From a virus: a stretch of DNA of 29,681 bases. This document shows, one piece after another, positions 1 through 29,681 of this stretch. Under the pieces are notes generated by a model, which ran no database searches, was not told the DNA's origin, and saw only the letters and a list, made by a program, of their open reading frames with translations. The translations under genes and the position numbers were made by a program. Location: IMG/VR virus record IMGVR_UViG_3300025667_000018, positions 1 to 29,681 of that record; one strand, written 5' to 3'. Position 1 is the first letter of the stretch. Every line of letters starts with the position of its first letter.

Positions 1-1
1 T

Positions 2-745
2 CTAACCGGTATCGCCGCTGGTGCCGCTGGTGCCTATGCTCTCAGGAAAGGCCGCCGGCCTAAACTACCTAAAGGTTACCGACCCCCCCCTTGGCAACCG
101 CGGAAGCCTGTCGCCATAAAGAAACCCATGCCATATCGGCCAAGTGAAGAGCTTACCGGAAACACAAGGCGCAGAGTTTCCGGCAGAAAAGGGGCTAAAA
201 CACGAGCTGCGAATAAAGCAGCTAGAGAGGCTAAATACGCTGGGTACGAAGAACTCAGGAAGACCAATTACAATAAAGCCTTGGCCAAGCGCCGAGGTAC
301 TCCACCGTTGCTATCAGACCATCGTAGGTCCGGCAACAAGGGGTCACGCTTCGATAAATACCGGGCTGCGAACACTAATGCCCAAGGGCGTCAAAAGAAT
401 CTAGTTACAGACCCGAAGACCGGGAAGAAGTACGACACCGCTGGTTGGTCTTATAGTTCCAAAGAGAGATTGACCTACCTCAACGATCAACTCGATGGCG
501 TCTTGGAGATGGCAACGCGCGCGGAAAAGAAGGATGCCAAGACAGCAAAAATGTTAGCCAAGAAACAAGCCAAAATGGCAGGCTACATGGCGAAGAAGGG
601 CGACACTAAACAGGCAGCCGAAGCTCGGTGGTCGAGAAGGCAAATGGGTACATCTGGTTATTGGCTTGGTCCCTGGGGAATGATGGGCAACCTGGGGAAG
701 CAGCAACGGATAGCCGAATACCAAAACCGCAAGGGTAATGGGTAA
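2..745 (+). CDS. Basic Gly/Ala-rich phage protein with internal tag helix, 5' partial
   Basis: The reading frame is open from the window edge, so the true start lies upstream. An ATG at 128 is available but has no clear ribosome site, and the preceding frame codes for a glycine/alanine segment (LTGIAAGAAGAYAL) followed by basic residues, as in other proteins of this window. The product is strongly basic. About halfway, from base 467, it contains RLTYLNDQLDGVLEM followed by EKK. This closely matches the N-terminal helix of the four small genes at 19004-20589. Here the helix is internal, so the gene may be a fusion of two family members or may be processed at that point. The stop overlaps the next gene by 8 bases. 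Function is not recognised; a virion-internal or ejection protein is an inference. Confidence 0.7.
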   Translation, partial: LTGIAAGAAGAYALRKGRRPKLPKGYRPPPWQPRKPVAIKKPMPYRPSEELTGNTRRRVSGRKGAKTRAANKAAREAKYAGYEELRKTNYNKALAKRRGTPPLLSDHRRSGNKGSRFDKYRAANTNAQGRQKNLVTDPKTGKKYDTAGWSYSSKERLTYLNDQLDGVLEMATRAEKKDAKTAKMLAKKQAKMAGYMAKKGDTKQAAEARWSRRQMGTSGYWLGPWGMMGNLGKQQRIAEYQNRKGNG

Positions 746-1679
746 GCTAAACAACGCCTATGATGCCACGAAGAAGTTCGGGCATAAACACCGGGGGCCA
801 TTGGCAGCAGCTTTAGGCGCTTCCCTGTTATTGGGAGAACTCGCGCGCAGGCGACGTAAGGCTTTAAGAGATAACATGATGTCCTCAAAGGACAAACTCA
901 TTGAGCTAACCACAAAGAAACTCAAGCGTCCACCACCCCGCATAGGATTCGGAAAAGGCAATGATGGTCGCATTGGACTCAAGAAACCTGGTCTTGGACT
1001 CAAGAAACCTGGAGTGGGATTCGGGCCTGGCAACGATGGCCGTGTGGGATCTAGACCTGGCAATGGCCGCATTGGACTCAATAAGCCTGGTGTAGGATTT
1101 AGGAAAGGCAATAATGGCCGTGTAGGATTCAAAGACGGAAGCCCCGGTATTCCAATCGATTACAACAAGGGCGCGATCGGGGATACCCAGAAGAATAAAG
1201 ACGACTACGCGAGGAAGCAAAAAGAGGCTTACGAGAGAGCCGCAGCTTATCTTCGTCGGAAGAAAAGTGGTGGTGGTAGAACAGACGCATTTGGGAGACC
1301 TATTCCTAACCCAGGTGGTGGTGACCCAGGTGGTGGTGACCCAAAGAAGCCAAAGAAGCCAAAGAAGCCAATCCCAACTGATCCTAAACATATTTACAAA
1401 CCGGGGTTGATTCAGGATGGAAAGGTATCGGCGCCTGGTGATTATCATATATATAAACCAAAAAAAGGATCAAAAGGACCAAAAGGACCTAGTGGCCCCG
1501 GTGGACCACCCGGCAAGGCAAAGAAGATCACACCCCCAACTGAAGACCAGTGGAAGAATTATTTAATAGAAAAACACAAGAAAGACCGCAATCGCACCAT
1601 TAAGGGACTACCCACAGGCAGTTTCGGTACACACCACAACACAATGACATCCATATCCACATCAGGTGGGGGATACTAA
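738..1679 (+). CDS. Basic repeat-rich protein with collagen-like stretches
   Basis: The gene encodes 313 residues and starts at an ATG inside the last codons of the previous gene, preceded by AAGGG as ribosome site. Residues about 18-35 form a short alanine/leucine/glycine segment followed by RRRRK, like a weak membrane or amphipathic segment. Residues about 68-135 are degenerate repeats built on (R)(I/V)GF..GN(D/N)GR and GLKKPG. Further on come GGGDPGGGDP, three KKP units and a Gly-Pro run resembling collagen (GPKGPSGPGGPPG). Composition is low-complexity and very basic. Collagen-like repeats occur in phage fibres, but the basic charge and the neighbour also fit an internal head protein. No family is recognised. 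Confidence 0.75.
   Translation: MGKLNNAYDATKKFGHKHRGPLAAALGASLLLGELARRRRKALRDNMMSSKDKLIELTTKKLKRPPPRIGFGKGNDGRIGLKKPGLGLKKPGVGFGPGNDGRVGSRPGNGRIGLNKPGVGFRKGNNGRVGFKDGSPGIPIDYNKGAIGDTQKNKDDYARKQKEAYERAAAYLRRKKSGGGRTDAFGRPIPNPGGGDPGGGDPKKPKKPKKPIPTDPKHIYKPGLIQDGKVSAPGDYHIYKPKKGSKGPKGPSGPGGPPGKAKKITPPTEDQWKNYLIEKHKKDRNRTIKGLPTGSFGTHHNTMTSISTSGGGY
973..1012 (+). repeat. Tandem 21-bp direct repeat inside the repeat protein gene
   Basis: TTGGACTCAAGAAACCTGG occurs at 973-991 and again at 994-1012. It encodes a duplicated GLKKPG unit. Diverged copies of the neighbouring GN(D/N)GR unit continue to about 1130, indicating growth of the gene by local duplication. Confidence 0.85.
1310..1370 (+). repeat. 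Short tandem repeats coding Gly-Asp-Pro and Lys-Lys-Pro units
   Basis: CCCAGGTGGTGGTGA is present twice in a row (1310-1339), followed directly by three copies of the 9-base unit AAGAAGCCA. Both are in frame and form a simple-sequence linker. Confidence 0.8.
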
Positions 1680-1686
1680 GTTGACA
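1680..1686 (+). promoter_or_regulatory. GTTGACA element 21 bases before the ATG at 1701
   Basis: GTTGACA lies just after the stop of the previous gene, 21 bases from its first base to the ATG at 1701. Identical spacing recurs at 18328, 18983 and 23372. It resembles a -35 box, but no TATAAT lies at the usual 16-18 base spacing, which would fall beyond the start codon. Its role is unknown. Confidence 0.45.
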
Positions 1687-1700
1687 ACACTTTATAAAGT

Positions 1701-2690
1701 ATGAGCACAACGAATCTAGGCATTGATCAAGTTTTCCCTAACTACACCCTCGACGCAACAGCGGCCACAAAAGCGGCTATCACGGATGTAATCGACACAG
1801 CCGGAGCCAATGATGGCGACGCCTTTACTGTTACAGCCCTTGGGGTAACTACTACTATTACATTAGTATCGACACTCGGGTCACCCGCGGCAAACAACAT
1901 TCAAATTCAATGGGCATCTAGTGGGACTGATGCTGAATCACGAAACCGTATTCGCATTGCTATCAATGGCACAGAAGACGCGAATGTAGTATATGGGACA
2001 GGGACCGATTCTGCAGATGGTGTTGATGGACTTAAGGCCATAAATGGAACCTCAAATACCGAAGTTAGTCTTGAGGCTGAAGATGCTGGTGCCAATACAA
2101 TTTCAGCTGCAGGAACTCCGTTGGTAGGAGTTCCTCTATCTAACACCGGGGTAGAAGAAGGAGGTTCCGCTGTGATTCCTTTATCAGATTTGGGATACGT
2201 AGGCAACGACCTGACAAACGCAGAAGCCGCAGGTGCTAGTGGTGACTTTCGTAAACTTGCCTTTCACTTTATTCGTGCATACCAGACTTATTTTGATGCC
2301 CAGGAAAGCGTGGCTTCTGTCACTATCTCAGATGGAGGTGCAGGTTATACGGTTGGAGATGTTCTTAACTTTTCCGGTGGTGGAGCCGTGCTTGATGCTT
2401 CAGGGACTGTGACTGCCGTTAATGCTGGGGTTATTACAGGCATTTCAGCTTTCACGGCCGGAACCACTGGTGGCCATGGTTACAATACGATTCCTACCGT
2501 ATCAGTCACAGCACAAGGTACGGTTACAACAACAGCAGCACTAGCCGCTGTCTTGACTGCCAACCTTCCATCCAGACTCACCACTGTTCGTGGAAGCCTA
2601 AGTGAGAATACAAATACCGGGATTCTTTCCCGCACGTATTCACTCACGTTTGGTTTTGATGAAGATGGCCTTGAGCTTGCTGATGACTAA
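1701..2690 (+). CDS. Probable virion structural protein, beta-rich
   Basis: The gene encodes 329 residues, Thr/Ala/Gly/Val-rich and acidic, quite unlike its basic neighbours. Residues about 206-285 carry the pattern GGAGYTVGDVLNFSGGG ... GGHGYNTIPTVSVT. This repeated Gly-Tyr-Thr beta motif is common in phage tail, fibre and other surface proteins. The C-terminal part is beta-rich (RTYSLTFGFDEDGLE) and could be an assembly or interface domain. No signal peptide or membrane segment is visible. There is no clear ribosome site; a GTTGACA element precedes the start. The next gene follows its stop without a gap. A fibre, baseplate or decoration role is inferred from composition only. Confidence 0.75.
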   Translation: MSTTNLGIDQVFPNYTLDATAATKAAITDVIDTAGANDGDAFTVTALGVTTTITLVSTLGSPAANNIQIQWASSGTDAESRNRIRIAINGTEDANVVYGTGTDSADGVDGLKAINGTSNTEVSLEAEDAGANTISAAGTPLVGVPLSNTGVEEGGSAVIPLSDLGYVGNDLTNAEAAGASGDFRKLAFHFIRAYQTYFDAQESVASVTISDGGAGYTVGDVLNFSGGGAVLDASGTVTAVNAGVITGISAFTAGTTGGHGYNTIPTVSVTAQGTVTTTAALAAVLTANLPSRLTTVRGSLSENTNTGILSRTYSLTFGFDEDGLELADD

Positions 2691-2891
2691 ATGAAGGTCA
2701 AAGGCGATAGCATAATTCTCTGTTGCGGCAATCGGGGATGTCCTAGCATACGGATCGTGGATAATGCGGTCCAAATCACTTTCGATGATGGCACAACTTC
2801 CCCACTCCTTTCGTATGATGAAGTGAAAATGATGCCAGCAGCACTCGATAAACTACTGGGTGATCTCTGGGTTAAAGAGATCGATGCATGA
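2691..2891 (+). CDS. Small protein with CCGNRGCP cysteine motif
   Basis: The gene encodes 66 residues and its ATG follows the preceding stop directly. The N-terminal part has IILCCGNRGCP, which could bind a metal or form half of a zinc knuckle. It is followed by a short beta region (ITFDDGTTSPLLSYDEV) and a helix. Small proteins with this layout are common in phage structural operons, but I cannot assign a function. The last 8 bases overlap the next gene. Confidence 0.65.
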   Translation: MKVKGDSIILCCGNRGCPSIRIVDNAVQITFDDGTTSPLLSYDEVKMMPAALDKLLGDLWVKEIDA

Positions 2892-3165
2892 ACTTCTGGC
2901 TAGTGCCGGCCTTACGGCCATACTCATGTATGGCAAGCCGACTCAAACTATTCGTGATGGAATAGCGAGGTTTTTCCCCTTCCTCCCTAAATGCGCGTTA
3001 TGCCTGGGCTTCTGGGTCGGTGTTCCGATCGGCCTTTATCTCAAGGACCCATTTTTCCCATTTTCCGCCTCCGCGTTTAGCTGGGGCTTTGATGCCGCAG
3101 TCAACGCCATGCGCGAGGTTTACCTAGAAAAATCGGATTCGATTCCGAAATTTCCACGTTTTTAG
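2884..3165 (+). CDS. Small membrane protein with CxxCxGFWxG motif
   Basis: The gene encodes 93 residues from an ATG at 2884, preceded by AAAGAGA. An in-frame ATG at 2860 would overlap the previous gene by 32 bases and is less likely. The protein contains KCALCLGFWVGVPIGLYL, a cysteine pair followed by a hydrophobic segment. This resembles the Cys-x-x-Cys-x-x-Phe-Trp-x-Gly signature of DUF1360-type small membrane proteins. A second hydrophobic stretch is FPFSASAFSWGF. Inner-membrane location is likely; whether it is a holin-like or unrelated protein cannot be told. Its stop lies only two bases from the stop of the convergent minus-strand operon. Confidence 0.65.
   Translation: MHELLASAGLTAILMYGKPTQTIRDGIARFFPFLPKCALCLGFWVGVPIGLYLKDPFFPFSASAFSWGFDAAVNAMREVYLEKSDSIPKFPRF
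3133..3148. terminator. Weak hairpin at the convergent gene junction
   Basis: TCGGA (3133-3137) and TCCGA (3144-3148) can pair around a 6-base loop, inside the last codons of the plus-strand gene. A short T run (GTTTTT) follows about ten bases later. It may help end plus-strand transcription, but the stem is short. Confidence 0.25.
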
Positions 3166-3167
3166 CG

Positions 3168-3356
3168 TTACGGTTTATCGATTACTTGGTATTCCTCGAG
3201 AACTCCCTTCTGGCGCCGAATTTCGTCCCGATAATCATGCGCCTCGTTCTTGGTGTTGAAGTAGATGATCTCTGAATGCGCGCGCGCGGATTCGTCGGCT
3301 GTCGTCCAGTCGTACCAGCCCATTCCCTCCTCGAAGTAGATGATGGAGTATTTCAA
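3168..3356 (-). CDS. Small hypothetical protein
   Basis: The gene encodes 62 residues starting with TTG, which overlaps the upstream stop as TTGA and is preceded by GGGGA. The protein is rich in aromatic and acidic residues (MKYSIIYFEEGMGWYDW ... NEAHDYRDEIRRQKG) and looks like a small globular alpha/beta protein. No family is recognised. It is the last gene of the minus-strand operon. Confidence 0.6.
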   Translation of the reverse strand: MKYSIIYFEEGMGWYDWTTADESARAHSEIIYFNTKNEAHDYRDEIRRQKGVLEEYQVIDKP

Positions 3357-3562
3357 TTGATTCCGATTCCCCTACTAGCCACCAGGAGCGCCGCCGCTAG
3401 ATCGTTATAGGTTCCAGCTAGGGACGGAGGGAAGGTGGACGATGCACCGAACCGAACCTCCCAGGTTTCCAGATCATTGAGAATAACCAGGTCGATTGCC
3501 GCTTGGTCTCCCGTGTCTTTGTTGGTCAACGTGATGTTGTACCCCTTGCTACTAATTTTCAT
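3353..3562 (-). CDS. Small hypothetical protein
   Basis: The gene encodes 69 residues. The ATG at 3562 is chosen because GGAGACGG precedes it at good spacing; upstream in-frame starts at 3577 and 3592 would overlap the preceding small gene more deeply. The sequence (MKISSKGYNITLTNKDTG ... LETWEVRFG ... LAAALLVASRGIG) suggests a beta-strand-rich N-terminus and a C-terminal helix. Function is unknown. Confidence 0.6.
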   Translation of the reverse strand: MKISSKGYNITLTNKDTGDQAAIDLVILNDLETWEVRFGASSTFPPSLAGTYNDLAAALLVASRGIGIN

Positions 3563-3689
3563 CTTTTCCGTCTCCATAGCGCAACGCATCAATGGCGTCT
3601 ATCATTGTGGTTTTGATTTTCTCCACGATACAAACCCCTGCAACCAGCAAGGTGAGTCGTACCTTCTCTGACTTTGTTAGCTTGTCCAC
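3552..3689 (-). CDS. 45-residue protein, GTG start, missed small gene
   Basis: The GTG start overlaps the stop of the VWA gene by one base (TAGTG). The product runs VDKLTKSEKVRLTLLVAGVC... and ends GDGKDEN. It has a hydrophobic stretch LTLLVAGVCIV, short for a membrane span, followed by a charged helix. The overlap style matches the rest of this operon, which supports real translation. Function is unknown. Confidence 0.5.
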   Translation of the reverse strand: MDKLTKSEKVRLTLLVAGVCIVEKIKTTMIDAIDALRYGDGKDEN

Positions 3690-4378
3690 TATTTCCGTAG
3701 CTGAACCTTAAGCAGTCGTTTCACAAGCTCAAGGAAGGACGTGAACAAGTCATCCGGAGTCGTTCTCGCTATGGCATAATCGAAGTACCGTCGCATTACA
3801 TCAACCTGGCTGAGTGCTCCGCAATACAAGCCCACACAGGATATGCCGTGCTTATTCCACAGTGATGGCTTCAGTGCTTTATCCGCAATGTCTGCATCTG
3901 TGTAACAAGCAACGAGATCAGACTTGGCGAGTACATTTTTGAACTTATCGAACGTCTGGGACAAACCCTCCCTTCCGTGCCAAGCCTGCATGGCTTGCCA
4001 GACTTTTGGTGGTTGTGGCATGGGGACTTGGAATCCGTTGTAACCTGTCCCGTCCGCCCTTGAGTGGCCCGTGCATATGACATTCACATTAGCCGCATTT
4101 GACTCATGTAGGCTCGATAGGATTACGCACATCTGTATCGCCATCTCCATTGGCTCCCCGGACATAGACCCGGAGCAATCAACGATGAACGTGATTGTTG
4201 GCTTACCATCTTCCGTCTTTCCTGTACGGAGGAAGAAGCCGCTATCATCACGCCGGGCAAGAGCACGGATGTTAAGTCTCCCCTTTCTGTGGTTCAACTC
4301 CTTCCCTACTCCGCCTTTCAGCGACTGCTTGAATCCAGATAGGTGACGGTTTATTAGATCGTAATGTAAATCGTACAT
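3689..4378 (-). CDS. VWA-domain protein, CobT C-terminal-like
   Basis: The gene encodes 229 residues. The ATG at 4378 is chosen because it overlaps the upstream stop (TAATG) and has AGGAG at ideal spacing. The von Willebrand A fold is shown by TITFIVDCSGSMSG with the MIDAS residues D67, S69 and S71, and by a later YTDADI likely to give the third metal ligand. The preceding block (LARRDDSGFFLRTG) resembles the linker before the VWA domain in cobaltochelatase subunit CobT. In that family the VWA domain binds a metal ion and a client, and works with a MoxR/CobS-type AAA+ ATPase. Both an ATPase and a CobT N-terminal-like gene lie upstream in this operon, so this is probably the third part of a split CobS/CobT-like machine. 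Client unknown. Confidence 0.85.
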   Translation of the reverse strand: MYDLHYDLINRHLSGFKQSLKGGVGKELNHRKGRLNIRALARRDDSGFFLRTGKTEDGKPTITFIVDCSGSMSGEPMEMAIQMCVILSSLHESNAANVNVICTGHSRADGTGYNGFQVPMPQPPKVWQAMQAWHGREGLSQTFDKFKNVLAKSDLVACYTDADIADKALKPSLWNKHGISCVGLYCGALSQVDVMRRYFDYAIARTTPDDLFTSFLELVKRLLKVQLRK

Positions 4379-5004
4379 TACAGCTCCTGCTTCGCCTCCA
4401 CCGATATCGTAGATGGCTTGCACTTCTCAAGCCCTTCATTCACCTCAAGCGGCAGTGCATTGCGAGCCTCAAAGAAGTCGCTGTTCGGCATGATCTGGGT
4501 TTCCATTGCCCAGCAGTCTCCGAGTTTGTACTTCGCCATTAGCTCGGCCATATCCGCTTGGAACTCCATGTAGTTGTCTTCCGACAGCCTGGTGTTGATC
4601 TTGTCTGCATCGATTTTGATTTGATGAGACTCGTGGTAGTAGTCACCGGCATCGTAGCCCGCGTCCTCCATGACCTTCTCGACCTGTGTCGCAACGGCAT
4701 CCGTCAAAGGATAGCGTCGTGTACTCGGCTTCAGGAGGAGCTTCATTCCATCCCCGAGATCGAGGTAGAATGATCCCAGGCCGCTGGTGAACATCTTCTG
4801 CTTTGCCGCTTGGATGAGATCGACCTTGGCTTGGCTTGCTTTTAACGCATCTGCCGCGCTTTTGGCCTGACGGATCACGGAGTGGAGCTTAACCATCTCG
4901 GCTTGACTTCCGAGGCCCAAGTCCGCTGCAGTGAGCGTCGGTGTATTGCTTTTGCTTTTGGCTTTTGGTTTCTCTGGTACTATGGTTTCTTTACGTGTTA
5001 TCAT
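4378..5004 (-). CDS. Hypothetical protein between VWA and 407-residue genes
   Basis: The gene encodes 208 residues, with AAAGGA before the ATG and a 3-base gap from the upstream stop. The N-terminus is a Lys/Ser/Pro-rich tail. Residues about 35-75 form a long helix (MVKLHSVIRQAKSAADALKAS). They are followed by a mixed alpha/beta part containing YLDLGDGMKLLLKPSTRRYPL and a run of helices rich in Asp, Glu and Lys. No catalytic motif is visible. Its direct coupling to the VWA gene suggests it may be the partner or client of the AAA/VWA system (inference). Confidence 0.7.
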   Translation of the reverse strand: MITRKETIVPEKPKAKSKSNTPTLTAADLGLGSQAEMVKLHSVIRQAKSAADALKASQAKVDLIQAAKQKMFTSGLGSFYLDLGDGMKLLLKPSTRRYPLTDAVATQVEKVMEDAGYDAGDYYHESHQIKIDADKINTRLSEDNYMEFQADMAELMAKYKLGDCWAMETQIMPNSDFFEARNALPLEVNEGLEKCKPSTISVEAKQEL

Positions 5005-5007
5005 TAC

Positions 5008-6231
5008 TTATCCTTTTGTTTGGGTTGTTGTTCGCTTCACATTAGGCTTACGAACCTTGTAGATTGTTTTCGGCATCTCTCCATTCGGCCCCAGGACGGG
5101 TGGAATGTATTGAAATTTGCCCTTCATGTTTGTATAACGCTTACTAGAGTAGAATCGCATATGTCCGCGCCTGCCCTTGAACTCATGTCGCTGACCATCA
5201 CCGGTTGCTTCACCACCTCCTCTGGAGACCTCCGGTAGGTAAACGACTCGGTATATCTTCGTTGCCGGTCTTCCCTTGCAATTTGGCCGCCCCGTTGGGA
5301 TGTCCTTTTTACCGACGACCCTGGGAGCAAGATGTGGTATCGACGCATAGGCCAGCACCTTGATACAGAGCTTGTAGAGATCGCGAAGCTGTGGCCATTC
5401 CGTATCGTCAAATGCGACACTACCCTTTAGCTTCTCGATTTCCCCGGCATCGTTGGCGCTCATCATCTCGTTCCAGTTGTGTGCTCTTGCCCGGAAGGCC
5501 ATACCGCCACCCATTGGAGTCTCGCACCAGAAGTTGATTGAGTCGGTGTCATAATCAAGAGGCGATTGACGCGAACCGATGCCAACTTCATCCTCCACCT
5601 TAAGCCGTTTCAACTGCTCGTTCATTGAACCACGATAGACTAGAACCGTTGGGAGGTTTGGGTCTTCAAAGAAGAACTCCAGTGATTCCTGTGGGAATGG
5701 CACGTCTCCCGGGCCAACATGATCCATGTCGGTTAGCGATAGGTCCGATGATACGGCCTTGTCTACCCATATCTGTGACCCATGACGAACGTGGTATAGC
5801 TTCATTAGTCCTTCCAGGACCCCAGACATTCCAGCTATATTCCTAACAGCTTCTAGGTATTTCGCGAAGTACCCTGGTGTATTCAGGATCTTTCCCTCAC
5901 GCTTACCGAAGTTGCCGTAGCATATGTTCTTTGTGAGAGGCTCACGCTTTCCTTCCTCGATGCTGGATTGAACACATATACGTGGATCATCATCACCCGC
6001 ATACTTTGGCTTCACTTTCCGTGCTCCACCGTTACTCATGATAGGCTTTTGCGTGCCAATCCCTTGGAACTCAGCAATCCGTAGAGCTGACTTTTTTATA
6101 CGAAGGTACTCTGGGTCGGGTTTCTTATATGGAACCCCTGGTTTCCGCCATTCAATCCTCGCTCCATCCTGCTTGAGCTTCTCATGGATGTTTGATGCAG
6201 TAATTGCGTTAATTATGTTATCTGATTTCAT
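5008..6231 (-). CDS. Hypothetical phage protein with basic His-Arg C-terminal segment
   Basis: The gene encodes 407 residues from the ATG at 6231, which has AAAGGGA upstream; a longer frame from a TTG at 6264 is less likely. The C-terminal 90 residues contain GDGQRHEFKGRRGHMRFY and end in IPPVLGPNGEMPKTIYKVRKP. This is reminiscent of the 'RGHWR ... WIPPHxRG' segment seen at the end of many uncharacterised phage and plasmid proteins. The centre (SLEFFFEDPNLPTVLVYR) looks like an ordinary globular domain. No enzyme motif is recognised. Confidence 0.75.
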   Translation of the reverse strand: MKSDNIINAITASNIHEKLKQDGARIEWRKPGVPYKKPDPEYLRIKKSALRIAEFQGIGTQKPIMSNGGARKVKPKYAGDDDPRICVQSSIEEGKREPLTKNICYGNFGKREGKILNTPGYFAKYLEAVRNIAGMSGVLEGLMKLYHVRHGSQIWVDKAVSSDLSLTDMDHVGPGDVPFPQESLEFFFEDPNLPTVLVYRGSMNEQLKRLKVEDEVGIGSRQSPLDYDTDSINFWCETPMGGGMAFRARAHNWNEMMSANDAGEIEKLKGSVAFDDTEWPQLRDLYKLCIKVLAYASIPHLAPRVVGKKDIPTGRPNCKGRPATKIYRVVYLPEVSRGGGEATGDGQRHEFKGRRGHMRFYSSKRYTNMKGKFQYIPPVLGPNGEMPKTIYKVRKPNVKRTTTQTKG

Positions 6232-6235
6232 TCTC

Positions 6236-6349
6236 TTATCCCTTTCTTTTACGTTGTTTCGCAATGTATGAATCCCGGGATTGTACCCAAAGAAAGCATA
6301 ACTGCCTTGGTAGTTTTCTTATTATGAACGCGAGGCGATATAGGATCAT
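6236..6349 (-). CDS. 37-residue basic protein, missed small gene
   Basis: The ATG overlaps the stop of the 387-residue gene as ATGA. The stop lies four bases before the ATG at 6231, so the frame fills the gap between two genes exactly. The product begins MILYRLAFIIRKLPRQLC and ends KQRKRKG: a short hydrophobic N-terminus and a strongly basic tail. There are no homologues I recognise. The coupling pattern is the main support. Confidence 0.4.
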   Translation of the reverse strand: MILYRLAFIIRKLPRQLCFLWVQSRDSYIAKQRKRKG

Positions 6350-7509
6350 TTCCAAATCACCTCCACATCCGCTCCATATACATCAAACGGGTTATCCCCC
6401 TTGAACTCTGAATGCCATTCCGGTATATCAGCCGGGTATCTGCAACCTGGGCGACCGGTTACCGAGTCCTTGTCATTCACGATCAATCGACCATATATCT
6501 CACGACAATGGTTTCCGTATACCAGTTGCGCCAGCCGGTCGGACAGCTTATCTAGCTTATAGCCATCCTCTATGGTCGTTTCCCCGTAATAGTCATCCTC
6601 TTTCGCGTAATGGAACCAGGGTGCTATCCAGAAACATGCAGTAATGTCCGCTGGGTTTTGTGAGTAACCTTCTTCATCAATATACACCGTGTCGTAATCA
6701 GCCCGCTTCTCATTCCACGAATCCGCCTTATCAGGGTTCCGTAGCAACCTATACAGGTAGTGAATCGGGAGGCGTGGAGCCGTGAAGGCAGCTGATGCGC
6801 CTTTCCCTCGTCTAAACGGAGGCACACCCTCAAGATAGGGTCGCATTCCACTGGGCCTATTCTGGATAATGTCCCCGGAGAACGCCAGGTCATCGACACC
6901 TGGATGCTTTCGTGTGATCCACCAGGGCTTGTACACCTTCTCCCCCTTCTCGATATTACTAGCGTGAAACATGTAGTTGACGTTTAGGTGAATCCCCAGC
7001 CTGAACTCGCTGGATATGAGGTTCACCAGGTCACGTAACTCATAGCATTCATCTTCCGACAGGGACTGGAGCACATCTACGTTAACATACGGAATGTGGA
7101 TAACTACGCTTCTCCACCCCCATAGATCATCCGCTAGGCATCCATACGGGGATGTAACCACGGGATAGCATGATCCTTGATCCTCAAGCGCTCCACCTCC
7201 TGTCGCCCATGTGGAGGAATGCCCTGGTTCTTTGGGTCCGCACACGGGCGAGTGGCCAGGTCCATGATACGCTGATGTACTACCATCGGTTTCATGTTCC
7301 TTATGGCCACGGATTTCAAGGATCAACTTACCCTTATACGTCCATTGTACTCGCCTTGCACCTCCTGTCCAGGTACCGGAATTGCCAAGGCTACCACCAA
7401 CCGTGGCAGCAACTATGGCATAGTCGGCATCCCTGAATCGCTTGGTAACCTCCTGTGGGTCCGGGCATTTGTCTGTCCAAGCGAACTGTGTGGGTAAGCC
7501 GCCGATCAT
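6346..7509 (-). CDS. Hypothetical protein, 387 residues
   Basis: The ATG at 7509 overlaps the upstream stop as ATGA; a further ATG at 7527 is in frame but would overlap more. The N-terminal third is glycine-rich with several His and Cys residues (KEHETDGSTSAYHGPGHSPVCG, partly quoted from about residues 70-95), which might bind a metal. The middle has IHIPYVNVDVLQSLSEDECYEL-like alpha/beta sequence, and the end is acidic and Trp/Tyr-rich. I do not recognise a family or an active site. Confidence 0.7.
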   Translation of the reverse strand: MIGGLPTQFAWTDKCPDPQEVTKRFRDADYAIVAATVGGSLGNSGTWTGGARRVQWTYKGKLILEIRGHKEHETDGSTSAYHGPGHSPVCGPKEPGHSSTWATGGGALEDQGSCYPVVTSPYGCLADDLWGWRSVVIHIPYVNVDVLQSLSEDECYELRDLVNLISSEFRLGIHLNVNYMFHASNIEKGEKVYKPWWITRKHPGVDDLAFSGDIIQNRPSGMRPYLEGVPPFRRGKGASAAFTAPRLPIHYLYRLLRNPDKADSWNEKRADYDTVYIDEEGYSQNPADITACFWIAPWFHYAKEDDYYGETTIEDGYKLDKLSDRLAQLVYGNHCREIYGRLIVNDKDSVTGRPGCRYPADIPEWHSEFKGDNPFDVYGADVEVIWK

Positions 7510-8003
7510 AGTCCCGCAACCTCCCATGCTTTTTCCAGAAGCGCCTGCTTTTGCCAGAAGGCTCCCTCGTAGTCGTTTTGGAGTTCCCAGCCGATTACGA
7601 TCTTCATCGCTTCCAGTAGGGCATCCTCGACTGAATCGTGAGAGCTAACTTCTTCCATATCTACGTCATCCGGTTCTCCATTTACACCATGTTGAACCTT
7701 TGTTTGCAGAATGCGATAGCGATTAACCATCTTCTTGCTTGTGCTATGTATGCGTCGTATCTCGACCTCCTCCTCGGCAACCTGGATTTCGATACATCCA
7801 TCCTGCATGGATATGCAGTCGTATTTCGCCGGGACTACCGTACGGGATAGCGTACCATTGGATGATATTGCCTCGACGGGAACTATCCATTCCCCGGGGT
7901 TATCCTCGCTGGTTAGCCTTAGTAGCCCGATGATTTCCTTTACACGCCGATTCATGGCGAAGACCTGGATGGATTCTAGGTCGGATGATTTTAGTGTACT
8001 CAT
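7506..8003 (-). CDS. Hypothetical protein, 165 residues
   Basis: The ATG at 8003 has AAAGAGGAA upstream and overlaps the previous stop as ATGA; a start at 8054 would run deep into that gene. The sequence alternates beta-like stretches (GEWIVPVEAISSNG, CIEIQVAEEEVEIRRI) with a C-terminal helical part that is acidic (DDVDMEEVSSHDSVEDALLEA). It looks like a small globular cytoplasmic protein. Function unknown. Confidence 0.7.
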   Translation of the reverse strand: MSTLKSSDLESIQVFAMNRRVKEIIGLLRLTSEDNPGEWIVPVEAISSNGTLSRTVVPAKYDCISMQDGCIEIQVAEEEVEIRRIHSTSKKMVNRYRILQTKVQHGVNGEPDDVDMEEVSSHDSVEDALLEAMKIVIGWELQNDYEGAFWQKQALLEKAWEVAGL

Positions 8004-8311
8004 GTTATTCCTCTTTCGATTAGTGGTTGTGTGTTGTTGCCCTCGTGGTGACACCCGTTGTGTCCGTCATTCCACATACAGCCTGTGTGATCGTTGACGC
8101 ACGTCCATGGAGGGTCGGCGTCAGGTTCTAACTCCCTCAAGCAACCCAACCGGTCCCACGCTTGCTTTGTGTAGCCGTCGAACCAGCCTTCTCCGCTGGT
8201 ATCGTCTCGCTGGCAATGTTCTTGGGCTTCCTCTAGGGTTAGCCCCGTTTTGATTTCTTCCCTCTCCTTGCCGCATTCACGGAAGTAGCGGTATACTGTG
8301 TATGTCTCCAT
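8000..8311 (-). CDS. Small Cys/His-rich phage protein
   Basis: The gene encodes 103 residues; its ATG overlaps the preceding stop as TAATG. The N-terminal part (METYTVYRYFRECGKERE ... TLEEAQEHCQRDDTSGEG) has the layout of small phage proteins carrying 'GLTLEEAQ.HC...DTS...WFDGY'. The C-terminal part is rich in Cys and His (CVNDHTGCMWNDGHNGCHH) and could bind zinc. No function is assigned. Confidence 0.7.
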   Translation of the reverse strand: METYTVYRYFRECGKEREEIKTGLTLEEAQEHCQRDDTSGEGWFDGYTKQAWDRLGCLRELEPDADPPWTCVNDHTGCMWNDGHNGCHHEGNNTQPLIERGIT

Positions 8312-8658
8312 TAATAGTACCCCGCTTCCTCCATAGCTGGCTCGTCGAAGAACGCGCTTATGTACAATTTGGGGAATTGCTTCCTTAGAGCCTCGATGAC
8401 TGGGATTGGTGGAGACCAGGCTGTATCGAATATGTACTCGATCTCCTCCTTGTTCTCGAGCACAATACGATCGTCTGATGTATCCCACTTGGTTCCCCAT
8501 TTATCGATACGGGTTTGATTTGGGTCTGACTCCGGCACATGGATGACACGAGTTAGGCTAAACACCTTTGACTTGTGATCCCGTAGTAGATCCTTGATCT
8601 GGTATATGTCCGTTTTGTTTCCTGTTATACGTATTTTGTTGAAGCACCAATTTGGCAT
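8311..8658 (-). CDS. Api92-like ferredoxin-fold protein (DUF1281-like)
   Basis: The gene encodes 115 residues. The start MPNWCFNKIRITGN is the hallmark N-terminus of Api92/YubB-like phage and plasmid proteins. It is followed by FDTAWSPPIPVIEALRKQFP and the end YISAFFDEPAMEEAGYY, which matches the family's second half. These proteins carry a ferredoxin-like fold; their biological role is not known. This copy is shorter than many members, whose additional C-terminal part is missing. The ATG overlaps the preceding small gene's stop as TAATG. Confidence 0.8.
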   Translation of the reverse strand: MPNWCFNKIRITGNKTDIYQIKDLLRDHKSKVFSLTRVIHVPESDPNQTRIDKWGTKWDTSDDRIVLENKEEIEYIFDTAWSPPIPVIEALRKQFPKLYISAFFDEPAMEEAGYY

Positions 8659-8801
8659 TATTCTTCCTTTCCTTTAGTTGTTTGTGTTGCGATGAACTCT
8701 TCCATCGCTTGTTCCCAATCCCGGATTTCGTCCGCGATTGTCCATCTTATTCTCTGAGAGAGGATTTGCTTTTCCAGCTCTCGTGTTATCTCTGCTTTCA
8801 C
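8658..8801 (-). CDS. 47-residue helical protein, GTG start, missed small gene
   Basis: The GTG overlaps the upstream stop as GTGA and the TAA overlaps the next ATG as TAATG, so the frame fills the gap between two genes precisely. The product begins VKAEITRELEKQILSQRI and ends TTKGKEE: one long charged helix with Trp residues. Function unknown; the double coupling argues that it is translated. Confidence 0.55.
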   Translation of the reverse strand: MKAEITRELEKQILSQRIRWTIADEIRDWEQAMEEFIATQTTKGKEE

Positions 8802-9028
8802 TTGTTCCAGTGATCCAGTGCAATTTCCTCGGCACTCGTTATTTGAATCCCAGGTCCTTCTTCGTGGGAATATGATATTACCTCCGATCCGTGCTGGAAG
8901 GGTTTTGTCATATCGTAGCCATGTGATGAATAATCCTCGAGAGCATCTTTAGCTTCTTCCTCGTCGCAGGCGTTCATGCATATATAACCCTCTTCCACGA
9001 TACGGAAGTGAATACGATATCGCTTCAT
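8798..9028 (-). CDS. Small hypothetical protein
   Basis: The gene encodes 76 residues; its ATG overlaps the previous stop as ATGA. It begins MKRYRIHFRIVEEGYICMNA, then has a helix DEEEAKDALEDYSS and a further beta stretch GPGIQITSAEEIAL. This strand-helix-strand order is typical of small phage proteins with a 'V.....A.s.eEA' pattern. No function is known. Confidence 0.65.
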   Translation of the reverse strand: MKRYRIHFRIVEEGYICMNACDEEEAKDALEDYSSHGYDMTKPFQHGSEVISYSHEEGPGIQITSAEEIALDHWNK

Positions 9029-9363
9029 ACGTTTGTTCCTGTCTGGTAGAGCTTCGCTCGATGCTTGGCGGTTTCACCCTCCTTTTCCCCGAGGACTTCC
9101 ACTACGTAGTCATCCCACTCCGGCTTTCCATCCTCGGGTTTCTCTGAGAACTTTCTCTTATGCAACGGGATGCCATCAGATGGATCCTGGTTATCATGGA
9201 ACACATCACCGACGTAATCCTCGATGTAATCAAACCATTTATCCTCTGGGTCCAGGTACATGTCGTTTTTCACGATCCACTTCTTTATATCCTCCTTCGT
9301 GATATCGAGCAGATACTTCCCTGAACGTGTGATGGTTTGGAATACGGTAACTTCTGTGACCAT
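9025..9363 (-). CDS. Small acidic hypothetical protein
   Basis: The gene encodes 112 residues from the ATG at 9363, one base after the upstream stop; an upstream in-frame start at 9402 would overlap the neighbour by 38 bases. The sequence is acidic and Trp/Tyr-rich (DKWFDYIEDYVGDVFHDNQD) with a Lys-rich segment in the middle. It is probably cytoplasmic. No family recognised. Confidence 0.65.
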   Translation of the reverse strand: MVTEVTVFQTITRSGKYLLDITKEDIKKWIVKNDMYLDPEDKWFDYIEDYVGDVFHDNQDPSDGIPLHKRKFSEKPEDGKPEWDDYVVEVLGEKEGETAKHRAKLYQTGTNV

Positions 9364-9364
9364 G

Positions 9365-10027
9365 TTACCTAGCGTAGTTCCCCGGGGACAACTGAGACGC
9401 ACATTGTGAGTTGAAGACTATGCTGTAGCAATCATCTCCTCCCCATTGGATTTCGACATGCTTCAATCCGGTGTAGCCAAGCGATTTCTCTGAACGTGCT
9501 TGAGCATCGTTTTTCTTCACGGCTCCAACGTTGCGGATCGATTCTTCATAAGGGGAGATTACATACAGGAGGTGATAAACGCTACCCGCCTGTACATTGT
9601 CCTTGCACGCGACAATTGCCTTGGGGTCATCGACCGGTATATCCTTTGCCTTACAGAAGTTCGGAATCCACTTACGTAGTATCTTCCTGATCTTCTTTCC
9701 CTTGGGTCTGTGTTCACCATGCCCTGGGATTCTGATTCGCTTTCGCTTTACCATCGGAAACCCATCTGGGTCTAGGTGGCTAACTATGCCACCAACTCCT
9801 TCATCAGCTGGCCCCCTTACCGGGTCATCATTGCAAACGTATGTGACGCTGGCATCGATCTCCGATGATTTGAGTTGAAACCCGGTACGTATTTCCCATG
9901 CCAGGTGCCTGAGTGCTTCCGTGTAGTCGTAGTAAGCCGCCGATCTTGCTTCAACATCACAACCTCCGAAGCTTGCTGTGGTTACGGTGAACACTGTGTT
10001 TGGTATTGTTATTGGTTTTGGTTTCAT
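9365..10027 (-). CDS. Hypothetical protein, 220 residues
   Basis: The ATG has GAAAGG upstream at good spacing. The centre is very basic (VKRKRIRIPGHGEHRPKGKK) and is followed by a helix IRKILRKWIPNFCKA, suggesting nucleic-acid contact. The N-terminal part (ITIPNTVFTVTTASFGGCDV) and the C-terminal part (YHLLYVISPYEESI) look beta-rich. No catalytic signature is visible. It lies directly downstream of the CobT-like gene and may belong to the same functional group. Confidence 0.7.
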   Translation of the reverse strand: MKPKPITIPNTVFTVTTASFGGCDVEARSAAYYDYTEALRHLAWEIRTGFQLKSSEIDASVTYVCNDDPVRGPADEGVGGIVSHLDPDGFPMVKRKRIRIPGHGEHRPKGKKIRKILRKWIPNFCKAKDIPVDDPKAIVACKDNVQAGSVYHLLYVISPYEESIRNVGAVKKNDAQARSEKSLGYTGLKHVEIQWGGDDCYSIVFNSQCASQLSPGNYAR

Positions 10028-10045
10028 TTTACCTTTCGTTATGTT

Positions 10046-11116
10046 TTAGTTATCGAACGAGAAGTAGTACGGGGATAACCCGCGATCCCTCAAGTCCTTG
10101 TTTGTTTTGAGTTGAGACTCATCATCCGAGCCTTGTTTCTCGTCATGCTTGCCCTGGATTGTTTCCTTTTTATCCGTGGGCTTTCCTTCTGCTGGCTCAT
10201 CTTTCTGGTAGGCTTCTCCACCGAGTGCATTATCCGCACTAGTGGCAAAGTCACTACCTGGGCCGAATCGAATGCCTTCTCCGCCTTCAGGTGAAGGGAA
10301 GTGCTTCTCCCATTCAATCAATACGGGGAGTAGGCTTTCCGTGGTGGGGTATCGGGCATCATTGCCACGACCGGCAACATTTCGCCAGAACGTGTAAACA
10401 AGATCGATACCCACCTTGTTTCCTGTCTTCTTGGACTCCCAAGGGGTCCGATCTCCTAACCAGCGACTATTGAACTCCTCGAAGACGTATGCCACATTAT
10501 CACCACGTGCTCCGCCTTTCCGGGTTCCCTCTGCCTTAATGAAGGCCAGCATCGTATTGAAGGGGATATCAACGTGTATCTCCTCCCATTTCAGCCAGTT
10601 GAACTTCCGTATGCCGTATGACTCAGACTCAATCCGAGTGCCGTCATAGTGCAAGTCCTTCTTTCCCGCAACAGAGGTTGGCCTTCTTGAGCGATATAGG
10701 CTTTCACCTCGTCCATCCTCAAACAAGTTCATTGTCTGGAATGGCACTTTGGCATCAGCCAGGAGCTTATTCAGGCTAACGAAGTCCCTTGAGGTGTACA
10801 AGCCATGCATGGTTTCATGGTCGTGTACTGCCTTGAGGTACGCTGTTTCCTTTCTGGAGGCTGGGCCTGTCCGGCGCTTTGCAAGGAGATCAGTACGATC
10901 AATGTGACCCGGAAGCCCCTTGAACATCTTGATGGTGTGAACTCCACCATCGAATCCCCAACACGCGGTTTCTGGAGGAGCTTCTTCTGCCCATTCCAGT
11001 ATCGCTGTTGAGTCGAGTGTGCCGGTGGTTCGCTTCCAGTGTTGATCCTTTACGCTCTTTATGCTGGATGCATAAGCCTTGAGCGTCTTGGTTGGGATAG
11101 CAGAAGGTACGCTCAT
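10046..11116 (-). CDS. CobT N-terminal-like HExxH protein
   Basis: The gene encodes 356 residues; its ATG overlaps the ATPase stop as ATGA. The motif H100-E-T-M-H104 is a zinc-type HExxH. It is followed about 26 residues later by NLFEDGRGE, which closely resembles the 'N.LED.R.E' segment of the N-terminal region of cobaltochelatase subunit CobT and related putative metallopeptidases. The C-terminal 90 residues are charged and low-complexity (EGKPTDKKETIQGKHDEKQ), like the acidic linker that joins the CobT N-terminal part to its VWA domain. Here no VWA domain follows; it is a separate gene at 3689-4378. Together with the AAA+ gene upstream this suggests a split CobS/CobT-like chaperone or remodelling complex. 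Protease activity is not proven. Confidence 0.75.
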   Translation of the reverse strand: MSVPSAIPTKTLKAYASSIKSVKDQHWKRTTGTLDSTAILEWAEEAPPETACWGFDGGVHTIKMFKGLPGHIDRTDLLAKRRTGPASRKETAYLKAVHDHETMHGLYTSRDFVSLNKLLADAKVPFQTMNLFEDGRGESLYRSRRPTSVAGKKDLHYDGTRIESESYGIRKFNWLKWEEIHVDIPFNTMLAFIKAEGTRKGGARGDNVAYVFEEFNSRWLGDRTPWESKKTGNKVGIDLVYTFWRNVAGRGNDARYPTTESLLPVLIEWEKHFPSPEGGEGIRFGPGSDFATSADNALGGEAYQKDEPAEGKPTDKKETIQGKHDEKQGSDDESQLKTNKDLRDRGLSPYYFSFDN

Positions 11117-12393
11117 GAGAATACCTTATTCACAAGCTTTACCCACGTTTCCATCTGATCCTGCATAGGCTCTCCATCGTGACCCTCGGCAGAGAACCAC
11201 GCACAGAAGCCCTCTTCCGTCATGTGATCCTTCAGCATGGTATGGGCATCCGCACAAGACCTTGCAGTCGTGAAACCCTCCCCTTGCATGAGGTCAATGG
11301 CGTGCAGGAACTCCCTGATACTGGGTGCTTCATCAAGAAGGCTTTTCTTGACAGCATCCTCCGCGGTTCTCCATAGCTTGGTAAACCGTGTCACCAGATT
11401 TGCTGGAGCACCTATTCCGGCTTCCTTTAGTCGTGGAGACAGGACCGTCTTGATGAGATCGGCATCCGTCTTCACGGGGATTGGCTTGAATCTCGCCTTG
11501 ATCGCCGGGGTGTCCGGTTCACAGTCATACTTGGGACCCACGTTCTGGGTTCCAACTATGGAGATATTTGCCATAGGACAGTGAAGTTCCTCAAGGGTTA
11601 CTTGGGGGTTGCCTTCCTTGTCCTTGCCTGTCGTCAATGGCCTTCCCGTTGGCAACTTCAACCATTCTTCGCCATCCGCCCCGATATAGGGAGATGTGCA
11701 AGTGAGGAATGCTTGTTGTTGCTTCCGTGGCACATTGCCAATTTCGTCTAGTATGACCAATACGGTCTCTCCGTCAGCGGCAGCCTTCCATGCTGTAGCC
11801 AGGGGGCCATCGACGAACAGGAACCCACCGGAGCCATCACCCGAGACCGTTGGGCCACCGATGAAGTCCTTGGCTTCCATGTCCGACATACAAGCAACCT
11901 CAACAACGAGGTCAAACCCGGCATTCTCGCCGAATTTACGTGCTTGGTATGTCTTTGACGTTCCCTTGCTTCCTTTGAGCTTAAGGAATTGCTTCCCTTG
12001 CTTCTTCCGCAAACCTGGTGTGGAATGCTTGAAGAGAGCTTGGGATATTTTCCCTGAAGCCGCCGGCGCTCCTTTGGCGATAACACCAGCCTTCGCTGAC
12101 TTTGCCGCTGGTGCTCCAGCTTTTATCTGTGCATCGAGTACAGCGACCAATTGCTTGGCCATATCCTCGATGTTACCACAAGACATCGACCCGCTAGAGG
12201 ATGGTAGTTCATCCTTTATGCTTTTGGTGATGTCATCGATAGCCGCTTGGGGTATATTAACCTTTAGCGTCTTGATGTGAGACTTGATCACCTCCTGTAT
12301 TTTTGTGGAGGCAACCGCTTTCCCGAGTGCGTCTATGCACTCAGAATCATTCAGTTTTGCGGCGATTTCGCTCGCGTCTAGTTCTATTTTCAT
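11113..12393 (-). CDS. MoxR/CobS-like AAA+ ATPase
   Basis: The gene encodes 426 residues. The first 130 are an N-terminal helical part and an Ala/Lys-rich linker. The AAA+ core follows: Walker A GSKGTSKT (141-148), Walker B VLVILDE (211-217), sensor-1 region SIVGTQN (N284) and a probable arginine finger in IKARF (R301). This set matches the MoxR/CobS branch of AAA+ ATPases, which form rings and act with VWA-domain partners. The Walker A glycine before the lysine is replaced by serine (canonical GxxGxGKT), while the lysine and threonine are kept. The ATPase, the HExxH gene directly coupled to it and the VWA gene downstream probably form one system. The substrate is unknown; cobalt chelation is unlikely in a phage lacking other pathway genes. 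Confidence 0.88.
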   Translation of the reverse strand: MKIELDASEIAAKLNDSECIDALGKAVASTKIQEVIKSHIKTLKVNIPQAAIDDITKSIKDELPSSSGSMSCGNIEDMAKQLVAVLDAQIKAGAPAAKSAKAGVIAKGAPAASGKISQALFKHSTPGLRKKQGKQFLKLKGSKGTSKTYQARKFGENAGFDLVVEVACMSDMEAKDFIGGPTVSGDGSGGFLFVDGPLATAWKAAADGETVLVILDEIGNVPRKQQQAFLTCTSPYIGADGEEWLKLPTGRPLTTGKDKEGNPQVTLEELHCPMANISIVGTQNVGPKYDCEPDTPAIKARFKPIPVKTDADLIKTVLSPRLKEAGIGAPANLVTRFTKLWRTAEDAVKKSLLDEAPSIREFLHAIDLMQGEGFTTARSCADAHTMLKDHMTEEGFCAWFSAEGHDGEPMQDQMETWVKLVNKVFS

Positions 12394-12400
12394 GTTAGTC

Positions 12401-12829
12401 CTATTTCCCTTCTGGGTTGAGTATTGTGTGTTGGGTTGATTGATTTTTCATGAACTTGCCCCCCAGGAATGTAAACGGGGAAGGCTCCTCCATGTCGTGA
12501 ATCCCATCTTCGAAGAACCAGCCTTGATCGCTGGCCGAATCGGATGGGCCTTGTGTGATGCCAAACTTTTCATTGGCGTTTTGGTTCATTGGCGTATAGC
12601 CATTGGTTAAACATGAGTTCCAGCAGGCTTTGTGATACCATGCACCACATTCGGGTGATATCGGTTCATGCTCCCCGACTCTCCCGTAGCCATCGTATTC
12701 ACCCATGAGGATTGAACCATCATCGGTTATTACGATGCAATCCGACATCCATTTATTGAGTTTCTCGGTTGCACAGGGCTGAAGCATTGGATGCCCACAG
12801 CATTTGCAATTGAACGAGAAGAATCCCAT
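12401..12829 (-). CDS. Zinc-ribbon-like phage protein
   Basis: The gene encodes 142 residues; its ATG overlaps the preceding stop as TAATG. The start MGFFSFNCKCCGHPM carries a Cys-x-x-Cys knuckle, and a second Cys/His group (CGAWYHKACWNSC) about 60 residues later could complete a zinc site. The motif GEYDGYGRVGE between them is found in a family of small uncharacterised phage and bacterial proteins that start with MG.FS..C..CG. Function unknown. Confidence 0.7.
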   Translation of the reverse strand: MGFFSFNCKCCGHPMLQPCATEKLNKWMSDCIVITDDGSILMGEYDGYGRVGEHEPISPECGAWYHKACWNSCLTNGYTPMNQNANEKFGITQGPSDSASDQGWFFEDGIHDMEEPSPFTFLGGKFMKNQSTQHTILNPEGK

Positions 12830-13131
12830 TAGATTACGGGGAATGTGAGGCCTACTGGACCTCCTATTGTCTGGGCATCCCCAGCATCCACATCTTTCTG
12901 TGTGGCTCCGTCTTGAGTATTACCGAATAACGCCCCGCCATCATTGCCCTCGTCATCACGAGAGGGGTATATAAGCGTGCCATTATCCAGGTGGATGACA
13001 ATCGGGCGATGATGGAACCCCTGGTCTTCAGCTTCAGTCTCTCCCATATACCGGACATGGACGATCCTTCTACCGAAGAGTTTGTCGGCTCCATGCTTTG
13101 ACCACTTGTCGGCCATTTTATCGCCACTCAT
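12829..13131 (-). CDS. Conserved small phage protein
   Basis: The gene encodes 100 residues; its ATG overlaps the previous stop as ATGA. The centre reads RIVHVRYMGETEAEDQGF, then HLDNGTLIYPSRDDEGND. This order is characteristic of a common phage protein family of unknown function in which a short beta-barrel-like unit ends in 'L.PS.D.EGN.GG.LF'. No catalytic residues are evident. Confidence 0.7.
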   Translation of the reverse strand: MSGDKMADKWSKHGADKLFGRRIVHVRYMGETEAEDQGFHHRPIVIHLDNGTLIYPSRDDEGNDGGALFGNTQDGATQKDVDAGDAQTIGGPVGLTFPVI

Positions 13132-13490
13132 CGGTCCAACATGGCCTCCGCTTTCTGGAGTTCATATTCCTCTCGGAAGTCCGATTCGTCTGGCCACATA
13201 TTCTGTGTATCGGCATCCCGGCACACAGTGGCTTTGATTTCCTCGATTGTTTCCACGCCGAGTTCGTCGGGCTTTAGCTCTACCCATCCAGATGTAGATG
13301 GGAAGTGGAGCCGTAGGTGATCGATTGAGACTTCATCAATCTCAACCGACGTTCGGACCTCAGTTCCATACTCGTGGTCGAATGAGTGATCCTCAATCTC
13401 CCACGTAACTGTGGCTTTGATTTCGAGTTCAGTACCAACCCGGATGCCCACGCACCCTGGTAGAGTTGTGATCTCTATTACCTTATCCAC
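13128..13490 (-). CDS. Small acidic hypothetical protein, GTG start
   Basis: The gene encodes 120 residues starting at GTG, overlapping the end of the previous small gene by 13 bases. The sequence is acidic and beta-rich (ELEIKATVTWEIEDHSFDHE) with a C-terminal helix (DFREEYELQKAEAMLDR). No family recognised. Confidence 0.65.
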   Translation of the reverse strand: MDKVIEITTLPGCVGIRVGTELEIKATVTWEIEDHSFDHEYGTEVRTSVEIDEVSIDHLRLHFPSTSGWVELKPDELGVETIEEIKATVCRDADTQNMWPDESDFREEYELQKAEAMLDR

Positions 13491-13627
13491 TCTGCGAGCC
13501 TCCCTTCTTCTGTTTTGGTGGCCTCGTAGTCACCGACTTCCGTGGACTCTTCACAGCGCCCGAAGCCACGATCTGGTTGTTGTTTCATAAGGGCTTCAAC
13601 CCTTTTATCTTCTGTTTCGTTATTCAC
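13478..13627 (-). CDS. 49-residue hypothetical protein, GTG start
   Basis: The GTG at 13627 is preferred because AAAGGA lies just upstream and it clears the stop of the previous gene by 20 bases; an ATG at 13666 would overlap that gene by 19 bases. The product (VNNETEDKRVEALMKQQPDR ...) is charged and probably mostly helical. Function unknown. Confidence 0.5.
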   Translation of the reverse strand: MNNETEDKRVEALMKQQPDRGFGRCEESTEVGDYEATKTEEGRLAEWIR

Positions 13628-13647
13628 GTTTTCCTTTGTTTTTGGTG

Positions 13648-14460
13648 TTAGTAACTCCAGCGCCATTTAGTCCAGCCTGGAGTCTTTTTGTTTTCCGTAT
13701 GGATTTGCATCGGGTATGCATCATTCGACACACCGACGAACCCCTCCAATACGGGTTCATTGGACTTTTCGCCAATTGATCGGCTTAGGTGGTGGGCAGT
13801 CCAGTTTCCCTCCATATTGTTGATGGCTTTCGCCATTGCTTTTCCCCGTTTCCAGTACTCCGCTATCCTGGATGGATAACCGGTCATGAATGTGGGTAGA
13901 CCGAGGATGCTATCGAGACCGGTTATCTGCCTCGGTAGGATATCCACGGTGTCGGCACCATAGTCGTGCCACGGGAGTTCCTCCTTCTCAAAGAACTCCT
14001 TGATTTCGATTTCCAGATCCAGGGCAACCTTGCGATCACATAGATTGGAAATCACCTCGCGTGACCGGAGGAAGGATGTCTTCCTTTCAGGCACGTCGAG
14101 GATTATGATTTTTCCCCTCCAGAGCGGGGACTTGTTCATGACTTCAACGTCCAACCATCTGGTCCCTTCAAACCAGCTGTGGTTTTTGCCGTATCTTTCC
14201 ATGAACTCGTCCACATGATCCCAGTTGATCTCATGTGGAAATTGGGCCACGTAGCCGTATCTGTTATAGACTTTGCGATCTATAACGTCCAATACGCCTC
14301 GGGACCCATTCACTTTGAGGTTCAGAACCGTCTCTGGCTCTACCTCTGGTATTAGCCCAGTTCCCTCAACCCATACCATTGGGCCGGTTGAGGGTCGTGC
14401 TGGGAAGGGAGCCACTGGTGGCGGGGTCATGCCTTTCATACCCAGGTCGTATGGCCGCAC
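13648..14460 (-). CDS. Possible polynucleotide-ligase-like protein, degenerate
   Basis: The gene encodes 270 residues from a GTG that overlaps the upstream stop (TAGTG) with GAGG upstream; an ATG at 14436 is the alternative. Several short segments fall in the order of nucleotidyltransferase ligase motifs. DRKVYNRYG may be motif I with the lysine kept but not KxDG. WLDVEVM may be motif III. GKIIILDVPERK may be motif IIIa. LEGFVGVSNDAYP resembles motif IV (EGxV), and GWTKWRW motif V. These recall ATP-dependent DNA/RNA ligase-like phage proteins. The motif I residues differ and the usual lysine after EGxV is absent, so activity is doubtful. This assignment rests on motif reading alone. Confidence 0.45.
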   Translation of the reverse strand: MRPYDLGMKGMTPPPVAPFPARPSTGPMVWVEGTGLIPEVEPETVLNLKVNGSRGVLDVIDRKVYNRYGYVAQFPHEINWDHVDEFMERYGKNHSWFEGTRWLDVEVMNKSPLWRGKIIILDVPERKTSFLRSREVISNLCDRKVALDLEIEIKEFFEKEELPWHDYGADTVDILPRQITGLDSILGLPTFMTGYPSRIAEYWKRGKAMAKAINNMEGNWTAHHLSRSIGEKSNEPVLEGFVGVSNDAYPMQIHTENKKTPGWTKWRWSY

Positions 14461-14984
14461 TAGTTGGTTACCTCGAAGCACCACCCGATATCCAGGTCGT
14501 ACACCAAGCACTCGGTCTCACTACCGGTTTGTAGCACGAATGAGTTTATGGGGAAATACTCCCCTTCATTCGTGTCCCTCACTTGCCACACACCGCCTTC
14601 GAGCTTAAACGAGGGGAATCCATCCTCCTCGTCCTCCACCTCGCAAGCCTCACGAAGCTTCTTGAAGCCGGCTACGGTGAGTAGTGGGCAAGCCCAGCCG
14701 TTCCACCGCTTCCCTCGGTCGTATCCCTCGAAGTCGAGGAAGTGACCAGCGGAATCGGAGAAACAATCCATTCCGAAGTTGACCTTTTTCACCTCCTCAT
14801 CATCTGAGGTCCAGAGGCGGAAGTTATACTTCTCCACCGCCGCTGGTGTGAAGCGGAGCGAGAAGCCACCACCGGCCGGGTAGGCGAGGAGGTCATCCCC
14901 CTCATACCCGGTTACGATGATCTGCTCACTCGCTTTCGGTTCTCCTGTGGGGACCAACACGTCCCCTTGGGTGAACTTTGACAT
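14460..14984 (-). CDS. Hypothetical protein, 174 residues
   Basis: The ATG at 14984 is preceded by GGAGAG and lies five bases after the upstream stop; a longer frame to 15044 would overlap that gene. The protein is acidic, with beta-rich stretches near the start (SEQIIVTGYEGDDLLAYPAG, about residues 19-38) and an acidic patch EVEDEEDG. It reads like a single small globular domain. No family recognised. Confidence 0.65.
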   Translation of the reverse strand: MSKFTQGDVLVPTGEPKASEQIIVTGYEGDDLLAYPAGGGFSLRFTPAAVEKYNFRLWTSDDEEVKKVNFGMDCFSDSAGHFLDFEGYDRGKRWNGWACPLLTVAGFKKLREACEVEDEEDGFPSFKLEGGVWQVRDTNEGEYFPINSFVLQTGSETECLVYDLDIGWCFEVTN

Positions 14985-14989
14985 TACTC

Positions 14990-15610
14990 TTACTCTCCGG
15001 AACCGCCCTGGGCAAAGCCAGGAGTAGCCATCTTGGCGAACCACGTCGAGAGCCGCATTTTGCGGCAGAACGCGTCGGTGATCTCCACCGAACCCATTTC
15101 CCAGTCTTGACCAGCGCCACGACTGAAGAAGGGTCTGCCCCTGTCTTCAGCCGTCGTGTCACTTGTGAGGAGGTCCCTCAAGGAGAAGACCCCCAAGAGG
15201 TCAGCCGGCTTCACACCGTCATCCTTGACCTTGCCGATACCCGGGAGGGCATCGCGCGAGGTGAGGTGGAAGGAAGCAATTGCTCCCTCACATCGTTGTA
15301 GCAGACGATCGTGCTCAACACGAGCCAGGAAGTTATCCCTAGCTGGTTTCACGATTCCTTGCACGGTACGCTTCGGCTTCATGGCCTTTGCGGCCTGGGA
15401 GCGGAGCCTTTCAGCCTGGTCTTTGTCGACCTTCGTCGCTTCCTTACGATCGCCGTAGGCGACGATCTTGCCGTCTTCCCAGACGGTATGAGCCTTTCGG
15501 ATTTCCTGCCCACGCCGGGCACCCGGCTTCCATGTGGAACCGGAGGTCGGTTGGGAGTTCTCGAGGTTTGCAAGCAGAAGCTTGCGATTGTTTGTGATTA
15601 CGATAGACAT
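14990..15610 (-). CDS. Hypothetical protein, 206 residues
   Basis: GGAGAGAAGGA lies before the ATG. The first half is basic (KPGARRGQEIRKA, KAMKPKRTVQGIVKPARDN); the second half contains PGIGKVKDDGVKPADLLGVF and ends FAQGGSGE. GIGKV within a helical region could be a hairpin that contacts DNA, as in helix-hairpin-helix proteins, but the match is too short to rely on. Function unknown. It is among the first genes of the minus-strand operon. Confidence 0.65.
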   Translation of the reverse strand: MSIVITNNRKLLLANLENSQPTSGSTWKPGARRGQEIRKAHTVWEDGKIVAYGDRKEATKVDKDQAERLRSQAAKAMKPKRTVQGIVKPARDNFLARVEHDRLLQRCEGAIASFHLTSRDALPGIGKVKDDGVKPADLLGVFSLRDLLTSDTTAEDRGRPFFSRGAGQDWEMGSVEITDAFCRKMRLSTWFAKMATPGFAQGGSGE

Positions 15611-15787
15611 TATATGTCCTTCTCTCCACGGAGACTAATCCGCTGACGGTAGCCATTTGTTGATTTCAAATCCCTAGTCGGCTACAACTAGCAATTCAAC
15701 CCACTTTACAAGGGGTGGGAACCTGTAGAAGAAATAAGCCTGGTTGCCGTCACGGCTAAAGGGACCAGGAGCGCCTGTTAAGGTATG

Positions 15788-16327
15788 TTACCAAACCGTG
15801 GGGAGGTTGCGGTGCAGGGCCAGTGGGCTTTCTCTTTCCTCGGAGTAAGCTTTACGGTTATGTTGACCGCAATTGATTGGCTCCTTCAACCAAGCGTTGA
15901 AGCCTTGTCCCCATCCTCGTTCTTCACGCGCTTGGCGGAACGTTAAAGGGGTCGGCTCGGCAGAACCAATTTTTGTATCGAAGTACGTCCATTGGATGTC
16001 CTCCGATCTCCGGAAGGCCCCAGCGTTTGGTGTTGATAGGATTGTCTCCCCGATAAACTGAACGCACCCGAGGTGGCACTCCCCGTGTTTATCGTACGTA
16101 CCCACGTTCAAGGGAGAATCATATATGTCTACCTGGAACCTAGACGGTTTGAAGACGACAGACCCTTGCGAGCCTATCATGCCTCTACGGGAGAAGTAGG
16201 TGAAGGCCGCTGCCCTCACATCCCTCTTTGCAAGCGTGGCATAAAACTGGCCACGCTTGCCGTTATAGCGTACTTCCCGAAATAGGCCAAGACCCATTAG
16301 GAATACGATAATTTGTGATTTTGTCAT
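15788..16327 (-). CDS. Hypothetical protein, 179 residues
   Basis: AAAAGGAAG lies before the ATG. The sequence starts with a hydrophobic helix (SQIIVFLMGLGLF) and is then mixed alpha/beta and basic (RGQFYATLAKRDVRAAAF). The end is rich in Arg and Glu. No family recognised. Non-coding gaps of 177 and 186 bases flank it, so it may have its own transcript. The 5' part contains a perfect 11-base inverted repeat. Confidence 0.6.
   Translation of the reverse strand: MTKSQIIVFLMGLGLFREVRYNGKRGQFYATLAKRDVRAAAFTYFSRRGMIGSQGSVVFKPSRFQVDIYDSPLNVGTYDKHGECHLGCVQFIGETILSTPNAGAFRRSEDIQWTYFDTKIGSAEPTPLTFRQAREERGWGQGFNAWLKEPINCGQHNRKAYSEERESPLALHRNLPTVW
16230..16260. repeat. Perfect 11-bp inverted repeat inside a coding region
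   Basis: GCAAGCGTGGC (16230-16240) and GCCACGCTTGC (16250-16260) are perfect reverse complements around a 9-base loop, near the 5' end of the 179-residue gene. It could form an mRNA hairpin or be a protein-binding site. Confidence 0.7.
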
Positions 16328-16471
16328 CTCTGACTTCCTTTTAACGTCCTATATATGCCGACGAGGCTAAGACGCCCGTTTGATGGTGAGCACACTTCCC
16401 CACGGGGATGGCAAGTGAGCTTTGGCCTTATGGCCGAAATTGGCTTGGCGAGTTAGTGTGCCAAGACACAC

Positions 16472-16500
16472 CACACGTAGGGGATCGGACCCTACGTGTG
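16472..16500 (-). terminator. Strong hairpin downstream of the first minus-strand gene
   Basis: CACACGTAGGG (16472-16482) pairs perfectly with CCCTACGTGTG (16490-16500), leaving a 7-base loop, 13 bases beyond the stop of the 258-residue gene. No T run follows on the minus strand, so it is either a factor-dependent or partial terminator or an RNA-processing or stability hairpin. A smaller hairpin (GTGTG ... CACAC, about 16456-16471) lies next to it. Confidence 0.5.
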
Positions 16501-16513
16501 CGTCGGTCGGATA

Positions 16514-17290
16514 TTAGGCTACGGTCGCAACATATGTGCGACCATTGATCGTAACGGTGTCCTCAACAGGAGTCTCAACAGGAGCGGCCACAGGAGCAGG
16601 AGCCTGTGCCTGCACGAGTTGCACTCTTGGCATATGCGATCCGTTGACCGCAATGAACCCATTACCCGAGTGATCTACACCACGGTTTTGCATCGTGATG
16701 CACTGAGCGAACTCCTTTGGGAGTGAAGCCTCACTCATGAGCAACCCCGCTGTCTGTCCCTTCCCGGGTATGAGAGGGTGTGATACGTTCGCCTTGGGGT
16801 TGACCATCGCAACGGCAATGGACAGGTCGAGGCCATCCGTGAACAGGTCACGGATGAGATGCCCGTCACTGGTGGCAAAGCCATTGAGCTTCCGCAATGT
16901 TTTTGCGGTTGGCTTTGCGTAGACCTTCACCCCTTTGTGGGCTGTGTTGTTCGCACCGTCGGGACGGGCGATTACCTTATACGGAGGTTGGTTGGGACGA
17001 TTTGGGATCGTCCACATTCCCTCACGGGCGGTGGCAACCATGTTGACGAAGGCATCCTTGGGGATGCCGATGTTACTCCCGGTCTTCGCACGAGCCACGG
17101 GGGCAACAGGTGCGGAGGCCACGGGAGTGGTGGCAACGGTGGGGGTGACTTGGGCAAACAAGTTTGCCGGTGCGGAGGCCACGGGAGCGGACGGTGCGTT
17201 GAGGTTTGCGATGTGCTCAAGCAATTGAGCCTTTGTCTTCTTGCGTAGTGATGTTGCGATTGGTTGTGTTATGGTGTGTAGTTGTATCAT
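16514..17290 (-). CDS. Pro/Ala-linker protein, first gene of the minus-strand block
   Basis: The gene encodes 258 residues from the ATG at 17290; a longer frame to 17392 has no support. A helical N-terminus with KKTKAQLLEHIANL is followed by a Pro/Ala/Val linker with APVASAP units. A central domain follows (about residues 68-205, starting NIGIPKDAFVNMVATAREG). A second Pro/Ala linker comes next, then a short C-terminal piece VTINGRTYVATVA. The two flexible linkers suggest a multi-domain scaffold. The central domain is not recognised. There is no strong ribosome site. Being first in the operon and followed by a strong hairpin, it may be expressed at a different level from the genes behind it. 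Confidence 0.65.
   Translation of the reverse strand: MIQLHTITQPIATSLRKKTKAQLLEHIANLNAPSAPVASAPANLFAQVTPTVATTPVASAPVAPVARAKTGSNIGIPKDAFVNMVATAREGMWTIPNRPNQPPYKVIARPDGANNTAHKGVKVYAKPTAKTLRKLNGFATSDGHLIRDLFTDGLDLSIAVAMVNPKANVSHPLIPGKGQTAGLLMSEASLPKEFAQCITMQNRGVDHSGNGFIAVNGSHMPRVQLVQAQAPAPVAAPVETPVEDTVTINGRTYVATVA
17109..17187 (-). repeat. Direct repeat of 19 bases coding the APVASAP linker
   Basis: GGTGCGGAGGCCACGGGAG occurs at 17109-17127 and at 17169-17187, exactly 60 bases apart and in frame. It encodes the duplicated Pro-Val-Ala-Ser-Ala-Pro linker. Confidence 0.85.
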
Positions 17291-17445
17291 GGGATACAGT
17301 TTTTCTATATTGCTGCTATTCGGCAAAGATGCCTGGACACAGCGACCCATTCGTGATATATGCGTCTCAAGGACGAATCCAACGACACACAAGTGCCGAT
17401 GGACATGGAATCCAGTTCACGGACTCAATTCCCTTCGGGAAAGTG

Positions 17446-17500
17446 AAAGCCACCAAGGTCACTACGTGAACGAATCCACGGTTTGTGCCTTGGTGGCTTT
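17446..17500. repeat. 13-bp perfect inverted repeat in the control region
   Basis: AAAGCCACCAAGG (17446-17458) and CCTTGGTGGCTTT (17488-17500) are exact reverse complements separated by 29 bases. The spacer itself contains TCAC/GTGA. This could be a paired operator or the stem of a structured RNA. Confidence 0.75.
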
Positions 17501-17614
17501 AGCCCTCACACTTCACATAGCGGTGGTGTGTACCACGGGTATGTGGGTGTGTCCCTATTGCTAGGGCATGAGGTTCTTTGGGGTTGCCTTTTCAGACTCC
17601 ACCACCTTACCACA

Positions 17615-17660
17615 CCACCGCAAGATGGCTCTATCATTGGCCTCACAAGCCATTTGGTGG
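17615..17660. repeat. Interrupted inverted repeat upstream of the packaging genes
   Basis: CCACC (17615-17619) with GGTGG (17656-17660), and ATGGCT (17625-17630) with AGCCAT (17648-17653), can form a two-part stem about 100 bases before the small terminase start. Confidence 0.45.
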
Positions 17661-17756
17661 GCATTTATTCATACTTATGCATAATATACATCCCGCAAAT
17701 TTCACCAAATTGCACGTTTTTTGAGGCTTGAAATTTTTCGCGATTTATAAATAACT

Positions 17757-18332
17757 ATGTATATGAGTGACCTTAAATGGGCAAAGGGGATCCTGGAGAA
17801 GCTGGATCAGGGAAAAACAGTTAGTCAGGAAGACCTACAGCGGGCTAGTGAGATAGCACTTAATGAAGTCGCGAGTTCGACACCGAAGTTTGCAAAAAAC
17901 CAGACCGAACTAGCGTCTATATTTAAGGTTGATCGCAAGACCATCCAGAGATGGAGGAAAGAAGACGGCTTTCCCAAGGCGGCTACCAACGGGAAATGGG
18001 ATGTCGCGGCCACACGCGCGTGGGTGAAGGACAATAACAAGCTGGATAATATAGGGGACGCGGAGGAAGAGGATTTACATGAGCTAAAGATTCGCCAGTT
18101 GAAGCTAATCTGTGAGAAACTGGAGCATGAGTTATCGGTCAAGAGGGAGGAGTTCACCCTTAACACCGATGTGGAGAGGTGGGTAGCCGGGATGGTTTAT
18201 GAGACAAAAACAATCCTTTTAAGTATCCCCAGTAAGCTTGCTCCACAAATGGCAGGGTTAGACCCCGTGGATGCGGAAGCGCGCCTCAAGGAAGCTATCG
18301 ATGAGGCTTTAAAGCAATTGCATGAGGGTTGA
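17757..18332 (+). CDS. Terminase small subunit, Nu1-like
   Basis: The gene encodes 191 residues. Residues about 49-70 (QTELASIFKVDRKTIQRWRK) form a helix-turn-helix with the 'dGFPKA..NGKWDV' wing and 'AWVKD' tail seen in Nu1-type packaging proteins. A charged coiled-coil region follows (about 105-135), then a C-terminal domain with LNTDVERWVAGMVYETK and IPSKLAPQMAG, as in Nu1/DUF1441-like small terminases. The protein recognises the packaging site on concatemeric DNA and hands it to the large subunit encoded downstream. There is no strong ribosome site; a second ATG lies two codons in. It is the first gene of the plus-strand packaging block. Confidence 0.8.
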   Translation: MYMSDLKWAKGILEKLDQGKTVSQEDLQRASEIALNEVASSTPKFAKNQTELASIFKVDRKTIQRWRKEDGFPKAATNGKWDVAATRAWVKDNNKLDNIGDAEEEDLHELKIRQLKLICEKLEHELSVKREEFTLNTDVERWVAGMVYETKTILLSIPSKLAPQMAGLDPVDAEARLKEAIDEALKQLHEG

Positions 18333-18334
18333 CA
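18328..18334 (+). promoter_or_regulatory. GTTGACA element 21 bases before the ATG at 18349
   Basis: The element overlaps the TGA stop of the small terminase gene. The 21-base spacing to the ATG at 18349 is the same as in the three other cases, and it helped decide that start. Confidence 0.45.
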
Positions 18335-18348
18335 GATTCCGTTATGGT

Positions 18349-18987
18349 ATGTTCGACCAGGAGCCTTTTCATAACAACCCGACCCTTACGCGGTGCATAA
18401 ACTGCAAGTCCAAAGAGATTTGCGATGCCAAAGGTAAGTGTCTGTTAAAGGCAGCGAAAACCTTTGGGGAAAGATACCAGAAGCTACTTATTCTTTTTAG
18501 CGAGTCACCCGCGGGTAACACGAGCGGAAGATATAAGATAGACCCCGAGACCGGGGAGAGGGTGCTGGTGGTTCGGCCGACCAATACGAATATTGTTAAA
18601 AAACAACGAGACTGGCCAACAAGAATCGCGGAGTTACCAAAGAAGGTTCTGGATAAAGTTAAATCACCCCCAGCCCCAACGGAAGCACAACAGATCGCGA
18701 GTCTATCTAAAGTAGAGCGCGACAAACTCGCGGCTGATCTACATCAAAATACACAAGTACCGGATTCTCCTGACCCGGTAGGCAAGGTTCGCCAAACACC
18801 ATTCGGTAAAGAGCAGGGTAAAACTCGCCCCGGTGCAGGTAGGCAACCCCCTGTTAAGATACCCAAGCAGATGCCAACAGGCGAGAGACTGGACAACCTT
18901 ATTACCAGAATCACGGAAAACTCAAATATGAATAGACGTAGGGCAATCGGGTGGCTACGAAAGATGGTTCTACGAAGAGGAGGTTGA
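18349..18987 (+). CDS. Basic protein with Cys cluster, between TerS and the tag genes
   Basis: The gene encodes 212 residues from the ATG at 18349; an in-frame ATG at 18322 overlaps the small terminase gene and has no ribosome site. Near the N-terminus, CINCKSKEICDAKGKCLLKA has four cysteines that could bind zinc. The rest is basic and Pro-rich, with RPGAGRQPPVKIPKQMP and a C-terminal helix NRRRAIGWLRKMVLRRGG. A nucleic-acid-binding role fits the composition and its place in the packaging block, but no family is recognised. Confidence 0.65.
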   Translation: MFDQEPFHNNPTLTRCINCKSKEICDAKGKCLLKAAKTFGERYQKLLILFSESPAGNTSGRYKIDPETGERVLVVRPTNTNIVKKQRDWPTRIAELPKKVLDKVKSPPAPTEAQQIASLSKVERDKLAADLHQNTQVPDSPDPVGKVRQTPFGKEQGKTRPGAGRQPPVKIPKQMPTGERLDNLITRITENSNMNRRRAIGWLRKMVLRRGG

Positions 18988-18989
18988 CA
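18983..18989 (+). promoter_or_regulatory. GTTGACA element 21 bases before the ATG at 19004
   Basis: It overlaps the TGA of the preceding gene and sits at the same fixed distance from the next ATG. The intervening sequence is T-rich and lacks a Shine-Dalgarno site. Confidence 0.45.
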
Positions 18990-19003
18990 ATAGGGTTTTT
19001 GTT

Positions 19004-19459
19004 ATGAACGAGCTATCCGAACTGAACCAACGCATAATCGAGTTAGACAATGCGCTCGATGAAGTAATTTTTGCTAGAGCCGAAAACCTTGCTAATGACA
19101 TTGCCTTTGAGGAAGAAAAACGAAGAGGCCGCGCGGGAGCAATCGTTGGAGGCACGGTAGGAGGAGGAGCCGCTCTTGCAGGAGGCGCACTTGGAGGCGC
19201 AGCCTTATACGGTGCGAGGAAGAATCGTTTTGGGCAACCTCGCCAGCGCGGAAATCTAAATCAGACGAACATGGTTAAGCGTTGGCAGAGTAAAGGGCTA
19301 GGCTCTCGGATGAAGCAATCGCTAGGCAATCTAGCGTCAGGTAAGGGACTTGCCAAAAAGGACCCAACTAAATTTTTAAAGTATGGAGCCAAGGGCGCTC
19401 AAGGTGCCGGGAAGTTCATAGGTAAGGGTGTTAAAAACATCGCAAAGCTCTGGAGGTAA
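19004..19459 (+). CDS. Tagged glycine-zipper basic protein 1
   Basis: The gene encodes 151 residues. The start MNELSELNQRIIELDNALDEV carries the shared tag helix (RIIELDNALDEV, then FAR). A second short acidic helix with IAFEEEKRRGR follows, and then a long glycine zipper, GAIVGGTVGGGAALAGGALG, about residues 46-68. The rest is basic and Gly/Lys-rich with no recognisable domain. Glycine zippers pack helices in membranes; basic bodies suit DNA contact. It begins a run of four genes with the same N-terminal helix. An internal head or ejection protein is inferred. Confidence 0.7.
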   Translation: MNELSELNQRIIELDNALDEVIFARAENLANDIAFEEEKRRGRAGAIVGGTVGGGAALAGGALGGAALYGARKNRFGQPRQRGNLNQTNMVKRWQSKGLGSRMKQSLGNLASGKGLAKKDPTKFLKYGAKGAQGAGKFIGKGVKNIAKLWR

Positions 19460-19462
19460 AAA

Positions 19463-19906
19463 ATGGATAGATTACTAGAACTCAATGAGTACATGGATAA
19501 TGTACTGGAATTTGCAAGGGACGAGGAAAAGAAACCTACGCGTCCAATTTCCCGATTTGTGACTAGCCCATGGCTTCCCGCTGCCGGGTTTGGTGCGGCA
19601 GGGGCTGGTGCTGGAGTGAATCAAGCTCATCGGCAATTCCTTGGGAAGGGGGCTTTGAGGCGTATGCCCAATGGTAAACTTCCTAGAAAAGCAAAAGCAG
19701 TCTTGGCCGCCGGCGGTTTAGCGGGCGCAGGCATCATGGGCGGCGCAGGTTATGGAGCAGGCGCGTTGAGGAATGTTATTGCTCGCCGGGGAGAAGAAGG
19801 CCGCATAAACAAGATGCGAAAGAAGAGGGATAGACTTTCTTCCGGTAAACGCCGGGATCGTGTTGAACGTAAAATCGCAAAGAGAGCAGGCCGCTATGCA
19901 GAATAG
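19463..19906 (+). CDS. Tagged glycine-zipper basic protein 2
   Basis: The gene encodes 147 residues with GGAGG before the ATG. The N-terminus MDRLLELNEYMDNVLEFAR is the clearest copy of the shared tag. It is followed by DEEKK and two alanine/glycine zipper segments (PAAGFGAAGAGAGV and AAGGLAGAGIMGGAGYGAGA). The C-terminus is a very basic helix (RRDRVERKIAKRAGR). The body shares no obvious sequence with the preceding gene apart from the tag and the composition. Confidence 0.72.
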   Translation: MDRLLELNEYMDNVLEFARDEEKKPTRPISRFVTSPWLPAAGFGAAGAGAGVNQAHRQFLGKGALRRMPNGKLPRKAKAVLAAGGLAGAGIMGGAGYGAGALRNVIARRGEEGRINKMRKKRDRLSSGKRRDRVERKIAKRAGRYAE

Positions 19907-20228
19907 ACTAATAGAGTTAGATGCATATCTTGATGATGTGCTGGAGTTTACTACTTTCAAATACGTCGCACCGGATGTAAGTAATAAAGAGCCTACCAGA
20001 GATGCTGGAGGGCTTAATGAGCCACAGAAAACACCGGCAAAAGCCAAGGATCAAAAAAAGAAGCCGGCCAAAACCACCGCTGCTGCTGCTCCAAAGAAGA
20101 CTCCTTGGGGCAAGTATGGCAAGTATGGTGCAATTGGTGCTGGTGCTGTAGGATTGGGGTATGGAGCACATCACCTCTATCGTCAGCATAAGCAGAATAG
20201 CCAAAATCGCCAGAGACGTGCATACTAG
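19896..20228 (+). CDS. Tagged basic protein 3
   Basis: The gene encodes 110 residues from the ATG at 19896, chosen because it places the tag MQNRLIELDAYLDDVLEF at the very N-terminus; an upstream ATG at 19860 is also in frame. A Lys/Pro/Ala-rich linker follows (KDQKKKPAKTTAAAAPKK), then one Gly-rich hydrophobic segment (YGAIGAGAVGLGYGAHH) and a basic tail. It overlaps the previous gene by 11 bases. Confidence 0.7.
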   Translation: MQNRLIELDAYLDDVLEFTTFKYVAPDVSNKEPTRDAGGLNEPQKTPAKAKDQKKKPAKTTAAAAPKKTPWGKYGKYGAIGAGAVGLGYGAHHLYRQHKQNSQNRQRRAY

Positions 20229-20589
20229 ACTGCTAGAGCTAAGTGAGTCCCTCGATTCACTGCTTGAGTTTAAAGGTCTCCATCCCGGCCAGGTTCTAGT
20301 TGAAAAGGGTTTCGGGAGGCGTCGCATCAAGGTTCCCAGTTGGTACAAAAAGGGATACCGCATTAAGGGTAAAGATGGCAAAATAATCTCCCCGCGCGTA
20401 CGGGATTACCTCGGTGGTGGGCGCATTAATACTTTTACAGGGGAACGCATCAGGCGAGACCCCAAAGAAGCGGCCAAGCTTATCGGGAGACGTGTTGGGA
20501 AACATGTTGGTAAGCACAAGGTTGCGTACACGGGACTTGCGGGAATAGGAGCGGGAGCCTACGTCAATAGGCCACGTAAGGACGATTGA
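20218..20589 (+). CDS. Tagged basic protein 4, GTG start
   Basis: The gene encodes 123 residues. The GTG at 20218 is preferred over an ATG at 20161 because it overlaps the preceding stop by 11 bases, as in the previous pair, and gives the tag VHTRLLELSESLDSLLEF at the N-terminus. The body is basic (GFGRRRIKVPSWYKKGYRIK) and ends with a short alanine/glycine segment, AYTGLAGIGAGAYV. Its stop overlaps the large terminase start. Confidence 0.68.
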   Translation: MHTRLLELSESLDSLLEFKGLHPGQVLVEKGFGRRRIKVPSWYKKGYRIKGKDGKIISPRVRDYLGGGRINTFTGERIRRDPKEAAKLIGRRVGKHVGKHKVAYTGLAGIGAGAYVNRPRKDD

Positions 20590-22316
20590 ATATCGTAGAG
20601 CAGGCCGCGCGCGAGGCGTGGAAACCCGCCGATAGGCGCGCTCCATGGGAATGGGCAGAGGATAATTTCAAGGTGGCAGTTAGCCCCTTTCCCGGGATGT
20701 GGCGTTCAGACAATGCCCCGTGGGTTAGAAAGTTCATGGAATCCTTTGCGGATAACCGGGTTCGCTCAATTTCCATAATGTGTGCGGCCCAGAGCGCGAA
20801 GACCGAGACCATGATAGCCTGCTTATGCTGGCTTATATCCGAAGATCCTGGTCCATGTATGTGGGTTACCTCAAACGAGGATGAGGCATTAAAGTTCGCC
20901 AAGGAGCGCATGATGCCTTCCTTAAAAGCTTGCCCCCCTGTTGCCCAGTTGATGCCAAAGAGTAGGGAACTAGCAAAGGCCAAAGAGGTATTCTTTCCGC
21001 ATATGACGCTTGAGTTGGTTGGATCAAATGCTCCCTCCAAGCTTCAATCCAAACCCAGACGATGGCTCTTAATGGATGAGGTTCGCAATTGGCCTCCAGG
21101 GGCATTACCGATGGTTCTAAAAAGAACCCGAACCTACTGGAATGCTCGACAGGTGGTAATGTCCACGCCCGCGGACGAACACGATTCAGTTCACCAGGAG
21201 TATCTAAAGGGAAACCAGCAGGTCTGGAAGGTAGCTTGCCCGAAGTGCAAAGAGAAGCACGAGCTTGATTGGGAATTTGTAAAGTGGGATACAAATGAAA
21301 AGACCCGGCCATCAGGGAAGTATGATTTTGATAACCTATCCAAGACGATACGGATGGAATGTCCCGCCTGTGGTTACGAGACTTATGATACCCCACCTGA
21401 GAGACGCAGGCTTACCAAGGGTGATTGGGTCGAGACGAACCCGGAGGCATCCAGACAACGCAAGAGCTTCACGTGGTCCGCGCTTTTACCGACATGGGTA
21501 AGATGGGCTGAGTTGGTTGAGGAATTTCTTTCAGCAAAGAAAGCATTATCATGGGGTGATCCCCAGCCACTAAAGACTTTTATAACCGAATCCTTGGGAC
21601 AACCCTGGCAAGACCGTCTTCGGTATGGTGACCAGGGTAATTGGTCGGAAGACCGAAAGGGTACTTTCCGTATGCTGGATAAATGGCCAAAAGAGGATCG
21701 TCGGTTCCTTGGGGTTGATGTCCAGAAGGATCATCTTTTCTATGTATGCCGGGCTTTCGGTAAGGAGGGGATGTCTCGATTGATCGACTACGGTAAGATA
21801 GCAGACTTCTCATCACTGCGTGAAAAGATCCAGGAACTAGGGGTGGATGATGATGATGTGGTGGTGGACTCAGGGTATAATGCCACGAGTATTTACAACG
21901 AAGTCACAAAATCCGGGTACTCATGGAAGCCGATGAAGGGCGATGACTTCCAATACTTCGTGGTGGATGGTGTTCGCCAGCCATACAAGGATACGTTGGT
22001 TGATCCAGCTATGGGTACTTCTCTCCAGGGGCAAGTACGCCCGGTGAGACTTTTTGTTTTCTCAAACCCCGCGATCAAGGACTTACTTTCGGAGTACACC
22101 CGGGGCATTGGCCCCTCCTGGGAGATACCAGAAAACGTAACAATAGATTACGTTCAACAAATGTCCGCGGAGCACCGTGAGGAGATACAGGATGCCTACG
22201 GAAAGATTACCTATAAGTGGGTAAATAAACCCCGCCGACCAAATCACTACTGGGACTGCGAGTGCATGATTATGGTGGCGGGACTTGTTACGGGAGCTAT
22301 AGGCGTCACCACCTGA
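20586..22316 (+). CDS. Terminase large subunit, GpA-like
   Basis: The gene encodes 576 residues. It starts at TTG, which overlaps the previous stop as TTGA, with AAGGA upstream; no ATG lies near. ATPase part: a Walker A-like AAQSAKT (about 67-73, with alanine in place of the usual glycine) and Walker B RWLLMDE (159-165), then the coupling segment VMSTPADEHDSVHQEY. A zinc-ribbon insertion has C218, C221, C259 and C262. The nuclease part begins near GVDVQKD (D378), with VVVDSGYN and a C-terminal NHYWDCECM, as in lambda GpA-type terminases. It cuts concatemers and pumps DNA into the prohead with the portal. Length is slightly below lambda GpA (641). Confidence 0.93.
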   Translation: MNIVEQAAREAWKPADRRAPWEWAEDNFKVAVSPFPGMWRSDNAPWVRKFMESFADNRVRSISIMCAAQSAKTETMIACLCWLISEDPGPCMWVTSNEDEALKFAKERMMPSLKACPPVAQLMPKSRELAKAKEVFFPHMTLELVGSNAPSKLQSKPRRWLLMDEVRNWPPGALPMVLKRTRTYWNARQVVMSTPADEHDSVHQEYLKGNQQVWKVACPKCKEKHELDWEFVKWDTNEKTRPSGKYDFDNLSKTIRMECPACGYETYDTPPERRRLTKGDWVETNPEASRQRKSFTWSALLPTWVRWAELVEEFLSAKKALSWGDPQPLKTFITESLGQPWQDRLRYGDQGNWSEDRKGTFRMLDKWPKEDRRFLGVDVQKDHLFYVCRAFGKEGMSRLIDYGKIADFSSLREKIQELGVDDDDVVVDSGYNATSIYNEVTKSGYSWKPMKGDDFQYFVVDGVRQPYKDTLVDPAMGTSLQGQVRPVRLFVFSNPAIKDLLSEYTRGIGPSWEIPENVTIDYVQQMSAEHREEIQDAYGKITYKWVNKPRRPNHYWDCECMIMVAGLVTGAIGVTT

Positions 22317-22326
22317 CCCAAAACCC

Positions 22327-22362
22327 TATAATAGGTAGTGGCTAACCACTCTACCTATTATA
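22327..22362. terminator. Bidirectional terminator hairpin between convergent genes
   Basis: TATAATAGGTAG (22327-22338) pairs with CTACCTATTATA (22351-22362) in a 12-base perfect stem. The inner TGG/CCA can extend it with a small bulge. It sits in the 62-base gap between the large terminase and the convergent DUF3102-like gene, and AT-rich ends serve both directions. Confidence 0.8.
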
Positions 22363-22378
22363 TTAATGGGATTTTTGG

Positions 22379-22972
22379 CTACAGGAGGCTCTTGTATATT
22401 TCCATTAGTGGCTTTATCGAGTTTGCAAGCAATCGCCGCTCATCATCCGACCATGATGTAACTGGTTTGGATTTACATGCCTTCTTCCAATACTGTTCAA
22501 TTTTGGAACAAAGCCCGGGGATGCTTTCAAATCTTTGGTCGGCACTTCTTGAGTAAGTGGACTTTTCTCCATCGTGATCAATACCGAGGCATTGCCTGAT
22601 GGATGTGTACTTTCCACTATCCAGATCCAGGGCACCGGATTTATTTAGTTCAAACAACTTAAGATACTGGTATGCTGTTTTTCTGTTAAATTCCAAATTC
22701 TCCTTACACCATTTACTGAAATCCTCAACCTCCTCACGAACTTTGGTTAGTATTTCACCAGCCTTCGTGAAGTGAACCAAGGAGTTTGACATACTCCGTA
22801 TCCCGGCTTGGTGAGCATTCCTGATTTCCTCGGCAGGATCCAGGTTTACAATAACAGTAACGGGTGATGCCTCCTCCATGTGGATTTCATTTTCCTTGTT
22901 TATTCTCACAACGGAAACCGATCCCTCTTTTGTAAGTGAATCCATTTTTCGCTCTAATCCTGTTTTGCTCAT
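22379..22972 (-). CDS. DUF3102-like regulatory protein
   Basis: The gene encodes 197 residues; its ATG overlaps the upstream stop as ATGA. The middle reads VHFTKAGEILTKVREEVEDF, then SKWCKENLEFNRKTAYQYLKL. This fits the DUF3102 pattern (helix with GE.L...K, then F..W......S.rTA..Y..L), in which the second half resembles a helix-turn-helix. Such proteins are usually found with plasmid or phage regulatory genes; the biochemical role is not known. It is part of a two-gene cassette on the strand opposite to the packaging genes, and is visibly more AT-rich than its surroundings, suggesting later insertion. Confidence 0.7.
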   Translation of the reverse strand: MSKTGLERKMDSLTKEGSVSVVRINKENEIHMEEASPVTVIVNLDPAEEIRNAHQAGIRSMSNSLVHFTKAGEILTKVREEVEDFSKWCKENLEFNRKTAYQYLKLFELNKSGALDLDSGKYTSIRQCLGIDHDGEKSTYSRSADQRFESIPGLCSKIEQYWKKACKSKPVTSWSDDERRLLANSIKPLMEIYKSLL

Positions 22973-23379
22973 TTATTTTTCTCCAGTTGTATTTTTTTAT
23001 AGGTTTCACACGCGGCTAATGATTTTTGCCCCCGTGTAGGTGGAAGTCCGAAGTTCTTCTGAAATAGTTTAACCGATTTTGATAATGCTTGTTTTGTGAC
23101 GCCATGCATCAATGCGATATCCTTCATGGATTTACCGAGAAATAAGGGAAGTCCGAATGAGCAAACGATCGTTGCTATTTTCAGCCGGTAATTTGAGGAG
23201 TCATATATTAGGGCAATAACTCGGGTGAGAGCATCCTGAACTTCACGTCTCACTTTTTCCTTAATGTACTGCTGAAGCACATCAGGCATTTCAGTTATAA
23301 CCCCGTCATCAAGCTTGTCGTAATCAAAATCTATACTGTCGTAGTCAAATTCAACTTGTCCTTCGAGTAATGTTGACAT
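22969..23379 (-). CDS. Helix-turn-helix protein, probable regulator
   Basis: The gene encodes 136 residues. The acidic N-terminus (FDYDSIDFDYDKLDDG) is followed by a helical region and then a helix-turn-helix, KSMKDIALMHGVTKQALSKS (about residues 83-102). It resembles the sigma region-4-like fold, which binds DNA through VTKQALSK. A transcription regulator is the likely role. The start codon lies on the opposite strand of the GTTGACA element of the gpW-like gene, so binding near its own start would affect both directions (inference). Confidence 0.65.
   Translation of the reverse strand: MSTLLEGQVEFDYDSIDFDYDKLDDGVITEMPDVLQQYIKEKVRREVQDALTRVIALIYDSSNYRLKIATIVCSFGLPLFLGKSMKDIALMHGVTKQALSKSVKLFQKNFGLPPTRGQKSLAACETYKKIQLEKNK
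23372..23378 (+). promoter_or_regulatory. GTTGACA element 21 bases before the ATG at 23393
   Basis: Fourth copy at the same distance from a plus-strand start. Here no plus-strand gene ends in the element, so it is not simply a by-product of a stop codon. It overlaps the start codon of the divergent helix-turn-helix gene. Confidence 0.5.
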
Positions 23380-23392
23380 GAAACTAAATAGT

Positions 23393-23665
23393 ATGAGCGT
23401 AGCGAATTGGAAAGTAATCTATAGAGATTACACGAGTGAAGAGTTAGATGAAGAACTTGCAACCCTAAAAAAGGAGGCAAAAAATATGTACCTAGCTCAA
23501 TCGGTTGGAAACAAATCCTATCAGCGCAGTATTACATCCGTTGAGGAGAGACTCCGGGCAATCATGGAGATTCGCCGGGAGAGTGGAGATTCATATAATG
23601 ATCCAACTTATGTTGACTTTGATGGGGCATCTCAAATTGAATGGGGGAATAGAAATAGAGCATGA
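23393..23665 (+). CDS. gpW-like head-tail joining protein
   Basis: The gene encodes 90 residues from the ATG at 23393; an in-frame ATG at 23378 would overlap the divergent gene's start. The sequence is YTSEELDEELATLKKEAKNM, then a short beta hairpin region SYQRSITSVEERLRAIMEI. This follows the helix-hairpin-helix order of lambda gpW, including the 'tSv.....i..Le' second helix. It lies between the large terminase and portal as W does in lambda. gpW plugs the filled head and provides the tail attachment surface. The stop overlaps the portal ATG. Confidence 0.72.
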   Translation: MSVANWKVIYRDYTSEELDEELATLKKEAKNMYLAQSVGNKSYQRSITSVEERLRAIMEIRRESGDSYNDPTYVDFDGASQIEWGNRNRA

Positions 23666-25206
23666 AACAAAAAGACCCATCATTTCTGGATAAAACAATT
23701 GCCTTCATCTCCCCGGAGTGGGGCTTAAAGAGAAAGTTCCACTCTGATCGTCTGGAGTTTGCATATGATGCGGCTCGGCAGACACGAGCACACGCAAGCG
23801 CGGGGCATTCCCTTTCAACCGCAGCATCTGAATCTCTCGCCAACCAGCGTGATCGAGTAAAGATGATGTGGGAGGCACGAAACCTTGTGCAGAATTACTC
23901 TTTCTTTAAGAGCGTGCTACTAAAGGAGTCGATGTATGTATGTGGCTCTATTCGCTATCAAGCAAACACGGGCGAACCTGCCATTGATCAAGCTTATGAG
24001 GAATACTTCAATGAGTGGCAGACGAAGTGCGACATAACAGGCCGATCCCCTTTCCGTCACCTTATCCAGCTCGGACACATGGGAATGCGTCGTGATGGTG
24101 ATGCCGGGTGGGTAATGGTTACCCAGGGCAAAGAGATTCGGCTTCAGGCAATTGAGTCAGATCGTATTGGTAACCCAAATGAACTCGGGAAGAAACAGGA
24201 GAATTATATTGGTGGCATAACCATCAATGACCTTGGGCAGCCCACCTCCTACAAGATTTTCAAGAGAACTCTCCACGGGCAATACAAAGACCCACATGAT
24301 GTTCCCGCACCCAACTTCGTTCACTACTTCGATCCTCTACGGACAGATCAGTATCGTGGAATAACCGCGTTTGAGACCGCAATTCCTCACGCAAAGGATT
24401 TGTATGAACTTCTTAAGATGGAGAAGCTGGCGGTCAAATGGGGTTCCGCGCACGCAGGGGTTATTACAAAGAATGACCAAGGCCCGGATAAGTGGACCTC
24501 GAAAGTTCCCGTGGATGCCACAGGCAAAGCTGCGGGTGACTTGAAGCTAGAAAAGATGGAGGCTGGCAAGATTTTACGCCTACAGCCAGGTGACCAGGTG
24601 AATATGTTCCCGACCAACAGTCGCCCTAGCGCGACCTTTAATGGGTTCATAACCACGCTTGTCAGAGAGATGGCCAATGGCCTAAACCTCCCCTACGCCT
24701 TCGTTTGGGACATGAGTGCATTCGGTGGAGCAACTGCTCGTCTTGAGGTACAGCAAGCCCAACGCGCATTTCAACGCCACCAACAACTCCTAAAGGATCA
24801 AGTCCTTAACCGGGTCAAAGATGCGGTTCTTGGAAGAGCAATAGCATTTCGCGATCTCCCGGCACACGCCAATTACAAGAAGGGTCGCTGGCAGTTTAAC
24901 TCCCAGATAACCGCAGACCTTGGCCATGAAGTTCAGGCTAACATAAATCTGCAACAGGCTGGGCTGAAGACATCTGAGTCAATATACGGAGAGATGGGTC
25001 TCGATTTCCAAGAGGAGAGCGAGAAGATAGCCAAGGAGCTTTCCCATCTACAGGAACTTGCCAAGAAATATGGAATCCCGGTTTCGATACTTGCCCAGCG
25101 ACTACAAGGGGCGGATGAAGCCATAATGCAATATCGCCAAATGCTTGAGCAACAAGAGCAAGAGCAGCAGCAGATAGAGCAACAAAGCGTACAGCAAACT
25201 CAATAA
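23662..25206 (+). CDS. Portal protein, lambda gpB-like
   Basis: The gene encodes 514 residues (lambda gpB 533) and overlaps the previous gene as ATGA. Family features include LGHMGMRRDGDAGWVMV and LQAIESDRIGNPNE. The beta block GGITINDLGQPTSYKIF is followed by VHYFDPLRTDQYRGITAFE, and then by the long helical part with GLNLPYAFVWDMSAFGGATA. The dodecameric portal forms the DNA entry channel at one head vertex and binds the terminase. The C-terminus is glutamine-rich (EQQEQEQQQIEQQSVQQTQ), a flexible tail that is unusual in degree but probably harmless to the fold. Confidence 0.93.
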   Translation: MKQKDPSFLDKTIAFISPEWGLKRKFHSDRLEFAYDAARQTRAHASAGHSLSTAASESLANQRDRVKMMWEARNLVQNYSFFKSVLLKESMYVCGSIRYQANTGEPAIDQAYEEYFNEWQTKCDITGRSPFRHLIQLGHMGMRRDGDAGWVMVTQGKEIRLQAIESDRIGNPNELGKKQENYIGGITINDLGQPTSYKIFKRTLHGQYKDPHDVPAPNFVHYFDPLRTDQYRGITAFETAIPHAKDLYELLKMEKLAVKWGSAHAGVITKNDQGPDKWTSKVPVDATGKAAGDLKLEKMEAGKILRLQPGDQVNMFPTNSRPSATFNGFITTLVREMANGLNLPYAFVWDMSAFGGATARLEVQQAQRAFQRHQQLLKDQVLNRVKDAVLGRAIAFRDLPAHANYKKGRWQFNSQITADLGHEVQANINLQQAGLKTSESIYGEMGLDFQEESEKIAKELSHLQELAKKYGIPVSILAQRLQGADEAIMQYRQMLEQQEQEQQQIEQQSVQQTQ

Positions 25207-25213
25207 TCTCGAC

Positions 25214-27484
25214 ATGAGAGCAGTAAAGCAGTTATTCCGTAAATATTTAAAAGGTCTCGACGACAAGGCCAAGGCCAGATTAGCCAAAGTACCTGCTGGT
25301 GAGTTTCCTACGGATGAGTTCTATCATCCCGGCACAAAAGGCCGATGGGGCAAGCTGGTTGGCGCAGGTGGAGCATCGGTGGGTGGCTATAAGATTGGTA
25401 GCAAGGATGATCCCCAGAAGAAGAAGGCACATGGTGGTCCCATAACCGCCGCCCAAAAGAAGAAGATTAGTGCATATGTGGCCGCTGGTGGCATGACTAG
25501 AGCAGAGGCCAATAACCTACTGAAGGTCAATAGCACGGTAAAAGCCGATTCCGTCTTGGGTAGTGTAACAGCTAGATTGTCCCAGGAACAAAAGGTTAAG
25601 ATAGGAAAAAGTACTGGTGATCGTGATTTTAAGGGTGAAAGAGCCTTAAAAAAGCATGACGATCAACATGCCAACCAAAATATGACCCACGAGGAGCGGA
25701 TGACCAGAGCGCGGAAGAAGGCCAAAAAAACCGAGGGTCATGGGTATAAAGTAAAAGCCGCTGCGGATGCCGAACAAGGCAGGGGGGAAAGGATAGTAAA
25801 TGCTGCCACACTAACAGGTGGTGATGACAGAAAAATAAAGAACATTGCCCGGAAACAACTCCCAGAGCAAATTGGCAGACTTCAACAAGCTGGCCAACTC
25901 GGGAAAAAGGGAACTCCAGAGCGTGACCAATGGGAAAAGGCACATAAAAATGCAAAAGAGCAATATATTGCTGCTTACACAAACCGATCTAAAGGCCGCA
26001 AGAATTACAATGCTGGCGAGCAACACGCCTGGCGCCAAACATATGCTGATAAATTAATGAAAGCAAACCCAGGCTTATCCCGTGAGAAAGCCAATGCACA
26101 AGCATGGCGTAAGCAAAACGCCGGGGGACTCCAACAAGGTCAGCAAAGTTCCAAAGTAACGATCAGAAGCATCTATAATACATTACCGGCGGCAGAACAA
26201 AAAGTGTGGGATAAGAACATGCCCCTCACTGTAGCGGGAGCAGAAGGAAGGAAAAAGGGAGACCTTGATAAATTGGGTCGTGCCGCAGAAAAGGAAAACA
26301 AAAAGCTCGGACAGGAGGGATCAGACCTCCCTGGGGCAACAGATGTGAGCAAGGCTCGGATCAAGAAGGATATCAAGAAGCAGTCAAAGGGGGGCAAGGA
26401 GGATGTTACTGAATACCCCTTGGTAAAGGACAAAAAGACAGGCAAGTGGAGGGAGATGACAGAGAAGGAAAAGTTTCCCGTCAAAGGGAGATCAAACAAG
26501 GGAAAAAAAGTTAGTCAGAACGTGGTAGTTTACAACACAGGAGACCTTTCCGGTCCCCGGGATAAGCGATATGGTGATTGGGAATCAAATATCCAAGAGG
26601 GGTACGATAAGCGTAGAAGGAATTTCGCCATAGCAGCAAAAAAACGTTTAGCAGCAGCAGGGAATCCACCGCCCGGATCGGATGAGTACAACAAGGTTTT
26701 AGGTCGGAACAAACCCAAGAAAGCGCCCGGCATAAAAGGGGAACGCGCGGGAGACGTAATTAAGAAATTGCCACACGTCACATCAAACACCAAAAAGCGA
26801 AAGAACATTGGTGACGAGAAGGGGCTTGGCTTCAACCCGCAGGCATCGGGCGGGAGGAAAAAAACGCTCGACAAAGAGGGGCATGTGGTTAATAAACCGA
26901 CCCCTCAAATACCCGATGAGGACAGTGCTAAGACTCGTAAAAAGGTCGGGAGAGCGATGGCTGCTTCAAGTGCTGCAAAAAAAATAACCAAAGTCACAAA
27001 TAGAGCCAGGAGGCAACTTGATGCAGAATCCGCGGCTGATGCCGAACGCGAAAAAAACCTCTCCGCCCAAATCACCCAGATGTTCTTTGAAAGAAAGAAG
27101 GAGGATAGAAAAGGTCGTAGATTAGCTACCGGGGCAGTCATTGGTTCACTGGGTGGCGCAGAAGCAGCCCGCCGATTTATACAACATGACATACCTGCTC
27201 GCCATCGGGCTTACGACGAAGCCGGCCACTCAAGCAAACAGCCCGTGGGTGCAGGCAAAGAAGCGAACCGCGCACTATATGATCAGGTAGCCCCGGAAGG
27301 GCAGGATTTACAATCATGGGCGAAGGGCAAAGAGAAGATTCTCGGCAAACATTCCCCATCGGGATTTAGAAGGAAAGTATTTTCACGCGCAGCAATCCGT
27401 GCGTTGACAGGAACAGGCTTGGGTATAGCAGCCGGAGGAATTTATCATCATGCCAAACAAAAAAGAGATAGAAGAGCAGCGTAG
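25214..27484 (+). CDS. Large lysine-rich protein in the head-protease position
   Basis: The gene encodes 756 residues, extremely rich in Lys, Gly, Ala and Arg. It has no recognised protease or capsid domain, although its position after the portal is where lambda-like phages carry the S49-type head protease and scaffold. Glycine-rich hydrophobic segments lie near residues 47-62 (KLVGAGGASVGGYKIG), 635-650 (LATGAVIGSLGG) and 729-745 (ALTGTGLGIAAGGIY). The segment before the second, ITQMFFERKKEDRK, resembles the end of the shared tag. The long middle is basic and partly low-complexity with DKK and KKG clusters. No good ribosome site is visible. A DNA-associated internal or ejection protein is inferred. 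Confidence 0.7.
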   Translation: MRAVKQLFRKYLKGLDDKAKARLAKVPAGEFPTDEFYHPGTKGRWGKLVGAGGASVGGYKIGSKDDPQKKKAHGGPITAAQKKKISAYVAAGGMTRAEANNLLKVNSTVKADSVLGSVTARLSQEQKVKIGKSTGDRDFKGERALKKHDDQHANQNMTHEERMTRARKKAKKTEGHGYKVKAAADAEQGRGERIVNAATLTGGDDRKIKNIARKQLPEQIGRLQQAGQLGKKGTPERDQWEKAHKNAKEQYIAAYTNRSKGRKNYNAGEQHAWRQTYADKLMKANPGLSREKANAQAWRKQNAGGLQQGQQSSKVTIRSIYNTLPAAEQKVWDKNMPLTVAGAEGRKKGDLDKLGRAAEKENKKLGQEGSDLPGATDVSKARIKKDIKKQSKGGKEDVTEYPLVKDKKTGKWREMTEKEKFPVKGRSNKGKKVSQNVVVYNTGDLSGPRDKRYGDWESNIQEGYDKRRRNFAIAAKKRLAAAGNPPPGSDEYNKVLGRNKPKKAPGIKGERAGDVIKKLPHVTSNTKKRKNIGDEKGLGFNPQASGGRKKTLDKEGHVVNKPTPQIPDEDSAKTRKKVGRAMAASSAAKKITKVTNRARRQLDAESAADAEREKNLSAQITQMFFERKKEDRKGRRLATGAVIGSLGGAEAARRFIQHDIPARHRAYDEAGHSSKQPVGAGKEANRALYDQVAPEGQDLQSWAKGKEKILGKHSPSGFRRKVFSRAAIRALTGTGLGIAAGGIYHHAKQKRDRRAA

Positions 27485-28640
27485 CGCACACTTAGCTGAA
27501 TTACGCAGACAACGGGAACTTGATAAAAAGGTTGCCCGTGGAACCGCCCTGGTGGGTACGGGTGTTGGTGTTCTAGGTGTTGGAGCCGCTCTAAAAACCG
27601 GGAAAGCAGCAAAAGCAGGCGCCAGAGAAGCCGAGGCGTCGCTGAAAAGATTCAAACAACACGGCATCGGAGTATTGGCGGGAGAACCTCATGGGTACAG
27701 TTGGGGGAACAAACTCAAGGGCAAATTGGGGAAATTACTCCCCTTCGTCCGAACACGGAAGCTAAAGATGAGCGCCAAGGGGGAATCTGTTTTAAACAAG
27801 ATGGCCGATACCCTCAATCTAGGTGAGGACATAGCCAACAAGTCCATTGCCAAGCAACTCGCTGGTTTGATAACTTTTGAAGAAGGCGGTAGCTACTCCA
27901 TTCGTGAAGCCAGGCAGGTGCAAAGGCAAATGAAGAAGTTCATTGGTAAGGGTCGCCAAGGCTATAGCGCGGCACAGGACATCGAGGACAAGATAAAGGG
28001 GCAACGCAGAAACCCCCGGAGGAAGTTCTTCTGGGAGAAGCAGGGCTTCAAGGATGCGGCTTTAGCAACAGCATTAACGGCTGGTGTAGGTGGAGCGGGC
28101 ATTCTTGCACACAAAAAGGGTTGGCTTTCTAAAGTATCAAGGGGTTCCAAGGGATCATCACCAGCAACCGTCCCGACCAAATTCGATCCAAATTTCAACC
28201 CGGAATTATCCTCCAAGGGAGATACCATTGAGTTTTACGAGAATTATAGCGATATACCTGAAGGCTGGAGAACTTCACGTCCAACCGCGAAATCCGTTAG
28301 GGTTCACCGTGATGGAGGAAAAAGAAGTCGTCGCTCCAAATACTGGCATGAGCGCAAGGAGAGCCGGGATAAGATTTTGGTAGGACTCACCGGACTGGCG
28401 GCAGTCGCTGGTGGAGGAGCACTTATAGCCCGAGGCAAATACAAGAAGGCAAAAGCCGCTCTTGGTAAATCCAATGCAGACAGAGCAAGGACTAAAGGCG
28501 CGGCACGAAGGATTCTAGGGCGTAGAAAAAAAGAAATAGATGCATTGAAAAGGGAAAATAAACGCTACAAAGAAGGTGACGACTTGATCAAGGCCCGTGA
28601 GTTGATTGAGAGCCTAAACGATAAACGCCTAGGATCATGA
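27450..28640 (+). CDS. Basic protein with three glycine-zipper segments
   Basis: The gene encodes 396 residues, with GGAGG upstream and a 35-base overlap with the previous gene. Three Gly/Ala/Val hydrophobic segments, each flanked by Lys/Arg, lie at about 31-48 (GTALVGTGVGVLGVGAAL), 203-220 (ALATALTAGVGGAGILAH) and 309-327 (ILVGLTGLAAVAGGGALI). LAGLITFEEG near 137-146 recalls the tag. The regions between are basic and helical. Three possible membrane or packing helices in a basic protein of a head module fit a protein ejected with the DNA; this is inference, and no family is recognised. Confidence 0.7.
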   Translation: MPNKKEIEEQRSAHLAELRRQRELDKKVARGTALVGTGVGVLGVGAALKTGKAAKAGAREAEASLKRFKQHGIGVLAGEPHGYSWGNKLKGKLGKLLPFVRTRKLKMSAKGESVLNKMADTLNLGEDIANKSIAKQLAGLITFEEGGSYSIREARQVQRQMKKFIGKGRQGYSAAQDIEDKIKGQRRNPRRKFFWEKQGFKDAALATALTAGVGGAGILAHKKGWLSKVSRGSKGSSPATVPTKFDPNFNPELSSKGDTIEFYENYSDIPEGWRTSRPTAKSVRVHRDGGKRSRRSKYWHERKESRDKILVGLTGLAAVAGGGALIARGKYKKAKAALGKSNADRARTKGAARRILGRRKKEIDALKRENKRYKEGDDLIKARELIESLNDKRLGS

Positions 28641-28735
28641 GCAAAACTAAACCCAAAAAGAAAGTCAAAAAGCCTCTTCCTAAAAAGGACACAGGCTTTT
28701 CTTCAGTATTTAATATAAAGTTCAATGACCGCTAG
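28637..28735 (+). CDS. 32-residue lysine-rich protein, missed small gene
   Basis: The ATG overlaps the preceding stop as ATGA, and the stop lies inside the next gene (11-base overlap). The product starts MSKTKPKKKVKKPLPKK and ends FNIKFNDR. It is very basic, like its neighbours. Short and unassigned. Confidence 0.45.
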   Translation: MSKTKPKKKVKKPLPKKDTGFSSVFNIKFNDR

Positions 28736-28955
28736 GAAATGGCCATCACGTAGACGACCCCCTCCGGGCTGGGTTGTTAGTCCAGAGCTATCTGAGATAT
28801 ACGGATATAACGTCATTGTGCGTGAAGGTGAACAATCAAGAGTAAGAAGAACCGTAGACAGAGACCCGGCCCTTGAGAGAATGGGTCGCTCCGGTCGCAG
28901 GGGGATGGCACTTGGTGCGGCTCTGATGGCCATGGGAATATATTTAAGAAGATAA
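28725..28955 (+). CDS. Small basic protein with C-terminal hydrophobic segment
   Basis: The gene encodes 76 residues. A Pro/Arg-rich N-terminus (KWPSRRRPPPGWVV) is followed by an acidic middle and a C-terminal segment RRGMALGAALMAMGIYLRR. That segment is the same basic-hydrophobic-basic layout as in the other proteins of the module. Function unknown. Confidence 0.6.
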   Translation: MTARKWPSRRRPPPGWVVSPELSEIYGYNVIVREGEQSRVRRTVDRDPALERMGRSGRRGMALGAALMAMGIYLRR

Positions 28956-28957
28956 CG

Positions 28958-29476
28958 ATGCCACAAGTAGGAAACAAGCACTACCCATATACGCCAAAAG
29001 GCATAGCCGCGGCCAAAAGGGAAAAAGAAAAGCGCGATAAAGCGATCAGCAAGGCTGGTGGAGCCGCTGGAGCGGCCGCATTGGGTGGCGCGTACTGGAC
29101 GGCGGCACGCGACAGACAGATAGGCATTGATGCAGATGCAGAGATAAAGGCTTACGGGACACATTTGACGGATGAATCCAAAAAGGCATACAAGAGCCAC
29201 CAGAAGCAAATGGGTGACAATGCCAGGGAATATGATGCGTGGGAGAAGAACGAAGGGAAGGCCCATGGCAACAGAGGCAACAAGAAGGCAAAGTACAAAC
29301 AGTTCGTCCAAGAGAGGGATAATGTTAACATCGATCCCTCCAAGAGGGATATCGAAAAGGTAACCCGAGGAAAATGGGTGGATGGTAAATTTAAGCCAAG
29401 CACAATTCGCAACAAACTTTTACATGGCACTCTAGGCTATGTTAGATTACCCCGATTACTCACAAGGGGCCGATGA
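28958..29476 (+). CDS. Basic protein with PYTPKG motif and glycine-zipper segment
   Basis: The gene encodes 172 residues starting two bases after the previous stop. The N-terminus NKHYPYTPKGIAAAKRE contains a Y-P-Y-T-x-K-G motif that I associate with small phage structural-region proteins, though without a known function. It is followed by an Ala/Gly segment (AGGAAGAAALGGAYWTAA) and a long basic helical body ending in RGR. It sits directly before the probable decoration gene. Role unknown. Confidence 0.65.
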   Translation: MPQVGNKHYPYTPKGIAAAKREKEKRDKAISKAGGAAGAAALGGAYWTAARDRQIGIDADAEIKAYGTHLTDESKKAYKSHQKQMGDNAREYDAWEKNEGKAHGNRGNKKAKYKQFVQERDNVNIDPSKRDIEKVTRGKWVDGKFKPSTIRNKLLHGTLGYVRLPRLLTRGR

Positions 29477-29681
29477 ATCACAATAATGTAATTTCCCTCC
29501 CCGCGGGCGATACGGTATCTATGGGTGATATCGTTACCCTAAATAGCTTGGGTGATAGTGAATCCATGTCCACAAACACCACGGACAAGGAGAAGGCAAT
29601 TGGGGCGATTCTACATGATGCTGATTTTTCGTTTAGTGACTCACCTTTTGATATCCACCTCTTCTCGGGCGCTGGTGTATG
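29473..29681 (+). CDS. Probable capsid decoration protein, 3' partial
   Basis: The gene is open to the window end; the visible part is 69 codons. The ATG overlaps the previous stop as ATGA, with AAGGGG upstream. The visible part, VISLPAGDTVSMGDIVTL, then DKEKAIGAILHDADF and IHLFSGAGV, follows the 'aGd.V..Gd.v.l ... aiGv......G' beta pattern of DUF2190-like head decoration proteins. These sit on the capsid surface and are usually encoded just before the major capsid gene. The assignment is from the first domain only. Confidence 0.6.
   Translation, partial: MNHNNVISLPAGDTVSMGDIVTLNSLGDSESMSTNTTDKEKAIGAILHDADFSFSDSPFDIHLFSGAGV

Follow-up and report, generated by a model that had tools for sequence, protein, structure and literature searches.

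Why should several neighboring virus genes encode proteins that begin alike and then differ? The question is raised by a 29,681-base IMG/VR virus record (the window, by which we mean this whole stretch of DNA), a fragment that ends before the protease and major capsid genes and in which four adjacent genes, g1 to g4, lie between the small and large terminase genes, directly upstream of the latter (Table 1). The original prediction held that the four products carry a common N-terminal helix, that this tag sorts cargo proteins into the head, and that V-L-E or L-L-E at its end could be a cleavage site. All four tags quoted for positions 19004-20589 read exactly as given, at or near the N-terminus, and the consensus (RLIELxxxLDxVLEF) is common to all four genes, except that in g1 the closing E-F is missing and A replaces the conserved Glu. 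For g4, the in-frame GTG at 20218 is taken as the likely start, because the tag then falls at residue 4, as in g3. The predicted set of neighboring genes was confirmed but turned out to be larger, with a fifth tagged gene, g5, near the left end of the window, apart from g1-g4, and with a second cluster in relatives.

Table 1. Tagged genes of the window, their tags and their neighbors, in window positions.
Feature	Coordinates	Strand	Remarks
g5, fifth tagged basic protein, cluster 2	128..745	+	aligns, from its tag to its end, with tagged protein four of G001, blastp 7e-20
g5 internal tag RLTYLNDQLDGVLEM	467..511	+	residue 114 of ORF 128-745
Terminase small subunit	17757..18332	+	phrog_57, 2e-25
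Neighbor gene	18322..18987	+	shortened tag (RLTELNEKLEFA, RLIELNRKLEFA) on the G004 and L016 counterparts
g1, tagged basic protein, 151 aa	19004..19459	+	ORF; tag RIIELDNALDEVIFARAENLANDIAF followed by a hydrophobic, Gly/Ala-rich stretch and a basic tail
g1 tag RIIELDNALDEVIF	19031..19072	+	starts at residue 10
g2, tagged basic protein, 147 aa	19463..19906	+	ORF from ATG 19463; G001 orthologue, blastp 5e-24
g2 tag RLLELNEYMDNVLEF	19469..19513	+	starts at residue 3
g3, tagged basic protein, 110 aa	19896..20228	+	from ATG 19896; G001 orthologue, blastp 3e-26
g3 tag RLIELDAYLDDVLEF	19905..19949	+	starts at residue 4
g4, tagged basic protein	20218..20589	+	likely GTG start 20218; longest ORF from ATG 20161
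g4 tag RLLELSESLDSLLEF	20227..20271	+	residue 4 from GTG 20218; residue 23 from ATG 20161
Terminase large subunit, GpA type	20586..22316	+	phrog_15, 4e-84
Portal protein	23662..25206	+	phrog_21, 2e-54

The likeness of the tags is not a product of chance. When profiles were built from any three of the four, the held-out tag (E 1e-4 to 0.12) ranked first among approximately 400 six-frame segments from outside the training set, and the tag of g5 was next-ranked in most of these runs. Codons differ in 41 of the 72 codon pairs that specify identical residues, and mean nucleotide identity is 55%; identical residues are thus mostly written with different codons, and the likeness is therefore maintained at the level of the protein sequence. 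Such synonymous turnover speaks against a reading of g1-g4 as old tandem duplicates with diverged bodies, in which the common N-terminus is a relic without a sorting function. That the genes adjoin and vary in copy number would agree with duplication, but the tag is conserved while the bodies are not (in the g1 family, A3, with 10 members, invariant residues are confined to the first 35 positions, and mean pairwise identity is 59% in the tag region and 27% in the body), and it both precedes unrelated modules and occurs in a separate cluster, as described below. We regard a relic of this kind as highly improbable.

The bodies had been described as different, basic and Gly-rich. Basic they are, with pI values of 9.9-11.3 for g1-g4 as compared to a median of 5.7 in relative G001, but a Gly/Ala-rich hydrophobic stretch, scored by a cut-off of our own, is present in only three of the four; across the window and G001, seven of ten tagged proteins have the stretch and the others are without one. 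An AF2 model of g1 places a helix at residues 3-43, with confidence restricted to the tag helix (pLDDT 70-83 in the tag, <50 in the body), and the helix is amphipathic, with acidic residues at its polar positions (RLIxLDxxLDxVL). The hydrophobic stretches and strongly basic tails would also suit membrane or host-takeover proteins that are made in the infected cell and are absent from virions, the tag serving as an amphipathic membrane-binding helix. For such proteins, however, acidic polar positions followed by E-F would be an odd choice, and the hydrophobic stretch is missing from some tagged members; moreover, the genes are grouped with terminase and portal, and modules of the tagged family recur in a cyanophage protein named as a virion protein (see below). 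A role of this sort is accordingly improbable.

The distribution of the tag was traced in 17 related contigs identified by a search with the large terminase (TerL; 68-87% identical). Wherever the gene order is retained and the contig reaches far enough upstream, a relative carries one to four tagged genes between its terminase genes. In G005 and G010, unlike in the window, the terminase is inverted, such that TerL lies on the strand opposite the tagged genes and portal, and the tagged genes are retained; in G011 and G012, at 52% TerL identity, the small terminase gene overlaps TerL and tagged genes are absent. The second cluster is located after a C5-methyltransferase gene; G001 ends within it, with MNRLIELNEYLDQVL, and in G002 and G003 it holds shorter tag forms such as KLSALDSLLEFG. 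From its tag onward, g5 corresponds to an entire protein of G001, the fourth tagged one, encoded beside TerL, so that tag and body appear to have moved as one unit. The N-terminal position of the tag, as predicted, holds for g1-g4, but in g5 and some relatives the tag is internal (residue 99 in G004).

A profile search for sets of neighboring tagged genes, which the original prediction had proposed, was run with the 14-residue helix and set 27 distinct tags apart from all other matches by a clear gap in score, from about 14 related phages and all in the two clusters; in the relatives searched, no tag was found outside these clusters or in other gene classes. A hydrophobic residue followed by E-F occurs in or just after the helix in 22 of the 27 tags, versus 4-7% of random 28-residue windows, and is most often placed 4, 8, 11 or 15 residues past the second Asp, near whole helical turns. 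Counting this motif over whole proteomes was dropped as a line of evidence, enrichment being seen in G002 only, and the portal N-terminus LEFAYDAA was rejected as a tag: it is taken to be ordinary portal sequence, as untagged relatives read LTEFRYEGA at that place.

Several other features of the window are recorded here. The - strand genes at 10046-12393 and 3689-4423 include a MoxR/CobS-like AAA ATPase gene (phrog_249/16448 matches), together with genes for a neighboring protein that bears the motif HETMHGLYT and for a protein of von Willebrand type that contains D-x-S-G-S; G001, G004 and G010 have comparable sets. A second short N-terminal module, MPQ(V/I)GNKKYPYTxxG (phrog_33179), is common to the window (28958-29476), L016 (9516) and G004 (8364), and precedes an internal tag copy in the latter two. 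Positions 738-1679 encode a Gly- and Lys-rich protein with KPGVGFGPGNDGRVG-type repeats and no family match.

Directly before the major capsid gene (phrog_1005), the relatives encode a protein of 361-371 residues, for which the predicted model begins with a β-rich domain and continues, by way of a helix and an acidic stretch, into a long coil and a helix at the C-terminus. Comparison of the G001 model, which has a mean pLDDT of 68 (about 80 in the domain), against the PDB with Foldseek gave T4 gp21 as the sole significant match (E 2.8e-5), and a second aligner (VIA) placed gp21 at Z 13.8, with an rmsd of 3.2 over 142 residues, followed by herpesvirus proteases at 6.4. Fold comparison alone produced this match, as a profile of the protein found no relative among PDB sequences. 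The residues NH...GLS...DPAANPDG are conserved in 15 members, and NH and G-x-S, which hold the candidate active-site His and Ser, are invariant in family A4 and retained in distant members as well, a statement about the family's own sequences rather than about a residue-by-residue superposition on gp21. From the gp21 fold and the retained NH, GxS and DPAANPDG, we therefore take the modeled protein to combine a prohead protease with a scaffold. Such an enzyme is attributed to the window phage from its relatives rather than from the window record, in which Peptidase_S77, the Pfam family of T4 gp21, had no match; the controls were likewise unmatched.

The tail of the protease contains a conserved EG(T/S)FEFxxQ (FQF in G002) that is close to tags such as DSFEFYAQ, and the G011 and G012 proteases are shorter, without the acidic insert and the FEF part. 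Some family members appear to be fused to a capsid-like protein, as in L147 and L149, where a single ORF of 683-846 residues would span both. The coil of the G001 protease includes ERLDGVEEF, which resembles the tag. Near the protease and capsid genes there are also paralogues that start with MNHN(N/D/G)VISLP (G001 17370, 22194 and 23674; G005 30404, 32719 and 34208); these are probably head decoration proteins, and none bears the tag.

These features recall the capsid-targeting sequence (CTS) of T4, MKTYQEFIAEA, which is likewise a brief signal at the N-terminus of several proteins that are small, basic and otherwise different (IPI, IPII, IPIII and Alt). The tag is unrelated to the CTS in sequence and forms a longer helix; it is distributed over two gene clusters, is internal in some proteins, and has Phe after the Glu, whereas the known T4 cut is glutamyl-alanyl. 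The GpA-type terminase and phrog_1005 capsid protein of the tagged family are also not T4-like. The two systems nonetheless agree in their weakly conserved cargo genes, and a gp21-type protease (here by fold, in relative G001) and a Glu at the possible cut would be further likenesses. Because the tag would work like the CTS but does not match it in sequence, we class it as a variant of capsid-targeting signals. In T4, the CTS of these basic, weakly conserved internal proteins docks on the core, and gp21 cuts after L/I-x-E (PMC9026906).

Other phages offer looser parallels. Ejection-protein propeptides of giant phages (SPN3US gp53/gp54, phiKZ, 201phi2-1) place identical 15-residue N-termini on diverged proteins and are cut at sites such as SLE-13 and TFE-275 (PMC5694885), but they mostly exceed 100 residues and belong to giant genomes, and they are likened to the tag by description rather than by a sequence match. 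The N-terminal 30 residues of P1 DarB direct that protein to the capsid (PMC9024508); the Dar proteins have no shared consensus, whereas here one tag is common to a whole gene set.

A closer connection to T4-like phages lies in the cargo itself, and is drawn from three relatives (G002, G003 and G005), not from the window. A module that reads AWTRKEGK...NKSLRAWNC, module (a), follows the tag in G003 (LLEF-GSA) and G005 (ALEF-SSA), and a shortened tag in G002 (IFEL-G). It is found in 80 viral loci, nearly all from other phages, and in T4-like contigs often stands behind starts that resemble the T4 CTS (MKTFSQFITE, MISFKEFINE, MRANEFITE). Such starts occur on 18 of 53 module ORFs versus 19 of 725 other ORFs, with a p value of 3e-13 that is optimistic, as the pattern was written after the matches had been viewed; the grouping of records by tag type was also post hoc. 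By that grouping, CTS-type T4-like records have a Glu ≤5 residues before module (a) (SLSE-DWQK, FINE-SAAW, VSE-GAAW), records with short untagged forms usually have none, and the tagged family reads LLEF-GSAAW at the same junction. Run against 59 loci that encode many CTS-like proteins, the tag profile itself had no match.

Together with a second module, (b), module (a) constitutes GC119 of T4-like marine phages (phrog_727). The GC119 proteins resemble the tagged family in these modules, in the Glu just before module (a) and, in cyanophages, in a gene that adjoins the large terminase; they differ in that their starts are of the T4-CTS type (MKTFxxFIxE, MRAxEFIxE) and in that a single long protein often unites the modules, which in the tagged family are distributed among separate proteins. 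In cyanophage S-SCSM1, the module (a)+(b) gene precedes terL by a few genes and has been given the name 'virion protein' by authors who examined CsCl-purified virions by mass spectrometry (PMC9602691). Marine virus AG-345-E15, whose module (a) match covers 97% of the query, was rejected as a relative, being a T4-like phage. In L050-L057, L060, L061 and L063, module (a) follows another shared N-terminus, MGDISLRGxGRAxxxGG, possibly a further address tag.

The head-sorting role originally predicted for the tag thus draws indirect support from the gp21-fold protease, the exchange of modules, the absence of the tag where the cluster is absent and the lack of matches outside the clusters, and we consider it quite probable that the tag is a capsid-targeting signal that acts like the T4 CTS. 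Cleavage at VLE or LLE, as judged from the hydrophobic-E-F of 22 tags and from the Glu before module (a) in T4-like phages, is plausible, if somewhat less likely than head-sorting: the LLE of g4 fits L/I-x-E, but g2 and g3 read V at the position for which gp21 favors L/I, g1 is without the Glu, and the Phe after the Glu, the internal tags and the FQF in the G002 protease tail also argue against the motif. A helix that docks permanently on scaffold, portal or terminase, the tagged proteins being unclipped parts of head assembly or structure, would accommodate g1 as well as the E-F that closes internal tags and repeats within one protein (LMEF-MYDSSGKG, L006/L011). It would also agree with the position of the cluster, which the two terminase genes flank in the window and in most relatives with a complete upstream region. 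It sits less well with the gp21-fold protease of the relatives and with the Glu that T4-like phages, too, have just before the shared module; the bodies, moreover, vary freely over one to four genes per genome, unlike structural parts. We judge a permanent docking helix to be unlikely.

The most far-reaching reading, with a probability of roughly 0.6, is that of a clipping capsid-targeting tag that is unrelated in sequence to that of T4 and that labels changing cargo in two clusters, some of it exchanged with T4-like phages, whose modules bear their own tag. In the mechanism we favor for a CTS-like signal, cargo proteins that are small, basic and in many cases rich in Gly and Ala would be docked on the prohead core by the amphipathic, acidic-faced helix ending in hydrophobic-E-F; the likeliest docking site is the coiled-coil scaffold portion of the gp21-like protein. 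As the head matures, the protease would probably cut after the Glu of V-L-E or L-L-E to release the cargo, with FARDEEK, FTTFK and FKGLHPGQVLVEK as putative new N-termini, and the freed proteins would be packed with the DNA and then ejected. The Gly/Ala-rich hydrophobic stretch may act at the host membrane, for which SPN3US gp47, an ejection protein with a transmembrane helix, provides a precedent (PMC5694885).

Shared capsid-targeting tags on gene sets are already well documented in T4-like phages. The newness of the present tag is judged by the collections and literature searched: the G001 protease and window g1 and g2 had no match among 50,697 phage records, the tag family and protease were not found in 84,980 bacterial and archaeal genomes, and no paper on RLIELxxxLDxVLEF was found in the literature searched. 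The phages that carry it are a family of marine bacterial viruses that place one label on several small, basic, different proteins, probably for head loading. If this is true, a second, sequence-unrelated tag in phages with a GpA-type terminase and a phrog_1005 capsid protein would mean that tags for head loading have more than one origin. It would also offer a sequence by which virion cargo of unassigned function could be recognized in metagenomes. Because modules are swapped between tag types, the idea can be put to the test, and the swapping hints that marine phages exchange head cargo from a common pool.
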